Below are positions 1-64,000 of a stretch of 64,000 nt of DNA, piece by piece. The position numbers and the translations under genes were made by a program. The stretch comes from Actinotalea lenta (GTDB taxonomy: Bacteria > Actinomycetota > Actinomycetes > Actinomycetales > Cellulomonadaceae), in assembly GCF_030586465.1 (NCBI RefSeq), contig NZ_JAUQYP010000001.1, forward strand, positions 2,755,946-2,819,945, read 5' to 3'. Below the pieces are notes generated by a model. It was given only the letters and a program-made list of their open reading frames with translations. It was not told where the DNA came from and made no database searches. Every line of letters starts with the position of its first letter. The stretch's first letter is position 1.

Positions 1-657
1 GGCCATCCGCGGACGCAGGTAGGCGTCGGCGACGGTGGTCGACATCCGCTCGTACTCGCGGAACTCGGGCAGCACCTCGTGGGACAGCGAGACGGCCACG
101 TGCGGCAGCCGGCGACGCACCGCCTCGCCTACCGCGCGCTCGTGCTCGGGGTGCAGGAACCCGAACAGCAGGCACACCGCGACGGCATCGACGCCCGCGC
201 CGGCGACCGCGTCCACCGCGCGGGCCAGGCTCGCCGGATCGAGCGGCACGACGACGCCGTCCGGGGACATCCGCTCCCGCACCACGAACCGCAGGTCCCG
301 TGGCACGAGCGGCGCCGGGCGGTGCCGGGTGAGGTCGTACAGCGACGCACGGTCCTGGCGGCCGATCTCCAGGAGGTCGCGGAAGCCTTCCGTGGTCACC
401 AAAGCGGTGCGCCCGCCGCGCCGCTCGAGCAGCGCATTGGTCGCCACGGTGGTGCCGTGCGCGAAGGCGGCGAGCGCGGCCGGGTCGAGCCCGAGGGCGC
501 GCCAACCGGCCAGCACGCCGTCGGACTGGTCGCGCGGGGTGGAGGGGACCTTGTCGATCCGGACCCGACCGTCCGGCGCCACCACGACGACGTCGGTGAA
601 CGTCCCGCCCACGTCGACGCCCAAGCGGCTCCCCGAGCCGTCGTGCCTCCCGGTCAT
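1..657 (-). CDS. Hydantoinase/oxoprolinase (HyuA-type) N-terminal part, runs off left edge
   Basis: Partial gene: the first 219 codons are visible and the rest lies beyond base 1. The N-terminus carries the actin-like ATPase signature GVDVGGTFTDVVV (about residues 13-25), followed by AHGTTVATNALLERRGG, which is the typical hydantoinase A/5-oxoprolinase phosphate-binding region. The family hydrolyses cyclic amides such as hydantoins or 5-oxoproline with ATP, usually together with a HyuB subunit, which would be to the left and is not seen. The ATG at 655-657 is the only good in-frame start; no clear Shine-Dalgarno precedes it, but a TAGCAT hexamer lies about 29 bases upstream. The substrate cannot be decided from this fragment. 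Confidence 0.85.
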   Translation of the reverse strand, partial: MTGRHDGSGSRLGVDVGGTFTDVVVVAPDGRVRIDKVPSTPRDQSDGVLAGWRALGLDPAALAAFAHGTTVATNALLERRGGRTALVTTEGFRDLLEIGRQDRASLYDLTRHRPAPLVPRDLRFVVRERMSPDGVVVPLDPASLARAVDAVAGAGVDAVAVCLLFGFLHPEHERAVGEAVRRRLPHVAVSLSHEVLPEFREYERMSTTVADAYLRPRMA

Positions 658-689
658 GCCCGGGCCTGCTGGCTGATCACCGGGCCATG

Positions 690-2198
690 CTAGGGGCCAG
701 GGGTGGTCCACCGGCCCTGGCTCCGCTCGGTCTGGAGCTCGGCGCGGGCCTCGGCCTTCGCGTCCATCCGGTCGTGGTGCTCACGGCGCTTCTCCGCCCG
801 GGTCGGGCGGTGCTGGTCCTCGAGCCGGGCGTCCGTGCCCCGCGCGCCGAGCAGCTCGGCGCCCGTCATCAAGGTGGGCTCCCAGTCGAACACGACCGCG
901 TCGTCACCGTCACCGATGACGACCTCGGCACCCGGCGTGGCTCCGGCCGCGAACAGCTCCTCCTCGACGCCGAGCCGGGCCAGCCGGTCGGCCAGGAAGC
1001 CGACCGCCTCGTCGTTGGTGAAGTCCGTCTGGCGCACCCAGCGCTCGGGCTTGCGACCACGGACCACGAACCACTCGTGCACCCCGTCGTGCTCACGGCG
1101 CACCGTGAACGGCGTCTCGTCCACGGCCGCTGGGTGCAGCACCACGCGCTCGGCCGGCACCGGCGCGGCGGCGCGCGCCTCGTCCACCATGGCGGCGAGG
1201 GCGAACGTCAGCGCTCGCAGGCCCTCGTGCGACGCGGTCGACACCTCGAACACCCGCAGTCCCCTGGCCTCCAGCTCCGGGCGCACCAGCTCGGCGAGCT
1301 CGCGGGCCTCGGGGATGTCGACCTTGTTGAGCACCACGACGGCGGGACGCTCGGTCAGCGGCACGTCGGAGGGGTCCACCAGCTCGGCGGAGTAGGCGGT
1401 GAGCTCGCCGAGGAGCACGTCGAGGTCGCTGATCGGATCCCGGTTCGGTTCGAGGGTGGCGCAGTCCAGGACGTGCGCGATCACGGCACAGCGCTCGATG
1501 TGCCGCAGGAACTCCAGGCCCAGACCCTTGCCCTGGCTCGCACCGGGGATCAGGCCCGGCACGTCGGCCACCGTGAAGCGAGAGCCCCCGGCCTGCACGA
1601 CCCCGAGGTGCGGCACGAGGGTCGTGAACGGGTAGTCCGCGATCTTCGGCTTCGCCGCGGAGACCGCGGACACGAGGCTGGACTTGCCGGCGCTCGGGTA
1701 GCCGACCAGCGCCACGTCGGCGATCGACTTCAGCTCCAGGACGACGTCCACCCCGTCGCCGGGTTCGCCGAGCAGCGCGAACCCGGGCGCCTTGCGCCGC
1801 GGCGACGCCAGGGCTGCGTTACCCAGGCCGCCCCGGCCGCCCGCGGCCACCACGTAGCGGGCGCCGGCGCCGAGCAGGTCGGCGAGGACCTCGCCGTCCG
1901 GGGTGGAGACCACGGTTCCGTCCGGTACCGGGACGACGAGGTCGGCCCCGTTCGCCCCGTGCCGGTCGTCGCCCATGCCCGCGGTCCCCGAGGCCGCCCG
2001 GCGGTGCGGTGCGTGGTGCAGGTCCAGGAGCGTGGTGACCTGCGGGTCCACCACGAGCACGACGTCGCCGCCGTGGCCGCCGGAGCCGCCGTCCGGCCCG
2101 GCGAGGGGCTTGAACTTCTCCCGGCGGATCGACGCGCAGCCGTGACCGCCGTCACCACCGCGGGCGTGCAGTACCACGCGGTCGACGAAGCTGGCCAT
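690..2198 (-). CDS. obg: GTPase Obg/CgtA
   Basis: 502 aa ribosome-associated GTPase needed for 50S assembly and stress control. The glycine-rich Obg fold occupies about residues 1-160 ([20 protein letters not shown]). The G domain follows with GYPSAGKSS (G1, about 166), DVPGLIPGA (G3) and NKVD (G4). A C-terminal OCT domain (about 340-425) precedes a charged tail, which is usual in actinobacteria. It is the last gene of the rplU-rpmA-obg block, the conserved bacterial order. A strong hairpin (2254-2278) lies between rpmA and this gene and may reduce read-through. Confidence 0.97.
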
Positions 2199-2253
2199 GG
2201 GACGTCCTTCCGAGGAGAACGGGCACGCACCGTGCGGCCCGGAGAATGACGAA

Positions 2254-2278
2254 GGGGCGCACCGCAGCGGTGCGCCCC
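2254..2278 (-). terminator. Perfect 11-bp hairpin between rpmA and obg
   Basis: GGGGCGCACCG and CGGTGCGCCCC form a perfect 11-bp stem with a three-base loop. It lies 15 bases past the rpmA stop. On the minus strand the stem is followed by TTCGTCATTC, a weak T-rich run. It probably acts as a partial terminator or mRNA end-stabiliser that sets lower obg expression than the ribosomal protein genes; this is inference from position and structure. Confidence 0.7.
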
Positions 2279-2293
2279 TGGGTCACGTGTGCG

Positions 2294-2548
2294 TCAGTCG
2301 GCCGCCACGACGTCGACCACCTTGCGCCCGCGCCGCACGCCGAACTGCACGGCGCCGGCCGCGAGGGCGAAGAGCGTGTCGTCGCCGCCTCGACCCACGT
2401 TGTCACCGGCGTGGAAGTGGGTGCCGCGCTGGCGGACCAGGATCTCGCCGGCGTTGACCTGCTGGCCGCCGAAGCGCTTGACGCCCAGGCGCTGGGCGTT
2501 CGAGTCGCGCCCGTTGCGCGAGGAGCTCGCGCCCTTCTTGTGAGCCAT
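2294..2548 (-). CDS. rpmA: 50S ribosomal protein L27
   Basis: 84 aa, full length. The start [16 protein letters not shown] and the core [22 protein letters not shown] are diagnostic of bL27, whose N-terminus reaches the peptidyl-transferase centre. The AGGAGAGGTC sequence just before the ATG is a good ribosome binding site. It lies 57 bases after rplU and before obg. Confidence 0.98.
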
Positions 2549-2580
2549 GACCTCTCCTGTGTCCGTGTGACGGGGTGGTG

Positions 2581-2607
2581 GACCCGCGGCAAGCGCCGCG
2601 ACGGGTC
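2581..2607 (-). terminator. Hairpin overlapping the rplU stop codon
   Basis: CGCGGC and GCCGCG pair perfectly around a four-base loop, extended by GACC/GGGTC outside a small bulge. The outer arm includes the rplU TGA. It could stabilise the rplU 3' end or attenuate into rpmA. There is no T-tract, so a terminator role is uncertain. Confidence 0.4.
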
Positions 2608-2914
2608 ACTGGATCCCGGTGACCTTGAGCCGGGTGAGCGCCTGACGGTGCCCCTGACGGCGGCGGTAGCCGGTCTTGTTCTTGTAGCGCAGGATGTCGA
2701 TCTTCGGGCCCCTCTCGTCCCGCACGACCTCCGCGGTGACCGAGACCTTGGCCAGGGCCTGGGCGTCGGAGGTCACCTTCTCGCCGTCCACGAGGAGCAG
2801 GGCGGGGAGCTGAACGGTCTCACCGGCGGCCGCGGACAGCCTGTCGACGACGACGACGTCGCCCACGGACACCTTCTCCTGCCGGCCACCGGCCTTGACG
2901 ATCGCGTACACCAC
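2606..2914 (-). CDS. rplU: 50S ribosomal protein L21
   Basis: 102 aa. [19 protein letters not shown] and [15 protein letters not shown] are diagnostic of bL21. I chose the GTG at 2912-2914 because it gives the family N-terminus MVYAIV; a second GTG follows immediately, and longer starts would run through the leader hairpin. GAGAGAG lies just upstream as a weak ribosome binding site. It is the first gene of the rplU-rpmA-obg unit. Confidence 0.97.
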
Positions 2915-2939
2915 GTTGCTGCTCTCTCTCGTTCGGGAC

Positions 2940-2973
2940 GTGTCCCAGCACGCCCCCGGGGGGCGGCGGACAC
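2940..2973 (-). promoter_or_regulatory. Structured leader upstream of rplU
   Basis: GTGTCC (2940-2945) pairs with GGACAC (2968-2973), and inside it GCCCCC pairs with GGGGGC. This makes a two-part hairpin about 26 bases before the L21 start. It may be a ribosomal-protein leader that binds L21 or L27 for feedback control, or a transcription-terminating structure. Regulation is inferred only from position and pairing. Confidence 0.45.
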
Positions 2974-3036
2974 GTGAGAACGGCGCGCTCGCTGGGGCGC
3001 ACCGACGTTCCAGCGTACGGAGCGCGCGCCGACCGG

Positions 3037-6015
3037 TCAAATGCCGTCCGACTCGGCCTTGTCCTCCTCGTGCTCGGGCCCGCCGTCCTGCTCGTGCTCG
3101 GGCCCGCCGTCCTGCTCGTCCACCGGCTCTCCTGACCCGGTCTCGTCCGCGTCGGCCGCCTGCTCGGCCTGCTCGGGGCCAGACTCGACCTGCTCGGCCT
3201 GTGCACCGACCTCGGCCTGCTCAGGAGGCGCGGCGAGGCCGCCCGCGAGTGCCTCGACCATGTCGGCATCCAGGGTGAGCTGCTGCTCGCCGCCGTGCTC
3301 GTGGGCGTGGGCCGCGGCGGCCGCGATGGTCGCGAGCGTGGCCTTGACCGCCTCGCGTGCCTCGGGAAGCACCGGCACCGCAGGCGCCGGCGCCGCCGGC
3401 GCGCGCTTGCCACGACGGGAGCGCTTGGACTCCTGCTGCCCCCCGGTCTCCTGGTTCGGTGCCACGGCCGGCTCCGTGCTGATGACGTAACCGCGGCCGG
3501 AGCAGTGCTGGCACGGCTCGCTGAACGCCTCCACCAGGCCCTGGCCGACCCGCTTGCGGGTCATCTGGACCAGCCCCAGCGAGGTCACCTCGGCGACCTG
3601 GTGCTTGGTCCGGTCCCGGCCCAGGCACTCGACGAGTCGGCGCAGCACGAGGTCCCGGTTCGACTCCAGCACCATGTCGATGAAGTCGATGACGATGATC
3701 CCGCCGATGTCGCGCAGCCGGAGCTGGCGCACGATCTCCTCGGCCGCCTCGAGGTTGTTGCGCGTCACCGTCTCCTCGAGCGTCCCACCCGAGCCGGTGA
3801 ACTTCCCGGTGTTGACGTCGATGACGGTCATCGCCTCGGTGCGGTCGATGACGAGCGAGCCGCCGGACGGCAGCCAGACCTTGCGGTCCATGCCCTTGGC
3901 GAGCTGCTCGTCGATGCGGTGGGCCGCGAACAGGTCGCCGGACTCCGTCCACCGGCTCACCCGCTCCATCAGGTCCGGGGCCATCGACTCGACGTACTCG
4001 TGGATCAGCCGCCAGACCGTGTCCCCTTGGACCACGAGCGAGGAGAAGTCGTCGTTGAAGATGTCCCGCACCACGCGGATCGCAAGGTCCGGCTCGCCCT
4101 GCAGCAGGGCGGGGGCCGACGCGGACCTCTGCTTCTTCTCGATCGCAGCCCACTGGTCCTGGAGCCGCTTCACGTCACGGCGCAGCTCCTCCTCTGAGGC
4201 CCCCTCCGCCGCGGTGCGCACGATGACGCCCGCACCCTCGGGAACGATCTCCTTGAGCAGCTTCTTGAGCCGGGACCGCTCGTTGTCGGGGAGCTTGCGC
4301 GAGATGCCCGTCATGCCGCCCGACGGCACGTAGACCAGGTAGCGGCCAGCGAGCGTGATCTGGGAGGTCAGTCGAGCACCCTTGTGGCCCACCGGGTCCT
4401 TGGTCACCTGGACCAGCACGCTGTCTCCGGACTTCAAGGCCTGCTCGATCCGCCGCGGCTGCCCCTCGAGGCCCGCGGCGTCCCAGTTCACCTCACCGGC
4501 GTACAGGACGGCGTTACGGCCCTTGCCGACGTCGACGAAGGCGGCCTCCATGCTCGGCAGCACGTTCTGCACACGGCCGAGGTAGACGTTCCCGATCATC
4601 GACGCCGAGGCCTGGCCACCTCCGGCGCGCGAGACGAAGTGCTCGACGAGCACCCCGTCCTCGAGCACCGCGATCTGCACCCTGCCGCCGGCCTCCCGCA
4701 CGACCATCGCGCGCTCCACGGACTCGCGGCGTGCGAGGAACTCCGCCTCGCTCAGCACGGCACGGCGTCGGCCGGCGTCGCGACCCTCACGGCGTCGCTG
4801 GCGCTTCGCCTCCAGCCGCGTCGAGCCCTTGAGCGCGGTCACCTCGTCGCGGCGCGGCTCCCCGCCGTCCCCGCCCCGACCGGAGCGCCGACGGCGCCGC
4901 CGGCGGCGGCTGGAGCCCTCGCGCTGCTCGCCCTCCTCGCCCTCGCCGGAGTCCTCGTCCGACTCCTGCGAGTCCCCGGGGGTCTCCTCGTCCTCGTCGG
5001 TGTCACTGCTCGATCGACGCCGGCCACGGCCGCCTCGACGCCGCCGACGACGGCGGCTGCCGCCCTCGCGCTGCTCGCCGTCCTCGCCCTGCTCGCCGTC
5101 CTCGCCCGAGCCCTCTTCGGAGGACTCCGCGTCGGCCTCTCGCTGTCCCTGCCGCTCGCCGGGCACGCTCTCGTCCTCGTCGGGACGCTCCTCGGGGGTC
5201 TGCGGCACCTCGTCCCGCTGCTCACCACCCTGGCTCCGTCCACCCGACCGGGATCGACGCGAGCGGCGCTTCCCGGCCGCCCCGGCCTCCGCCGTCTCGG
5301 TCGGGGATGCGTCGCTGGACTCCTCGGCCGCGTCGGCCTGCGCCGACGTGTCCTCCTCGACGTCGCGGGGCGGACCCGCGGGAGCCTGGGCCCGTCGACG
5401 TCTGCGGGGCTCAGGGGCCTGGAAGAGCGGCGTGGAGCCGCCCAGCTCGGCCAGGACGTCCAGACGCGCCTTGGTTCCGGCACCCTCCGGTGCAGCCCCG
5501 TCGGCCTCCGGCTCTTCGGACTCGGCGTCACGCTCCTCGGACTCGGCCTCCGGCTCGTCGACCTGCGCCGGCTCCTGAGGCGGTTCGGCCATCGTCGGAA
5601 CCGGCTCGACTGCCTCCGCGTCGCCCTGCCCGTCCTCGGTCGCACCGGGCCCGTCCGCCGCGGGCTTCGCGGCACCCTTCGACCCGGACTTCTTGGCGCG
5701 CGAGGACGCCCGCGGCTTGGACGCGGCCTTGGGCGCGTCGCCGGTTGCCGAGTCCGACGTGAGCTGCTCGCCGGACGCGTCCTCGGCAGGCCTCGCACTG
5801 CCGCGAGAGCGCCCGCGGCCGGTCCGTGCACGCCCCGTCTGCTCGCTCGGGCTCGCGCCGTCGTCCGGCTGGGGCGTCGCGTCCTCGCCCGGCCCCGCGG
5901 CCCGGGTCTCGGGGCTGCCCGCCGGAGCGGTCGCGCGGCGGCGTCGGCGGGGCGCCGGGGTCGACTGCTCAGCGGGTGACGTGCTCTCGGGCTGCGGTGC
6001 GGTTTCGTCGGTCAC
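3037..6015 (-). CDS. rne: Ribonuclease E/G family endoribonuclease
   Basis: 992 aa actinobacterial RNase E/G. The first ~400 residues are low-complexity: Pro/Ala/Glu-rich with repeated Arg-rich blocks ([13 protein letters not shown]) alternating with acidic runs, likely RNA- or protein-binding. The S1-containing catalytic core follows, with [11 protein letters not shown] and IIVIDFIDM carrying the two catalytic aspartates, and [10 protein letters not shown] giving the Zn-link Cys pair. The tail is acidic and has an octapeptide repeat. The GTG at 6013-6015 was chosen because GGAG sits 8 bases upstream and VTDETAPQ starts there. It lies upstream of rplU on the same strand, the order usual in actinobacteria. 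Confidence 0.95.
3067..3114. repeat. 24-bp tandem repeat inside rne
   Basis: Two exact 24-base units plus a partial third encode the acidic octapeptide QDGGPEHE in the C-terminal tail of RNase E. It is in frame and so may expand or contract without breaking the gene. Confidence 0.8.
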
Positions 6016-6519
6016 GGGGTGTGCTCCAGGCCCGTGGTCGTCCACACTCGCCGACCGCGGGCGATCCGGTCGTCGCTCACGCCGGGGGCGTCGCGACGGA
6101 AGTCGTCGATGTCTACCGGGCGGTCCGTGTCGATACCGGCCGGCGCCTGCACCCCCGGTCAAGAGAGGCGGCGCGCGGCGGTCGCGGGTCCCGTCCGCCA
6201 GCAAGTTCTCGGTCGCGCGCCCTGTGTGGCGGGCCCGACGACCGCCGCAAGTATCGCACAGCGCCGCCCGGATGCCGCGTCGACGCGCAGCATCCCCGGC
6301 GCCTGGCACGCGACCCCTCGCCGGGGCTCGGCCCGGCACGCCTGCCCCTCGCCCGGGGCCCGGTAGCGTCGGCGTAGCGTCCGCGACGCACCCGCGCTGG
6401 ATGTGACACCCCGTCAGCAAAGAGGGACCAAGGTCCCAGTCGGCCGCTCGCCCCCTGTCCCTACGGTCATCCTTGACGCCCGACGTCACCCCACAACCGC
6501 GCCCCACCGAGGAGACACC
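6016..6519. promoter_or_regulatory. Divergent rne / cydA intergenic region
   Basis: A 504-base gap with no convincing gene. Two TAGCGT hexamers 11 bases apart (6364-6369, 6375-6380), with repeated flanking bases, could be alternative -10 elements toward cydA. A weak Rex-like half-site pair TGTGACACCCCGTCAGCA (6402-6419) is imperfect. TACGGT near 6459 is another -10 candidate close to cydA. The cydA ribosome binding site GAGGAG lies at 6509-6514. Nothing recognisable was found in the rne-proximal half. Confidence 0.5.
6424..6437. promoter_or_regulatory. Perfect 14-bp palindrome upstream of cydA
   Basis: GGGACC-AA-GGTCCC is a perfect inverted repeat about 83 bases before the cydA start. It is a plausible operator for a dimeric regulator of the cytochrome bd operon. 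I do not recognise the regulator that would bind it. Confidence 0.45.
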
Positions 6520-8001
6520 GTGGACGCACTGGCCCTGGCCCGATGGCAGTTCGGGATCACCACGGTCTACCACTTCATCTTCGTGCCGCTCACGATCGGC
6601 TTGTCGCCGCTCGTCGCACTGATGCAGACGTTCTGGGTCCGCACGGGCAACGAACGGTGGCTGCGGCTCACGAAGTTCTTCGGCAAGCTCATGCTGATCA
6701 ACTTCGCGATCGGGGTGGCGACCGGCATCGTGCAGGAGTTCCAGTTCGGCATGAACTGGAGCGAGTACTCGCGGTTCGTCGGGGACATCTTCGGGGCGCC
6801 GTTGGCCATGGAGGCCCTCGCGGCGTTCTTCATCGAGTCGACCTTCCTCGGCCTGTGGATCTTCGGGTGGGACAAGCTGCCCAAGAAGCTCCACCTGACG
6901 GTCATCTGGTTGGTCGCCTTCGGCACCAACCTGTCCGCCTACTTCATCCTGGCCGCGAACTCCTGGATGCAGCACCCCGTCGGCGCGCACCTGTCGGCGG
7001 ACGGCCGACGGGCGGAGATGAACTCGATCGGCGACGTCCTGTTCAACCCGACGGCGCTGGCCACGTTCCCGCACGTGTTCTTCACGTCGTTCATCGTGGC
7101 CGGCACCCTGATCGCCGGGATCGCCGGCTGGTGGATGGTCAAGGACGCCCGCGGGGGCCGGCTGGAACGCGCCAAGGACGTGTGGCGCCCGGCGCTCGTG
7201 CTCGGCTCCGTCGTCCTGGTCATCGCCGGCCTGGGCATCGGCATCACCGGTGACTGGCAGGCGAAGATGATGTTCGACCAGCAGCCCATGAAGATGGCCG
7301 CGGCCGAGGCCCTCATGGACTCCTCCAGCGGCGGTGCCGAGTTCTCGCTGCTGGCGATCGGCGACCTCACCAACGACCCCGACTCGGTCAAGCACGTCCT
7401 GGCCATCCCCGGCCTGACGTCCTTCCTGGCCAAGGGTGACCTCAACGCCCCGCTCACGGGCGTCAAGGACCTCCAGAAGCAGTACACGGAGAAGTACGGC
7501 CCGAGCGTGGGCGACATCGACTTCACACCGAACCTCGCCGTGACCTACTGGGCCTTCCGGCTCATGATCGGCTTCGCGGTGTTCTCCGCCCTGCTGGCCC
7601 TCGCCGCACTCTGGTACACCCGGCGAGGGCGCGTCACCGACAAGCCATGGTTCGGCAGGCTCGCGCTGCTCGCCCTGCCCATGCCGTTCCTGGCGACCGA
7701 GTTCGGCTGGATCTTCACCGAGATGGGCCGCCAGCCCTGGATCGTGGTACCCAACCCGAACCCGCAGGGCGTCGACGGAGTGTGGCTGACCACCGTCAAG
7801 GGCGTGTCCGGCGCGGTGAGCGGGGGCTCGGTGCTGACGTCGCTGATCACCTTCACGCTCCTGTACCTGGTGCTGGCCGTCGTGTGGTTCCGGCTGCTGC
7901 GCCGCTACACGGCCCAGGGTGTCGCCGACACCGAGCCGGACGTGTCCCCCGAGACGATCAACGGCGGCGACGGCGACCGCCCGATGTCGTTCGCATACTG
8001 A
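6520..8001 (+). CDS. cydA: Cytochrome bd ubiquinol oxidase subunit I
   Basis: 493 aa integral membrane subunit holding hemes b558, b595 and d. The N-terminus WQFGITTVYHFIFVPLTIG supplies the heme-ligand His18. The GRQPWIV motif is present near 3/4 of the length. The quinol-binding Q loop is short, as in most Gram-positive enzymes. The GTG at 6520 follows GAGGAG by 5 bases and begins VDALALARW, the family N-terminus. First gene of cydABDC; it reduces O2 with high affinity without pumping protons. Confidence 0.97.
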   Translation: MDALALARWQFGITTVYHFIFVPLTIGLSPLVALMQTFWVRTGNERWLRLTKFFGKLMLINFAIGVATGIVQEFQFGMNWSEYSRFVGDIFGAPLAMEALAAFFIESTFLGLWIFGWDKLPKKLHLTVIWLVAFGTNLSAYFILAANSWMQHPVGAHLSADGRRAEMNSIGDVLFNPTALATFPHVFFTSFIVAGTLIAGIAGWWMVKDARGGRLERAKDVWRPALVLGSVVLVIAGLGIGITGDWQAKMMFDQQPMKMAAAEALMDSSSGGAEFSLLAIGDLTNDPDSVKHVLAIPGLTSFLAKGDLNAPLTGVKDLQKQYTEKYGPSVGDIDFTPNLAVTYWAFRLMIGFAVFSALLALAALWYTRRGRVTDKPWFGRLALLALPMPFLATEFGWIFTEMGRQPWIVVPNPNPQGVDGVWLTTVKGVSGAVSGGSVLTSLITFTLLYLVLAVVWFRLLRRYTAQGVADTEPDVSPETINGGDGDRPMSFAY

Positions 8002-8017
8002 GAGGCAGGAGACAGCC

Positions 8018-9055
8018 GTGGAGATCACCACCCTGCAGGTCGTCTGGTTCCTGCTCATCGCCGTTCTGTGGACCGGCTACCTCGTCCTCGAGGGCTTCGA
8101 CTTCGGCGTCGGCATGCTCATCCCGGTCCTGGCGCGGGACGACAAGGAACGTCGCGTCATGATCAACACGATCGCGCCGGTGTGGGACGGCAACGAGGTC
8201 TGGGTCCTGACCGCCGGCGGCGCCACGTTCGCGGCGTTCCCCGAGTGGTACGCGACCCTGTTCTCGGGGTTCTACCTCGCCCTGCTGCTCATCCTGCTCG
8301 CCCTCATCGCTCGCGTGGTGTCCTTCGAGTGGCGCGGGAAGTTCGACGACGACCGATGGCGCGCCTGGTTCGACCGCGGGATCATCATCGGCTCCTGGCT
8401 GCCGTCCATCCTGTGGGGCGTGGCGTTCGGCAACATCGTGCGCGGCGTGCCGCTGGACGCCCAGCACCAGTTCGTCGGTTCGTTCCTCGACCTGCTGAAC
8501 CCGTTCGCACTCCTGGGTGGGGCCACCACCACGCTGATCTTCCTGACCCACGGCGCCATCTACACCACCCTGAAGACCGACGGCGAGATCCGTCGACGGG
8601 CCGGCGCCCTCGCCGAGCGGCTCGCGGTCGTGACCCTCGTCGTCGCGGGCGCCTGGGCGGTGTGGCTCCAGCTGGCCTACTCCGAGCAGGCCTGGACCTG
8701 GGCTGCCACGCTCGTCGCCGCAGTGGCGCTCATCTCCGTCGTGGTGTCCACGCGGCAGCGCCGGGAGGGTTACGCGTTCATCGGCTCTGCCGTGGCGATC
8801 GTGTTCGCCGTGGTGCTCATCTTCGGGTCCCTGTACCCCGACGTGATGCCCAGCACGATCGACCCGGCGACCAACTCCCTCACGCTCGCCAACGCCTCGT
8901 CGTCCCAGTACACCCTCGGGGTGATGACCTGGGTGGCTGTGATCCTCACGCCGTTCGTGCTTGCCTACCAGGCATGGACGTACTGGGTGTTCCGCAAGCG
9001 GATCACCGTCGAGGGCATCCCGGAGAACGCCGGCCTGCCCGTCGCGAAGGGGTGA
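8018..9055 (+). CDS. cydB: Cytochrome bd ubiquinol oxidase subunit II
   Basis: 345 aa membrane subunit paired with CydA. The diagnostic segment is GFDFGVGML followed by IAPVWDGNEVWVLTAGG. About eight hydrophobic helices are visible. The GTG start lies 16 bases after cydA behind AGGCAGGAG. Its TGA stop overlaps the cydD GTG (GTGA), showing translational coupling. Confidence 0.97.
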   Translation: MEITTLQVVWFLLIAVLWTGYLVLEGFDFGVGMLIPVLARDDKERRVMINTIAPVWDGNEVWVLTAGGATFAAFPEWYATLFSGFYLALLLILLALIARVVSFEWRGKFDDDRWRAWFDRGIIIGSWLPSILWGVAFGNIVRGVPLDAQHQFVGSFLDLLNPFALLGGATTTLIFLTHGAIYTTLKTDGEIRRRAGALAERLAVVTLVVAGAWAVWLQLAYSEQAWTWAATLVAAVALISVVVSTRQRREGYAFIGSAVAIVFAVVLIFGSLYPDVMPSTIDPATNSLTLANASSSQYTLGVMTWVAVILTPFVLAYQAWTYWVFRKRITVEGIPENAGLPVAKG

Positions 9056-10713
9056 GGCCGCTCGACCCCCGGCTGCTGCGCAGGGCCCGTTCGGCCCGCC
9101 GGTACGTCCTGCTCACCGCAGGGCTCGGCGGGCTGACGGCCGCCGCCGTGGTCGCCCAGGCGCTGCTGCTCGCGCGCGCGCTTTCACCCGTGGTGCTGCG
9201 CACGGCCGACTGGCCCGACGTCGCGCCGCTGGTGGGCTGGCTGGCCGCGGCGGTCGCCACCCGCGTGCTGCTCACCTGGCTCCAGGAGCGCTTCGCACAC
9301 CGGTCCGCGGTGCGCGCCATCGCGGAGCTGCGTGAGCAGGTGCTCGCACGGGCCGTGACGCTCGGCCCGCGCTGGGTCGCCGCCCACCCCGGTGTGACGA
9401 CGCTGGCGACCCGGGGCCTGGACGCCCTCGAGCCGTACTTCGTCCGGTACCTGCCTCAGCTCCTGCTGGCCGCGACCGTCACCCCCGCCACGCTCGCCGT
9501 GGTGCTCGCGCACGACCTCATCGCCGCCGTCACCATCACCGTGACCCTGCCGCTGATCCCGGTCTTCATGGTGCTGATCGGCCGGATGACCCAGGGCTAC
9601 GCGGACCGGCGCCTCGCCGCCATGACGCGGCTCGGCAACCAGGTGCTCGACCTGCTCGCCGGCCTGCCCACGCTGCGCGCCCTGGGCCGGGAACGCGGGC
9701 CGGAGCGCCAGGTCGCCGAGCTCGGGGACGCGCACCGCCGCGCCACGATGGGCACCCTGCGCGTCGCGTTCCTGTCCGGGATGACCCTCGAGCTGCTCAC
9801 GACGATCTCGGTCGCCCTGGTCGCCGTGGGCGTCGGGTTCCGCCTCGTGTTCGGCGACCTCAGCCTCACGACGGGCCTGGCCGTCCTCGTCCTGGCACCC
9901 GAGGTCTACCTGCCGCTACGCCAGGTCGGCGCGCACTTCCACGCCTCGGCGGACGGTGTCGCCGCCGCCGAGCAGGCGTTCGAGGTGATCGAGCAGCCGA
10001 CGCCGGCGCGCGGCACCGCGCCCGCTCCCGACCTGGCTCGCACCACCGTGCGGCTGCGGGGCGTCACCGTCGCCGCACCGGACCGCGCCACGTTCGCCCC
10101 GACGGACCTCGACCTGACCGTCGCGCCCGGTGAGGTGGTCGCGCTGGCGGGCCCGAACGGCGCCGGCAAGTCCACCACGGTCGCGGTGCTCCTCGGTCTG
10201 CTCGACCCGGACACGGGCGAGGTCCTGCTCGACGGCCCCGACGGGCCGGTCCCCCTCGGCGAGATCGACCCCGAGACCTTCTGGCCACAGGTCGCCTGGG
10301 TGCCCCAGCGTCCGGTCATCGAGCCCGGCAGCGTCCGGGAGGCCGTGCAGCGGGGCCGGCCGGTCCCGGAGGCAGCATTGGCCTCCGCCGCGGCCCTGAC
10401 CGGGTTCGACCGGGTGGTCGCAGGTCTCCCCCACGGCTGGGACCAACAGCTGGGCCAGGGTGGGGTCGGGTTGAGTCTCGGCCAGCGCCAGCGCCTCGCG
10501 CTGACCCGCGCCCTGCTCGCCCCCGCAGCGCTGGTGGTCCTGGACGAGCCGACCGCACACCTGGACGCCGACGGCGAGCGCGTCGTGCTCGAGGCCGTGG
10601 GCCGGCTGCGCGCCGAGGGCCGCACCGTGCTCCTCGTGGCTCACCGCACAAGCCTGCTCGACCTCGCCGACCGCACCGTGACGGTGGCCAGCAGCGCCCT
10701 GGCGGCACCGTGA
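9052..10713 (+). CDS. cydD: Thiol exporter ABC transporter CydD
   Basis: 553 aa half-transporter with an N-terminal six-helix membrane domain and a C-terminal ATPase. Walker A is GPNGAGKST, the signature VGLSLGQRQRLAL and Walker B LVVLDEPTAHLD. With CydC it exports cysteine/glutathione-type thiols and is needed to assemble cytochrome bd. The start overlaps the cydB stop, and its own stop overlaps the cydC GTG, so the four genes form one operon. Confidence 0.94.
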   Translation: MRPLDPRLLRRARSARRYVLLTAGLGGLTAAAVVAQALLLARALSPVVLRTADWPDVAPLVGWLAAAVATRVLLTWLQERFAHRSAVRAIAELREQVLARAVTLGPRWVAAHPGVTTLATRGLDALEPYFVRYLPQLLLAATVTPATLAVVLAHDLIAAVTITVTLPLIPVFMVLIGRMTQGYADRRLAAMTRLGNQVLDLLAGLPTLRALGRERGPERQVAELGDAHRRATMGTLRVAFLSGMTLELLTTISVALVAVGVGFRLVFGDLSLTTGLAVLVLAPEVYLPLRQVGAHFHASADGVAAAEQAFEVIEQPTPARGTAPAPDLARTTVRLRGVTVAAPDRATFAPTDLDLTVAPGEVVALAGPNGAGKSTTVAVLLGLLDPDTGEVLLDGPDGPVPLGEIDPETFWPQVAWVPQRPVIEPGSVREAVQRGRPVPEAALASAAALTGFDRVVAGLPHGWDQQLGQGGVGLSLGQRQRLALTRALLAPAALVVLDEPTAHLDADGERVVLEAVGRLRAEGRTVLLVAHRTSLLDLADRTVTVASSALAAP

Positions 10714-12479
10714 GGCGCGACCCGCTGTGGCGCGCCGTGCGCCTGCTCGAGGTCGACCTGCGACGGGTCGGCGCAGCCGTGGCCGCCGGGGTGGGCGGCC
10801 TGGGCAGCGCGATCGCCCTGGCGGCGGTGTCCGCCTGGCTCATCGCGCGAGCCGCCCAGATGCCGCCGGTCTCGGTCCTGTCGGTCGCGGCGGTCAGCGT
10901 CCGCCTGTTCGGGATCTCCCGAGGGGTGCTGCGGTACGTGGAGCGTCTGGCCTCGCACGACGTGGCGCTGCGGGGCATGGCCACGCTGCGGGTCCGCCTC
11001 TACGAGCGGCTCGCGACGACGTCTCCCGCCGGCCTGGTCGGTCTGCGCCGCGGCGACCTGCTGGCCCGGGTCGGGGCGGACGTGGACGCCGTCGGCGACG
11101 TCGTGGTGCGCGGCCTGCTCCCGATGGCCGTCGCCGGCGTCCTCGGCGTGGCGAGCGCCGTCGCGATGGGGATCTTCCTGCCCGCGGCAGGGCTGACGCT
11201 GGCGGGCTGCCTGCTGCTCGCGGGCGTCGTGGCGCCCTGGATCGCGCGGCGGGGTGTGCGCGCCGTGGAGCGGGACGCGGCTGCTGCCCGCGCGGACCTG
11301 GCCGCCGTGGGCCAGAGCCTGCTGGACGGGGCCGCCGAGCTCACCGTGACCGGCCGGGTCGAGCCGATGCTCGCCGAGCTGCGCGCCGCGGACTCCCGCC
11401 TCGCGCGCGCCACGGATCGCGGCGCGGTGCCCGCCGCCCTGGCCGCCGCCCTCGGGCCCGCCGCCACCGGCCTCGCGGTGCTCGCGGCCCTCGCGGTGGG
11501 CATCCCCGCCACCACGTCAGGGGGGCTGCACCCGGTCGAGCTCGCGGTCGTCGTGCTGACGCCCCTGGCCGTGTTCGAGTCCACCGCGGTGCTGCCCGGC
11601 GCGGCTGTCGCCCTGCTCCGCTCGCGGGAGGCGGCGCGCCGGATCGTGGAGCTGCTCGACACGGCGCCCGGAGCCTCGCAGCAGCCCGCGGCAGTCGCAC
11701 GGCCACGCACCCCGGACACCGCACCCTGCCGGTCCGGCGCCGCCCTCGAGGCCCACGGTCTGGTGGTGGGGTGGCCCGACGGTCACGCGCTGGTCCACGA
11801 CCTGGACCTCACGCTGGAACCCGGGCGGTCGGTCGCCGTGGTCGGGCCCAGCGGACTGGGCAAGACCACGCTCCTGCTGACGCTCGCGGGTCTGCTACCC
11901 GCGAAGGCGGGAACGGTCCTCGCGGGCGGCGCCCCGGTCGACGGGCGGGCCACCGCGGCCGCCCGGGTGGCGCTGACCGCCGAGGACTCCCACGTGTTCG
12001 ACACGTCGGTACTGGAGAACCTGCGTGTGGCCCGCGGCGACGTCAGCCCGGACGAGGCCACCCGGATGTGCTCCGCCGTCGGCCTGGACCGCTGGCTGGA
12101 GGCCCTTCCCCATGGCCTGGAGACCAGGCTCGGTTCGGACGCGGCTCGGATCTCAGGTGGCGAGCGCCGACGCCTGCTGGTGGCCCGCGCGCTGCTCGCA
12201 CCGGCTCCCGTGCTGCTGCTCGACGAGCCCACCGAGCACCTGGACACCAGCGGGCGCACCCTGCTCGCAGGACTGCTGGACGGCAGCCTCGCCCACGGTC
12301 GCGCCGTGCTCGTGGTCACCCATCGGCTCGCCGGCCTGGAACGCGCCGGGGAGGTGATCCTGCTCGACGCGACCGGTACGGTCAGGGCACGCGGAACCCA
12401 CACCGAGCTGCTCACGGGGCCGCGCGCCGCGCCGGCCTATCGCGCGGCCTGGCAAGCCGAGCAGCAGGAGATCGCATGA
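10710..12479 (+). CDS. cydC: Thiol exporter ABC transporter CydC
   Basis: 589 aa partner of CydD. It has a membrane domain (residues ~1-320), Walker A GPSGLGKTTLL, signature ISGGERRRLLVARALL and Walker B VLLLDEPTEHLD. The GTG at 10710 overlaps the cydD stop. Its TGA overlaps the ATG of the following sensor kinase (ATGA), so the kinase is probably co-transcribed with cydABDC. Confidence 0.94.
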   Translation: MRRDPLWRAVRLLEVDLRRVGAAVAAGVGGLGSAIALAAVSAWLIARAAQMPPVSVLSVAAVSVRLFGISRGVLRYVERLASHDVALRGMATLRVRLYERLATTSPAGLVGLRRGDLLARVGADVDAVGDVVVRGLLPMAVAGVLGVASAVAMGIFLPAAGLTLAGCLLLAGVVAPWIARRGVRAVERDAAAARADLAAVGQSLLDGAAELTVTGRVEPMLAELRAADSRLARATDRGAVPAALAAALGPAATGLAVLAALAVGIPATTSGGLHPVELAVVVLTPLAVFESTAVLPGAAVALLRSREAARRIVELLDTAPGASQQPAAVARPRTPDTAPCRSGAALEAHGLVVGWPDGHALVHDLDLTLEPGRSVAVVGPSGLGKTTLLLTLAGLLPAKAGTVLAGGAPVDGRATAAARVALTAEDSHVFDTSVLENLRVARGDVSPDEATRMCSAVGLDRWLEALPHGLETRLGSDAARISGGERRRLLVARALLAPAPVLLLDEPTEHLDTSGRTLLAGLLDGSLAHGRAVLVVTHRLAGLERAGEVILLDATGTVRARGTHTELLTGPRAAPAYRAAWQAEQQEIA

Positions 12480-14188
12480 CCAGCACCCCGACCCGGGACG
12501 AGGGCCACCACGCCCGCGACGAGTCCCTCGCGGCCGCGGACCTGCTCCAGGCCGCCCTGGGCCTGGCCTCGGACCTGGACCTGCCCACCGTGCTGCACCG
12601 CTTCGTGACCGCCAGTGCGGACCTCACGGGCGCGCGGTTCGGCGCCATCAACGTGCTCGACGCCCGCGGCCGCTCGACCACGTTCGTGCACACCGGCGTG
12701 GACGAGCGACTCGCGTCGCTGCTCGGCCGCGCCCCGCACGCCACCGGTGTGCTCGGCGCGATCCCGCCGCACGGCACCCTGCGCCTGGACGACCTGCTCG
12801 AGCACCCGCAGTTCAAGGGCTTCCCGCCGCACCACCCGAAGATGGGCTCGTTCCTGGGCACCGCGGTGCGCGTGCGCAACCGGGTCTACGGCTACCTGTA
12901 CCTCGCGGACAAACCGGGGGGCTTCAGCGACGACGACGACGAGGTCGTGCTGACGCTCGCCGCCGCGGCAGCCGTCGCCATCCAGAACGCCCAGATGTAC
13001 GCCGAGGCCGAGCGACGTGAGCACTGGCTGCGCGCAGGCCAGCAGATCACCACGATGCTGTTGTCCGGGGCCGAGCAGGAGGAGGTGCTCCAGGAGATCG
13101 CGGCGTCCTCACGCGCGGTCGCCGGTGCCGACACCGCGGCCCTCGTGCTGCCGGGCGTGGGCGACGACTGGGTGATGGAGATCGTGGACGGCGTCGGCTC
13201 GGACGAGCTCGTCGGCACCGTCATGCCGCCGGACGGCCGGGCCCGCACCGTGCTGCGCGACGGCAACGGCCTCGTGGTGGACTCGCTGTCCCGCGCGCGG
13301 GCGATGCGGGTCGAGGCGATGCGTCAGTTCGGCCCCGCGCTGTACGCCCCGATGAACGCGCGCGGCCAGGGCGTCGGCGTGCTGATCCTCCTGCGACGGG
13401 TGGGTTCCGCGCCGTTCGGGCCCAGCGACCTCGCGACCGCGGAGACCTACGCCGCGCAGGCGGCGCTCGCGCTGGTGCTCGCCGAGGCCCGGCACGCCCA
13501 GGACGTCGCGGCGCTGCTCGACGAGCGCGAGCGGATCGCCCGCGACCTGCACGACCTCGCGATCCAGCAGCTCTTCGCCACGGGTATGCAGCTCGAGACG
13601 GTGCGGCGACGAGCCGCGCGCGGCGTCGACCCGTCCGAGCTGACCGGGATCGTCGAGGACGCGCTGGACAACGTGGACTCCACGGTCCGGCAGATCCGCT
13701 CGATCGTGCACGCGCTGCGCGACCCCGACGCCTCGGCACCGCTCGCCGAACGGCTGCGGCGCGAGTCCTCGCTCGCGCGCACCGGCCTGGGCTTCGCACC
13801 CTCCCTCATCATCACCGTCGACGGGCGCGTGCTGGACTCGGCCGACTCGCTGGAGGGCGACGCGGGCGCGCTCGACGACCGCGTCGGTGAGGACATGTCC
13901 GACGACGTGGTGGCCGTCGTGCGCGAGGGCCTGGCCAACGCCGCCAGGCACGCGCGCGCCACGGCGGTCCAGGTGCGCGTCGACCTCGCCGGCCAGAAGC
14001 CGTCGGGGACCATCACGGTCGAGGTCGAGGACGACGGCGCGGGCCTGCCCCCTGACCGCGACCGGCGTTCGGGCACCGACAACCTCGCCGCGCGGGCTCG
14101 GCGCCACGGCGGGACGTTCTCGCTGGGCACCACGAGCGAGGGGCGCGGAACGCTGCTCAGCTGGACGGCACCGCTGCGTCGCGGCTGA
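12476..14188 (+). CDS. DevS/DosT-like GAF sensor histidine kinase
   Basis: 570 aa, no transmembrane segment. Two GAF domains (about 25-175 and 195-345) precede a HisKA_3 dimerisation region with RIARDLHDLAIQQLF (phospho-acceptor His359) and a C-terminal HATPase (EGLANAARHARA, DDGAGL). The first GAF domain contains HPQFKGFPPHHPKM and FLGTAVRVRNRVYGYLYL, close to the heme-binding GAF-A of mycobacterial DevS/DosT; heme ligation is inferred. The ATG overlaps the cydC stop, suggesting the kinase senses O2, NO or redox state for the oxidase operon. The probable partner regulator is convergent at 14412-15086. Confidence 0.9.
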   Translation: MTSTPTRDEGHHARDESLAAADLLQAALGLASDLDLPTVLHRFVTASADLTGARFGAINVLDARGRSTTFVHTGVDERLASLLGRAPHATGVLGAIPPHGTLRLDDLLEHPQFKGFPPHHPKMGSFLGTAVRVRNRVYGYLYLADKPGGFSDDDDEVVLTLAAAAAVAIQNAQMYAEAERREHWLRAGQQITTMLLSGAEQEEVLQEIAASSRAVAGADTAALVLPGVGDDWVMEIVDGVGSDELVGTVMPPDGRARTVLRDGNGLVVDSLSRARAMRVEAMRQFGPALYAPMNARGQGVGVLILLRRVGSAPFGPSDLATAETYAAQAALALVLAEARHAQDVAALLDERERIARDLHDLAIQQLFATGMQLETVRRRAARGVDPSELTGIVEDALDNVDSTVRQIRSIVHALRDPDASAPLAERLRRESSLARTGLGFAPSLIITVDGRVLDSADSLEGDAGALDDRVGEDMSDDVVAVVREGLANAARHARATAVQVRVDLAGQKPSGTITVEVEDDGAGLPPDRDRRSGTDNLAARARRHGGTFSLGTTSEGRGTLLSWTAPLRRG

Positions 14189-14249
14189 GTTCGGCGGCAA
14201 GGTGGGTCGGCCTCACCGTCGTCGCTCGGTTGGCGGTGGCGCCGGCCAA

Positions 14250-14292
14250 GGCTGAAGCGTTTCCGTCGCTATTCGACGCCGACGCTTCAGCC
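14250..14292. terminator. Nested inverted repeat between convergent kinase and regulator
   Basis: GGCTGAAGCG (14250-14259) pairs perfectly with CGCTTCAGCC (14283-14292). Inside the loop CGTCG pairs with CGACG around CTATT. It lies in the 223-base gap between the convergent genes and can fold identically in both transcripts, so a bidirectional terminator is most likely. The rest of the gap (14189-14411) shows nothing else. Confidence 0.7.
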
Positions 14293-14411
14293 CTCAGGCG
14301 GGCCCACGCTATCGGGCGGCCGAAGGCTGCGAGGAGTCAGCGACCCCGAGAGTGCGACAGCGGAGCTCGTGACCGCTCTTCGGCCAGGTCCGGACGGATC
14401 GCGGCGCGGGG

Positions 14412-15086
14412 TCAGTCCCCCGGCTCGCTGCGCCAGGAGCTGTGCTTGTGGCCCGCGACCCACGCAGCCACCTGGGTGCGCCGCTGCAGGCCCATCTTCG
14501 ACAGCAGCGACGTGATGTGGTTCTTCACGGTCTTCTCGGCCACCCCGAGACGTTCGGCGATCTCCCGGTTGGACATCCCCTCGCCGATGAGGTCGAGCAC
14601 CTTGCGCTCCGAGGGCGTGAGGTCGGCCGTCGGGTCGTCATGGTCGGCGCGGCGGCGCGTGACGGTCCGCTCGTCCAGGAGGGTCCGGCCGGCAGCGACC
14701 TGGCGGATGATCTCGGCGATCTCGGTGCCCCGGACCGACTTGAGCAGGAACGCGGCGGCACCGGCCTGCAGCGCGGCGGCCAGGGCGTCGTCGTCGTCGA
14801 ACGACGTGAGCACGATCATGTGGGTGTCCGGCAGGGACTCGCGCAGCGACATCATGAGGTCGATGCCCGTACCGTCCGGCAGCTGCAGGTCGACCAGCAT
14901 GACCTGCGGCCGCACGAGCGCGGCGCGACGCACCCCCTCGGCGACCGTCCCGGCCTCGGCGACCACACCCATGCCCTCGGTGCGATCGATCACCTCGGCG
15001 ATACCCCGTCGGACCACCTCGTGGTCGTCGACGATCATCACGGCGATCTCACTGGCGCGGCTGTGGGCCGGGGGCACGTTCGTCAC
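14412..15086 (-). CDS. NarL/LuxR-family response regulator
   Basis: 224 aa. The receiver domain begins IAVMIVDDHEVVRRGI and has VMLVDLQLPDG with the phospho-acceptor Asp; the C-terminal LuxR HTH reads LTPSERKVLDLIGEGMSN...KTVKNHITSLL. It resembles DevR/DosR-type regulators and is the obvious partner of the convergent GAF kinase. I place the start at the GTG 15084-15086 because a TAGGAT hexamer (15094-15099) sits 7 bases upstream, which fits a leaderless transcript. An ATG three codons earlier (15093-15095) overlaps that hexamer and is the alternative. Confidence 0.92.
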   Translation of the reverse strand: MTNVPPAHSRASEIAVMIVDDHEVVRRGIAEVIDRTEGMGVVAEAGTVAEGVRRAALVRPQVMLVDLQLPDGTGIDLMMSLRESLPDTHMIVLTSFDDDDALAAALQAGAAAFLLKSVRGTEIAEIIRQVAAGRTLLDERTVTRRRADHDDPTADLTPSERKVLDLIGEGMSNREIAERLGVAEKTVKNHITSLLSKMGLQRRTQVAAWVAGHKHSSWRSEPGD

Positions 15087-15093
15087 GACGGGC

Positions 15094-15099
15094 ATCCTA
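15094..15099 (-). promoter_or_regulatory. -10-like TAGGAT for the response regulator
   Basis: TAGGAT ends 7 bases before GTG 15086, the spacing expected for a leaderless start. It overlaps the end of mutM. Confidence 0.5.
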
Positions 15100-16029
15100 G
15101 GGAACGCAGGGCTTCGAATGCACTCGCCGCACGGGACGTGGACGAGGCTGACAGGCGGAACAGCTGAACGACGACCGGTTCATGAAGGGCTCGCGCCGCA
15201 CCGGGGCGCCGCACCGGGGGCACGGCAGCCCCGCCCGGCCGTACACGGCGAGCTCGCGGTCGAAGTAGCCGGACGAGCCGTTGACGTCCACGTACAGCGC
15301 GTCGAAGCTCGTGCCGCCCGAGCGCAGCGCGGCGCGCATCACGTCCTCGCACGCGGCCAGCACGGCGCGGACCTGCGCGGTCCGGAGCCGGTCCGTGGGA
15401 CGGGCGCCGTGCAGCCGAGCGCGCCAGAGCGCCTCGTCGGCGTAGATGTTGCCGATCCCTGACACCAGCGTCTGGTCCAGCAGCGCGCGCTTGATCTCCG
15501 AGTGGCGGCGCCGGACGGCCGCGACCGCGGCATCCCGGTCCAGGTCCGGGTCCAGCACGTCACGCGCGATGTGCGCCACAGCGGGCGGCAGCGCAGGCAG
15601 GTCACTGCCGCGCCCGCCCGGGCCGCCGTCAGGGGTCGGCACGAGCTCAGCGACGGCCAGGTGGCCGAAGGTGCGCTGGTCCACGAAGTCCAGGACCCGG
15701 TCGGGCTCCCCCGGCGTGGTGAGCTCCAGACGCACCCGCAGGTGCCGGTGGTCCGGCGCGTCGCTCGCGTGGTGCACGAGGAGCTGCCCGCTCATCCCGA
15801 GGTGCGCGGTCAGTGCCTCGTCGTCGTCCAGGAGGACCCACAGGTACTTGCCGCGGCGCACGACGGCGCCGAGGGTGCGACCCTCCAGCCGCGCCGCGAG
15901 GTCCACGGAGCCGCCTACGTGCCGCCGCACGCTGTAGTCGCGCAGCACACGCACCGAGCGCACGGTGCGGCCGGCCACATGCCGGTCCAGGCCGGCACGT
16001 ACCGTCTCGACCTCGGGCAGCTCGGGCAC
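15097..16029 (-). CDS. mutM: Formamidopyrimidine-DNA glycosylase
   Basis: 310 aa bifunctional glycosylase/AP lyase removing 8-oxoguanine. The N-terminus after Met is [10 protein letters not shown], with the catalytic Pro2 and Glu3; VVRRGKYLW supplies the conserved Lys. The C-terminal zinc finger CPRCGAP...CSACQ is complete. The GTG start directly abuts the rnc stop, so translation is coupled. Part of the mutM-rnc-rpmF-DUF177 order conserved in actinobacteria. Confidence 0.96.
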
Positions 16030-16752
16030 TCAGGAGTCCGAGGGCTGCTCGCGCTCGGCGAGTGCGCGGTACGCCGCGGCGGCGGCCTCCTGCTCGGCGA
16101 CCTTCTTCGCAGGTCCTGTGCCCTCGCCGCACACCTCGTCGCCGAAGACGATGCGCGCAGTGAACGTACGCTCGTGGTCCGGGCCGGTGCCCACCACGTC
16201 GTACACCGGTGCTCCCAACCCCAGCCGGGCGGCCAGCTCCTGCAGCGAGGTCTTCCAGTCCAGTCCGGCGCCCAGGTCCGCGGCGGCGTCCAACGTGGGG
16301 GCCACGAGCCGCTCGACGAGGCCTCGCGCCACCTCCAGGCCGTGCGTGAGGTACACCGCGCCGAAGACGGCCTCGAGCGTGTCGGACAGGATCGAGTCCT
16401 TGTCGCGGCCGCCCGTGGCGAGCTCGCCCTTGCCGAGCAGGACGTAGTCACCCAGGTCGATCGTGCGGGCGATCGCGGCCAGCGCACGCTGCGACACGGT
16501 CGCGGCCCGCATCTTCGCGAGCTCACCCTCCGACTGGTCGGGGTGTCCGCGGTACAGGGCCTCCGTGACCACCAGGCCCAGCACGGTGTCCCCCAGGAAC
16601 TCCAGGCGCTCGTTGGTGGGCAGCCCACCCGCCTCGTGCGCGAACGACCGGTGGGTCAGGGCAAGCACCAGAAGCTCGGGGTCCAGGTGGACCCCGAGCG
16701 TGGTGAGCAGTCGGGTAGCGGTGGTCGCGGGCGCGTCACCACTGGCGACCAC
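16030..16752 (-). CDS. rnc: Ribonuclease III
   Basis: 240 aa double-strand-specific RNase that processes rRNA precursors. The signature [16 protein letters not shown] and the second catalytic acidic site [12 protein letters not shown] are intact. A C-terminal dsRNA-binding domain ends [19 protein letters not shown]. The GTG start lies 3 bases after the rpmF stop without a clear Shine-Dalgarno, so it is probably coupled to rpmF. Confidence 0.96.
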
Positions 16753-16755
16753 TGG

Positions 16756-16953
16756 TCAGCGGGCCTCGTGCTCGGTCCGCAGCGCCTCGGCGTACTGGCG
16801 GCCGTTGTAGGCGCCGCAGGCCGGGCAGGCCGTGTGCGGGAGCTTCTCGGCCTTGCACCGCGGGCAGGTCGTGAGGGTCGCTGCGGTCGTCTTCCACTGC
16901 GACCGACGCGCGCGGGTGTTGCTGCGCGACATCTTGCGCTTCGGTACAGCCAC
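16756..16953 (-). CDS. rpmF: 50S ribosomal protein L32
   Basis: 65 aa. MAVPKRKMSRSNTRARRSQW is the bL32 N-terminus, and CPRC plus CPAC form the zinc ribbon, so this is the Zn-containing version. The GTG start follows the DUF177 stop by 2 bases behind GAAAGAGAG. Confidence 0.97.
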   Translation of the reverse strand: MAVPKRKMSRSNTRARRSQWKTTAATLTTCPRCKAEKLPHTACPACGAYNGRQYAEALRTEHEAR

Positions 16954-16955
16954 GG

Positions 16956-17531
16956 TCAGCTCTCTTTCGGGTCGTCGTACAGGTCGGCCAACGCCGCCCA
17001 CCGCGGGTCGACCACCTCGTGGGTGTGCCCGGCGTTGGCCGGATCCGCCAGCCGCGCGCCGCACTGCGGGCACAGGCCCGGGCAGTCCGGTGAGCACAGC
17101 GGACGGAACGGCAGTGCAGGCACCACCGTGTCACGCACCGCGGGCTCGAGGTCGATCAGGTCGTCGGCTCCGAGCTCGCGCAGGTCCTCCTCGTCGTCGC
17201 CGTCCTCGACGGCGACCTCGGCCCGCTCGGGGTACACGTACAGCTCCTGGATGGGGACGTCGACCGAGCCGACGACCTCGTCCAGGCAGCGCACGCACTC
17301 CCCGACGGTTCCGCCCCGGACGGTGCCCGAGACGAGGATCCCCTCCATCACCGCCTCGAGCCGCAGGTCGAGCTCGAGGTCGGATCCGGCCGGGACACCG
17401 ATCACGGCGGTACCGAGATCCTCCGGCGCCGGGACGTTCCGGGTCACCGTGCGCATCGTCCCCGGGCGGCGGCCGAGCTCGTGGGTGTCGAGCACGAATG
17501 GCGCGCGGGGGTCGAGGGCGTGGTGCTCCAT
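16956..17531 (-). CDS. DUF177/YceD family protein
   Basis: 191 aa, conserved directly before rpmF in most bacteria. GECVRCLDEV and CSPDCPGLCPQCGARL provide Cys pairs, and an acidic central stretch (EDGDDEEDLRELG) is typical. E. coli YceD has been linked to 23S rRNA processing; a ribosome assembly role is inferred here from family and context. TAGGAT lies about 64 bases upstream and CAGCAG rather than a good Shine-Dalgarno precedes the ATG. Confidence 0.9.
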   Translation of the reverse strand: MEHHALDPRAPFVLDTHELGRRPGTMRTVTRNVPAPEDLGTAVIGVPAGSDLELDLRLEAVMEGILVSGTVRGGTVGECVRCLDEVVGSVDVPIQELYVYPERAEVAVEDGDDEEDLRELGADDLIDLEPAVRDTVVPALPFRPLCSPDCPGLCPQCGARLADPANAGHTHEVVDPRWAALADLYDDPKES

Positions 17532-17636
17532 CTGCTGTCCAGGGTCGAGGGATCTCGGTCCACGCCACGAGCGGTGGACCGACGGGTCATCCTACGGCAT
17601 GGGGCACGGCGCCCCAACTTCGCCAGCGGCCCGCCC

Positions 17637-18128
17637 TCACGGGCCGGCGGGGTCGTCGTCGGTGGCGGAGTGCTCCAGCCGGTCGGCCAGCTTGGCGCGG
17701 CCGGCCTGCACCTGCGCCATCACCCGACCCAGGTCGATCTCGAAGTCGGCGAGCCGGCGGTCGCAGTAGTCGTCCGCGTCGCGGCGCAGCCCGGCGGCGG
17801 TGCGCCGCGCCTGCGCGACGATCTCCTCGGCACGGGCCTGGGCCTCGAGCACGATGCGCTCGTGCGCCACGAGGTCCTCGGCGCGCTCCTGCGCCGAGCT
17901 GACGATGCGGTCGGCGTGCTGGTGCGCCTCGGCGAGCACCCGATCGGCGCCGGCCAGCACCTCGTCGGCGTGCGCGAGCTGCTCGGGCAGCAGGGCACGC
18001 GCCCGCTCGACCAGCTCGATCACCTCCTCCCGCGCGACCAGGACGGAGGAGGACATCGGCATGGCGCGCGCGGCGTGCACGACGGCCTCGAGCTCGTCGA
18101 GCACGGCCGTCAAGCCCCGGCCGCTCAT
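17637..18128 (-). CDS. SepIVA-like coiled-coil septation protein
   Basis: 163 aa, almost entirely Ala/Glu/Arg-rich helix from about residue 35 to 150 (EEVIELVERARALLPEQ, RAEEIVAQARRTAAGLRRD), with no membrane segment. It sits between coaD and DUF177-rpmF-rnc-mutM, the place of mycobacterial SepIVA (Rv2927c), a DivIVA-like septation and envelope factor. It is shorter than SepIVA (about 245 aa), so orthology rests on synteny and coiled-coil character. The ATG overlaps the coaD stop by 4 bases. Confidence 0.75.
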   Translation of the reverse strand: MSGRGLTAVLDELEAVVHAARAMPMSSSVLVAREEVIELVERARALLPEQLAHADEVLAGADRVLAEAHQHADRIVSSAQERAEDLVAHERIVLEAQARAEEIVAQARRTAAGLRRDADDYCDRRLADFEIDLGRVMAQVQAGRAKLADRLEHSATDDDPAGP

Positions 18129-18613
18129 CGGACGCCTCCCGCCGCCAGGGCGGCGTGCACGGCCTCGGCAACTCCGGGCGGCACCAGGTCCTCGATCGGG
18201 CCGCCGTGCCGGGCGACGTCCTTGACCAGGGACGACGCGATGTGCGCGACCGACGGATCGGCGGGCAGGAAGACCGTCTCGATCCCGGTCAGGTGGCGGT
18301 TCATCAGGGCCATCGGCAGCTCGGCGTCGTGGTCCGCGCCCGATCGCAGCCCCTTGACGAGCACCGTCGCCCCGATCCGGGCGCAGAAGTCCACCAGCAG
18401 ACCGTCCACCGGCTCCACCCGCACACCGGGTAGGTGCGCGACCGCGTCGCGGGCCAGTGCCACCCGCTGCTCGCGGTCGAGCAGCGGGCGCTTTCCGGCG
18501 TTGGTCGCGACGGCGAGCACCACCTCGTCGGCGAGCGCGCGGGCCCGCCGGACGACGTCGAGATGACCCAGGGTCACCGGGTCGAAGGAACCGGGGCACA
18601 CGGCGATCGGCAC
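18125..18613 (-). CDS. coaD: Pantetheine-phosphate adenylyltransferase
   Basis: 162 aa, full length for the family. It catalyses 4'-phosphopantetheine + ATP to dephospho-CoA. The nucleotidyl-transferase motif GSFDPVTLGHLDVV is at the N-terminus and IASSLVKDVARHGG near the C-terminus. The GTG start lies 6 bases after TAGGCT, pointing to a leaderless transcript even though the rsmD stop lies only 9 bases away. Confidence 0.96.
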   Translation of the reverse strand: MPIAVCPGSFDPVTLGHLDVVRRARALADEVVLAVATNAGKRPLLDREQRVALARDAVAHLPGVRVEPVDGLLVDFCARIGATVLVKGLRSGADHDAELPMALMNRHLTGIETVFLPADPSVAHIASSLVKDVARHGGPIEDLVPPGVAEAVHAALAAGGVR

Positions 18614-18619
18614 GGCATC

Positions 18620-18625
18620 AGCCTA
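18620..18625 (-). promoter_or_regulatory. -10-like TAGGCT for coaD
   Basis: TAGGCT with a 6-base gap to GTG 18613; it overlaps the rsmD stop codon. It fits leaderless transcription of coaD. Confidence 0.5.
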
Positions 18626-19228
18626 CGGCGCGAGGTGACCCGGAGGCGCGGGGGCGCCCTCGCGCGGGACCGGCTCCGCGAACCACAGCGCGGTCTCGCC
18701 GTACCGGCGGTCGTCGAAGCGCGCGAGCCCCGTCGGCCAGGGCGGCTCGGGCGACCGTGCCGAACGCTCGACGACGACGACACCCTGCGGGTCCAGCCAC
18801 CCGGCCAGGTCGGCGAGGACGCCTGCCAGCTCCTCCTCGGGAAGGTCGTACGGCGGGTCGACCAGCGCCAGGTCGATCACCGGAGCGCCGCCGGCTCCGG
18901 TCGGGCCGCGCTGGAGCCAGGTCCGGACCCGCTCCGCGGCCACCCGCACGCCCGGCAGACCCAGCTCGGACACGTTGCGCCGGCACACCGCGACCGCTCG
19001 CCCGGCGGACTCCACGAGCACCACGTCCGCCGCCCCGCGGCTGGCGGCCTCCAGGCCGAGCGCCCCGGAGCCGGCGAACAGGTCCACGACCCGTGCGCCG
19101 TCCAGCACGTCCAGGTGCTCGAGCCGGGAGAACAGCGCCTCGCGCACCCGGTCGCTGGTGGGGCGCGTGCCGCGTGGGGGGACGGCCAGGGACCGCCCGC
19201 CCGCACGGCCCGCCACGATCCTGGTCAT
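18623..19228 (-). CDS. rsmD: 16S rRNA (guanine966-N2)-methyltransferase
   Basis: 201 aa SAM-dependent methyltransferase. MTRIVAGRAGGRSLAVP is the family start, VVDLFAGSGALGLEA is the SAM-binding motif and LVDPPYDL the catalytic D-P-P-Y. The ATG overlaps the upstream ABC permease stop (ATGA). It precedes coaD, the conserved rsmD-coaD pairing. Confidence 0.95.
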   Translation of the reverse strand: MTRIVAGRAGGRSLAVPPRGTRPTSDRVREALFSRLEHLDVLDGARVVDLFAGSGALGLEAASRGAADVVLVESAGRAVAVCRRNVSELGLPGVRVAAERVRTWLQRGPTGAGGAPVIDLALVDPPYDLPEEELAGVLADLAGWLDPQGVVVVERSARSPEPPWPTGLARFDDRRYGETALWFAEPVPREGAPAPPGHLAP

Positions 19229-20802
19229 CGCCGTGGGGTGGAGGTCGCGTCCTGGGCCTCGGCGAGCCGGTCCATGAGGGACCGCGTCTCGGTGCTGGAG
19301 CCCCACAGCAACGCGACCACGGTGGTCGCGACCTGCACGCCGAGCACGCTCGGCGGCACCGAGCCCACCAGCACCGCCACCAGCGCCGGCAGCTGACCGA
19401 CGATCACCACGTCCGGGCCGCGGGCCAGGACCGCGGCCGCACCCATCGGCACCGCGCCCATCGGGGTCGAGACCAACGCCTTGTCCCAGCTCGGCGCGGG
19501 CCGGTAGGCGGAGCGCAGCGCGCCCCCCGCCCAGGCCGGGCCGGCCACCAGGGCCAGGACGAGCCACGGCCAGAACTCCCCGTGCCAGATCCCCACGGCC
19601 GCGAGCGCCACCACCGCCCACAGGGTCATCACGGTGGCCGGGACCACCAGGTGCGCGCGCCGGACGTCTCGGGCCGACAGCGGCAGCAGCCGGTCGACGG
19701 CGGGCGTCATCTCGGCTCGCCGCGCCGCCTCGCCGGTGGCCTGCGTCGCGAGGTATCCACCGATGAGGACCGCCAGGGCGAGCTGCGCGGGGCCGGCCAG
19801 CTCGGGCGTGCTGACCACCAGGTACGGCAGCAGCGCGCCCGCGACGATCTGCACCAGGTGGCGTGGCGAGCGCAGCAGCACCAGGAGGTCCGCCGTGAGC
19901 AGCGCCCGGACAGCTCCGCCCGACAGCCGCATGCGCAGCGAGCGGCGCCGAGACTGGCGTGCCGTGCGGTCGGTCAGTGCGCGACCGAGCTCGCGCGAGT
20001 CCATCGACGTGAGCGCACCGGCCGCGTGCGCCGCCACCGAACCGCTCTCCCGCAGGCTGCGCGCCGGGATCGCTCCCAGGCGGGTGTCGAGCCACCAGAC
20101 GAGGCCGGTGAGTGCCAGGACGGCGGGCGCGAGCGTCCACCACGGCACGGCGGGCACGGTGGCGGGGTGCCACCCCGCCAGCACGGCCCCGGCGCCCAGC
20201 ACAGGCACGGTGGCCAGGAGCACGTCGCCGGCGACCACGGCGACCCGCGAGCCGCGCCAGGCCTGCACGAGCGCGGCCGTGATGACCAGCGTGGCCGCTG
20301 CGAGCGCGCCCATCAGGCCGACCTGCGCAGGATTGCCCACCGCAGGGACGACGGCCGCGAGGACGCCGGCGACGAGCCCGGTCACGAGGGCCGCGAGCGC
20401 CGGCAGCCGCCAGACCGAGCCGCGCAGCAGGCCCCGCCGGTCCACCGGCAGCGTCAGCCACCAGGTCGCCTCGGCACCGCCGACCCCGATGGGCCCGAGC
20501 CGGCCGGCGGTGCCCAGCACCGCGCCGACGACCGCCACCATCAGCACCGCGGCGAGGCCGGCGAGCGACGTGCTGCCCTCGACGGCGACGGGGGCGTCGC
20601 GGACGGGGAGCTGCTGCAGCGCACCCAGCGCGAGCAGGACACCGACGCCGATCATCACGCCCGCGTAGTAGACGTCGCCGAGCAGCGACCCGATACCGGC
20701 TCCGGCCCGGCTGCGCGCCACCGCCGCCGTGTAGCCGCGGATGGATCGCGCCGCGGGAACGGGGGTCGGCTCGCCGCCCACTCGGACTGCGAGCTCGCTC
20801 AC
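19225..20802 (-). CDS. ABC exporter membrane protein
   Basis: 525 aa with about twelve hydrophobic helices in two halves and no ATPase motif. A basic hydrophilic stretch (ARQSRRRSLRMRL) lies near the centre. It overlaps the ATPase gene upstream (GTGA at 20799-20802), so the two make one transporter. From memory it resembles the actinobacterial DUF6297-type permeases found next to such ATPases. Substrate unknown. Confidence 0.75.
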   Translation of the reverse strand: MSELAVRVGGEPTPVPAARSIRGYTAAVARSRAGAGIGSLLGDVYYAGVMIGVGVLLALGALQQLPVRDAPVAVEGSTSLAGLAAVLMVAVVGAVLGTAGRLGPIGVGGAEATWWLTLPVDRRGLLRGSVWRLPALAALVTGLVAGVLAAVVPAVGNPAQVGLMGALAAATLVITAALVQAWRGSRVAVVAGDVLLATVPVLGAGAVLAGWHPATVPAVPWWTLAPAVLALTGLVWWLDTRLGAIPARSLRESGSVAAHAAGALTSMDSRELGRALTDRTARQSRRRSLRMRLSGGAVRALLTADLLVLLRSPRHLVQIVAGALLPYLVVSTPELAGPAQLALAVLIGGYLATQATGEAARRAEMTPAVDRLLPLSARDVRRAHLVVPATVMTLWAVVALAAVGIWHGEFWPWLVLALVAGPAWAGGALRSAYRPAPSWDKALVSTPMGAVPMGAAAVLARGPDVVIVGQLPALVAVLVGSVPPSVLGVQVATTVVALLWGSSTETRSLMDRLAEAQDATSTPRR

Positions 20803-21500
20803 AGCACGCCCGGCCGCAGCGCGTCGACAGCCTCGTCCACCGTGACCTTGCGGGTCTGGTCCGCCACGATCAACGCGGCGTCGGCCACGGTGGCGAGCAT
20901 CTCCGGGTCGTGCGTGGCGATCAGCACCGCTCCCCCGGCGTCCTTCTCGGCGACGAGTCGTTCCGCGAGCCGGTGGCGCATGTCGGAGTCGAGCCGCTGC
21001 TCCGGCTCGTCGAGGACCAGCAACGAACGCGGCCGCACCAGGCCGGCGGCGAGCAGCAGCCGGCGGCGCTGCCCGGAGGAGAGCGTGTTGGGCAGGGCGT
21101 TGGCGTGCCCGGTGAGGCCGAACTCGTCCAGCAGGGCCTCGACCTCGTCGTCGGCGTCCCCCACACCGTGCCCGCGCGCCACGAGGTACAGGTGCTCGGC
21201 GACCGTGAGAGCGGGGAACCAGGCGTCGTCGTCGAGCACGGCGGCGACCTGTGCGCGGAAGGACGCCTCGCGCTCGTCCACCGGACGGCCCAGCAGGCTC
21301 ACGGTCCCCGACAGGGGCTCGAGCAGGCCGAGAGCGGCCCGCAGGATGGTCGACTTGCCCGAGCCGTTCGGTCCGACCAGTGCCACCGCCCGTCCGGCGG
21401 GTACGGAGAAGGTCGCGGCGCCGCACACGGGGCGCCCATCCCACCCCACGGTCAGGCGCTCGGCGCGCAGCACGGCAGGACGGGAGCTCTTCTTGGCCAC
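20799..21500 (-). CDS. ABC transporter ATP-binding protein
   Basis: 233 aa. Walker A is GPNGSGKST, the signature is TLSSGQRRRLLLAAGL, and Walker B LLVLDEPEQRLD has Gln-Arg where Thr-Ala is usual after the Glu-Pro. It energises the overlapping membrane gene. TAGGGT 6 bases before the GTG suggests a leaderless start for the ABC-rsmD unit. Confidence 0.88.
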   Translation of the reverse strand: MAKKSSRPAVLRAERLTVGWDGRPVCGAATFSVPAGRAVALVGPNGSGKSTILRAALGLLEPLSGTVSLLGRPVDEREASFRAQVAAVLDDDAWFPALTVAEHLYLVARGHGVGDADDEVEALLDEFGLTGHANALPNTLSSGQRRRLLLAAGLVRPRSLLVLDEPEQRLDSDMRHRLAERLVAEKDAGGAVLIATHDPEMLATVADAALIVADQTRKVTVDEAVDALRPGVL

Positions 21501-21506
21501 GGCCCC

Positions 21507-21512
21507 ACCCTA
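21507..21512 (-). promoter_or_regulatory. -10-like TAGGGT for the ABC-rsmD unit
   Basis: TAGGGT lies 6 bases before GTG 21500 in the 25-base gap after recG. Confidence 0.5.
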
Positions 21513-21525
21513 CGAGGGCGGCGGG

Positions 21526-23796
21526 TCAGGCTCGGTCCAGGTACTCCTGGGCGGACGGCTCGAGCCACTCGTCGATCGCGGCGAGCAGGGCAGGCCAGGC
21601 CTCCAGCGCGGGATCCCGGTCGACCAGCGCGCGGGCCTCGTCGCGGGCCCGGGCGATCAGCGCGGCGTCCCGGACCACCCGCAGCAGACGCAGCGAGCTG
21701 GCGCTTCCGGACTGGGACGCACCCAGCACGTCGCCCTCGCGTCGGAGCTCGAGGTCCACGGTCGCGAGCTCGAAACCGTCCGTCGTCCCGGCGAGCGTGG
21801 CGAGCCGGGTTGCGGCGTCGCTGCCCTCGGGCGCGCGGGCCACCAGAAGGCAGAGGCCCGGGTCGGTGCCGCGGCCCACCCGGCCGCGCAGCTGGTGCAG
21901 CTGGGACAGACCGAACCGCTCGGCGTCCAGCACCACCATCACGCTGGCCTCGGGGACGTCGACGCCCACCTCGATGACGGTGGTGGACACCAGGACCGGG
22001 GTACGCCCGGCCGCGAAGGCTGCCATCGCATCGTCCTTGGCGGCGGCCGTCATCCGGCCGTGCAGCGTCCCGATGCGCACGCCGTCCAGCGCCGGCAGCG
22101 TCGCGAGCTCTTCGGCGACCTCCTCGACGGCGCGCAGCGGTGGCCGGGTCGCGCCCTGGTCGTCGGGCTCGCCGGACAGCAGGTCCGCGTCGTCCGCGCC
22201 GGAGGCGTCGTCCGCGGTGATCCGCGGGCACACGACGTACGCCCGCCGACCCGCGTCGACCTCCTCGCGCACCCGCGCCCAGGTCCGCGCCGTCCAGGCC
22301 GCGTTGTCCGCCGGGACGACGTGCGTGGCGACCGGGGCGCGGCCGGCCGGGACCTCGGTGAGCGTGGAGACCTCGAGGTCCCCGAACACGGTCATCGCGA
22401 CCGTGCGCGGGATCGGGGTGGCGGTCATCACGAGCAGGTGCGGGACGGTGTCGCCCTCGTCCCCCCGGCTGCGCAGGGCGTCGCGCTGCTCGACGCCGAA
22501 CCGGTGCTGCTCGTCGACCACGACCAGGCCGAGGTCGGCGAACTGCACGTGCTCGCCGAGCAGAGCATGGGTACCGACGACGATGCCCGCCGCGCCGGAG
22601 GCGGCGTCGAGCAGGGCCTCGCGGCGCGCTGCGGCCGCCTGCGACCCGGTGAGCAGCACCACGCGGGTGGCGCGGTCCGCGGCACCGAGCATGCCCTCCT
22701 GCGCGAGCGGACCGAGCAGCTCGCGCAGCGTGCGCAGGTGCTGGGTGGCGAGGACCTCGGTGGGCGCGAGCAGGGCCGCCTGGCCGCCGGCGTCGACCAC
22801 CTGGAGCATGGCGCGCAGCGCGACCACGGTCTTGCCGGAGCCGACCTCGCCCTGAAGCAACCGCTGCATGGGCGCGTCGGCCGCCAGGTCCTCGGCGATC
22901 TGCGCGCCCACGTCCTGCTGCCCCGCGGTCAGCACGAACGGCAGCCGGGCGTCGAAGGCGGCCAGCAGCCCACCTGGCGTGGTGGGACGCGCGACCACCG
23001 GCCGCGCTGCGGCCTGGGCGCGGCGGCGTGCCATCGCGGCCTGGAGCACGAAAGCCTCCTCGTAGCGCAACCGGTCCCGGCCGCGCCGCCAGTCCTGCTC
23101 GGTGTACGGCTCGTGCACCAGGCGCAGCGACTCGACCAGGCCCGGTAGGCCCACGCGTTCGCGCACCTCGGTGGGCAGCGGGTCGTTCACGTCCTCCTCG
23201 GTGAGGGGGTCCAGGACCGTGCGCACGGCGCGCTGGATGCGCCAGGTGGGCAGCGCCGCGGACGCGGGGTACACCGGGATCGGCCGGGTCGCCTCCACGA
23301 GCGCCGCGGCCTCGTCGTCGACGTCGGTGCCGACCAGCTGGTAGTCGGGGTGGGTGAGCTGAGCGGCCCCCCGGTAGAAGCGCACGACTCCGGTGAACAT
23401 CCCGAGCGTGCCCGGGCGCAGCCGCGACTCGTGACGGCGAAGCGCACCCGGCTTCTTGGCGAAGAACGCCAGCGACAGCTCGCGCGTGCCGTCGGTGACG
23501 ACCGCCTCCAGGATCGCCCCCCCTCGCGAACGCATCGTGCGCACCGTGGCGCGGCGCACCTCGGCCATCACTGTGACGTGCTCCCCGGGGCTCAGCGAGG
23601 ACAGGTCCGTCAGGCGGCCGGGGGATGCGTACCGCCGCGGGTAGTGCCGCAGCAGGTCGCCCGCGGTGTGCAGGCCGAGTCCCGCGAAGGGCCCGGCGGC
23701 CCGGGTGCCGAGCAGCCGTCCGAGCGGCTCGTCCCAGCGCGTCCCGACCACGCCTCCTCCGTCCCCGGCTGCGCCGACGCGCTCGTTTTGGGCCAC
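21526..23796 (-). CDS. recG: ATP-dependent DNA helicase RecG
   Basis: 756 aa; remodels stalled forks and Holliday junctions. The N-terminal wedge/OB domain (TAGDLLRHYPRRY, LSPGEHVTVMAEV) precedes the helicase domains: Walker A GEVGSGKT, DEQH box VVVDEQHRFGVEQR, and QLRGRVGRG motif VI. The length is slightly above E. coli RecG (693). The GTG start is 15 bases after TAGGGT, which overlaps the divergent rpmB promoter. Confidence 0.96.
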   Translation of the reverse strand: MAQNERVGAAGDGGGVVGTRWDEPLGRLLGTRAAGPFAGLGLHTAGDLLRHYPRRYASPGRLTDLSSLSPGEHVTVMAEVRRATVRTMRSRGGAILEAVVTDGTRELSLAFFAKKPGALRRHESRLRPGTLGMFTGVVRFYRGAAQLTHPDYQLVGTDVDDEAAALVEATRPIPVYPASAALPTWRIQRAVRTVLDPLTEEDVNDPLPTEVRERVGLPGLVESLRLVHEPYTEQDWRRGRDRLRYEEAFVLQAAMARRRAQAAARPVVARPTTPGGLLAAFDARLPFVLTAGQQDVGAQIAEDLAADAPMQRLLQGEVGSGKTVVALRAMLQVVDAGGQAALLAPTEVLATQHLRTLRELLGPLAQEGMLGAADRATRVVLLTGSQAAAARREALLDAASGAAGIVVGTHALLGEHVQFADLGLVVVDEQHRFGVEQRDALRSRGDEGDTVPHLLVMTATPIPRTVAMTVFGDLEVSTLTEVPAGRAPVATHVVPADNAAWTARTWARVREEVDAGRRAYVVCPRITADDASGADDADLLSGEPDDQGATRPPLRAVEEVAEELATLPALDGVRIGTLHGRMTAAAKDDAMAAFAAGRTPVLVSTTVIEVGVDVPEASVMVVLDAERFGLSQLHQLRGRVGRGTDPGLCLLVARAPEGSDAATRLATLAGTTDGFELATVDLELRREGDVLGASQSGSASSLRLLRVVRDAALIARARDEARALVDRDPALEAWPALLAAIDEWLEPSAQEYLDRA

Positions 23797-23817
23797 CCAC
23801 GGCGATCGGCTACCCTA
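23788..23817 (+). promoter_or_regulatory. rpmB promoter, overlapping a divergent recG promoter
   Basis: TTGGGC (23788-23793) and TACCCT (23811-23816) are 17 bases apart. The complement TAGGGT (23812-23817) serves recG. Because the -10 sequence TACCCTA/TAGGGTA is shared, the two promoters are likely mutually exclusive. rpmB would get a leader of about 110 bases. Confidence 0.6.
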
Positions 23818-23935
23818 GCGAGGTTGTCCGGCCAGTTCCGGGCACCTCGGGGCCGCGTGCCGTCACCACCGCATCCTGCCCCGTCCGACCGACATGACCC
23901 GCGCTGCGTGCGCGCGACGATCAGGAGACCGACCC

Positions 23936-24127
23936 GTGGCTGCTCACTGCGACATCTGCGGCAAGAGCCCGAGCTTCGGGCACAGCATCTCGCACTCCCA
24001 CCGGCGCACCAAGCGGCGCTGGAACCCGAACATCCAGCGGGTTCGCACGGTGGTCGCCGGGACCCCGAAGCGGGTCAACGTGTGCGCCTCGTGCCTCAAG
24101 GCCGGCAAGGTGCAACGCACCGCCTGA
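23936..24127 (+). CDS. rpmB: 50S ribosomal protein L28
   Basis: 63 aa. MAAHCDICGKSPSFGHSISH and KRRWNPNIQRV are diagnostic of bL28; CDIC and CASC form a zinc ribbon. The GTG start lies after AGGAGACCGACCC. A long leader precedes it and a strong terminator follows. Confidence 0.97.
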   Translation: MAAHCDICGKSPSFGHSISHSHRRTKRRWNPNIQRVRTVVAGTPKRVNVCASCLKAGKVQRTA

Positions 24128-24156
24128 CCTCACACCTGCTGGGGTCCTGGACCCTG

Positions 24157-24196
24157 CACGACGCCCGCGGCCGGCTCCCGGCCCGCGGGCGTCGTG
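24157..24196 (+). terminator. Strong 14-bp terminator hairpin after rpmB
   Basis: CACGACGCCCGCGG (24157-24170) pairs perfectly with CCGCGGGCGTCGTG (24183-24196); the 12-base loop has an additional CCGG/CCGG pairing. No T-tract follows, which is common in actinobacterial terminators. Confidence 0.8.
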
Positions 24197-24287
24197 CCGC
24201 TCGGTGCCCGTCCGCGCCGCGCCCGGACGCGCCCGGCGGAGCGACCCGCCTGGCCTGGGCATCCCCCGGGATGGCAGGCTGGGGGCC

Positions 24288-24803
24288 ATGCAGGACGAGC
24301 TTCCCGAGGCGGTCATCCGCCCAGCCACCGTCGACGACGCCGACGCGATCGCGCGGGTGCACCTGACCTCGTGGCGCGAGGCGTACGCCGACGTCGTGGA
24401 CCCCGCGACCCTCGACGCGCTCGACGAGGCGGCCCGCACGCAGACGTGGCGCGAGACGATCGAGACCCGCCGCGGGTCGGTGCTGGTGGCCGACCTCGAG
24501 GGCGAGATCGTCGGCTTCGCGCACGTCGGGGCGAGCCGCGACGAGGATGCCGAACGCGGCACCCACGAGATCTACGCGATCTTCCTCGAGCCCTCGGCGT
24601 GGGGGCACGGCGTGGCCCGTGAGCTGATGCGCAGCCTGCTCGCCGACCTGCCCGAGGCGGACCCGGTCACCCTGTGGGCGCTGGCGGACAACGAACGCGC
24701 CCGGCACTTCTACCGCCGGCACGGGTTCAGCCCGGACGGCGTCGAGCGCATGGAGACCGCGGGCGAGAGCTCCTACCTCGAGGTCCGGTACCGCCGAGGC
24801 TGA
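24288..24803 (+). CDS. GNAT-family N-acetyltransferase
   Basis: 171 aa. IRPATVDDADAIARVHLTSW is a typical GNAT start, IYAIFLEPSAWGHGVAREL is the acetyl-CoA-binding motif A region, and NERARHFYRRHGF is motif B. Substrate unknown. The ATG is preceded by CAGGCT seven bases upstream and no clear Shine-Dalgarno. It converges with thiL. Confidence 0.85.
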   Translation: MQDELPEAVIRPATVDDADAIARVHLTSWREAYADVVDPATLDALDEAARTQTWRETIETRRGSVLVADLEGEIVGFAHVGASRDEDAERGTHEIYAIFLEPSAWGHGVARELMRSLLADLPEADPVTLWALADNERARHFYRRHGFSPDGVERMETAGESSYLEVRYRRG

Positions 24804-24814
24804 CGGGCCCGGGC

Positions 24815-25753
24815 TCAGTCGCGCCCGGCGAAGTGGTCCCACCCCAGCGGACCGCGAGGGGCGGCACCGGCGACCCTCACCCCCGGCTCGCCAGCGACGA
24901 CGCGCCCGACGGCGCGGAACGGCGCAGGCAGCTCGGTGTGCGGGGGGAACGTGGCGAGCAGACCGTGGTCCTCTCCGCCGGCCAGCACCCAGGTCTCCGC
25001 GTCGGCCGCGAGCGCCTCGGCCGCCGGTGCGAGGACGGCGAGGTCGTCCGCGAACGCCGCGGTCGGAGGGTCGAGGTCGAGCACGACCCCGCTGGCCCGG
25101 GCGATCCGCAGGGCGTCGCGCAGCAGCCCGTCGGACACGTCCAGCATCGCCGTGGCGCCCGCGCGCGAGGCGGCGATCCCCGCGCCGAGAGGGGCCACGG
25201 GGCGCCGGTAGGCGGCGACCAGCTCGTCGAAGCCGTCGAGTCCCGCGTCCAGCAGGGCATGACCCGCCGCCGAGCGCCCCCGGACCCCGGCGTGCGCGAC
25301 GACGTCCCCGACCTGCGCGCCGGAGCGGAGCACGGGCGGCCGACCGGCCAGGTCGCCGAGCACCGTGACGGCCACGGACAGCTCGGTTCCGGTCGACAGG
25401 TCTCCTCCCACGACGCCCACCTCGCCGCACGCCTGCGCCATGCCGTCGGCGAGGTCCGCGAGCCACTCCGGGGCGACGTCGGCCGGGCAGGTCAGCGCGA
25501 CGACGAGGGCGGTCGGCCTGGCACCCATCGCCGCGACGTCCGCGAGGTTCTGCATCGCCGCGCGGTAGCCCACGTCGGCGCCGCTCGACCACCGGCGTCG
25601 GAAGTGCCGGCCCTCGACCAGCACGTCGGTCGACACGACCACCCGGCCGTCGGGCGCCGCGACGATCGCCGCGTCGTCGCCCGGTCCCAGCACGGTGTCC
25701 CGCCCACGGGGCAACCGGGGCACGATCAGGGCCAGCAGGCCGTCCTCGTCCAC
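24815..25753 (-). CDS. thiL: Thiamine-monophosphate kinase
   Basis: 312 aa; phosphorylates thiamine monophosphate to the active diphosphate. GPGDDAAIV, STDVLVEGRHF and GGDLSTG are the conserved Mg-ATP motifs, and the C-terminal AGGEDHGLL is also typical. The GTG start is 8 bases after TAGCGT. It is divergent from the DUF3515 gene, the arrangement seen in other actinobacteria. Confidence 0.95.
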   Translation of the reverse strand: MDEDGLLALIVPRLPRGRDTVLGPGDDAAIVAAPDGRVVVSTDVLVEGRHFRRRWSSGADVGYRAAMQNLADVAAMGARPTALVVALTCPADVAPEWLADLADGMAQACGEVGVVGGDLSTGTELSVAVTVLGDLAGRPPVLRSGAQVGDVVAHAGVRGRSAAGHALLDAGLDGFDELVAAYRRPVAPLGAGIAASRAGATAMLDVSDGLLRDALRIARASGVVLDLDPPTAAFADDLAVLAPAAEALAADAETWVLAGGEDHGLLATFPPHTELPAPFRAVGRVVAGEPGVRVAGAAPRGPLGWDHFAGRD

Positions 25754-25761
25754 GGGGCGCC

Positions 25762-25780
25762 ACGCTACCGGCGCTAGCGT
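25762..25780. promoter_or_regulatory. Back-to-back leaderless promoters thiL / DUF3515
   Basis: ACGCTA (25762-25767, TAGCGT on the minus strand) and TAGCGT (25775-25780) are identical inverted hexamers separated by 7 bases. They lie 8 and 6 bases from the GTG starts of thiL and the DUF3515 gene. The gap between start codons is only 33 bases, so each -35 region lies in the opposite gene. Confidence 0.65.
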
Positions 25781-25786
25781 GGTGCC

Positions 25787-26272
25787 GTGCCCCGCCGCCC
25801 CCTCGCGCTGCTGCTGACCTCGGTCGCGCTGACCTCCGGCCTGGCCGCCTGCTCGACCCGCGTGCCGGTGGAACCCGCACCTGACGCGGGAGACCCGGCG
25901 TGCGCCACGCTCGTGCTGTCGCTGCCCGACACCCTGGCGGGCCTGCCGCGGCTGCTGACCACCAGCCAGGCCAGTGCCGCGTGGGGTTCCGCGGACCACG
26001 CGATCGTGCTGCGCTGCGGAGTGACGCCTCCAGGACCCACGACGGACCAGTGCGTCACGGCGGACGACGGCACGTACTCCGTCGACTGGGTGGCCGTCCC
26101 CGGGGCGACCGACGTCGGGGGTTATGCGGACTGGACCTTCACGACGTACGGCCGGTCCCCCGCCGTGGAGGTGTTCGTCCCGGCCGCGGTGACCGACACC
26201 CACTCGACCGCGTTCCTCATGGAGCTGGGCCGGGCGATCTCCACCGTGCCCCCGACCCGGCACTGCGTCTAG
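25787..26272 (+). CDS. DUF3515 lipoprotein
   Basis: 161 aa secreted lipoprotein. The signal peptide ends in the lipobox LAAC (Cys22). The mature part has DPACATLVLSLPDTLAGL and later Cys residues (about 77, 88, 160) that could form disulfides. DUF3515 proteins lie between thiL and ddl across actinobacteria; function unknown. The GTG start is 6 bases after TAGCGT. Confidence 0.88.
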   Translation: MPRRPLALLLTSVALTSGLAACSTRVPVEPAPDAGDPACATLVLSLPDTLAGLPRLLTTSQASAAWGSADHAIVLRCGVTPPGPTTDQCVTADDGTYSVDWVAVPGATDVGGYADWTFTTYGRSPAVEVFVPAAVTDTHSTAFLMELGRAISTVPPTRHCV

Positions 26273-26377
26273 GGCGGCACCGGGTCCGGGGCGGCACCGG
26301 GTCTGACGTGGCCGGACGGCCCTGGGTCGGCACGGCCGACTGGCCTAGGATCGCGGCAACCGATCGAGGAGGGTGCT

Positions 26378-27349
26378 GTGAGCAGCGACCTGGCCAGGGT
26401 GGCCGTCATCGCCGGGGGTCTGTCCAACGAGCGAGAGGTCTCCTGGCGCTCCGGGCGCCGCGCGCAGTTCGCGTTGGGGCAGGCCGGCATCGACGCGACG
26501 CTGTACGACGCGGACGAGTCGCTGCTCGACCGGCTCACCGCGGACCACGTGGAGGCCGCGTACCTGGCGGTGCACGGGGCGAGCGGCGAGGACGGCTCGC
26601 TGCAGACCGCACTGGACCTGATCGGCATCCCGTACGTCGGCTCGCCGCCGGCCTCCTGCCACCTCGCCTGGGACAAGGTCGTCGCGAAGGTGCTCGTCGA
26701 GCGCGCCGGGCTACGCACTCCGGCGTGGGCGGCGATCTCGGCACGTAGCTTCCGCGAGCTGTCCCCGACGCAGATCGTCCGCTCGGTGCTCGCCGACCTG
26801 GGGCTGCCGGTGGTGGTCAAGCCGGCGACCAGCGGGTCCACGCTGGGCATGAGCCTGGTGTCCGACGCAGCGGACCTTCCGGCGGCCCTGGTGCGGTGCT
26901 TCACGTTCGGGGACGTCGCCCTGATCGAGCGGTACGTCGCGGGCCGCACGGTGGAGACCGTGGTGGTGGAGAACGCCGAGGGAGAACCCGAGGCGCTGCC
27001 GCCCGCGGAGTTCGCGAACCCGGGCGTGTCCCCGTTCAGCTTCGAGGCGCGCTACAGCGCCGACCTGATCTCGATCGCGCTGCCCGCACCGCTGACCGAG
27101 GACTCCGCGGCGCGGGTACGCCACAAGGCGGAGTCCGTGCACCGGGTGCTCGGCCTGCGAGACCTGTCCCGCACCGACGTCGTGGTCGACGCGGACGGTG
27201 TCCCGTGGTTCCTCGAGGCCGCCATCTCCCCCGGGCTCACCGAGACCTCGGTCCTGCCGCTCGCGGCGGCCGAGGTCGGCCGCCCGCTCGGGAACCTGCT
27301 CGGCGACCTTCTCGCCAAGGCCAAGCGGCGGGGAGCCGGCCGGGCCTGA
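26378..27349 (+). CDS. DdlB-type D-Ala-D-Ala ligase homologue lacking a metal-ligand Asn
   Basis: 323 aa ATP-grasp protein close in layout to E. coli DdlB (306 aa): NEREVSWRSG (catalytic Glu), AVHGASGEDGSLQ, VKPATSGSTLGMS, FSFEARY, SRTDVVVDADG and LEAAISPGLTETS. The Mg ligands Asp267 and Glu280 and the substrate-carboxylate Ser291 are kept. The invariant third ligand Asn (LEAN in DdlB) is Ala282, and the omega-loop Lys is Arg225. The GTG start follows GAGGAGG; TAGGAT lies 28 bases upstream. It converges with a second Ddl homologue 10 bases away. It may be a diverged or impaired ligase, or one with an altered metal site. Confidence 0.8.
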   Translation: MSSDLARVAVIAGGLSNEREVSWRSGRRAQFALGQAGIDATLYDADESLLDRLTADHVEAAYLAVHGASGEDGSLQTALDLIGIPYVGSPPASCHLAWDKVVAKVLVERAGLRTPAWAAISARSFRELSPTQIVRSVLADLGLPVVVKPATSGSTLGMSLVSDAADLPAALVRCFTFGDVALIERYVAGRTVETVVVENAEGEPEALPPAEFANPGVSPFSFEARYSADLISIALPAPLTEDSAARVRHKAESVHRVLGLRDLSRTDVVVDADGVPWFLEAAISPGLTETSVLPLAAAEVGRPLGNLLGDLLAKAKRRGAGRA

Positions 27350-27359
27350 GTCCGGGACC

Positions 27360-28520
27360 CTACCGCCGAGGGCCGTCCAGGCCGACGAGCTTTCCGGCGA
27401 TCCCGCCCGCGGCGCGCAGCGCCGCGCCCGAGCCGAACCCGCTGGGCGCCGCGACCACGGGCGCGTCGCGGGCCTCACGCAGCGCGTCGAGCAGGACCTG
27501 GGACGCCGCCACCGTGGGCGCCCACAGGTACAGCGCCAGCGCGCCGGGCACGGCGTTGACCTCGTTGACCACCAGGTCGCCCGAGGCCTCGTCGTACAGG
27601 AAGTCCACCCGGGCCACGCCCGTGATCCCGGTGACCGCCGCGACCCGCCGCGCCAGACGCTCGGCCAGCTCGGAGACCTGGGCGGGGACCTGCGCGGGCA
27701 GCTCGCGTGGCGCGGCGGTCAGGCCCGCCTGCCCCGGGCCGCCGGCCAGGTACTTCTCGTCGTAGGAGTAGACCGCACCGTCCGGGGAACGCAGCGGCTT
27801 CTCCAGGTCGGAGACCTCGAGCTGGGCAGCGCCCGTGCGGAACGAGATGTTGAGGTCCACCAGGTCCCCGCGGAACGGCTCCACGACCGCGCCGGCGCGC
27901 AGGTGCGCCGAGGTTCGGCCCACGACCCGCGCGGCCGCCACGTCGTCGACGATCTCGATGCCGATCGAGGACCCGCCGAACCGCGGCTTGACGATGTACG
28001 GCCCGTCGAACGGCGGGTCGATGTCGGGCTCCAGCGCGACGCGCGGCAGCGTCGGGATACCCGCGGCGGCCAGCACGCCGCCGAACGCGAGCTTGTCCAT
28101 GCCCAGGGCGGAGGCGTAGACGCTGCCACCGGTCGTCGGGATGCCGAGGAGCGCCATCAGCCCTGCGTAGCCGCCCCCCTCACCGAGGCCGCCGTGCAGG
28201 CAGGACAGCGCGGCGGAGATCTCGAGGCGCTCGCTGCGCAGCCGGCCCTTGACGAACAGCCCACCGTCGGCGCCCACGCGCACGTCGACGGGACGGGCGC
28301 CGGACGGGGCACCCTCGAGATAGTCCTTCGCCTCGGTGCCCGCGGGGACCAGGAACCAGGCACCGGTCGGCGACCAGTACAGCGGTACCACCTGCTGACC
28401 GGCGCCCGTGAGAACTCGCTCGGCCTGCAGGCCGGTGAGGATCGAGATCTCGTGCTCGGGAGACGGTCCACCGAAGACGACGGCCCAGCGGGCGTCGGAC
28501 GTGCTCGGGCTCTCGGGCAT
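27360..28520 (-). CDS. Diverged DdlA-like ATP-grasp ligase
   Basis: 386 aa, DdlA/VanA-type layout: FGGPSPEHEISILTG, LHGGLGEGGG, MDKLAFGG, VKPRFGGSSIGIE, YSYDEKY and GVARVDF. The Mg ligands in NEVN (319-322) are intact. The loop that binds the second D-Ala is rebuilt: PGALALYLW replaces PGFTxxSMY, so Tyr331 stands where Ser is invariant. GEDGSLQG is GEGGGYAG. Position next to DUF3515 on this strand matches the usual ddl locus, but the residues argue for a different second substrate. It is 32 bases after the MurF-like gene and likely co-transcribed with it. Confidence 0.75.
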   Translation of the reverse strand: MPESPSTSDARWAVVFGGPSPEHEISILTGLQAERVLTGAGQQVVPLYWSPTGAWFLVPAGTEAKDYLEGAPSGARPVDVRVGADGGLFVKGRLRSERLEISAALSCLHGGLGEGGGYAGLMALLGIPTTGGSVYASALGMDKLAFGGVLAAAGIPTLPRVALEPDIDPPFDGPYIVKPRFGGSSIGIEIVDDVAAARVVGRTSAHLRAGAVVEPFRGDLVDLNISFRTGAAQLEVSDLEKPLRSPDGAVYSYDEKYLAGGPGQAGLTAAPRELPAQVPAQVSELAERLARRVAAVTGITGVARVDFLYDEASGDLVVNEVNAVPGALALYLWAPTVAASQVLLDALREARDAPVVAAPSGFGSGAALRAAGGIAGKLVGLDGPRR

Positions 28521-28552
28521 CGGGTGGCTACCTCGCGGGTCGGGGGCCCGGC

Positions 28553-30088
28553 TCACGGATAGTGGTCGGGCAGGTCGTTCTCGTACAGTATGACGCCCTC
28601 CGGGCCCGCGACCCGTGTCGCGACATCGATCGCCTGGTCGCGTCGGTCGACCGTGTCGTGGCTCCCACCGGCCTGCTCGACGCCCGCCACCAGTGCCGTC
28701 CGGTTGGTCCGGCCGACCACCACGACGTGCGCCCCGAGCTCGGCCGCCTGGCGTCCGAGCGTCGTGTTCCGCACCGCCTGTACCGAGCCCAGCTCGACCA
28801 TGCCCGGGGTGACCAGCACGAGCCGGCTGCCCTCGCCGACCAGCGCCGCCGCCTCCTCGAGCGCCGCGCGGGCGCCGACGGGGTTGGCGTTGTAGGTGTC
28901 GTCCACCACCACGAGGCCGGCGGCGGTGCGCTGCACCTCCGCCCGGTGCGCGGCGCGGGGCAGCCCGGTCAGGCGCCCGCGCAGTCCCGCCGGGTCGACG
29001 TCCAGCACGACGGCGATGCCCAGCGCGACCGCGAGGTTGACACCGTGCGCCACGCCGTCGCCCAGGTCCAGCGTGACCCGCCCGTCCGGTCCTGGCAGCG
29101 TCGCCGTGCCGGCGGCCAGGTCCACCACGACGTCCGCCTCGAGCCCCGTGACGCTGCACGTCACCACGCGCTTGCCCTCGGCCCGGCAGCGCTCGGCGAG
29201 CGCCGCGAGCCCCGGCTCGTCCACGGGGAGCACCACGGACCGGGCACGCTCGGTGATCTCCGACTTGGCCTGCAGGATCACCTCGCGCGAGCCCATCCGC
29301 TCCAGGTGTGCCTCGCCGATCGTGGTGATCGCCGCGACGTCGGGTGGGAACAGCCCGCACAGCTCGCGGATCTCACCGGGGCCGTAGGTGCCCATCTCCG
29401 CGACGAAGACCTCGGTGCCGTCCACCAGGCCGTCGTTGACCGCGCGGGACAGCCCGAGGCGGTTGTTGAAGCTCGCGGGCGAGGCGACCACGGCCCGGCT
29501 GGTGGCCAGCAGGTGCGCGACGTAGCCCTTGGTCGACGTCTTGCCGTAGGAGCCGGTGATCGCGACAACCGCCGGCCGCACGCGGGCCAGCCGCTGCTGC
29601 GCCCGGGAGACGAACGACGCGGACATCCGCTTCTCCACCATCCCGGCCAGCCACGCGGCGAGGTCGACGGTCAGCGGGACCGTGACGGCGACCAGGGCGG
29701 CGCCTGCCGGACGCACGAGCCACGCGAGCAGCCCGCCGAGGACCACCACGACGAGGAACCAGCCGATCGCCAGCCGGCGCATCCGCCCCGTCCAGGCCAG
29801 CCGGGAGGTCCGCCCGCGCACCGACAGGCGCAGCGGCACGAGCGCACCCAGCACGGCCCCGGCCAGGCCGGCCGCCCAGGCGCCGCCGAGTGGCGCGAGC
29901 GCGACCAGGGCCAGCAGCGCGGCGAGCCCCGCCCCGGCGGCGTCCACGCCTGAACGGGTGAACCAGATCTGGGCGATCCGCGTGGCGCGGCCCGGGAGGT
30001 AGTGCTCGCGCTGGCTCACTCGCAGCCAGCGCAGGCCGCCGAGCGCCGTCAGGGCGGCGACCAGCACCAGTCCCACGACGTCGATCAT
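28553..30088 (-). CDS. Membrane-anchored MurF-like Mur ligase
   Basis: 511 aa. Residues 1-150 contain about five hydrophobic helices, absent from ordinary soluble MurF. The Mur-ligase core follows: P-loop ITGSYGKTSTK (177-187), NNRLGLSRAVN, MGTYGPGEI (232-240), AHLERMGSREVI and DDTYNANP (396-403). These match MurF most closely. The C-terminus ends YENDLPDHYP instead of the MurF KGSR region. Its ATG overlaps the hydrolase stop, and a Ddl-like gene follows at 32 bases. A membrane-side amide-bond-forming role using the Ddl-like product is inferred; the acceptor is unknown. Confidence 0.8.
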   Translation of the reverse strand: MIDVVGLVLVAALTALGGLRWLRVSQREHYLPGRATRIAQIWFTRSGVDAAGAGLAALLALVALAPLGGAWAAGLAGAVLGALVPLRLSVRGRTSRLAWTGRMRRLAIGWFLVVVVLGGLLAWLVRPAGAALVAVTVPLTVDLAAWLAGMVEKRMSASFVSRAQQRLARVRPAVVAITGSYGKTSTKGYVAHLLATSRAVVASPASFNNRLGLSRAVNDGLVDGTEVFVAEMGTYGPGEIRELCGLFPPDVAAITTIGEAHLERMGSREVILQAKSEITERARSVVLPVDEPGLAALAERCRAEGKRVVTCSVTGLEADVVVDLAAGTATLPGPDGRVTLDLGDGVAHGVNLAVALGIAVVLDVDPAGLRGRLTGLPRAAHRAEVQRTAAGLVVVDDTYNANPVGARAALEEAAALVGEGSRLVLVTPGMVELGSVQAVRNTTLGRQAAELGAHVVVVGRTNRTALVAGVEQAGGSHDTVDRRDQAIDVATRVAGPEGVILYENDLPDHYP

Positions 30089-30816
30089 CGGTCACGCTCC
30101 AGGTGCTCGCTCAGGGCCGCTGCGACGCGGTCCTCCAGGTCCCCGGTCAGCAGGTGCCCGCCGCCGGCCACCACCTCGAGCCGTGCGCCGGGGACCAGGT
30201 CGGCCGCCAGCCGCGCTCCGGCGAGCGGCGCCGAGTCGTCGAGCTCCCCCCAGACCATGGTGACCGGCACGGCGATCCGCGCGAGGTCCTCGCGGTAGTC
30301 CTCGTTGACCACGCGCACGAAGACGTCGCGCATCACGCCCTGGGCGGCCCGGTAGTCCTCCGAGCCGGCGTTCCTGCGCGCCCGCTCCAGGACCGCCGTG
30401 GGCAGGAGGTGCGCGGCGTGCAGCCGCTTCGCCACGCGGACCCGCAGCGCGGGGGCCGGCGGAGGCGTCGCACGGACGAGCGGCGCCCCGGTGAGCACCA
30501 GGGACCGGACCAGCCGGGGATGCCGCACCGCCAGCCGGACGGCGACCCGGCCGCCGAACGAGTGCCCGACGACGACGTACGGTCCCGTCCCGCTCAGCGC
30601 GCCCGCGAGGTGGTCGGCGTACTCCTCGCTCCCCCACGCCTCAGGGGGTGGCGGCGTGGTCCCGAACCCGGGCAGGTGGACCGCGAGACCGTCGTGGCCC
30701 TCCAGCACCCGGGCGAAGTCGGCGCCGGTGCGCATCCACCCGTGCAGCGCGAGGACGTCCGAGTCCTGCCGACCGGTCCGGTCGGCCAGGAGGTCCCCCG
30801 CAACGACCGTCAGCAC
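30085..30816 (-). CDS. Alpha/beta hydrolase of the MurF-like/Ddl-like cluster
   Basis: 243 aa. VLALHGW gives the oxyanion region, VGHSFGGRVA the nucleophile Ser, WGELDDSAP the Asp and AGGGHLLTGD the His, so the triad is complete. It overlaps the MurF-like gene by 4 bases (ATGA), so the two are coupled. No signal peptide. I chose GTG 30814-30816 because TAGCCT (30825-30830) lies 8 bases upstream; a TTG at 30825 would start inside that hexamer. It may be an esterase, amidase or peptidase acting on the product of the two ligases; substrate unknown. Confidence 0.8.
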   Translation of the reverse strand: MLTVVAGDLLADRTGRQDSDVLALHGWMRTGADFARVLEGHDGLAVHLPGFGTTPPPPEAWGSEEYADHLAGALSGTGPYVVVGHSFGGRVAVRLAVRHPRLVRSLVLTGAPLVRATPPPAPALRVRVAKRLHAAHLLPTAVLERARRNAGSEDYRAAQGVMRDVFVRVVNEDYREDLARIAVPVTMVWGELDDSAPLAGARLAADLVPGARLEVVAGGGHLLTGDLEDRVAAALSEHLERDR

Positions 30817-30824
30817 GGCGAGCA

Positions 30825-30852
30825 AGGCTAGCAGCGCGGCCGAGCCTAGGCT
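30825..30852. promoter_or_regulatory. Symmetric divergent leaderless promoters, hydrolase / PLP lyase
   Basis: TAGCCT on the minus strand (30825-30830) and TAGGCT on the plus strand (30847-30852) each lie exactly 8 bases from a GTG start. The start codons are 44 bases apart. CCTAGG in between is palindromic. Confidence 0.55.
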
Positions 30853-30860
30853 TGGCCGGC

Positions 30861-32021
30861 GTGAGCCACTCCACAGGTCTGTCCCGCGCCACGATCGCCG
30901 TCACCGCCGGCCGGCCCGAACGACGCCGCGGCGCACCGCTGACCGCACCGCCGGTGCTGTCCTCGACCTACGTCTCCAGCGGACCTCCACGACCCGATGA
31001 GCCGCTGTACGGCCGGAACGCGAACCCCACCTGGGACGAGCTGGAGGCGGCGCTCGCCGCCCTCGAGGCAGCCGCGACCCCAGCCGTGGTGACGTCCTCG
31101 GGGATGGCGGCGATCGACGCCGCGCTCTCGGTGGTCCCGGCGGGCGGCCGGGTCGTGGTGCCGCAGCACGCCTACCAGCTGACCGGGGCGCTGCTGGAGG
31201 ACCTCGGCCGCCGCTGCGGCCTGCACGTCCAGCGCGTCGACGTCGCGGACACCGACGCCGTGCTGGCAGCGGTCCGCGGCGACGGGGACGCTGCGGACCT
31301 GCTGTGGGTGGAGTCGCCGACCAATCCGATGCTCGAGGTCGCCGACCTCCCTGCGCTCGTCGCCGGGGCGCATGCCGTGGGAACAGCCGTCGCGGTCGAC
31401 AACACGTTCGCGACCCCCATGGTGCAGCGGCCGCTCGAGCACGGTGCGGACCTCGTGGTGCACTCGGTGACGAAGTACCTGGCGGGGCACTCCGACGTCG
31501 TGCTGGGTGCGGTCCTGACGGACCAGGCGGACCTGCGCGACCGGGTGGTCGCGCACCGCACGCTGCACGGCGCGATCGCCGGGCCGTGGGAGGCATGGCT
31601 GGCGTTGCGGGGGCTGCGGACGCTCGCGCTGCGCGTGGAGCACTCGCAGGCGTCGGCGGCCGTGCTGGCCGAGCGGCTCGCCGAGCACCCCGCCGTGCTC
31701 GAGGTGCGCCACCCGAGCCTGCCGGGAGACCCGGGTCACGAGCGGGCCACCCGGCTGATGGCGGGGTACGGCTCCGTGATCGGGCTCCGGCCGCGTGGCG
31801 GGATCGCCGCGGCGGACGCGCTGGTCGATGCCGTGCGCCTGTGGGTGCCCGCGACGAGCCTGGGGGGTGTCGAGTCCCTCCTCGAGCGCCGGCGTCGGTT
31901 CGCCACCGAGAGCCCCACCGTCCCCCAGGACCTCGTTCGCCTGAGCGTCGGCATCGAGGACGTCGAGGACCTGTGGGCGGATCTCGAGCAGGCGTTGGAG
32001 ACGCCGCCTGAGGAGGGCTGA
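30861..32021 (+). CDS. PLP-dependent Cys/Met-metabolism lyase (cystathionine gamma-lyase/synthase type)
   Basis: 386 aa. The PLP Lys205 lies in VVHSVTKYLAGHSDVVLGA, and SSGMAAIDA, WVESPTNPML and VDNTFATP are family motifs. Members cleave or form cystathionine, or release sulfide or methanethiol; the exact reaction cannot be read here. It is divergent from the hydrolase-MurF-like-Ddl set and starts at a GTG 8 bases after TAGGCT. Confidence 0.88.
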   Translation: MSHSTGLSRATIAVTAGRPERRRGAPLTAPPVLSSTYVSSGPPRPDEPLYGRNANPTWDELEAALAALEAAATPAVVTSSGMAAIDAALSVVPAGGRVVVPQHAYQLTGALLEDLGRRCGLHVQRVDVADTDAVLAAVRGDGDAADLLWVESPTNPMLEVADLPALVAGAHAVGTAVAVDNTFATPMVQRPLEHGADLVVHSVTKYLAGHSDVVLGAVLTDQADLRDRVVAHRTLHGAIAGPWEAWLALRGLRTLALRVEHSQASAAVLAERLAEHPAVLEVRHPSLPGDPGHERATRLMAGYGSVIGLRPRGGIAAADALVDAVRLWVPATSLGGVESLLERRRRFATESPTVPQDLVRLSVGIEDVEDLWADLEQALETPPEEG

Positions 32022-32112
32022 CCCGGACCGGCTGAGCGCCGCGTCGCACCCGCGAGCCGCCCCCTGACCACGGCGTCCGCGCGTAGCATCGACGGGTCGA
32101 GGAAGGACTGAG

Positions 32113-32868
32113 ATGTCGAGCGTGCGCCGCGCTGCGGCCGTGGCGGTGGCCCTGATGCTGCCCCTGAGCACGGCTGCCTGCACGCTGGACCCGTACGGCA
32201 CCTCGAGCAGCGGCCCCACGGCCACGACTCGGGTGCCGGCACCTCCCTCCTCGCCCACCCCGTCCGTAACCCCGTCGACGGTCTCGGAGACGATGTCGCC
32301 CGCACCGGACGAGAGCCGCACCCCGGACGACGCGGCCGGGGACACGCTGCCTTTCCCGGCCGACACCGCGCGGGCGACCGGCCAGGGCACCGGCGAGGAG
32401 GTCGGCACGCTCGTGGACCTGCGGGTGGGCGCCCACGACGCGTTCGACCGTGTGGTCCTCCAGCTCGACGGCCCCGACATCCCCGGCTGGGACGTCAGCT
32501 ACGTGGACACCCCCGTGGGAGACCCGAGCGGCGCGCAGGTGGACGTCGCCGGGGACGCCGTCCTCCAGGTGCTGCTGCACCCCGTCGCCTACCCCGAGGA
32601 CGGCAGCGCCCCGTACGACGGGCCGCAGTCGATCCGCAGCCCTGGCACGCACGCGGTGGACGAGGTGGTGATGTCCTCGATCTTCGAGGGGCAGCTCCAG
32701 GTCTTCATCGGGGTGCAGGCCGGGCGTCGGCCGTTCCGGGTGTACGGCATGAGCGACCCGTCACGCGTGGTCATCGAGGTGGCCGCCGCGTCGCCCCCCG
32801 CATCGCCGACGCCCGCCGCATCGCCCACGCCCCCCGAGGCGTCGAGCAGCCCCGTCCCCGCCGGCTGA
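32113..32868 (+). CDS. AMIN-like-domain lipoprotein
   Basis: 251 aa. Signal peptide with lipobox TAAC (Cys23), then a Ser/Thr/Pro-rich linker to about residue 80. A globular part follows (VGTLVDLRVGAHDAFDRVV... and FRVYGMSDPSRVVIEV), typical of actinobacterial AMIN-like lipoproteins that may bind cell-wall polymers. The C-terminus is a low-complexity PTPAASPTPPEASSSP tail. AGGAAGG precedes the ATG and TAGCAT lies 23 bases upstream. Confidence 0.8.
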   Translation: MSSVRRAAAVAVALMLPLSTAACTLDPYGTSSSGPTATTRVPAPPSSPTPSVTPSTVSETMSPAPDESRTPDDAAGDTLPFPADTARATGQGTGEEVGTLVDLRVGAHDAFDRVVLQLDGPDIPGWDVSYVDTPVGDPSGAQVDVAGDAVLQVLLHPVAYPEDGSAPYDGPQSIRSPGTHAVDEVVMSSIFEGQLQVFIGVQAGRRPFRVYGMSDPSRVVIEVAAASPPASPTPAASPTPPEASSSPVPAG

Positions 32869-32889
32869 GCGGGATCGGGCCCGTCGTGC

Positions 32890-33885
32890 TCAGACCCCGT
32901 CGGCCTTGTGCGGACGGGCCAGCAGGAGCTCACCCATGAGGTCAACGGGCTGCCCCTCGTGCAGCACGGCGGACACCGCCGAGCTGATCGGCATGTCGAC
33001 ACCGATCCGCTGGGCGAGCTCGACGACGGAGCGCGCCGTCTTGACACCCTCGGCAGTGCCAGGGGTGGCGGCGAGCGCGTGCTCGAGGTCCATGCCCTCA
33101 CCGATCCGCCGCCCGAGCTGGTGGTTGCGGGACAGCGGCGAGTCGCACGTGGCGAACAGGTCACCCATCCCGGCCAGGCCCGCGAAGGTCTCCACGTCCG
33201 CGCCCAGCGCTAGCCCCAGTCGCGCGATCTCCGCGAGGCCGCGGGTGATGAGCGTCGCGGTGGTGTTGTCCCCGTAGCCACGGCCCTGGGCGATGCCGAT
33301 GCCGATGGCGACGACGTTCTTGACCGCGCCGCACAGCTCCACCCCGATGACGTCGGTGTTGGTGTAGGGCCGGAACCAGCCCGTGGCGCACACGGCGGTC
33401 AACCGCCGGGCGAGCTCCTCGTCCTGGGCGGCGATCACCGTGGCGGTGGGCTGGTGCTGGGCGATCTCCCGCGCGAGGTTGGGCCCGGACAGCACCGCGA
33501 CGCGGGACGCCGGCACCCCGAGCGCCTCGACGATCACCTGGGACATCCGTAGCCCGGTGGACAGCTCGATGCCCTTCATGAGGGAGAGCACGACCGCGCC
33601 GGGCTCCAGGAGGCCGGCCAGCGGCGTGAGGATCTCGCGCGCGGACTGCGCGGGCACGGCGACGGCCACCAGCTCCGCTCCCCGCATGGCCAGGGCCGGG
33701 TCGGTGGTGGCCCGGACCGTGTCCGGCACGACGAGCTCCGCGACCGCCGGACTCCTGTGCTGGTCGGCGATCCGGGCGACCACGGCGGGGTCTCTGCCCC
33801 AGACCATGACGTCGTTGCCCGCGTCGGCGAGCACGGAGGCGAACGTCGAGCCCCAGGCGCCCGCCCCGAGGACGGCGACCCTCAC
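32890..33885 (-). CDS. gpsA: Glycerol-3-phosphate dehydrogenase [NAD(P)+]
   Basis: 331 aa; makes sn-glycerol-3-phosphate for phospholipids. VAVLGAGAWGSTFASVLADAG is the NAD(P)-binding motif, LSGPNLAREI and GAVKNVVAIGIGIA contain the catalytic Lys region. The GTG at 33883-33885 overlaps the plsC stop, so the two early phospholipid genes are coupled. Confidence 0.95.
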   Translation of the reverse strand: MRVAVLGAGAWGSTFASVLADAGNDVMVWGRDPAVVARIADQHRSPAVAELVVPDTVRATTDPALAMRGAELVAVAVPAQSAREILTPLAGLLEPGAVVLSLMKGIELSTGLRMSQVIVEALGVPASRVAVLSGPNLAREIAQHQPTATVIAAQDEELARRLTAVCATGWFRPYTNTDVIGVELCGAVKNVVAIGIGIAQGRGYGDNTTATLITRGLAEIARLGLALGADVETFAGLAGMGDLFATCDSPLSRNHQLGRRIGEGMDLEHALAATPGTAEGVKTARSVVELAQRIGVDMPISSAVSAVLHEGQPVDLMGELLLARPHKADGV

Positions 33886-34607
33886 GACCGCGGCTCCGGC
33901 ATGCCCTTGCGCCACACGAAGCGTTCAGCCGGCGCCTGCTGCCCCCGGATGTCCTCGAGCTGTCGGGTGATGGCCGACATGATCCGTTCGGTCGCCTCGC
34001 GCAGCACACCCTGCTCGGAAGCGCGGTCGTACAGGTCGGTCAGGTCGACCGGCGGGCCGGCGACGACGCAGATCGTCTTGCGCGGGATCGGCTTGAGCAG
34101 CTTCTTGTAGCGGCCCAGCAGGCGGTGCGCGCCCCACTGCGCGATGGGGATCACGGGTGCCCGGGACGCCAGCGCCAGGCGGGCGACCCCGGTCTTGCCC
34201 TGCATCGGCCACAGGTCGGGCTCGCGCGTGAGGGTGCCCTCGGGGAACACCACCACGCACTCCCCGTCGGCGATCGCCCGACGCGCGGCCTCGAGCGACT
34301 GGGCTGCGGTGCTGGTGCCGCGAGAGACGGGGATCTGCCCGGTGGCCGTCAGCAGGCGGCCGAGGAGCGGGATCTTCCACAGCGAGTCCTTGGCCAGGAT
34401 TCGCGGCGCCACGCCGTTGTCCCACAGGTAGTGGGCGAAGGTCAGCGGGTCGATGTTGGTCGCGTGGTTGCCCGCGGCGATGAAGCCGCCCGGCTGGCGC
34501 AGATGCTCCGCGCCGTGCCAGTCCGGGCGTGTCATGGACAGCAGCGTCGGACGGATCACGCGCGCAAGGTTGCGGTACGTCCGCGAGGATCGCTCAGGAG
34601 CCGGCAC
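33882..34607 (-). CDS. plsC: 1-acyl-sn-glycerol-3-phosphate acyltransferase
   Basis: 241 aa. NHATNID is the HX4D catalytic motif and VVFPEGTLTREPDLWPM the EGT substrate motif. It acylates lysophosphatidate. The GTG start is 7 bases after TACCAT (34615-34620), consistent with a leaderless transcript heading plsC-gpsA. Confidence 0.93.
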   Translation of the reverse strand: MPAPERSSRTYRNLARVIRPTLLSMTRPDWHGAEHLRQPGGFIAAGNHATNIDPLTFAHYLWDNGVAPRILAKDSLWKIPLLGRLLTATGQIPVSRGTSTAAQSLEAARRAIADGECVVVFPEGTLTREPDLWPMQGKTGVARLALASRAPVIPIAQWGAHRLLGRYKKLLKPIPRKTICVVAGPPVDLTDLYDRASEQGVLREATERIMSAITRQLEDIRGQQAPAERFVWRKGMPEPRS

Positions 34608-34614
34608 GGCGCCG

Positions 34615-34620
34615 ATGGTA
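34615..34620 (-). promoter_or_regulatory. -10-like TACCAT for plsC-gpsA
   Basis: TACCAT 7 bases before GTG 34607. Confidence 0.45.
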
Positions 34621-34689
34621 CCCGCCGGGTCGCGACGGCTGGTTGTTGCACGGCCGGGCCGGGACGGAGCGGACCCGGGCACCGGGGCG

Positions 34690-36006
34690 TCAGGACAGCG
34701 AGAACTCCGCCCCCAGCGCGTCGAGCTTGTCCAGGAAGTGCTCGTAGCCGCGGTCGATGATCCCGATGCCCGCGACGTTCGAGGTTCCCTTCGCGGTGAG
34801 CGCCGCGATGAGGTGGGAGAAGCCGCCGCGCAGGTCCGGCACCTCGATGTCCGCCGCCTCGAGCGGCGTCGGGCCACTGACCACGGCCGAGTGGTAGAAG
34901 TTGCGCTGCCCGAACCGGCAGGGGTGCCCACCGAGGCACTCCCGGTAGACCTGGATGGTCGCTCCCATGCCGCGCAGCGCGTCGACGAACCCGAAGCGGT
35001 TCTCGTAGACCGTCTCGTGCACGATCGACAGTCCGGTGGCCTGGGTCAGCGCCACCACGAGCGGCTGCTGCCAGTCCGTCATGAAACCGGGGTGCACGTC
35101 GGTCTCGAGCACGATCGAGCGCAGCTCGCCGCCGGGGTGCCAGAACCGGATGCCGTCGTCGTGCACGTCGAACTCGCCACCGACCTTGCGGAACACGTTG
35201 AGGAACGTGGTCATCTCGGGCTGCTTGGCGCCCTTGACGGTGATGTCCCCGCCCGTGGCCAGCGCGGCCGCCGCCCAGGACGCCGCCTCGATCCGGTCCG
35301 GGAGGGCGGTGTGCTGGAAGCCGCGCAGCCGGGGGACGCCCTCGATCCGGATGACCCGGTCGGTGTCCACGGAGATGATGGCGCCCATCTTCTGCAGGAC
35401 GTTGATGAGGTCCATGATCTCGGGCTCGATGGCCGCGTTGCTCAGCTCCGTGAGCCCCCTCGCGCGCACGGCGGTGAGCAGCAGCTGCTCGGTCGCGCCG
35501 ACGCTCGGGTAAGGCAGGTGGATCTTGGTGCCGACCAGGCCGTTCGGGGCCCGCAGCGCGATGCCCTGCTCGAGCTTGTCCACCTCCGCACCGAACTGGC
35601 GCAGGATGTCCAGGTGGTAGTTGATCGGGCGGTCGCCGATCCGGCAGCCACCGAGGTCCGGGATGAACGCCTCACCGAGGCGGTGCAGGAGCGGACCGCA
35701 GAACAGGATCGGGATCCGGCTGGACCCGGCGTGCGCGTCGATGTCGGCCACGTGCGCCTGCTCGACGTTGCGTGGGTCCAGGCTGAGGGTGCCGGCGACG
35801 TCGTCCGCGTCGACGCGGACCCCGTGCAGCTCCAGCAGGCCGCGCACCACCGCGACGTCCCGGATCTGGGGCACGTTGCGCAGCACGCTCGGGGTGTCCC
35901 CCAGGAGTGAGGCGACCATCGCCTTGGAGACGAAGTTCTTCGCCCCCCGCACGGTGATCTCACCGTGCAGCGGGAGACCGCCGTTGACGTGAAGGACATC
36001 GTGCAT
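34690..36006 (-). CDS. murA: UDP-N-acetylglucosamine 1-carboxyvinyltransferase
   Basis: 438 aa; first committed step of peptidoglycan synthesis. VRGAKNFVSKAMVAS and PDLGGCRIGDRP hold the conserved Lys-Asn and the catalytic Cys, the residue targeted by fosfomycin (some actinobacteria have Asp here). GGDITVKGAK and EVPDLRGGFSHLIAAL are also typical. I start at ATG 36004-36006 (MHDVLHVNGG); another in-frame ATG lies three codons earlier. Neither has a Shine-Dalgarno. Confidence 0.95.
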   Translation of the reverse strand: MHDVLHVNGGLPLHGEITVRGAKNFVSKAMVASLLGDTPSVLRNVPQIRDVAVVRGLLELHGVRVDADDVAGTLSLDPRNVEQAHVADIDAHAGSSRIPILFCGPLLHRLGEAFIPDLGGCRIGDRPINYHLDILRQFGAEVDKLEQGIALRAPNGLVGTKIHLPYPSVGATEQLLLTAVRARGLTELSNAAIEPEIMDLINVLQKMGAIISVDTDRVIRIEGVPRLRGFQHTALPDRIEAASWAAAALATGGDITVKGAKQPEMTTFLNVFRKVGGEFDVHDDGIRFWHPGGELRSIVLETDVHPGFMTDWQQPLVVALTQATGLSIVHETVYENRFGFVDALRGMGATIQVYRECLGGHPCRFGQRNFYHSAVVSGPTPLEAADIEVPDLRGGFSHLIAALTAKGTSNVAGIGIIDRGYEHFLDKLDALGAEFSLS

Positions 36007-36184
36007 GGCGTACATCGTCGCGCACGGACGGGTGAATCTCACCTTTCCAGCGCAGTTGCGGCGGTGGAGGTCCTGTGCACGGTTGGCGCTGAGAGCGGAC
36101 GGCGCCGGTGTCGGGTCGCTGTCGGTGGCCGGTCCTACCGTGCCGATCGGCGCGTGGGACGCGCGCGCCGGGAGGGGTGGTGTG

Positions 36185-37015
36185 GTGCGGTTCGGGTTCG
36201 TGGGCACGCAAGGTCCGCCGTCGGCGATGGTCGGCCTCGCGGAGCTCGTCGAGGAGGCGGGTTGGGACGGGTTCTTCACGTGGGACGCGTTGGCCGTGCC
36301 CGGGAGCGACGGATGGGATCCGTGGGCACTGCTGGCCTCGGCCGCGGTTCGCACGTCCCGGGTCCGGTTGGGCGCCATGGTCTTCGCACCGGCCCGGCAC
36401 GCGGCGGCGACGCTGGCACGGCAGGTGCAGACGGTCGACCACCTCTCCGGTGGCCGGCTCGTGCTCCCGGTCGGGCTCGGCGTGGACGACGACGCCGCGT
36501 ACTCCAGCCTGGGCCGCGAGATCTCCGTGCGCGACCGGGCCGCCGCGCTCGACGACGCGCTGGCCGTGCTGGAGGCGGCCGCGGAGGGTGGCTCCGTGAC
36601 GGTGCACGGAAGGTGCACCACGGTCGAGGACGTCACCTTCGCACCGGGCACGGTGCAGCGCCCTCGGGTGCCGGTCTGGGTCGTGGGGGCCTGGCCGAGC
36701 CGGCGGTCGCTGGAGCGGGCTGCCCACTGGGACGGCCTGGTGGTCCAGCGCCTGCGGTCCCACGACCCGGTGGACGACGAGGTCGTGCGGGGCTCGCTCG
36801 AGCTGATCGGTGAACGGCGGGAGGCAGAGGGCCGGATCGGGCCGTACGAGGTGGTGGTCAGCGAGCCGGTCCCCGAGGACCCGGCGGAGGCCGCGGACCG
36901 GGCCGCGGCGCTGGCGGACTGGGGCGTGACATGGTGGGTGCACGCGGACTGGGCTCCGGGCACCCCGCTGTCGGCGCACCTCGCACGCGCCGGGCTCGGA
37001 CCACCGACCATCTAG
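36185..37015 (+). CDS. LLM-class flavin-dependent oxidoreductase
   Basis: 276 aa luciferase-like TIM barrel. MRFGFVGTQGPPSA, AGWDGFFTWD, VRLGAMVFAPARH and LVLPVGLGVDD follow the usual order, with GAWPSRRSLERAAHWDG as the C-terminal flavin/phosphate region. The cofactor could be FMN or F420; substrate unknown. GGAGG lies 9 bases before the chosen GTG (another GTG directly precedes it). It is divergent from murA. Confidence 0.85.
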   Translation: MRFGFVGTQGPPSAMVGLAELVEEAGWDGFFTWDALAVPGSDGWDPWALLASAAVRTSRVRLGAMVFAPARHAAATLARQVQTVDHLSGGRLVLPVGLGVDDDAAYSSLGREISVRDRAAALDDALAVLEAAAEGGSVTVHGRCTTVEDVTFAPGTVQRPRVPVWVVGAWPSRRSLERAAHWDGLVVQRLRSHDPVDDEVVRGSLELIGERREAEGRIGPYEVVVSEPVPEDPAEAADRAAALADWGVTWWVHADWAPGTPLSAHLARAGLGPPTI

Positions 37016-37034
37016 TCGGGACGGCAGAGCCGGC

Positions 37035-37250
37035 GTGCACGTGGACGTGCGCGTGGACCTGGGCATCCTGCACCCCGAACCACCCGGACCCGGCACCCTG
37101 GAATGGACCACCGCCACCGGCCTACGCGCGCGCGTCGTGACCGGCAACAACGGCCACGCCACGGGAACGACCCACCCCCCGCCGAGCGACCCACCGTGCT
37201 CAACACCGCACCGGACGGTCTGGCGGTCATGTGCTGCCGACGGCGTGCTG
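37035..37250 (+). pseudogene. Decayed coding remnant, origin not firmly recognised
   Basis: From 37035 the plus frame reads VHVDVRVDLGILHPEPPGP then LEWTTATGLRARVVTGNNG to about 37200 with strong G/C preference in third codon positions, as in real genes here. Coding character then moves to the next frame (PTVLNTAPDGLAVMCC). It has no good start or intact end. The style resembles the central part of actinobacterial DUF222/HNH endonuclease proteins, but that is a weak guess. It fills most of the 37016-37300 gap. Confidence 0.4.
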
Positions 37251-37300
37251 CGGAGGGTGGGCAGCCGAGCGTCGGCAGCCGACCGGACGTGCCCGGCGAG

Positions 37301-37957
37301 TCAGCTCAGCGCGTCGTCGGCGTGCACCGCGCGCGCCGGCACGATCTCCGCGGGCGGCAGGTGCCTGGCCGGCAGCGTCGTGGGGCGCCAGCTCGCCCGG
37401 GTCTTCTCGAACTCCGCGATCTCGGCGTCGTGCTGCATGGTCAGGCCGATGTCGTCCAGGCCCTCGATCAGCCGCCACCGCGTGTAGTCGTCCACCTGGA
37501 ACGGCACGGTCACGTCCTCGCAGTGCACCGTGCGCGCTTCGAGGTCTACGGTGACCTGCGCTCCAGGGTGCGTCTCCAGGATCTTCCAGAGCAGCTCGAT
37601 GTCGTCCTGGGCGACCTGGGCGGCGAGCAGGCCCTGCTTGCCGGAGTTGCCGCGGAAGATGTCCGCGAACCGGCTGGAGAGCACGGCCCGGAAGCCGTAG
37701 TCCTTGAGCGCCCACACGGCGTGCTCACGCGAGGAGCCCGTGCCGAAGTCCGGGCCGGCGACCAGCACCGAGCCGGACCGGTAGGCGTCCTGGTTGAGCA
37801 CGAAGTCCGGGTCGCCGCGCCACGCGGCGAACAGGGCGTCCTCGAACCCGGTCCGGGTGACCCGCTTGAGGTAGACCGCCGGGATGATCTGGTCGGTGTC
37901 GACGTTGCTGCGCCGCAGCGGGACCCCGACGCCGGTGTGCTGGGTGAACTTCTCCAT
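37301..37957 (-). CDS. leuD: 3-isopropylmalate dehydratase small subunit
   Basis: 218 aa. [15 protein letters not shown] and [19 protein letters not shown] are the aconitase-swivel signatures. It works with LeuC in leucine synthesis. It lies 71 bases after leuC on the same strand, behind AGGTAGC before the ATG. Confidence 0.96.
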
Positions 37958-38028
37958 CGCGCTACCTCTCAGGCGATCGGGCTGGTCGGGTGGGTGGTCG
38001 GCTCGACCGGGGTGGGGCGCACCGCCGG

Positions 38029-39477
38029 TCAGACCGTCGCCGGCTCGAGCGGGCTGCCGTCCGGTGCCTCGACGCCGTCGAGGTCGGCCACGGACGAGAG
38101 CGTGCCGCGGATGGCGGTGGCCGCGGCGACCAGGGGCGAGACGAGGTGGGTCCGCCCGCCCTTGCCCTGCCGGCCCTCGAAGTTCCGGTTCGACGTCGAC
38201 GCCGCGCGCTCCCCCGGCTTGAGCTGGTCCGGGTTCATGCCCAGGCACATCGAGCACCCGGCGTTCCGCCACTCGGCGCCGAAGTCCAGGAAGATCCGGT
38301 CCAGGCCCTCGGCCTCGGCCTGCAGCCGGACCCGCGCGGAGGACGGCACCACGAGCACCCGGACGCCGGGCGCCTTCGTGTGGTTCCGGAACAGCTTGGC
38401 GACCGAGCGCAGGTCCTCGATCCGGCCGTTGGTGCACGAGCCGATGAAGACCGTGTCCACCGGGATGTCACGCAGCGCCATCCCGGGGGTCAGACCCATG
38501 TACTCGATCGCGCGCTCGGCGGCGATCCGCGCGTTCTCGTCGGGGATCTGCGCGGGCACCGGCACGTTCCCGCTCAGCGGCAGGCCCTGCCCCGGGTTGG
38601 TGCCCCAGGTCACGAACGGCTCGAGGTCGGCGGCTTCGAGGACGACCTCGGCGTCGAACACGGCGTCGTCGTCGGTGCGCAGCGAGCGCCAGTACTCCAC
38701 GGCGGCGTCCCACTCGGCGCCCTCGGGCGCGTGCGGCCGGCCCTTGAGGTACTCGAACGTGGTCTCGTCGGGCGCGATCATGCCGGCGCGCGCGCCGGCC
38801 TCGATCGACATGTTGCAGATGGTCATCCGCGCCTCCATCGAGAGGGTGCGGATCGCCTCGCCCCGGTACTCCAGGACGTAGCCCTGGCCGCCACCGGTCC
38901 CGATCTTGGCGATGATCGCCAGGATGATGTCCTTGCTCGTCGTACCAGCCGGGAGCTGGCCGTTGACCGTGATCGCCATCGTCTTGAAGGGCGCGAGCGG
39001 CAGCGTCTGGGTCGCCAGCACGTGCTCGACCTCGGACGTCCCGATCCCGAACGCGAGCGCGCCGAAAGCGCCGTGCGTCGAGGTGTGCGAGTCGCCGCAG
39101 ACCACGGTCAGGCCGGGCTGGGTCAGGCCCAGCTGGGGGCCCACCTGGTGCACGATGCCCTGGTCCGCGTCCCCGAGGGAGTGGATGCGGACCCCGAACT
39201 CGGCCGCGTTGCGGCGCAACGTCTCGATCTGCGTGCGGCTGGTCGGGTCCGCGATCGGCAGGTCGATGTCCAGCGTCGGGGTGTTGTGGTCCTCGGTGGC
39301 GATCGTCAGGTCCGGACGCCGCACCGGGCGCCCGGCGAGGCGCAGGCCTTCGAAGGCCTGCGGGCTGGTCACCTCGTGCACGAGGTGGAGGTCGATGTAG
39401 AGCAGGTCCGGCGCGCCGTCCGTACCGCGACGCACGACGTGCGCGTTCCAGACCTTCTCCGCCAGGGTTCCTGCCAT
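38029..39477 (-). CDS. leuC: 3-isopropylmalate dehydratase large subunit
   Basis: 482 aa aconitase-family Fe-S enzyme. [35 protein letters not shown] and the Cys-X2-Cys in NAGCSMCLG supply the 4Fe-4S ligands. The ATG follows GAGAGGAACATC. It is divergent from an IclR regulator, the LtbR/NdgR arrangement that controls leuCD. Confidence 0.97.
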
Positions 39478-39548
39478 GATGTTCCTCTCGTGCTCGCCGC
39501 ATCGGTGCCGGCGGCTCCGGTTGCGTCCGGGTTGATCGGCGTAGGTAC

Positions 39549-39577
39549 TTGCATCTCAGCCTGCGAGACGCCAATAT
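39549..39577 (+). promoter_or_regulatory. IclR-gene promoter and probable leuC control region
   Basis: TTGCAT (39549-39554) and CAATAT (39572-39577) are 17 bases apart, with ATG 39584 only 6 bases after the -10, so the regulator mRNA should be leaderless. The spacer carries TCTC...GAGA (39554-39568), which could be part of the autoregulatory operator shared with leuC. The leuC -10 could not be fixed. Confidence 0.6.
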
Positions 39578-39583
39578 CGACCT

Positions 39584-40306
39584 ATGGACAACTCTAGCGG
39601 AGTCGGCGTCCTGGACAAGGCCGCGGCCGTTCTCAGCGCGCTCGAAGCGGGCCCGATGACCCTCGCGCAGCTCGTCGCCGCCACCCATCTTGCCCGACCT
39701 ACGGCGCACCGCCTTGCAGTGGCCCTCGAACACCACCGCCTCGTGGCGCGGGACATGCAGGGTCGGTTCATCCTCGGACCCCGCCTCGGCGAGCTGTCCA
39801 CCGCGGCCGGCGAGGACCGCCTGCTGGCCGCCGCCAACCCCGTGCTCGCGGCCCTGCGCGACCACTGCCAGGAGTCCGCGCAGCTCTACCGCCGGCAAGG
39901 CGACCAGCGGATCTGCGTCGCCGCCGCCGAGCGCCCCACCATGGGCCTGCGCGACTCGATCCCCGTGGGCGCCACGCTGACCATGCAGGCCGGGTCCGCG
40001 GCGCAGATCCTGCTGGCCTGGGAGGAGCCGGACCGGCTGCACCGCGGCCTGCAGGGTGCTCGGTTCACCGCGACGATCCTGTCCGGCGTGCGTCGGCGGG
40101 GCTGGGCGCAGTCGGTCGCCGAGCGCGAGCCCGGCGTCGCCTCGGTGTCCGCACCGGTGCGGGGGTCGTCGGGCCGCGTGGTGGCCGCGGTGTCGATCTC
40201 GGGCCCGGTGGAGCGCATGACCCGCCAGCCCGGTCGGCTGCACGCGGGAGCCGTGGTGGCCGCCGCCAACCGCCTCACCGAGGTACTGCGCCGCACCGGG
40301 GAGTGA
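39584..40306 (+). CDS. IclR-family regulator (NdgR/LtbR-like)
   Basis: 240 aa. The N-terminal winged HTH reads MTLAQLVAATHLARPTAHRLAVALEHH; the C-terminal IclR effector domain begins RLGELSTAAG. Divergent placement from leuCD is that of NdgR (Streptomyces) and LtbR (Corynebacterium), which control leucine and related genes. Only a predicted leaderless ATG start is available. Confidence 0.9.
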   Translation: MDNSSGVGVLDKAAAVLSALEAGPMTLAQLVAATHLARPTAHRLAVALEHHRLVARDMQGRFILGPRLGELSTAAGEDRLLAAANPVLAALRDHCQESAQLYRRQGDQRICVAAAERPTMGLRDSIPVGATLTMQAGSAAQILLAWEEPDRLHRGLQGARFTATILSGVRRRGWAQSVAEREPGVASVSAPVRGSSGRVVAAVSISGPVERMTRQPGRLHAGAVVAAANRLTEVLRRTGE

Positions 40307-40335
40307 GGGCGGAGATCGCCGACCGGCCGTGATTC

Positions 40336-40740
40336 TCAGGCGTTCGCGTCGTCCCCGGTCTCGACCTCGACTGCGCCGTCGGCGCTTGTCCGCAGCGTCC
40401 ACGGCCCCGCGTCCAAGCGGTCCGGGTGCGGCTCGATGAGCGCCGACGTCGGTGGCTCGTCGGACCCGTAGGTCACCACGAGGCCGGTGGGGCGCCCGAG
40501 CTGGATCGCCTGGACCTCGTCCAGACCCTGGAACCCGGGCCGCACCACGCGCCGCACGCCCGGCTCGACACCCGAGCGCATCGCCTCTCGGACCACGCGG
40601 GCCACGGCCAGCAGGGCGAAAGTTCCCCACGGGGCCATCACGAACCACAGGGACGTCTGGCGACCGGCGATCTGGTCGCGGACGAGCACGGCGCCGTACG
40701 CCACGAACACCGCCAGGACGGCCCATCGCACAGCCCGCAT
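40336..40740 (-). CDS. Small membrane protein of unknown function
   Basis: 134 aa. Two hydrophobic helices (about 5-25 and 33-50) precede a soluble C-terminal part (FQGLDEVQAIQLGRPTGLVV, PHPDRLDAGPWTLRTS), which may form a PH-like beta domain. AAGGGGGAACG lies before the ATG. It converges with the IclR gene. No specific family recognised. Confidence 0.65.
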   Translation of the reverse strand: MRAVRWAVLAVFVAYGAVLVRDQIAGRQTSLWFVMAPWGTFALLAVARVVREAMRSGVEPGVRRVVRPGFQGLDEVQAIQLGRPTGLVVTYGSDEPPTSALIEPHPDRLDAGPWTLRTSADGAVEVETGDDANA

Positions 40741-41101
40741 CGTTCCCCCTTGTCCCCACGACGATCCCACCACGCCGCTCGCCCGTCCAGGAACGAAGGC
40801 CCCGGTCCGCGCCGCGGCCGGCGCGGTCTGGCGGGGCATGCCGATGTGCGCTCGGTGAGGCGCGCTCGCCGACGCAGTACCGGCGCCCCACGCGGCGAAG
40901 CAGTACTCAGACTGCGATCCGTGCGGGGCCGTCCACGCTGTGGGCGGCGATCCGCGTCCTCCACCCTGTTCGCCGCGCCAGCCGCTCTCGTCCGGCCCGG
41001 ATGGCATGACAGGGGCCCGAGCCGCCCGTGCATGCCCCGCACCGCCAGGCCGGCCAGGACCGTCTCGGCGGGTGGTGCGACAGGAGCCAGGTGGTACATG
41101 T
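40741..41101. other. Intergenic stretch without a recognisable gene
   Basis: About 360 bases between the small membrane protein and the repeats before tRNA-Glu. Open frames here are Arg/Pro-rich and lack family matches or starts with ribosome binding sites. I see no RNA or mobile element. Confidence 0.5.
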
Positions 41102-41140
41102 CTGTTCGGCGCCTCTGTTCGGCGCCTCTGTTCGGCGCCG
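41102..41140. repeat. Three 13-bp tandem repeats
   Basis: CTGTTCGGCGCCT occurs three times in a row (last base of the third copy is G). Each copy contains the palindrome GGCGCC, so the array can fold in several registers. It lies downstream of tRNA-Glu on the minus strand, next to a strong hairpin. Confidence 0.8.
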
Positions 41141-41148
41141 TCAGACAG

Positions 41149-41183
41149 TGACGCCCGGCCGGACTCGGTCCGACCGGGCGTCA
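41149..41183 (-). terminator. 35-base near-perfect hairpin downstream of tRNA-Glu
   Basis: TGACGCCCGG pairs with CCGGGCGTCA; after one C/A mismatch CGGAC pairs with GTCCG around a TCG loop. It lies 41 bases past the tRNA-Glu 3' end and is the likely terminator of the tRNA unit. Confidence 0.75.
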
Positions 41184-41199
41184 CCCCACACCTCAACGC

Positions 41200-41214
41200 G
41201 TTCGTTGCACGAAC
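41200..41214 (-). terminator. Small hairpin just 3' of tRNA-Glu
   Basis: GTTCGT and ACGAAC form a perfect 6-bp stem with loop TGC, ten bases from the tRNA 3' end. It may be a processing signal or a pre-terminator. Confidence 0.4.
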
Positions 41215-41223
41215 ACGCCGTCG

Positions 41224-41296
41224 TACCCCCAAGGGGATTTGAACCCCTGCTACCGCCGTGAGAGGGCGGCGTCCTAGGCCGCTAGACGATGGGGGC
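41224..41296 (-). tRNA. tRNA-Glu (anticodon CTC)
   Basis: 73 bases. Acceptor GCCCCCA pairs with TGGGGGT, followed by discriminator A. The anticodon loop CTCTCAC between CGCC/GGCG arms reads CTC (codon GAG). The T-arm is AGGGGTTCAAATCCCCT. CCA is not encoded. gltX lies about 9 kb to the right. Confidence 0.95.
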
Positions 41297-41303
41297 CAGG
41301 ACA

Positions 41304-41319
41304 CTCCCGTTGCCGGGAG
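41304..41319 (-). terminator. Hairpin between tRNA-Gln and tRNA-Glu
   Basis: CTCCCG and CGGGAG form a 6-bp stem with loop TTGC, between the two tRNA genes on the minus strand. It could terminate the Gln transcript or guide processing of a joint transcript. Confidence 0.35.
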
Positions 41320-41397
41320 CGACAGCGGACAACCATACCGCATGGGCGGTGGTCCGCCGACCAGTGTGACCGCCCGGCCGGGCCGGGACGATCATCG

Positions 41398-41469
41398 CTG
41401 GGGTACCAGGACTCGAACCTAGACTAAGTGAACCAGAATCACTCGTGCTGCCAATTACACCATACCCCA
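41398..41469 (-). tRNA. tRNA-Gln (anticodon CTG)
   Basis: 72 bases. TGGGGTA pairs with TACCCCA, discriminator G. The anticodon loop TTCTGGT gives CTG (codon CAG). The T-arm is CTAGGTTCGAGTCCTGG. In actinobacteria this tRNA is normally charged with Glu by GltX and amidated by GatCAB. Confidence 0.94.
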
Positions 41470-41651
41470 CCGGGGTATCCGCATCGGCGCCCCAGGAGTC
41501 ATTCTCCCTCGACGGCCGCGCGGCGTACCGGCGCACGATCGTACCGGAGCCGGACGGCGGCTCCAAACGAGGACGTCCCGGCCACAGCGAGGCTCCCCCG
41601 GTCGCACCGCCAGGTCGAGACCACGTCGTCCGCTGTGCAACGATGCCGGGC

Positions 41652-43451
41652 GTGACCACCCGTCCCGAGATCGCCGGCACGCTCGGGGTGGTCGCCTCCT
41701 CGCACTGGTTGGCCTCGACCACCGGCATGGGCGTGCTCGAGCGTGGCGGCAACGCGTTCGACGCGGCCGTGGCCGCCGGGCTCGTGCTGCACGTCGTGGA
41801 ACCGCACCTCAACGGCCTGGGCGGGGACGTCCCGCTGGTGGGCTGCCGTGCGGGCGGGGAACCGTTCGTGCTGTGCGGGCAGGGCACCTCGCCCGCGGCC
41901 GCGACCCCAGAAGCCTTCACGGAGCTGGGCCTCGACGTCGTCCCGGGCACCGGCTACCTGGCGGCCGTGGTCCCCGGGGCGTTCGGCACCTGGATGGACC
42001 TGCTCGCGCGGTACGGCACCTGGCACGTGCGCGACGTGCTCGAGCCCGCGATCGGGTACGCCGCCGACGGCCACCCCCTGCTGCCCGCAGCCTCGGCCGC
42101 GATCGGCAGGCTCGCGCCCACCTTCACCGAGCACTGGACCTCCTCGGCGCGCACCTGGCTGCCCCAGGGCGAGGTGCCGCCGCCCGGCTCCCGGTTCCGC
42201 AACCCGGTCCTGGCCCGCACGCTGCAGGCGCTGGTCCGCGAGGCAGAGGCCGCCGGCGTCGACCGCGAAGCCCAGATCGAGGCGGCTCGTACGGCCTTCT
42301 ACTCCGGCTTCGTCGCCGAGCGCATCGCCGACGCCGTCCGGGAGCCCGCGATGGACTCCTCCGGCACCGCGCACGCCGGTCTGCTCACCGCCGACGACCT
42401 CGCCACCTGGCGGGTGCGCGAAGAACCACCGGTCACCGCCGAGGTGTTCGGGCGCACGATCGCCAAGACGGGACCCTGGGGCCAGGGACCGGTACTGCTC
42501 CAGCAGCTCCTCGTGCTCGAGGGCATGGACCTCGCGGACACGCTGCCCACGAGTGCCGAGCTCATCCACACGGTCGTGGAGTCGACCAAGCTCGCGCTGG
42601 CGGACCGGGACGCGTGGTACGGCGACCCCGACCACACCGATGTCCCCCTCGACACGCTGCTGTCCCGGGAGTACGCCGACCAGCGCCGCCGTCTCATCGG
42701 CTCCGAGGCGTCCGCCGAGCTGCGCCCGGGCTCCCCCGACGGCCGCACACCCCGCCTGCCGCGCCTGGTGCTCGACGCGCTCGATGCGGACGGAGCCGGG
42801 ACGGGCACGGGTCGTGCGGCGGCCGGCGGCACCGGCGAGCCCACGTTCGGCGCCGGCGACCCGCCGCGCGGGGACACCTGCCACCTCGACGTCGTGGATC
42901 GTTGGGGGAACACCGTCGCGGTCACCCCGAGCGGCGGCTGGTTGCAGTCGTCCCCGGTCATCCCCGGGCTCGGCTTCGCCCTGCCGACCCGCGCCCAGAT
43001 GTTCTGGCTCGAGCCCGGTCTGGCCACGACGCTCGGACCGCGCCGACGCCCACGCACCACCCTGAGTCCGACCCTGGTGCTGCGCGACGGCACCCCGGAG
43101 CTGGCCTGCGGCACGCCTGGCGGTGACATGCAGGACCAGTGGCAGGTGCCCTTCCTGCTGCGCCACCTGCTGGGCGGCCGGGACCTGCAGGCCGCGATCG
43201 ACGGTCCCATGTGGCACACCACGCACCACGTCGCGTCCTTCGAGCCGCGCACCGTCGAGGTGCTGGGCCTGCACGTCGAGGAGCGCGTGGGCGCCGACGT
43301 GATCGCCGACCTGCGGCGCCGCGGGCACCGCGTGACCGTGACCGGACCCTGGTCGCTCGGCCGGCTGTCCGCGGCCGGGACCAGACCCGACGGACTGCTG
43401 CACGGCGGCGCGACCTCGAGGGGCGCCCAGGCGTACGCGGTGGGCCGGTGA
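41652..43451 (+). CDS. Gamma-glutamyltransferase-family hydrolase
   Basis: 599 aa Ntn-hydrolase. GNAFDAAVAAGLVLHVVEPH and GPVLLQQLLVLEGM are GGT-family motifs. GDTCHLDVVDRWGNTVAVT holds the self-cleavage nucleophile Thr (about residue 409). There is no signal peptide, unlike periplasmic GGT, so it may be a cytoplasmic GGT-like amidohydrolase. The GTG was chosen because AACGAT lies 7 bases upstream; ATG 41643 overlaps that hexamer. The stop overlaps the transporter start (GTGA). Confidence 0.85.
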   Translation: MTTRPEIAGTLGVVASSHWLASTTGMGVLERGGNAFDAAVAAGLVLHVVEPHLNGLGGDVPLVGCRAGGEPFVLCGQGTSPAAATPEAFTELGLDVVPGTGYLAAVVPGAFGTWMDLLARYGTWHVRDVLEPAIGYAADGHPLLPAASAAIGRLAPTFTEHWTSSARTWLPQGEVPPPGSRFRNPVLARTLQALVREAEAAGVDREAQIEAARTAFYSGFVAERIADAVREPAMDSSGTAHAGLLTADDLATWRVREEPPVTAEVFGRTIAKTGPWGQGPVLLQQLLVLEGMDLADTLPTSAELIHTVVESTKLALADRDAWYGDPDHTDVPLDTLLSREYADQRRRLIGSEASAELRPGSPDGRTPRLPRLVLDALDADGAGTGTGRAAAGGTGEPTFGAGDPPRGDTCHLDVVDRWGNTVAVTPSGGWLQSSPVIPGLGFALPTRAQMFWLEPGLATTLGPRRRPRTTLSPTLVLRDGTPELACGTPGGDMQDQWQVPFLLRHLLGGRDLQAAIDGPMWHTTHHVASFEPRTVEVLGLHVEERVGADVIADLRRRGHRVTVTGPWSLGRLSAAGTRPDGLLHGGATSRGAQAYAVGR

Positions 43452-44227
43452 CCGACCTGTCCTGGCTCGACCTCATCGGCGTGCTGCTCGCCGGCCTCGC
43501 GGCCGGCACCGTGAACACCATCGTCGGCGCCGGCACCCTGGTGACCTTCCCGGTGCTGGTGGCCTTCGGGGTCCCCCCGCTGGTCGCCAACGCCTCCAAC
43601 ACCGTCGGGCTCGTCCCGGGCGCGGTGACGGGCGCGTGGGGCTACCGCCGCGAGCTCGCCGGGCACTGGCCGCAGGTGATCCGGATGGCCCTGCTGTCCG
43701 CCGTCGGCGGGATCGCCGGGTCGCTGCTCGTGGTGACGGCACCGCCGGGCACCTTCACGGCCGTCGTGCCGTGGCTCCTGGTGGTCGCGGCCGTGCTCGC
43801 CGCCGTCCAGCCGCGGGTTGCGCGGGCTCTGCGGCGGCACTCCGAGCACGAGCACGGCGCCGCCGAGACGGCCCCGCTCTCGCTTGGCCTCGCCCTCGGC
43901 ATCACCGCGACGGGGGTCTACGGCGGATACTTCGGCGCGGCGCAGGGCGTCGTCCTGATCTCCCTGCTGGGCATCGCGTGGAGCACGGACCTGCAGCGCG
44001 CCAACGGCGCGAAGAACGTCCTGGCCGGGACCGCGAACGTCGTAGGCGCCGTCGTCTTCATCCTCGGCGGGATCGTGAACTGGAAGATCGCCGGGCTGGT
44101 CGCGGTCGGCTCGGCGCTCGGCGGCGTGCTCGGCGCCCGGGTCGGGCGACGCATCCCCGCGCCCGTGCTGCGCGGGATCATCGTGGTCGCGGCACTGGTC
44201 GCCGCCTTCGCCCTCTGGTTCGGCTGA
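43448..44227 (+). CDS. TauE/SafE-family membrane transporter
   Basis: 259 aa with about eight helices. GLAAGTVNTIVGAGTLVTFP and GYFGAAQGVVLISLLG are the two family repeats. These proteins export sulfite or organic acids. Translational overlap with the GGT-like gene suggests a shared substrate pathway, perhaps export of a released acid; this is inference. Confidence 0.88.
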   Translation: MTDLSWLDLIGVLLAGLAAGTVNTIVGAGTLVTFPVLVAFGVPPLVANASNTVGLVPGAVTGAWGYRRELAGHWPQVIRMALLSAVGGIAGSLLVVTAPPGTFTAVVPWLLVVAAVLAAVQPRVARALRRHSEHEHGAAETAPLSLGLALGITATGVYGGYFGAAQGVVLISLLGIAWSTDLQRANGAKNVLAGTANVVGAVVFILGGIVNWKIAGLVAVGSALGGVLGARVGRRIPAPVLRGIIVVAALVAAFALWFG

Positions 44228-44277
44228 CAGGCGCTGCAACGGTCAGGACCACCCGCCCGGTGTGTGACCATCGAGCC

Positions 44278-45174
44278 GTGCTCCTGCCCACCTCCGCGCC
44301 CGTCGACGTGGTGCGCACGCTGGCCGCGTTTCGGCACGGTCCGTACGACCCCGCGTTCCGGGTGATCGACGGTGTGGTGTGGCGCGCCACGCGACGGCCC
44401 ACCGGCCCCGCCACGCTGCGCCTGCGGCAGGTCGCCCCGGACCGGGTGGACGCCGCCGCGTGGGGCCCTGGGGCCGACGACGCCCTCGCGGCCTTGCCGG
44501 ACCTGCTCGGCGAGCACGACGACCCCGCAGGCTTCGAGCCACCTCCCGGACCCGTCCGTACCGCCTGGCAGCGCTCGGTCCGGGTCCGGATCGGCCGGTC
44601 CAGGCTGGTGCTCGAGTCACTCGTGCCGGTGGTCCTCGAGCAGCGCGTCGTGGTGAGCACGGCACACCACGCGTGGGGGTGGCTGCTGCACACGCACGGC
44701 ACGGCGGCCCCGGGCCCCGCCCCGGACGGGATGCGCGTCGCCCCGACACGCGAGGGGTGGGCGGGCGTCCCGGTGTGGGACTTCCACCGGGCCGGGGTCG
44801 ACCCCCGGCGAGCGCGCGTCGTGGTCGCGGCCGCCCGGCTGGGGCCGCGCCTGGAGGAGGCCACCGGCCTCGACGCCGTCGGCGCGCTCGCCCGCCTCCA
44901 GCACGTGCCGGGCGTCGGCCCCTGGACGGCCGCGAAGGTCGCACAGCGCGCGTTCGGCGACCCGGATGCCGTGCACGTCGGGGACTTCCACCTGCCCGGC
45001 CAGGTCGGATGGGCGCTGACCGGACGGCGCACCGACGACGCGGGCATGCTCGCGCTGCTCGAGCCTTTCCGCGGGCATCGCTGGCGGGTGGTCCACCACC
45101 TGCTCGCCGCCGGACTCGCTCGGGCGCCGCGCCGTGGCCCCCGTCTGCCCGTCGAGGACCACCGCCACCGCTGA
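44278..45174 (+). CDS. AlkA-like DNA-3-methyladenine glycosylase
   Basis: 298 aa. The HhH-GPD motif LQHVPGVGPWTAAKVAQRAFG is followed by DAVHVGDFHLP with the catalytic Asp. The N-terminal part is AlkA-like. It removes alkylated bases; the Ada/Ogt gene is 1 kb away. The GTG is 6 bases after GACCAT. Confidence 0.85.
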   Translation: MLLPTSAPVDVVRTLAAFRHGPYDPAFRVIDGVVWRATRRPTGPATLRLRQVAPDRVDAAAWGPGADDALAALPDLLGEHDDPAGFEPPPGPVRTAWQRSVRVRIGRSRLVLESLVPVVLEQRVVVSTAHHAWGWLLHTHGTAAPGPAPDGMRVAPTREGWAGVPVWDFHRAGVDPRRARVVVAAARLGPRLEEATGLDAVGALARLQHVPGVGPWTAAKVAQRAFGDPDAVHVGDFHLPGQVGWALTGRRTDDAGMLALLEPFRGHRWRVVHHLLAAGLARAPRRGPRLPVEDHRHR

Positions 45175-45175
45175 C

Positions 45176-46117
45176 TCACGCCGGCTGCGGCGCGTCCGGG
45201 AGCACGGCTCGGCGCCGACGTGGCACGCCCTGGGCCAGCACGATCCCGCCGATCACCACGAGCACCCCGACCGGCTCGTTCCAGGTCACCCGCTCGCCGA
45301 ACGCGAGCACCCCGATCACCGCGGCGACCACCGGCGTGAGGTAGGTGACGGTACTGGCCGTGGCGGACCCCACCAGTCCGATCACGCGCAGGTTGAGCAC
45401 GAAGGCCACCCCGGTGCTCAGGGCACCGAGCGCGACCATCGCCCCCACGACGCCGACCGTGACCGTCCCGTGCGGGCGCAGCCCGGTCGCCGCGGCCACC
45501 GGGAGCATCAGCACCGCTGCCGCCGCGATCTGACCCGTCGAGATCGCGATCGGCCCCTCCGGCGCGCCGACCAGGTGCCGCCGGGCGTACGGGAACGCCA
45601 GGCCGTAGCACGCGATCGCCGCGAGACAGGCGAGCGCGCCCTGCCACTGAGCAGCCGGGAAGGACCGCCAGACCCCGAGCACCACGAGGATCCCGACGAA
45701 CCCCACGAGCAGCCCCACCATCCGGCGCCGGGTGGGGTGCTCCTCGGGGAACACCGCGATGAGGAAGGCGAGCGTGCTCAGGGGCGTCGCCGCGTTGATG
45801 ATCGCCGCCAGGACGGTGGGCACGTGCTGCAGGCCCACGGCGAACAGGGTGAACGGCACCGCGTTCTGCAGCGCCGCGTAGACCACCAGGTGCCGCCAGG
45901 TCGACGCGCTGCGGGGCAGCCGCGCTCGCGTGACGGCAGCGAGCGCCCCGAGCGCCAGCGCGCCGAGCGTCAACCGCCAGAACGCGACCTGCACCGGGGT
46001 CAGCGCCGTCAGACCCACGTGGATGAACGCGAACGACGAGCCCCACATCACCGCGTTGGCGAGGTAGCCGGGCAGCCAGGCGCGCAGCGGGGCCGGTGTG
46101 GCGGCCGAGGCAGTCAC
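45176..46117 (-). CDS. EamA/DMT-family transporter
   Basis: 313 aa with ten helices in two EamA repeats (ANAVMWGSSFAFIHVGL... and LSTGVAFVLNLRVIGLVG...). Exports or imports small metabolites; substrate unknown. Its GTG overlaps the ada stop (46114-46117), so it is co-translated with the alkylation repair gene. It converges with the AlkA-like gene. Confidence 0.88.
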   Translation of the reverse strand: MTASAATPAPLRAWLPGYLANAVMWGSSFAFIHVGLTALTPVQVAFWRLTLGALALGALAAVTRARLPRSASTWRHLVVYAALQNAVPFTLFAVGLQHVPTVLAAIINAATPLSTLAFLIAVFPEEHPTRRRMVGLLVGFVGILVVLGVWRSFPAAQWQGALACLAAIACYGLAFPYARRHLVGAPEGPIAISTGQIAAAAVLMLPVAAATGLRPHGTVTVGVVGAMVALGALSTGVAFVLNLRVIGLVGSATASTVTYLTPVVAAVIGVLAFGERVTWNEPVGVLVVIGGIVLAQGVPRRRRAVLPDAPQPA

Positions 46118-46995
46118 CCGACCACCCGGGCTCGATCCGGCAGGGCGTGCTCCGCTTCGAGCAGCTCGCGCTTGACAGCCAGACCCCAGCGGTAGCCGCC
46201 CAGGCCGCCGTCCGTGCGCACCACGCGATGGCACGGCACCACGAGAGCCAACCGGTTCCGGGCGCACGCCCCAGCAACCGCGCGGACCGCGGTGGGCTCC
46301 CCGATATCCTGCGCGACCTCGGAGTACGTCCGCGTCTCCCCGGCCGGGATCCGGGTCAGGGCCTGCCACACGCGGGCCTGGAAGGCCGTGCCGCGCACGT
46401 CGAGGGGCAGCTCGGGGGCCGGGTGACCCGCCGCCAGCGCTGCCAGGGCGCGCGCCACGTCCGCGAGGCGGTCGTGGTCGGCCACGAGCTCCGCGCGCGG
46501 GAACTCGGCCCGCACCTGGTCCAGCAGGGGTCCCAGCGCCGCACCGATCCGTACCGCGCACAACCCTCGCTCGCTGGCGGCGCCGAGCACGGTGCCCACC
46601 GGGGTCTCCACGGCGGTCCAACCCAGGCGCTCCCCCGGCGCGCCCGCAGCGTAGGCGCTGGGGGGCATGCCCATCGTCCCGGCCGCGGTCTCGTAGAACG
46701 CCCGCACGGACCCGAAGCCGGCGGCGACGAGCGCATCGGTGACCAAGCTGCCGGACCGCAGCAGGTCCCGCGCCGTACCGGTGCGCACCGCCTGCCCGAA
46801 TGCCCGGGGGCCCACCCCGATCAGCTCGGTGAACGCGCGTCGCAGGGTGCGTTCGGAGACGGCCGCCAGCCGCGCCAGCTCCGCGTTCGGCACCGGGCCG
46901 CCGGCACGCACCATGGCCTGGGCGGCCACGACGACGGCGTCGGCGCGCGGATCGACCGCGGCGGTGTGCGCCTGTCGCGTCGTGGTGCTCGTCAT
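46114..46995 (-). CDS. Ada-like AraC-HTH / O6-methylguanine-DNA methyltransferase
   Basis: 293 aa. An N-terminal AraC-type HTH (PNAELARLAAVSERTLRRAF, AAGFGSVRAFYETA) is fused to a C-terminal Ogt domain with the acceptor Cys in VVPCHRVVRTDG. The Ada N-terminal zinc/phosphotriester domain is missing, so it can repair O6-methylguanine but lacks the usual methyl-phosphotriester switch. ATG 46995 is 7 bases after TAGCGT. Confidence 0.9.
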   Translation of the reverse strand: MTSTTTRQAHTAAVDPRADAVVVAAQAMVRAGGPVPNAELARLAAVSERTLRRAFTELIGVGPRAFGQAVRTGTARDLLRSGSLVTDALVAAGFGSVRAFYETAAGTMGMPPSAYAAGAPGERLGWTAVETPVGTVLGAASERGLCAVRIGAALGPLLDQVRAEFPRAELVADHDRLADVARALAALAAGHPAPELPLDVRGTAFQARVWQALTRIPAGETRTYSEVAQDIGEPTAVRAVAGACARNRLALVVPCHRVVRTDGGLGGYRWGLAVKRELLEAEHALPDRARVVG

Positions 46996-47002
46996 GGGTC
47001 AG

Positions 47003-47008
47003 ACGCTA
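47003..47008 (-). promoter_or_regulatory. -10-like TAGCGT for ada-EamA
   Basis: TAGCGT 7 bases before ATG 46995. Confidence 0.5.
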
Positions 47009-47062
47009 CGGCCCAGCCGGGCGCCTCAGCACTCCGCTTCCGGCCAACGTTCATGCGGTGTC

Positions 47063-49024
47063 TCAGCAGACCACCAGCCAGTGGCTCGCCAGCGGCGCGA
47101 GCCACAGGTTCCCGTCCTCGCCCGGGGCGACATCACGGCCGCCGAGCACGTCGTGCGCCGACGCGAGCCCCAGCTCGGCCAACCGATGGCCGGGGAACGG
47201 CCGCCAGTCGTCCGTGACGTTGTACAGCGCCAGGAACGGGCCCAGCGGGTGGCGGCGCAGCACCGCCAGGACGCCAGGGTCCGACGCGTCCAGGACCTGC
47301 GCCGCGACCGACGCATGCAGGTGCGGCGTCCGGCCCCGGATCTGCACCAGGTGCCGGACGCCGGCGAACACCCGCTCCGGCAGCGTCCCCGCCACGTGCC
47401 GCGCCCCGGCGACAGCCCAGGGCATGCGCGGCCGGTGCACCCAGCGGTTGTCGTCGGCGTGGCCGGGCTCCTCCGCCCAGTGCTCGTCGTTGCCCAGCGC
47501 CAGCTCATCCCCCATCCACAGCACCGGGATCCCGCCGAACCCGACCACGATCGCGTGCGCGAGCAGCAGCCGGTCGACCCCGCGCTGCACCGCGGCCTCG
47601 TCGCCGCCGCGCACGGCGCGGTCGATGCCCACCAACGCAGCGGCGCTCCCGGAGATGCGGCGGTCGCCGGTGGCCGGGTTGTGCTGGAACACCATCCCCT
47701 CCGCGGGCGAGCCCGGGAACTCCCCCGAGTACCAGTCGGACAGGAACGCCCGGTGCAGGTATCCGTCGAGGCCGACCGCTGCCGCGTCGCCGTCGTCGAT
47801 CGCCCACCCGATGTCGTCGTGGCAGCGCAGGTAGGTGATCCACGCGGTCGAGGCCGGCACCGGCGGCATCGCCTGGAGGGCTCGCACCGCGAGCCGGACG
47901 TCCTTGGCGGCCAGCATGGACCAGACCTGCACCATGAGGCTGTTGTGGTAGGCGAGGTCGGAGACCTTCCCGTGGTGGGCGCCCTGGCCGAGGTAGTGCA
48001 CCAGGTCCCGCGGCGCCACGATGGCCTCGGCCTTGAAGATCACCGCGGGCGCCGCGATGCGGACCAGGGCACGCAGGGCCTGCGTGATCGCGTGCACCTG
48101 CGGCCGGTTCTGGCACGTGGTGCCCAGCTCCTTCCAGGTGAATGCGATGGCGTCGAGCCGCAGCACCTCCACGCCGTTGCCCGCCAGGAACATCACGATG
48201 TCCGCGTACTCGACGAACACGTCCGGGTTGGACCAGTTCACGTCCCACTGCCAGGCGTTGAACGTGGTCCACACCCACCCGGCAAGCTCGTCATCCCACG
48301 TGAAGTTGCCCGGGGCGAAGTCCGGGAAGACCTCGGGCAGCGACCGCTCGAAAGCGTCGGGCATGCTGCGGTCGTCGTAGACGTAGAAGTAGTCGCGGTA
48401 CCGCGCGTCGCCGGCCCGCGCCGCCCGTGCCCACGCGTGCTCCCGCGCGACGTGGTTGAGCACCAGGTCGGCGACCAGGCTGATCCCGTTGGCACGCAGC
48501 TCGCCGGCGAGCGCACGCAGGTCCTCGATGCCGCCCAGGTCGGGCCGCACGGATCGGTAGTCCGCCACGGCGTAACCGCCGTCGTTGTCACCCTCGCGGG
48601 GCCGCAGGATCGGCATGAGGTGCAGGTAGGTCACGCCCAGCTCGCGCAGGTAGTCGATGTGCTCGCGCACCCCGTCCAACGTCCCGGCGAACCGGTCCGC
48701 ATAGCACGCGTAGCCCACCATCCGCTCGGACTGGAACCACCCCGGGTCGAGCGTCCGGGCCAGGTCCACGCGCGAGAGCTCCGGGTCGCGGTCGCGGAAC
48801 GCCTCGGTGACGAGGCGCTTCAGCCGCATCTCGAGCTCGTCGAGCCGGTCCGCCGGATACACCGCCGCGAGCCCCTCGTGCACGTCCGGCCACCACCGCT
48901 CGAGCCGCACCTCGAGGGTCTGACGACGATCCGGGCCGAGGCCCGCCACGACGTCGGCGAGGTCGTCGCCGCCCTCCGCCTCACTGCGGCGCGCTCGACG
49001 TATGGCCTTCTCGGGCAGGGGCAT
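47063..49024 (-). CDS. Amylosucrase (GH13_4)
   Basis: 653 aa, the length of amylosucrases. The nucleophile lies in VEVLRLDAIAFTWKELGT, the acid/base Glu in VIFKAEAIVAP and the transition-state Asp in CHDDIGWAI. An N-terminal helical domain (1-100) precedes the barrel. The enzyme uses sucrose to build alpha-1,4-glucan or hydrolyses it. ATG follows GAGGAG by 6 bases. A LacI-type operator overlaps the promoter. Confidence 0.9.
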   Translation of the reverse strand: MPLPEKAIRRARRSEAEGGDDLADVVAGLGPDRRQTLEVRLERWWPDVHEGLAAVYPADRLDELEMRLKRLVTEAFRDRDPELSRVDLARTLDPGWFQSERMVGYACYADRFAGTLDGVREHIDYLRELGVTYLHLMPILRPREGDNDGGYAVADYRSVRPDLGGIEDLRALAGELRANGISLVADLVLNHVAREHAWARAARAGDARYRDYFYVYDDRSMPDAFERSLPEVFPDFAPGNFTWDDELAGWVWTTFNAWQWDVNWSNPDVFVEYADIVMFLAGNGVEVLRLDAIAFTWKELGTTCQNRPQVHAITQALRALVRIAAPAVIFKAEAIVAPRDLVHYLGQGAHHGKVSDLAYHNSLMVQVWSMLAAKDVRLAVRALQAMPPVPASTAWITYLRCHDDIGWAIDDGDAAAVGLDGYLHRAFLSDWYSGEFPGSPAEGMVFQHNPATGDRRISGSAAALVGIDRAVRGGDEAAVQRGVDRLLLAHAIVVGFGGIPVLWMGDELALGNDEHWAEEPGHADDNRWVHRPRMPWAVAGARHVAGTLPERVFAGVRHLVQIRGRTPHLHASVAAQVLDASDPGVLAVLRRHPLGPFLALYNVTDDWRPFPGHRLAELGLASAHDVLGGRDVAPGEDGNLWLAPLASHWLVVC

Positions 49025-49072
49025 CGCCGGCTCCTCTCGGTCGGCGAGGCGGGACGCAGCGCCGGGTCCACG

Positions 49073-49090
49073 GATGCAAACGCTTGCATC
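49073..49090. promoter_or_regulatory. LacI-family operator upstream of amylosucrase
   Basis: GATGCAAACGCTTGCATC is palindromic except for the two central-flank positions and fits the LacI/GalR pattern TGNAANCGNTTNCA. It overlaps the minus-strand -10-like TACGAT (49088-49093), so binding would repress amylosucrase, presumably until sucrose or a related sugar is present. The regulator gene is not in the window. Confidence 0.8.
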
Positions 49091-49120
49091 GTAGCGGCTC
49101 CGAGACGCCTGGTGCACCTG

Positions 49121-49888
49121 TCAGACGGTGCGCACAAGCCCGACGAGCTGCCCGAGCGAACCGATGACCCGGACGCCGGCCTGCACCGCGCCCTCGATCT
49201 CCTCGTCGCCGATCACATGCCGGCGTCCACCCGGCCGGTCCAGCCAGACGCCGACCAGCCCGGCCTGGACGGCGGCCAGCGCGTCGATGTCCAGTTCGTC
49301 GCCGACGTACACCGTGCGCCCAGGATCCGTCCCCAGCCGACGGCAGCCCTCGAGGAAGACCTGCGGAGCGGGCTTGCCCACGCCGAGCGTGTCCATCCCG
49401 ACCAGCACGGGCACGTGGCCCAGGCCCGTCGCGGTCATCTTCTGGGTCTGGTAGCCCACCGCGGCGTTCGTCAGCGCCCCGACCGCCAGGCCGGCGCCCG
49501 TCAGTGCGTCGATCGCGCCGGAGGCGTCCGGGTGCGCGGTCCAGCCGGCGGCGAAGCCCTGCTCGAAGACCTCGTCCCACGCCCGGAACGCCGCCTCGTC
49601 CAGTACCGGACCGCCGAAGGCCTCGTGCAGCTCGTTGGCGCGCTCCCGGCGCTGCTCGACGTAGCCGATCTCTCCGCGCGTGTAGCGGCGGTAGTGCCCG
49701 GACACATCGGCGCGCCAGGCCGCGAGCACCTCCCCGAGCCGGGTGTCCGGCAGGTCGGGCAGGTACGCCCGCGCGACCTGCGCCAGGGCGTGCTCGAAGG
49801 CGCCGCGCGTGTCCACCAGGGTGTCGTCGACGTCCAGCAGGACGCCGTCCACCGCACGCAGCCCCATGCTGTCGGCCTGCGCGCTCAC
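49121..49888 (-). CDS. HAD-family hydrolase
   Basis: 255 aa. [11 protein letters not shown] (motif I, nucleophile Asp), LTNAA (motif II), GKPAPQVF (motif III) and [12 protein letters not shown] (motif IV) are complete. Likely a phosphatase for a small phosphorylated metabolite. The GTG overlaps the gltX stop (GTGA). Confidence 0.88.
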
Positions 49889-51414
49889 AGGGAGGCGCGG
49901 AACGAGCGGAGCCGGGCGAGCGTCGCGTCGCGACCCAGGATCTCCATGGACTCGAACAGCGGCGGCGAGACCCGGCGCCCGGTGACCGCGACCCGCAACG
50001 GGGTGTACGCCACCCGAGGCTTCAGGCCGAGGTCCTCGACCAGCGCCGCGCCCAGCGCGTCCTGGATCGTCGCCGCCTCGAACGGCTCGACCGCTTCCAG
50101 CGCCGTGATCGACGCGTCGAGCGCGGCCGCCGGCTCGCCCTTGAGCGCGGCGGCACGCGCGTCCTGGTCGACCACGAGCTCGTCGTCGTCGACGAGCAGG
50201 AAGCCGAGCATCCCGACGGCCTCGCCCAGCAGGCCGATCCGCTCCTGGACCAGCGGTGCGGCGGCGGTCAGCACCGCCTGCTCATGCGGGGTGAGCACGG
50301 CGAAGCCCTCCCCGGTCACCAGTCCGGCGGCGTGCAGGTAGGGCACCACGCGGTCGCGGAAGGCCTCGGGCCCGAGCATCCGCACGTGGTCCCCGTTGAT
50401 CGCCTCGGCCTTCTTCAGGTCGAACCGGGCGGGGTTGGGGTTCACGTCCGCGACGTCGAACGCGGCCACCATCTCCGCGGCGCTGAACACGTCCCGGTCC
50501 GGCGCGATCGACCAGCCCAGCAACGCCAGGTAGTTGAGCAGCCCCTCGGGGACGAAGCCGCGCTCGCGGTGCAGGAAGAGGCTCGACTCGGGGTCGCGCT
50601 TGGACAGCTTCTTGTTGCCCTCGCCCATGACGTAGGGCAGGTGACCGAACAGCGGCACGCCGTCGGCGATGCCCAGCGCGGTCAGCGCCCGGTAGAGCAC
50701 CACCTGGCGCGGCGTGGAGCTGAGCAGGTCCTCGCCGCGCAGCACGTGCGTGATGTGCATCATCGCGTCGTCGACCGGGTTGGTCAGGGTGTAGAGCGGC
50801 TGGCCGTTGGCCCGGACGATGACATAGTCCGGGACCGAGCCGGCCGCGAAGGTCAGCTCGCCGCGCACCAGGTCGGTGAACGTGACCGCCTCGTCGGGCA
50901 TCCGGATGCGCAGCACCGGCTCGCGCCCCTCGGCGCGGAAGGCGGCCTTCTGCTCCTCGGTCAGCCCACGATCGAACCCGTCGTAGCCGAGCTTGGGGTC
51001 GCGCCCGGCGGCCCGGTGACGGGCCTCGACCTCGTCAGGCGTGGAGAACGACTCGTACGCGAAGCCGGCCTCGAGCAGCCGACGGGCGACGTCGGCGTAC
51101 ACGTCCATGCGTTCGGACTGCCGGTACGGCCCGTAGGGGCCGCCCACCTCGACGCCCTCGTCCCAGTCCAGACCGAGCCAGCGCAGCGCGTCCAGCAGCT
51201 GCTCGTAGCTCTCCTGCGAGTCGCGGGCCGCATCGGTGTCCTCCACGCGGAAGACGAACGTCCCGCCGACGTGCCGCGCGTAGGCCCAGTTGAACAGGGC
51301 CGTGCGGATCAGCCCGACGTGCGGTGTGCCGGTGGGCGACGGGCAGAAGCGGACGCGGATGTCGGAGCCGGTGGGAACGGTGGAGGCGGCGTCGGCCGCG
51401 GCAGCGCTGGTCAT
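49885..51414 (-). CDS. gltX: Glutamyl-tRNA synthetase
   Basis: 509 aa class I synthetase. [21 protein letters not shown] has the HIGH-type motif (HVGL) and NKKLSKRD the KMSKS motif. In actinobacteria it is normally non-discriminating, charging tRNA-Glu and tRNA-Gln, both of which are encoded at 41224-41469. TACGCT lies 9 bases before the ATG. Confidence 0.96.
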
Positions 51415-51477
51415 GATGCCGCCAGCGTAGTGGCGCCGGGACGGGCGCCCGCTCAGGGGCCGGGGCCCCCGGGTCCG

Positions 51478-52257
51478 TCAGCGACGCAGCACCGGGTTGC
51501 GCAGCACGCCGATCTCCTCGACCTCGCACTCGACCACGTCGCCGTGCTCGATCGGGCCGACGCCCGCGGGCGTCCCGGTGAGGATCACGTCCCCGGGCAG
51601 CAGCGTGCACACCTCCGAGATGTAGGAGATCAGGTGCGCGACCGAGAACATCAGCTGCGAGGTCCGCGCGTCCTGGCGTGGCTCACCGTTCACGCGTGCC
51701 GTGATCGCAAGATCGTCCACGTCCAGACCGGGCACGACGACCGGCCCCAGCGGGCACGCCGAGTCGAAGCCCTTGGCGCGCAGCCACTGGGAGTCGCTGC
51801 GCTGCGCGTCGCGCGCGGTCACGTCGTTGCCCACCGTGTACCCGAACACCTGGTCCAGGGCCCGCTCGACCGACACGTCCTTGGTGACCTTGCCCATCAC
51901 CACGGCGAGCTCGGCCTCGTGGTGCACCTCGGAGCTCCAGTGCGGCAGCACGATGGGGTCGTCCGGTCCGATCACCGAGGTGTTGGGCTTGAAGAACAGC
52001 AGCGGGGCCGCTGGCACCTCGTTGCCCATCTCGGCCGCGTGGTCGGCGTAGTTGCGGCCCACGCCCACGATCTTCGAGCGCGGGATCACCGGCGCCAGCA
52101 GCCGGACCTCGTCGCTCATCGGGACGACCTGGCCGGTCAGCTCCACGGGTGTGTACATCGGGTCGCCACGCAGCACGTGCAGCTCCGCAGCGTCCCCCTC
52201 CCCCTGGAGCATCGCGAAACGGGGCTCTGCGCCGGTGGTGAAACGTGCGATCCGCAT
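51478..52257 (-). CDS. Fumarylacetoacetate hydrolase family protein
   Basis: 259 aa. KIVGVGRNYADHAAEMGNE, EVHHEAELAVVMG (metal ligands) and TVGNDVTARDAQR are the FAH signature. Members include acylpyruvases and isomerases of aromatic degradation; the reaction is not decided here. ATG 52257 follows TAGGCT by 6 bases (leaderless). gltX lies downstream on the same strand. Confidence 0.88.
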   Translation of the reverse strand: MRIARFTTGAEPRFAMLQGEGDAAELHVLRGDPMYTPVELTGQVVPMSDEVRLLAPVIPRSKIVGVGRNYADHAAEMGNEVPAAPLLFFKPNTSVIGPDDPIVLPHWSSEVHHEAELAVVMGKVTKDVSVERALDQVFGYTVGNDVTARDAQRSDSQWLRAKGFDSACPLGPVVVPGLDVDDLAITARVNGEPRQDARTSQLMFSVAHLISYISEVCTLLPGDVILTGTPAGVGPIEHGDVVECEVEEIGVLRNPVLRR

Positions 52258-52263
52258 TCTTCG

Positions 52264-52269
52264 AGCCTA
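52264..52269 (-). promoter_or_regulatory. -10-like TAGGCT for the FAH gene
   Basis: TAGGCT 6 bases before ATG 52257. Confidence 0.5.
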
Positions 52270-52336
52270 GTGCGCGGTGCGGACCCGTTCCGCACGCGGG
52301 CGAGACCGGCCCCGCCCGCTGCCCGCACTGCCACCG

Positions 52337-53161
52337 TCAGGCCGGGAGCCGGGCCAAGAGCTCGCCGTGCAGCATCGCGAACCAGCCGTCGGGCTCCTGG
52401 CCCCAGTCGCGCCAGGCGTCGGAGATCTCCTCGAGCAGCACCTGGTCGGCCAGGCCGTGCTGCAGGGCGTGCTGCGCGAAGGTGGACTCCAGGGCCCGCT
52501 GGGCCCACCGGTCAGCCCACCACCGTCGCCGGTCCAGCGCGTAGGTCCACGCGGAGGCGGAGACCGTCAGGTCCTGTGCGGCGAAACCGGCCCGCAGCGC
52601 CCAGCCGAGCAGGTGGCGCCCTGCGTCCGGCTCGCCACCGTCGGCCCTGGCCACCTCCCGGTACAGCGCCAGCCACTCGTCCAGGCCCGCCGAGGGTGGC
52701 GCCCACGTCATCGTGCGGTAGTCGACGTCGCGCACGGCGACCAGCCCACCCGGCCGGGTCACTCGCCGCATCTCCCGCAGCGCGCCCACCGGGTCGGGCA
52801 GGTGCTGCAGCACCTGGTGGGCGTGCACGACGTCGAACGAGCCGCTCTCGAAGGGCAGCGCCATGACGTCCGCTCGGCGGAAGGTCACGTTCCCCGCAGC
52901 ACCGAGCTCGTCGGCCAGCTCGCCGGCCTCGTCGAGGGCCTCCTGGGCGGGGTCGATGGCCACCACCTCGCCCGGGGCGACAAGCCGGGCGAGGTCCACG
53001 GTGATGCTTCCCGGCCCGCACCCGACGTCCAGCAACCGCAGGCCAGGGCGCAGCTCGGGAAGCAGGTACGCGGCGCTGTCCGCCGCCCGCCGAACCCGGT
53101 GCGAGGTCAGCACGCTCTCGGCGTGCCCGTGGGTGTAGGTCACCGTGCCAGGGAATCCCAT
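52337..53161 (-). CDS. SAM-dependent class I methyltransferase
   Basis: 274 aa. LLDVGCGPGSITVDLA is motif I, ADVMALPFESGSFDVVHAHQVLQHL covers motifs II-III. It is a UbiE/Methyltransf_11-like enzyme; substrate unknown. The ATG gives MGFPGTVTYTHGHAESV and is preceded by GCGGGG. Confidence 0.85.
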   Translation of the reverse strand: MGFPGTVTYTHGHAESVLTSHRVRRAADSAAYLLPELRPGLRLLDVGCGPGSITVDLARLVAPGEVVAIDPAQEALDEAGELADELGAAGNVTFRRADVMALPFESGSFDVVHAHQVLQHLPDPVGALREMRRVTRPGGLVAVRDVDYRTMTWAPPSAGLDEWLALYREVARADGGEPDAGRHLLGWALRAGFAAQDLTVSASAWTYALDRRRWWADRWAQRALESTFAQHALQHGLADQVLLEEISDAWRDWGQEPDGWFAMLHGELLARLPA

Positions 53162-53199
53162 CCCCGCGTGCGTATCAATGGACGGAACGGGTCGTCCTG

Positions 53200-53661
53200 C
53201 TAAGTGAGACGCGCGGGAACGCCGCGGTTGGCCAGCGCATCGGCGCGCTCGTTGCCGGCATCGCCCGAGTGCCCCTTGACCCAGACCCAGCGGACCCGGT
53301 GCCGAGCGACCTCGGCGTCGAGCTCCTGCCAGAGGTCGACGTTCTTGACCGGCTTCTTGTCCGCCGTACGCCAGCCGTTGCGCTTCCACGTGGGCATCCA
53401 GCGCTGCACGCCGTTCATGACGTACGACGAGTCGACGTGCAGCGTCACCTCGCACGGCCTGGTCAGGGCGGCGAGCCCGCGGATCACCGCCGTGAGCTCC
53501 ATCTTGTTGTTGGTGGTCGAGGGGTCGCCGCCGAACAGCTCGCGCTCGTGGTCGCCGGACCGCATCCACACCCCCCACCCACCGGGACCGGGATTGCCCT
53601 TGCAGGCCCCGTCGGTCCACATCTCCACGAACGTCAGGGCAGGCTCGGCAGCGGTCGGCAC
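53200..53661 (-). CDS. rnhA: Ribonuclease HI
   Basis: 153 aa. The catalytic DEDD residues lie in [38 protein letters not shown] and [15 protein letters not shown]. It removes RNA from RNA-DNA hybrids. The GTG is 6 bases after TAGGGT. Confidence 0.95.
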
Positions 53662-53667
53662 GGCGCC

Positions 53668-53673
53668 ACCCTA
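53668..53673 (-). promoter_or_regulatory. -10-like TAGGGT for rnhA
   Basis: TAGGGT 6 bases before GTG 53661. Confidence 0.5.
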
Positions 53674-53734
53674 GACGGACGTCACAGCCGGGACGTGCTG
53701 CGCGCGCCCGCGCCGGGGGCGCAGGATAGGCACC

Positions 53735-54388
53735 ATGACCTTCGCGAACCGCACCGATGCGGGGCGCAGGCTGGCGACGCGGCTGGCGGGACTTCGGGGG
53801 GCTCCTGTGGTGGTGCTCGCCCTACCCCGCGGCGGCGTCCCGGTCGCGGCCCCGGTGGCCGTGGCGCTCGAGGCGCCACTCGACGTGATCGCTGTGCGCA
53901 AGCTCGGCGTGCCCTGGCAGCCCGAGCTCGCGATCGGGGCGATCGCCGAGGGCGGGATCCAGGTGGTCGCCGAGGACGTCATGGCCCGCGTCGGGCTCAC
54001 CGACCGCGGGCTCGAGGGCCTCGCCGAACGCGAGCGGCCGGCGCTGGCCCGGATGGCCTCCTTCCGGGACGGCCGCGAGCCGGTCGACGTCGACGGCCGC
54101 ACCGCCGTGGTGATCGACGACGGGCTGGCCACGGGTGCGACCGCGCGAGCGGCCTGCCTGGCGGCTCGCGAGCGCGGCGCACGCCGTGTCGTGCTCGCCG
54201 TCCCGGTCGCCCCGCCGCACTGGGCCCTGCCCATGCACGACGTCGCCGACGAGTGCATCGCACTGCACGTCCCGGCCGACTTCCGCGCGGTCGGCCAGGC
54301 GTACGACGACTTCTCGCCCACCACCGACGAGGAGGTGCGCGCCGCCCTCGACGAGGTCGCCGCCGACCGGTTGGCGGCCTCGGACTAG
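53735..54388 (+). CDS. Phosphoribosyltransferase-fold protein
   Basis: 217 aa. The PRPP-binding motif is AVVIDDGLATGATARA, and VLALPRGGVPVAAPVA starts the fold. It belongs to the predicted phosphoribosyltransferases often found with stress genes; substrate unknown. Its TAG overlaps the TAG of the convergent gene (CTAG, 54385-54388). Confidence 0.85.
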   Translation: MTFANRTDAGRRLATRLAGLRGAPVVVLALPRGGVPVAAPVAVALEAPLDVIAVRKLGVPWQPELAIGAIAEGGIQVVAEDVMARVGLTDRGLEGLAERERPALARMASFRDGREPVDVDGRTAVVIDDGLATGATARAACLAARERGARRVVLAVPVAPPHWALPMHDVADECIALHVPADFRAVGQAYDDFSPTTDEEVRAALDEVAADRLAASD

Positions 54389-55143
54389 CGCACGCTCCGG
54401 TCCTCCGGCGCGATACGAGCCCGGGGGCGGGGCCACGGGCCCAGCACCGGGAGCGGTTCCGTCTCGCCACCGGCGTCGGCCACCACCGGACCGAGCGGCT
54501 CCCGACCCGCGAGCCAGGCGACCAGGTCGTTGGCCGTGCCCCGCACCCGGACCACCCGGCCCTGGCCCACCCGCCGCGGCTCGTCGACGTCGGTGGGCTC
54601 GAGGTCCAGCTGGACCCCGTCGGGCACCCGGGGCGACAGGAAGCCCACCAGGTGCTCTCGCAGCTCCGGACTCCACAAGGTGTGCTCGGCGCCCAGGTCG
54701 AGGTCGGTGAGGTGGATGGAGAACTCACGCCACCAGGCCAGCACGAGAGCGCCGGCCGGCAGCCCCTGATAGCCCGTGGGCTGCCGCAGCGCCTCGTCGT
54801 CCAGCAGGTCGAGCAGACCCTCGACGCGGTCCATCACGGCGACGACCCGCTCGACGTGCTGTGCCGCCGATGCGCCCGCGCCCGCCTCGATAGCCGCGTC
54901 CCGGGCCTCCCGCCCACCGTCGTAGAACTCGACGGCCGGTGCGCCCTGCACGGCCAGCAGCAGCTGGCGCTCGGCCGCAGCGCCGAAGCCGGCCAAGTGC
55001 GCCAGGACGTGACCGCGAGTCCAGCCCGGCAGCCGGGACGGCCCCGCGACCGCCTCGTCGGTCAGCCCCTCGAGAGTCGCGCGCAACCGGTCGTGCGTGC
55101 GCTCGATCGACGCGATCGCGGCCGCTGCCTCGGTGGGAACCAT
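54385..55143 (-). CDS. Maleylpyruvate-isomerase-family mycothiol-dependent-type protein
   Basis: 252 aa DinB-like four-helix protein. RLPGWTRGHVLAHLAGFGAAA is the family N-terminal metal-binding motif, REFSIHLTDLDLG the second part. Members use mycothiol, the actinobacterial thiol; the actual substrate is unknown. Confidence 0.85.
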   Translation of the reverse strand: MVPTEAAAAIASIERTHDRLRATLEGLTDEAVAGPSRLPGWTRGHVLAHLAGFGAAAERQLLLAVQGAPAVEFYDGGREARDAAIEAGAGASAAQHVERVVAVMDRVEGLLDLLDDEALRQPTGYQGLPAGALVLAWWREFSIHLTDLDLGAEHTLWSPELREHLVGFLSPRVPDGVQLDLEPTDVDEPRRVGQGRVVRVRGTANDLVAWLAGREPLGPVVADAGGETEPLPVLGPWPRPRARIAPEDRSVR

Positions 55144-55237
55144 GAGGCCATCCCACCCCCGTGGCCCCAGGACGGCAAGCAGACGGCGGGCGCCCCCGTC
55201 CCCACCGGCACCCGGCGCGCTCTGCGAGGATGGACCG

Positions 55238-57799
55238 GTGCCGGCTCCCCTCCTCGACCGTCTGCCGCAGGACCCGGACCCCGATGCGCTGTTCGAGGCG
55301 TTCGTCGACTGGGCGACCGACGAGGGCCTCGAGCTCTACCCGCACCAGGAGGAGGCCCTGCTGGCGCTGGTGACCGGCTCGCACGTCGTGGTCTCCACCC
55401 CGACGGGCTCCGGCAAGTCCTTGATCGCGATGGCCGCACACTTCGTAGCACTCGCCCAGGGGCGCCGGACCTTCTACACCGCGCCGCTCAAGGCCCTGGT
55501 CAGCGAGAAGTTCTTCGACCTGGTGCGGGTGTTCGGCCCGGACAACGTCGGCATGCTGACCGGCGACTCCGCGGTGAATCCCGGCGCACCCATCGTGTGC
55601 GCGACCGCGGAGATCCTCGCCAACATCGCACTGCGCACGGGCGACGGGACGGCGCTCGAGTCCGGTCACGTCGACGACCCCGTGGTGCCCGGCGCGGATG
55701 CCGTGGGCCAGGTGGTGATGGACGAGTTCCACTTCTACGCCGACCCCCAGCGCGGCTGGGCGTGGCAGGTGCCGCTGCTCGAGCTGCCGCGCACCCAGTT
55801 CGTGCTGATGTCCGCCACGCTGGGCGACACGTCGTTCTTCGCGCAGGACCTGACGCGGCGCACAGGCGTCGAGGTGGCAACCGTCACGAGCGTCGAACGC
55901 CCGGTCCCCCTGACCTACGAGTACGTGGTCGAACCGGTGCACGAGCTGGTCACGCGCCTGGTCGAGACCGGCCGCTCCCCGGTGTACCTCGTGCACTTCA
56001 CGCAGAAGGACGCCGTCGAGCGCGCGCAGGCGCTGATGTCCACCACCGTCGCCGGGCGCGAGCAGCGCGACGCGATCTCGGCCGAGCTGGCCGACTTCCG
56101 GTTCGGCACCGGGTTCGGGACCACGCTGTCCCGGTTCCTGCGGCACGGCGTCGGCGTGCACCACGCGGGCATGCTGCCGCGCTACCGGCGCGTGGTCGAA
56201 CGGCTCACCCAGCGCGGCCTGCTCACCGTGGTGTGCGGGACGGACACCCTGGGCGTGGGGATCAACGTGCCCATCCGCACCGTCGTGCTCACCTCGCTGG
56301 TCAAGTACGACGGCCAGCGGATGCGCCACCTCTCGGCACGCGAGTTCCACCAGGTCGCCGGGCGGGCCGGACGTGCCGGCTACGACACCTCCGGGGAGGT
56401 GCTCGTGCTCGCGCCCGAGCACGTCATCGAGAACCGGGTAGCGCTCGCCAAGGCCGGGGACGACCCGAAGAAGGTCAAGAAGATCGTCCGCAAGAAGGCG
56501 CCGGCCGGTCAGGTGAACTGGACCGAGCAGACCTTCGAGCGACTGCGGGACTCGGACCCCGAGCCCCTGACCTCGAGCCTGACCGTGACGCACGCGATGG
56601 TCCTCAACGTGCTGGCCCGCCGCACCGGCGACCCGGTGCAGGCGATGCGCCGGCTGCTGACCGACAACCACGAGCCGGAGGCCGGCCGCGGGCGCCTGGT
56701 GCGCCAGGCCGTGCGGATCTACCGGTCGCTGCGCCAGAGCGGGGTCGTGGACCGGGTGCGCACGCCGGACGGCCGGTGGACCGTGCGGCTCGCGGTGTCG
56801 CTGCCCGAGGAGTTCGCCCTCAACCAGCCGTTGTCCCCGTTCGCGCTGGCAGCGCTCGAGGTGCTCGACCCGACGGCGCCGAGCTACGCCCTGGACGTCG
56901 TCTCCGTCGTCGAGGCCACACTCGACGACCCGCGCCAGGTGCTCGTCGCCCAGGAGAAGAAGGCCCGCGGCGAGGCCGTCGCGGCGATGAAGGCCGAAGG
57001 CCTGGAGTACGACGAGCGCATGGCGCTCCTCGAGGACGTGACCTACCCGCGGCCGCTGGCCGAGCTCATCGGGCACACCTTCGCGGTCTACCGGCGGACC
57101 AACCCGTGGGTGGCCGACCACGTCCCGTCCCCCAAGTCCGTCGTGCGCGACATGGCCGAGCACGGCGCCACGTTCACCGAGTACGTCAGTGCCTACGGCC
57201 TGCAGCGCACCGAGGGTGTGCTGCTGCGCTACCTCGCCGATGCGTTCCGGGCGCTGCGCCAGACCGTCCCGCCCGAGGCGCGCGACGAGGCGTTCGCCGA
57301 GCTGCTCGAGTGGCTGGGCGTCGTGGTGCGCGGGACCGACTCGAGCCTGCTCGACGAGTGGGAACGCCTGGCGGCGGGTGGCGACGTCGCCGGCGAGGAA
57401 CCACCGCCACCCGCCACGCTGTCCGGCGCCCCGCGGGCGCTGCGCGCCATGGTGCGCGGGGCACTGTTCCGGCGCGTCGAGCTGGTGGCCCGCGAGCGGT
57501 GGGACGAGCTCGGGGCACTCGGCGACACCGACGCCGACGGCGCGGCCTGGCAGGCGCACCGCTGGCGCGACGCCCTCGACCCGTACTTCGACGAGCACGA
57601 CGAGCTGCTGGTGGGAGCCGACGCACGGGGCCCGCACCTGCTCATCGTCACCGAGCACCCGGACCGCTGGGAGGTCCGCCAGCTGCTCGACGACCCGGCG
57701 GGCCACCACGACTGGCACCTGGACGCCGTGGTCGACCTTGCCGCGTCCGACGAGGCCGGAGAGCCCGTCTGGCACCTGGTGGACGCCGGGCGGCTGTAG
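55238..57799 (+). CDS. DEAD/DEAH-box RNA helicase with DUF3516-type C-terminus
   Basis: 853 aa. Walker A STPTGSGKSL, Walker B box MDEFHFYAD (DEFH), LMSATLGD and QVAGRAGRAGYDT (motif VI) show a Ski2-like superfamily 2 helicase. The C-terminal third (from about residue 540) matches the actinobacterial DUF3516 architecture. It probably acts in RNA processing or decay. The GTG is 6 bases after GAGGAT, which could serve as either -10 or Shine-Dalgarno. Confidence 0.9.
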   Translation: MPAPLLDRLPQDPDPDALFEAFVDWATDEGLELYPHQEEALLALVTGSHVVVSTPTGSGKSLIAMAAHFVALAQGRRTFYTAPLKALVSEKFFDLVRVFGPDNVGMLTGDSAVNPGAPIVCATAEILANIALRTGDGTALESGHVDDPVVPGADAVGQVVMDEFHFYADPQRGWAWQVPLLELPRTQFVLMSATLGDTSFFAQDLTRRTGVEVATVTSVERPVPLTYEYVVEPVHELVTRLVETGRSPVYLVHFTQKDAVERAQALMSTTVAGREQRDAISAELADFRFGTGFGTTLSRFLRHGVGVHHAGMLPRYRRVVERLTQRGLLTVVCGTDTLGVGINVPIRTVVLTSLVKYDGQRMRHLSAREFHQVAGRAGRAGYDTSGEVLVLAPEHVIENRVALAKAGDDPKKVKKIVRKKAPAGQVNWTEQTFERLRDSDPEPLTSSLTVTHAMVLNVLARRTGDPVQAMRRLLTDNHEPEAGRGRLVRQAVRIYRSLRQSGVVDRVRTPDGRWTVRLAVSLPEEFALNQPLSPFALAALEVLDPTAPSYALDVVSVVEATLDDPRQVLVAQEKKARGEAVAAMKAEGLEYDERMALLEDVTYPRPLAELIGHTFAVYRRTNPWVADHVPSPKSVVRDMAEHGATFTEYVSAYGLQRTEGVLLRYLADAFRALRQTVPPEARDEAFAELLEWLGVVVRGTDSSLLDEWERLAAGGDVAGEEPPPPATLSGAPRALRAMVRGALFRRVELVARERWDELGALGDTDADGAAWQAHRWRDALDPYFDEHDELLVGADARGPHLLIVTEHPDRWEVRQLLDDPAGHHDWHLDAVVDLAASDEAGEPVWHLVDAGRL

Positions 57800-57821
57800 C
57801 CCGGGCGCGCGCGGCCGCAGC

Positions 57822-57827
57822 TACCCT
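57822..57827 (+). promoter_or_regulatory. -10-like TACCCT for ybaK
   Basis: TACCCT 6 bases before GTG 57834. Confidence 0.5.
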
Positions 57828-57833
57828 CGGTCC

Positions 57834-58328
57834 GTGGCCAAGCCGAAGCACCCGGCCGGGACGCCGGCGATCGTCGCCCTCGAACGTGCGGGGGTCGCGC
57901 ACACCGTGCACCCGTACGAGCACGACGCGTCGACCACGGTCGGCTACGGCCTGGAGGCCGCCGAGGTCCTGGGCATCCCACCCGAGCAGGTCTACAAGAC
58001 CCTCATGGCTGACGTGGACGGCACCCTGACGGTCGCCGTGGTCCCGGTCACCGGGAAGCTGGACCTCAAGGCGCTGGCCGCCGCGGTGGGCGGCAAGAAG
58101 GCCGCCATGGCCGACCCCGCGGTGGCCGAGCGCGTCACCGGCTACGTGGTCGGCGGCATCTCCCCGCTCGGGCAGAAGACCGCACACCCCATGGTCGTCG
58201 ACGAGACGGTGGTGCTGTTCGACACGGTCTACGTCTCAGGCGGCCGCCGCGGCCTGGACATCGGCCTCGCGCCGGACGACCTGGTCACGCTCACCGGCGC
58301 CGTGGTTGCCGCCATCGCCAGGGACTGA
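57834..58328 (+). CDS. ybaK: Cys-tRNA(Pro) deacylase
   Basis: 164 aa YbaK/EbsC editing protein that clears Cys (and Ala) mischarged on tRNA-Pro. PEQVYKTLMADVDG holds the conserved Lys, and GYVVGGISPLGQK is the family glycine-rich motif. GTG start 6 bases after TACCCT. Confidence 0.93.
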   Translation: MAKPKHPAGTPAIVALERAGVAHTVHPYEHDASTTVGYGLEAAEVLGIPPEQVYKTLMADVDGTLTVAVVPVTGKLDLKALAAAVGGKKAAMADPAVAERVTGYVVGGISPLGQKTAHPMVVDETVVLFDTVYVSGGRRGLDIGLAPDDLVTLTGAVVAAIARD

Positions 58329-58367
58329 CAACCGCCCCCACGCGCGCCGGAGGACGATCCTCGCGGC

Positions 58368-58879
58368 CTACCCGTCGGTGTCGCGCCCACCCGAGGCGGC
58401 GCGACCGGCGACCGAGCGCCGTCGCGGGCGCGCCAGCAGGTACCCGGCGAGGACGAGGCAGACGCCTCGCCGCCCAAGGCCGTGACCGTGGTGCGGTCTG
58501 CCGAGACCCGGAACGCCTCTCCGAAGCGCCCGTCCGTGAGGACCAGGGCGTCGGCGGGCAGCGCGTCGAGGACCCGCGGGTCGCCGAAGGGCCAGTCCCC
58601 GAGCGACCCGCTCCGGCCGGCGTCGTCGACCTCCAGGACCTGCGTGGCGACGCCGTCGACGAGCTCCACCGACAGCCACGTCCGCCCGCGACCCTGATCG
58701 ACGTCCGTGTCGGTGACCGTCGGCGAGTCCGAGGGGGTGGCCCAGTAGGAGAAGTACGCGTGGGGCGTCCCGAACCTGACCGACGCGTCGGCCGGCCGAG
58801 CGGACCCGTCCACGGTGCCCACCGAGTCGGACGCGCCGAGCAGCGCCACCGCGACGCCGGACAGACCCCCTGCTATCAC
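58368..58879 (-). pseudogene. Frameshifted small membrane/exported protein
   Basis: The GTG at 58877-58879 follows GGAGGGAGAC, a good ribosome binding site. The frame encodes a hydrophobic N-terminus (MIAGGLSGVAVALLG) and a domain (ASVRFGTPHAYFSYWATP, TWLSVELVDGVATQVLEVDD) to VTALGGE near 58470. Without a stop, the sensible continuation GVCLVLAGYLLARPRRRS, a membrane anchor with basic stop-transfer, lies in the -1 frame and ends at TAG 58368. The unshifted frame runs on into ybaK. So one base is missing, or there is a sequencing error or frameshifting. Function unknown. Confidence 0.7.
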
Positions 58880-58976
58880 GTCTCCCTCCGAACCGTGAGT
58901 GTCGCACCAGTGCGCCCGGGCGCGGGGCCGGTTAGCGTGCCGGTGTCAGCGCACGACGAGGTGCAGGAGGCACACC

Positions 58977-59186
58977 ATGTCCGAGCACGTCTACAAGGTC
59001 GTCGAGGTCGTCGGGTCCTCGGCCGCGGGGATCGACGCGGCCATCAACAACGCCGTCGAGCGGGCGGCGCAGACCACCCGCAACCTGGACTGGTTCGAGG
59101 TGACCGACATCCGCGGGCACCTGGCCGACCAGTCCGTGGCGCACGTGCAGGTCACGCTGAAGATCGGCTTCCGGCTCGAGGGGTGA
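58977..59186 (+). CDS. Dodecin
   Basis: 69 aa flavin-storage protein that forms dodecamers. VYKVVEVVGSSAAGIDAAI and LDWFEVTDIRG (flavin-stacking Trp39) are diagnostic. CAGGAGGCACACC precedes the ATG, one of the better Shine-Dalgarno sites here. Confidence 0.95.
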   Translation: MSEHVYKVVEVVGSSAAGIDAAINNAVERAAQTTRNLDWFEVTDIRGHLADQSVAHVQVTLKIGFRLEG

Positions 59187-59190
59187 GAGC

Positions 59191-59619
59191 TCAGCGGGGC
59201 GGGTAGGCGTACCCGGCCGGCGGGTACGCGGCGGCCTGGTAGGGGCCACGCACCGGGACTATCTGCTTGCCCAGCGGCAGCAGCGAGATCGGGATCATCC
59301 TGAGGTTCGCGATCCCGAGCGGGATCCCGATGATCGACACGAACAGCGGGATCGCCGTGATCACGTGCCCGATCGCAAGCCAGATACCGGCCACCAGCAG
59401 CCAGATCACGTTGCCGATGGTCGACCATGCGCCCGCGGTGGGCTTGTCCACCACGGTGCGACCGAACGGCCACAGCGCGTACCCGGCGATCCGGAACGAC
59501 GCGATGCCGAACGGGATGGTGATGATCAGCACCATGCAGATCACCCCTGCTATCACGTAGCCCAGCGCGAGCCAGATCCCGGCCAGCAGCAGCCAGATCA
59601 CGTTCAGGACGGCGTTCAC
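59191..59619 (-). CDS. YccF-domain membrane protein
   Basis: 142 aa with two repeated hydrophobic halves: NVIWLLLAGIWLALGYVIAG and NVIWLLVAGIWLAIGHVITA, each ending in an IPxGIA motif. The C-terminal tail is Pro/Tyr-rich. Function unknown. Its stop lies 4 bases from the dodecin stop (convergent). Confidence 0.9.
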   Translation of the reverse strand: MNAVLNVIWLLLAGIWLALGYVIAGVICMVLIITIPFGIASFRIAGYALWPFGRTVVDKPTAGAWSTIGNVIWLLVAGIWLAIGHVITAIPLFVSIIGIPLGIANLRMIPISLLPLGKQIVPVRGPYQAAAYPPAGYAYPPR

Positions 59620-59788
59620 GCCACCACTGTGCCGCACCCGGCCCCCCAGCGGATCAGGGATCCCCCTGAGATTCGCGGCCGGCGGCGCAGACCGCGGCCG
59701 CCGGCGCAAGATGCGGCGCACGGGACGCCGCGAACCGCGCCGCACGCCGCGGGCCGCGCCCGACGCCGCGATCTGCGGGCGCGTGGAG
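59620..59788. repeat. GC-rich intergenic repeat, copy A
   Basis: The 169-base gap between the YccF and uridine-kinase-like genes. It holds the motif CGCAGAYCGCGGC twice in opposite orientation (59686-59698 forward, 59765-59777 reverse) and GCCGCGGGCCGCGCCC (59746-59761). The same pieces recur at 63495-63565. The 17-mer GACGCCGCGATCTGCGG (59762-59778) is exactly inverted there. Confidence 0.65.
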
Positions 59789-60436
59789 TCAGTCCTCGCC
59801 GCCCGGGAGGACGTGCGGGGCGTGGAGGTCGGCCAGGTCGACCACCACCGTCGCCAGGTGCGCCGGGCGGCACTCCTCCAGGTAGAGCCGCTGCCCCTGG
59901 ACGTACCTGCGCTGGACCCGCGGGTCCGGCGACGTGCCGTCCCGCGCGGCCATCCGCGCCAGCGCCACCTCGGTCGGGGCGTCCAGGAACACCGAGACGT
60001 CCCAGACGGCGGCAAGCTCGCGGCGGTGCAGGAACAGGCCGTCGACCACCACCACACCGCCGTCGGGCACTGGCGTGGGCGGCACGTCGATGGGTGCGTC
60101 CGCGCGGTGGTCGAACACCGCGGTCCGGATCGGCTCACCCACGCGCACCGGCCGGACCACGGCCACGAGGAACGCGTCCACGTCCACCGAGTCCCGGTAG
60201 AACCCCTCCGGCGAGTCCGGGCCGCGTGCGTGCCGGACCGCGGCGGGGTGCAGGAAGTCGTCCAGGCAGACCCGCACGACGTGGCGACCCCGCGCGATGA
60301 GCTCGCGCGCGAGGGCGTCGGCGAACGTGGTCTTGCCGACGCCGTCGACACCGTCGACGCCGACCAGCAAGCGCCCCTCCCCGGCCTGCTCGACCGCGAG
60401 CACGACCTCCGCCAGGACCTCCCGGTTCGCGTCCAT
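59789..60436 (-). CDS. Uridine kinase-like P-loop protein
   Basis: 215 aa. GVDGVDGVGKTTFADALA is Walker A, VCLDDFLHP and VVVDGLFL are the substrate and Walker B regions of the uridine kinase/phosphoribulokinase family. It probably phosphorylates a nucleoside or related small molecule. It is divergent from yggS. Confidence 0.82.
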   Translation of the reverse strand: MDANREVLAEVVLAVEQAGEGRLLVGVDGVDGVGKTTFADALARELIARGRHVVRVCLDDFLHPAAVRHARGPDSPEGFYRDSVDVDAFLVAVVRPVRVGEPIRTAVFDHRADAPIDVPPTPVPDGGVVVVDGLFLHRRELAAVWDVSVFLDAPTEVALARMAARDGTSPDPRVQRRYVQGQRLYLEECRPAHLATVVVDLADLHAPHVLPGGED

Positions 60437-60452
60437 GCGCCCAGCGTGCCAC

Positions 60453-60458
60453 TAGCCT
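60453..60458 (+). promoter_or_regulatory. -10-like TAGCCT for yggS
   Basis: TAGCCT 7 bases before GTG 60466, in a 29-base divergent gap. Confidence 0.5.
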
Positions 60459-60465
60459 CCTGGGG

Positions 60466-61179
60466 GTGAGCAGCACCGACTCCCCCACAGCCGAGATCGC
60501 CCGGCGGTGGCAGGCACTGACGGAGCGTGTCGCATCGGCCGCGGACGCCGCCGGCCGGTCGCCCGACGACGTGGCGGTGCTGCTGGCGAGCAAGACGACC
60601 CCGGTACCGGTGGTCCGCGCTGCGGTCGAGGCCGGGGCGACGCTGCTGGGCGAGAACCGGGTCCAGGAGCTGGTGGCCAAGGCGCCCGAGCTCGCGGACC
60701 TGGACCCGACGTGGCACGTGATCGGCCACCTGCAGTCCAACAAGGTCAACGCCGCGCTGCGCTGGGCACGATGCGTGCAGAGCGTCGACGACCTCGACCT
60801 GGCGCGGCGGCTGTCCCGCCGCTGCGAGGTGACCGACCGCGACCTCGAGGTCATGGTCCAGGTCAACGTCTCCGGGGAGGAGACTAAGTCCGGCGTGTCA
60901 CCGGAGGCCGCGCTGGATCTGGCCGCCTCGGTCGCCGCGCTTCCGGGGCTGCGGCTCACCGGTCTGATGACCATCGGTGCCCACTCTCCGGATACGGGCC
61001 TGGTACGCGCCGGCTACGCCCGGCTGCGCGAGCTGCGCGACGCCTTGGTGGGCCAGGCCGCGACCGCGGGCGCCACGGTGCTGTCGATGGGGATGAGCGG
61101 GGACCTGGAGCTCGCCGTCGCGGAAGGCGCGACGCTGGTGAGGGTGGGCACCGCCGTGTTCGGACCGCGACAGGTCTGA
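60466..61179 (+). CDS. YggS-family PLP homeostasis protein
   Basis: 237 aa. Lys43 in VLLASKTTPV binds PLP; WHVIGHLQSNKV, LMTIGAH and LSMGMSGDLELAV are family signatures. It buffers pyridoxal phosphate. In many actinobacteria yggS is in the cell-division cluster; here it stands alone. Confidence 0.93.
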   Translation: MSSTDSPTAEIARRWQALTERVASAADAAGRSPDDVAVLLASKTTPVPVVRAAVEAGATLLGENRVQELVAKAPELADLDPTWHVIGHLQSNKVNAALRWARCVQSVDDLDLARRLSRRCEVTDRDLEVMVQVNVSGEETKSGVSPEAALDLAASVAALPGLRLTGLMTIGAHSPDTGLVRAGYARLRELRDALVGQAATAGATVLSMGMSGDLELAVAEGATLVRVGTAVFGPRQV

Positions 61180-61358
61180 GCCCGCGGGCCGCGACGAGTT
61201 GTCGAACCTCGCGTCATCCCGGTCGGTCCCGGCGCTCTCCTCCGGTGCACGCACCTGCGGAGTGTCGAGGCGGCCGGGATGTCGATCCTCACTACTGTCT
61301 TGATGGTCTGCACGGCCTGCCGATGAGCGTGGCGACCCCGAGTGGACCGGAGCACGAG

Positions 61359-61697
61359 ATGAACGTCCCCAGCAGCATCCTGCGAGACCACGGCGACCAG
61401 CCGTTCCTGCCGGTCGACGTCGCGCGGGCCGTCCTGATCGCGGACGACGGGCTGTACGAGGCGCTGGTGGCCCGGCACGACCCCGACGCGGTGCACCGCA
61501 GCGGTGCCTGGCGGCTGTTGCGGCATGACGCCTGGACGCCCCAGGCCGTCGAGCCGGCCGCCGCGCTGCGCGGTCTCCTGGCCGACGTCCAGCACCCGCT
61601 GGCCGAGGCCGCGGTCGCCGCGCTCGGCGAGGGCATCGACAGCATCGAGATCACGCCGCTCGAGCGGTCCGACCACGTCGGTCGGCACGCGGCCTGA
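61359..61697 (+). CDS. Small protein of unknown function
   Basis: 112 aa, acidic to neutral, no membrane segment or known motif (ADDGLYEALVARHDPDAV, LGEGIDSIEITPLERSD). Its GC3 bias is like that of real genes. I chose ATG 61359 because GGAG lies upstream; an earlier ATG at 61323 would add 12 residues. It converges with the HhH gene. Confidence 0.6.
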   Translation: MNVPSSILRDHGDQPFLPVDVARAVLIADDGLYEALVARHDPDAVHRSGAWRLLRHDAWTPQAVEPAAALRGLLADVQHPLAEAAVAALGEGIDSIEITPLERSDHVGRHAA

Positions 61698-61717
61698 CCG
61701 AGGTGGGCCCGGACCCG

Positions 61718-62359
61718 TCAGGCAGCCCGGACCTCGGCGACGATCGAGTCGTCGCGCGCCGCGCGCACCAGCGCCGCCGCGAGCCGCGGGAAGTCGTCGG
61801 CGTACGGCGCGAGGCCGCGCCCGGTGTGCGGGAGTCCCAGCGACCTCGCCCCGTCGCCCACGGCGCGGTCGGCGAACGGCGCGATCTCCGGCCACACGCC
61901 CTGTACCTCGCGGCAGAAGATCGCCGAGCCCGCCGGCCCGATGCCCGGCAGCACCTCGAGGGCCGCCCGGAAGCGGTCCACACGGTCCGGTGACCCGGGG
62001 CGCACGGTGCGCAGGTCACCGCGCCACTCCTCGAGCACGTACCGGGCTCCGCGGCCGAGCATGGTCGCGGTGCGCTCGTCGTACCGCCGGTAGTGCCCCC
62101 GGCCGAGCGCGTCCACGCGGTCCTGCCAGGTCGCGTCGAGCATGCCCTGCGGGGTCCCCATCCCCGCCGCGAAGAGCTCGCGAGCCGCGGCCGCGGCGAT
62201 CGACGCGTCGATCCGGGCCGACAGCAGCGTGGACAGCACTGCGAGCTGGTAGAGGGGGGCGGGCTCGTCGGCGAGCCGGATGCCGGCCTCCTGCGCCCAG
62301 GTGGTGCCCGCGCGGTCGACGAGCGCCTCGATCACTTTCCGGTTGCGCTGTGTCGTCAT
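61718..62359 (-). CDS. HhH DNA-glycosylase-fold protein (endonuclease III-like)
   Basis: 213 aa. The helix-hairpin-helix reads LEVLPGIGPAGSAIF and a conserved Asp follows in PFADRAVGDGA. The Lys that makes endonuclease III a lyase and the C-terminal 4Fe-4S cysteines are both absent, so it may be a monofunctional glycosylase or a non-catalytic relative. It is 47 bases downstream of lplA. Confidence 0.7.
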   Translation of the reverse strand: MTTQRNRKVIEALVDRAGTTWAQEAGIRLADEPAPLYQLAVLSTLLSARIDASIAAAAARELFAAGMGTPQGMLDATWQDRVDALGRGHYRRYDERTATMLGRGARYVLEEWRGDLRTVRPGSPDRVDRFRAALEVLPGIGPAGSAIFCREVQGVWPEIAPFADRAVGDGARSLGLPHTGRGLAPYADDFPRLAAALVRAARDDSIVAEVRAA

Positions 62360-62406
62360 CGCCTCAGGATCGGACGACAGGGCGCGGGGCGCATCCGCGC
62401 GACGTC

Positions 62407-63456
62407 TCAGGGGACCCGCGCGGTCCACTCCGGGGTGTCGAACCGGGTGCGCACGAGATCCTCGGCCCTGGCCCGCTCGGCAGCGGTCACCTCGCCGTCG
62501 ACGGTGCGGTACCGGGCCCGGAACGAGGCCTTGAAGGACGTGATGACGTCCGCACGCGCCATGCCGGTCTGCGAGCGCAGCGGGTCGACCCGCTTGTTCG
62601 CACTCGTCGTGCCCTTGTCCGAGATCTTCTCCCGGCCGATGCGCAGCACCTCGAGCATCTTCATGGCGTCGATGTCGTATGCCATCGTCACGTGGTGCAG
62701 GACGGCGCCGCTGGCCAGCCGCTTCTGCGCGGCGCCGGCGATCTTGCCGGCGGGCGAGGCGATGTCGTTGAGCGGCACGTGGCGCGCCTCGATCCCGAGG
62801 TCGCCGAGCGCGCCGATCACCCAGTCGTCCAGGAAGGCGTAGGAGCGCTCGAAGCTCAGGCCCTCCACCAACGAGGCGGGCACGGTCAGCGAGTACGTGA
62901 TCGTGTTGCCGGGCTCGATGAACATCGCGCCCCCGCCGGAGATACGGCGCACCACCGTGATGCCGTGCCGCTGCGCACCCTCGGGGTCGACCTCGTTGGA
63001 CAGCGACTGGAAGCTGCCGATCACCACGGCCGGTGCGCCCCACTCCCAGATCCGCAGCGTCGGGCGCCGGGTGCCGGCCCCGACGGCCTCGGCCATCGAC
63101 TGGTCCAGCGCCATGTGCATCGCCGGGGACTGCGGTCCCTCGTGCACGATCTCGAAGGTGTGGTCCTCCCACCGGGTCGCATGCCCGAGCGCACGGCGCA
63201 CCGCGATCGCGACCGCCTCCGCACTGAAGCCCACCATTGCGACGTCGTCGGCCAGTGAGGCCGACACCACCCGGGTCAGGTCCGCGACCCCGGCGTCGGC
63301 GGGCTGGCCGACGAGCGCCGCGTCGATGTCCTCGAGCGCGGTGTCCGGCTCGAGGAAGAAGTCGCCCGAGACCGCGGCGCCGGTCAGTCGCCCGTCGGCG
63401 ACCTCCACGTCGACCGCGACCAGCTTGCCGCCAGGAACCTTGTACTCACCACGCAC
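62407..63456 (-). CDS. Lipoate-protein ligase with N-terminal accessory domain
   Basis: 349 aa. Catalytic LplA motifs lie in the C-terminal part: VVRRISGGGAMFIEPGN and ASPAGKIAGAAQKR (adenylate-binding Lys). The accessory domain, GEYKVPGGKLVAVDVEV and GDFFLEPDTALEDI, is at residues 1-60, whereas in E. coli LplA it is C-terminal. This is a circularly permuted domain order. It attaches lipoate to dehydrogenase E2 or H proteins. GTG 63456 has AGGA 7 bases upstream; TTG 63459 is possible. Confidence 0.88.
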   Translation of the reverse strand: MRGEYKVPGGKLVAVDVEVADGRLTGAAVSGDFFLEPDTALEDIDAALVGQPADAGVADLTRVVSASLADDVAMVGFSAEAVAIAVRRALGHATRWEDHTFEIVHEGPQSPAMHMALDQSMAEAVGAGTRRPTLRIWEWGAPAVVIGSFQSLSNEVDPEGAQRHGITVVRRISGGGAMFIEPGNTITYSLTVPASLVEGLSFERSYAFLDDWVIGALGDLGIEARHVPLNDIASPAGKIAGAAQKRLASGAVLHHVTMAYDIDAMKMLEVLRIGREKISDKGTTSANKRVDPLRSQTGMARADVITSFKASFRARYRTVDGEVTAAERARAEDLVRTRFDTPEWTARVP

Positions 63457-63494
63457 CAAGTCATCCTACGACTCGCCGGACGCCGCGTCTCCCC

Positions 63495-63565
63495 GCCGCG
63501 GGCCGCGCCCCCGCAGACCGCGGCCCACAGTGGATGTCGCGGCGCAAGCCGCAGATCGCGGCGTC
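63495..63565. repeat. GC-rich intergenic repeat, copy B
   Basis: Contains GCCGCGGGCCGCGCCC (63495-63510), CGCAGACCGCGGC (63512-63524) and CGCAGATCGCGGC (63550-63562), sharing three blocks with copy A 3.8 kb away. It has a different order and orientation. No coding function is visible. Confidence 0.65.
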
Positions 63566-63571
63566 CGGGGC

Positions 63572-63654
63572 GCCGCGACGTGGGCGCACCGCCGCGACGT
63601 GGGCGCAACGCCGCGACGTGGGCGCACCGCCGCGACGTGGGCGCAACGCCGCGA
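63572..63654. repeat. 19-bp tandem repeat array
   Basis: Four 19-base units GCCGCGACGTGGGCGCAMC plus a 7-base partial. Units alternate CACC and CAAC ends, so the true period is 38 bases. It lies between lplA and the YeiH-like gene, directly beside repeat copy B. The rest of 63457-63670 holds nothing else. Confidence 0.9.
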
Positions 63655-63670
63655 GTTGGCAGGGCGGGGG

Positions 63671-64000
63671 TCAGGCTCCGGTGAGGCGGACGCCGGCATA
63701 GGCGACCGCGGCCACCAGGAGCCAGGAGAGCAGGCCGAGCGTCAGGGCGCGGCCACCGGTGCGGCGCAGCACCTTCAGATGGATACCGGTGCCCAGCCCC
63801 ACGAGTGCCGCAGTGAGCAGCACCTGCTGTCCCGTGTGGGCGACACCGAGCGCCGCCGCGGGCAGCCACCCGGTGCTGGCCAGGCCGATAGCGGCGAGGA
63901 AGCCGGCGACGAACAACGGCAGCGGAGCGGGACGTCGGCCTGGTGCCGCGGCGAGCGCACGGCGCCGCACCAGCCCGACACCGGCCACCAGCGGAGCCAG
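63671..64000 (-). CDS. YeiH-family putative sulfate exporter, C-terminal part
   Basis: The last ~109 residues of a membrane protein whose N-terminus lies beyond the right edge. FVAGFLAAIGLASTGWLPAA and LLTAALVGLGTGIHLKVLRR match the C-terminal repeat of YeiH/UPF0324 transporters. The frame is open to base 64000 (first full codon at 63998-64000). Confidence 0.75.
   Translation of the reverse strand: MAPLVAGVGLVRRRALAAAPGRRPAPLPLFVAGFLAAIGLASTGWLPAAALGVAHTGQQVLLTAALVGLGTGIHLKVLRRTGGRALTLGLLSWLLVAAVAYAGVRLTGA

Follow-up and report, generated by a model that had tools for sequence, protein, structure and literature searches.

A membrane-domain Mur ligase and a divergent Ddl-like ligase as a putative replacement for MurF and Ddl in Actinotalea lenta and other Actinomycetota

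Ddl and MurF are taught as parts of a near-invariant cytoplasmic pathway and are regarded as drug targets, D-cycloserine acting on Ddl. Van sets supplement the housekeeping genes and make D-Ala-D-Lac. A further Mur ligase, MurT, is described as partnering GatD to amidate D-Glu, and as acting on a lipid-linked precursor, lipid II (PMC6113224). Among titles and abstracts of the open-licence PMC literature we found no description of a missing or alternative MurF, or of a gene set like the one reported here, which very probably constitutes a non-canonical replacement of MurF and Ddl function.

The window analysed is a stretch of 64,000 nucleotides from Actinotalea lenta, and the three genes of the set lie on its reverse strand. 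The first encodes an alpha/beta hydrolase (abH, 30085..30816; PF00561/PF12697) of 243 amino acids from a GTG, which the consensus start among relatives favours over a possible TTG at 30825. It overlaps by four bases (ATGA) the gene of a MurF-like ligase with a membrane domain (MurX, P0002; 28553..30088, 511 amino acids from ATG; PF08245 and PF02875), and after a further 32 bases follows a Ddl-like ATP-grasp ligase (DdlX, P0001; 27360..28520, 386 amino acids from ATG). Both the coordinates and the spacing agree with the first-pass annotation, which had also proposed a search for co-occurrence of the three families elsewhere. They do co-occur: among the best 80 of at least 550 loci, abH lies immediately upstream of MurX in 76/77 evaluable cases and DdlX adjoins MurX in 68/74, after leaving out three and six loci, respectively, where a contig end was too close, and the four-base overlap of abH and MurX recurs in 48/76. 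DdlX is absent beside MurX in the other six evaluable loci (L071, L072, L075, L078, L087 and L090), and L090 lacks abH as well. A chance neighbourhood of the three genes is ruled out by this conserved adjacency, and pseudogenes are ruled out by dN/dS values of 0.19-0.32 for the set between two Actinotalea. The p values of our tests (1.6e-14, 2.5e-21 and 7e-29) treat genomes as independent, when the genomes compared are in fact related.

MurX resembles MurF in its central and C-terminal Mur ligase domains, and its closest structural match is a MurF (3zl8, Z 28.0). The core is intact, with K183, T184, H261, K275, R382, D396, D397, N400 and others invariant in 58/58 relatives; we take these to be the P-loop and catalytic residues of Mur ligases. 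However, MurX scores only 188.7 bits against the MurF profile TIGR01143, whose cut-off is 288.6 (unsplit MurX matches range from 168 to 210 bits), and it departs from MurF at both ends. Hydrophobic helices in residues 1-155 (29624..30088, reverse strand) stand at the position of MurF domain 1: hydropathy gives four merged hydrophobic stretches inside residues 1-152, and residues 2-170 are all-helical in an AlphaFold2 model (pLDDT 95.1), which is compatible with the roughly five membrane helices that had been proposed for this N-terminus. Within the membrane part, R23, Q26, R27, Y30, W42, T100 and R102 are invariant in the relatives' alignment. Matches of MurX to the MurF profile begin at positions 56-70 in most rows and at 23-35 in five (G000, G333, G442, G482 and G488), none beginning at position 1 or 2; judged by these starts and by the helical residues 1-155, MurX does not contain the UDP-binding domain 1 of MurF. 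At the other end MurX finishes in ...LYENDLPDHYP, where ENDLPDHYP (28556..28582, reverse strand) replaces the canonical KxSR-like end, and where E503-N504-D505-L506-P507 is invariant in 58/58 aligned relatives. Canonical MurFs, three of which were compared, close with VLVKASR, VLFKSSR or VLVKASH followed by a tail, so that the C-terminus of MurX had rightly been called unlike MurF; the change presumably touches the second-substrate side. MurT likewise has a Mur ligase fold without a UDP-binding domain, and its chains align with MurX at a Z of about 20. By analogy with MurT, membrane helices in place of that domain would be as expected of an enzyme working on a lipid-linked precursor. Unlike MurT, MurX has no GatD among the genes of its set (its neighbours in the window being abH and DdlX), and its best match is MurF.

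DdlX retains the fold of Ddl, the closest structural match of its AlphaFold2 model (pLDDT 89.7) being the Thermus enzyme, yet it scores 161.6 bits against the Ddl profile TIGR01205, below the cut-off of 245.65. Residues E22, H109, K143, K178, R304, D306, E320 and N322 are invariant in 52/52 relatives, and E214 is Gln in 4/52; these we take to be the catalytic Glu, His, Lys, Arg and Asp together with the Glu/Asn metal ligands. The first-pass annotation had drawn attention to a Tyr at an otherwise invariant Ser of the second D-Ala site. This Tyr (Tyr331, codon 27528..27530, reverse strand) indeed aligns with the Ser of solved Ddl, and the substitution is family-wide (Tyr in 49/52 and His in 3/52 relatives), whereas a canonical Ddl from the same bacterial family has Ser. 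The canonical Ser is, we assume, the carboxylate site of the second D-Ala, and the change would then touch the second-substrate side. The altered GEDG loop that had also been reported is real in the window, where it reads GEGG, but it is local, the consensus of the DdlX family being GEDG. Both Ddls examined from family f25 carry an identical Tyr motif while scoring 276 and 268 bits, above the Ddl cut-off, so the change seems tied to MurX and not to overall divergence.

Two further residues of DdlX, Ser184 and Tyr257, are invariant in 52/52 and correspond by motif to Ser150 and Tyr216, which mark ligases making D-Ala-D-Ala only, loss of either being the criterion for a D-Ala-D-Lac ligase (PMC7691350). 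DdlX has lost neither, which favours D-Ala-D-Ala as its product. Among the NCBIfam Van models listed (25 of 34 families), the best reaches about 83 bits against DdlX, with cut-offs of 495-775. Van clusters (vanHAX, some of them including murF) are likewise a second set of Ddl- and MurF-type genes; one is present as an extra in Nocardioides sp. YR527 (L096), where MurX is accompanied by a canonical MurF and by a Van-type Ddl located in a van island. However, the MurX/DdlX set takes the place of the canonical genes and includes neither VanH nor VanX, and a Van-type resistance set is ruled out by these absences and by the low Van scores.

Profile searches of the A. lenta genome detected no MurF above the family cut-off, the matches being MurX (189 bits), MurE (94) and another Mur ligase (81); the Ddl profile matched only DdlX (162) and a second Ddl-like gene, P0004 (193), both under the cut-off. 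Across 119 genomes of the order, a MurF over the cut-off is missing only in G000, G034 and G080, each of which has a MurX-type match. In the class of G402, which from the names of related loci appears to be Acidimicrobiia, 68 of 119 genomes have canonical MurF and Ddl and 47 have a MurX-type match only, a status given by score and late profile start, the sole basis in 34 of the 47, and confirmed by a MurX profile in the other 13. Of these 47 genomes, 46 have exactly one Ddl, and it falls below the cut-off, so that DdlX differs from canonical Ddl in falling short both in the window and in all MurX genomes of this class with a Ddl, although the two f25 enzymes pass. Two genomes with split matches (G282 and G352) take their MurX status from the MurX-profile search, and in G453 the canonical pair is joined by a second Ddl at 202 bits.

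At the level of the phylum (296 genomes), all 15 genomes with a strong MurX have no MurF or Ddl over the cut-off. MurF at E up to 1e-75 is absent from 42 of the 296, of which 15 have the strong MurX, 11 are of the f25 type and 16 are neither by these thresholds; in four of the 11 f25-type genomes Ddl was not detected at E up to 1e-70, and in both f25 loci inspected MurX and Ddl are separated by a gene on the reverse strand. Among 25 closely examined genomes, 24 have no further MurF over the cut-off and 15 have no second Ddl homologue at E up to 1e-15, which speaks against a special-purpose set. In the genomes analysed, DdlX accompanies MurX. Cultured isolates that have the substitute but no MurF or Ddl over the cut-off include Marisediminicola, Aciditerrimonas and Modestobacter, and both the canonical and the MurX systems are present within one family.

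Gene order tells a similar story. In a canonical member of the same family (L113), ddl lies between a cystathionine-lyase-like gene and a gene of the type found at 25787 in the window, followed by thiL and recG. The MurX/DdlX/abH set occupies this very slot, bordered on the left by what we take to be the cystathionine-lyase-like gene (30846..32021, forward strand) and on the right by a gene (25787..26272, forward strand) that we call DUF3515-type from remembered actinobacterial gene order. Elsewhere in the A. lenta genome, murE and mraY no longer flank a murF, and their frames abut; with three contigs and 100% completeness, absence of murF through an assembly gap is unlikely. None of 14 wall-gene clusters inspected contains a full-length MurF. 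A C-terminal MurF fragment persists in six genomes, fused to MurE in two Actinotalea, while that of Gulosibacter was found by tblastn and has no Pfam match. A dead fossil is not favoured for the fragment in Actinotalea, where its dN/dS is 0.24 over 128 codons and that of the MurE core 0.15, both from one pair only.

Since A. lenta has no MurF or Ddl of its own over the cut-offs, and since the set takes the place of this pair across many genomes, it most likely performs the core step. The exclusion of the canonical pair, the loss of domain 1, the membrane helices, the intact core and the conserved pocket changes are the computed basis for our preferred reading, a replacement of Ddl and MurF with a lipid-linked acceptor and D-Ala-D-Ala as the likeliest particulars, which we judge on the whole modestly probable. 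DdlX would join two D-amino acids, and D-Ala-D-Ala is a reasonably probable identity for the product, though the Ser-to-Tyr and KxSR-to-ENDLP changes could mean a different dipeptide. MurX, anchored in the membrane and without the UDP-binding domain, would couple this dipeptide to the muramyl-tripeptide, in keeping with an earlier suggestion that the dipeptide is made and then attached at the membrane, which the MurX/DdlX pair fits. The most likely acceptor would be carried on undecaprenyl (lipid I or II, after MraY) and not UDP-linked; we give lipid linkage itself an even chance, as the helices could merely dock the ligase near MraY. Extended to a large part of Actinomycetota, this becomes a tentative scheme that we rate somewhat short of probable: MraY would take UDP-MurNAc-tripeptide, MurX and DdlX would finish the stem on the lipid with abH as editor, no UDP-MurNAc-pentapeptide would be made, and the dipeptide might differ from D-Ala-D-Ala.

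As a predicted active serine hydrolase, abH may edit or recycle the dipeptide or a mis-made stem, which we find doubtful; that it is instead another kind of partner, removing a protecting or lipid group or serving as a structural subunit of MurX, is about evenly balanced. The four-base overlap noted above suggests coupled synthesis, and a family profile search found no related solved structures at E up to 1e-20, both of which fit such a partner. However, Ser89, Asp196 and His224 (TTG numbering) are invariant in 36/36 relatives, a triad that argues for catalysis.

It is unlikely, in our estimation, that the replacement is genuine but MurX uses UDP-MurNAc-tripeptide as MurF does, its membrane domain only positioning it beside MraY and MurG. 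MurF itself is the best structural match, the core residues are retained, and the A. lenta MraY is typical (306.2 bits for TIGR00445, against 192.05), yet MurX never matches the start of the MurF profile, where the UDP-binding domain lies, and the invariant charged and aromatic residues of its membrane part exceed the needs of an anchor. We are similarly sceptical of a changed product, whereby DdlX would make D-Ala-X or another dipeptide and MurX would be tuned to match, leaving residue 5 of the stem other than D-Ala. The conservation of both Tyr/His (52/52) and ENDLP (58/58), and the Tyr motif in the two f25 Ddls, would suit such a change, and ordinary wall composition would not reveal it, because residue 5 is lost on cross-linking. 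Retention of the Ser150 and Tyr216 equivalents speaks against it, as do, within their reach, which excludes residue 5, wall alanine ratios of about 2.4-2.9 per diamino acid (assigned to type A4beta) published for two Actinotalea species that may carry the set (PMC8878594). An accessory role in wall tailoring, self-protection or small-molecule production, as the first-pass annotation proposed and as the odd pocket residues and additional hydrolase might suggest, is highly improbable: the set occupies the ddl slot, comprises the sole MurF-like gene of this genome and, apart from P0004, its sole Ddl, and mutual exclusion with canonical MurF and Ddl rules out an accessory or biosynthetic cluster.

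These results suggest that a supposedly near-universal step of wall precursor completion is done differently, in the membrane, in some actinobacteria, and that whole actinobacterial lineages carry a membrane-domain substitute for standard MurF and Ddl. If stem completion takes place on the lipid, the order of steps given in textbooks is not universal, and screens based on UDP-MurNAc-pentapeptide or on standard MurF and Ddl would overlook such organisms. The set may also account for genomes whose wall pathway seems broken in automatic annotation, and the presence of two systems in one family provides a natural experiment on the purpose of the UDP-binding domain of MurF.

P0004 (26378..27349), absent from the first-pass annotation, lies on the forward strand, convergent with the set, and belongs to its context, not to its regular members. 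It could supply Ddl activity in A. lenta. Orthologues at 150 bits or more occur in only seven of the best 80 of at least 550 loci, and Ala takes the place of Asn in its E-x-N metal motif both in the window and in 6/7 orthologues, the remaining one (L067) having Ser.

Comparison of genomes gives good support to the view that a set of three genes has replaced canonical MurF and Ddl in Actinotalea lenta and its MurX-bearing relatives. The set lies on the minus strand at 27360-30816, confirming the position given in the first-pass annotation, and comprises an alpha/beta hydrolase (30085-30816; PF00561, PF12697), a MurF-like ligase with a membrane domain (28553-30088; PF08245 and PF02875, the Mur ligase central and C-terminal domains) and a Ddl-like ligase (27360-28520), the latter two named here MurX and DdlX. 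Hydrolase and MurX overlap by 4 bases, and 32 bases separate MurX from DdlX. The best NCBIfam model for MurX is MurF, at 188.7 bits (TIGR01143 cut-off 288.6), while DdlX scores 161.6 bits against the Ddl model (TIGR01205 cut-off 245.65). AlphaFold2 predicts both structures with confidence (mean pLDDT 95.1 for MurX and 89.7 for DdlX); among solved structures they best match MurF 3zl8 (Z 28.0, rmsd 5.2, 358 aligned) and Thermus Ddl, respectively. The Ser-Asp-His triad of the hydrolase is invariant in 36/36 relatives.

The core residues counted in MurX are all invariant except the C-terminal H509 (57/58). MurF domain 1 finds no match in MurX with the MurF profile, and hydrophobic helices with invariant R23, Q26, R27, Y30, W42, T100 and R102 occupy its place. 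The profile match begins at 1 or 2 in canonical MurF in nearly all genomes, and mostly at 56-70 in MurX relatives; it begins at 23-35 in five, including the MurX of this genome (33). MurX ends in ENDLPDHYP, whereas three canonical MurFs carry KASR, KSSR or KASH at the corresponding place. In DdlX the conserved Ser of Ddl is replaced in 52/52 relatives, by Tyr (49) or His (3), whereas a canonical Ddl from a genome of the same family retains it; the core residues counted are otherwise invariant except E214 (48/52) and the changed pocket positions. The altered GEDG loop noted in the first-pass annotation is present in the window, but proves local to it rather than family-wide.

A protein search with MurX gave at least 550 relatives, the best 80 loci of which were analysed; these derive from Cellulomonadaceae, Microbacteriaceae, Nocardioidaceae, Propionibacteriaceae, Geodermatophilaceae, one Mycobacterium and many records named Acidimicrobiia or Acidimicrobiaceae. 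Among these 80, the expected co-occurrence of the three families is borne out, with the hydrolase upstream of MurX in 76/77 evaluable loci (with the 4-base overlap in 48/76) and DdlX (at least 200 bits) adjoining MurX in 68/74, on the same strand in 67 of the 68. One clade (L071, L075, L078, L087) has hydrolase and MurX with DdlX not adjoining, and at L090 MurX has neither as neighbour. All three genes also occur in both loci read from a more distant family, f25 (L114, L115), where a reverse-strand gene separates MurX from Ddl and MurX ends in ENDLPDHY or ENDLPDQY. Since the two f25 Ddls exceed the cut-off (276 and 268 bits) yet carry the same Tyr motif as DdlX, the Tyr change seems to accompany MurX and not to reflect how far a Ddl has diverged overall. 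In a MurX tree, rooted for drawing only and with groups named by us from record names, 22 Actinomycetes rows group together (100/100), separate from the other 57, which is compatible with a single entry into Actinomycetes followed by spread or loss.

In this genome (3.3 Mb in 3 contigs), the MurF profile detects MurX (189 bits), MurE (94) and one further Mur ligase (81), and the Ddl profile detects P0004, a second Ddl-like gene (193), and DdlX (162), all below cut-off. Across the order, MurF exceeds its cut-off in 116/119 genomes; the other three (G000, G034, G080) each have a MurX-type match and lack Ddl over cut-off, and the fourth genome under the Ddl cut-off (G016) has a 236.5-bit Ddl in an assembly 92% complete. 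In a draw of 296 genomes across the phylum, neither MurF nor Ddl exceeds its cut-off in any of the 15 with strong MurX (split matches counted); Ddl over cut-off is missing from 20/296 in total. Neither MurF (E up to 1e-75) nor a MurX-profile match (E up to 1e-60) was found in 16/296, at least 5 of them from family f37. Among f25-type genomes, 0/11 have MurF at E up to 1e-75, and Ddl at E up to 1e-70 is missing from 4/11. In Acidimicrobiia, a class assigned from the names of related loci, 68/119 genomes have canonical MurF, all with canonical Ddl, and 47/119 have only a MurX-type match (13 confirmed with a MurX profile, the rest called by score and profile start). Exactly one Ddl (E up to 1e-30), below cut-off, occurs in 46 of these 47; in the other, whose MurX sits at the edge of a contig, the search found no Ddl. 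Three genomes have neither system and one has Ddl only, and in none of the 119 is canonical MurF paired with a DdlX-type Ddl alone, or the reverse. Close searches of 25 MurX genomes found a single Ddl homologue (E up to 1e-15) in 15, and MurF over cut-off in Nocardioides sp. YR527 alone, within a vanHAX island. This van-type island, carried alongside MurX and DdlX (L096 5310-13115), holds vanX, a D-Ala-D-Lac ligase, vanH, murF, a FemX-like gene and two two-component-system-like genes. The Mycobacterium-labelled MYCO198283 (L093/L099) has MurX, no MurF over cut-off, and DdlX as its single Ddl.

A canonical genome of the same family has the order cystathionine-lyase-like gene, ddl, DUF3515-type gene, thiL and recG. 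Both the window and Actinotalea sp. M2MS4P-6, the closest relative of the window among the compared loci (best 80 of at least 550 MurX relatives), have the set and P0004 in the ddl slot. Microbacteriaceae loci, L018, L020 and L028 among them, have the set without P0004, flanked by gpsA and the DUF3515-type gene. Full-length MurF is absent from 14/14 wall-gene (dcw) clusters examined in MurX genomes, and six of these retain a C-terminal MurF fragment in the stretch from murE to mraY: Marisediminicola (337-aa ORF), Yonghaparkia (253 aa), Mycobacterium sp. MYCO198283 (182 aa), Gulosibacter (tblastn only, no Pfam match) and both Actinotalea (in-frame fusion to the MurE end). The murE of this genome (L094 4734-6755) has an in-frame C-terminal tail resembling the last MurF domain, and in the Actinotalea pair this tail is probably still in use, given that dN/dS between the two is 0.24 in the tail, 0.15 in the MurE core and 0.19-0.32 in the genes of the set.

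A three-step mechanism is the most likely, and as the novel case we put forward a changed pathway order. DdlX would first make a dipeptide, as its catalytic residues are intact; this is most likely D-Ala-D-Ala, because Ser184 and Tyr257 correspond by motif to Ser150 and Tyr216, described in PMC7691350 as marking Ddls with that sole product. MurX would then couple the dipeptide to muramyl-tripeptide at the membrane. PMC6113224 presents MurT as a homologue of the Mur ligases that lacks the UDP-binding domain and acts on lipid II; the authors argue that the domain would be needless there and would clash with the membrane. MurX, too, has lost this domain, and its membrane part is conserved, so the acceptor is most simply read as lipid-linked, and we infer, in testable form, that the set acts on a lipid carrier. 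In the weakest step, the hydrolase might edit or recycle. The walls reported for two Actinotalea species in PMC8878594 (type A4beta, approximately 2.4-2.9 alanine per diamino acid) fit a normal mature stem; these data are silent on residue 5 and concern species outside our survey of the set.

P0004 (26378-27349, plus strand), convergent with the set, adjoins it in 7/80 loci (best 80 of at least 550). Its metal-ligand Asn is replaced by Ala in the window and in 6/7 orthologues, and by Ser in one, and the gene is under purifying selection (dN/dS 0.16).
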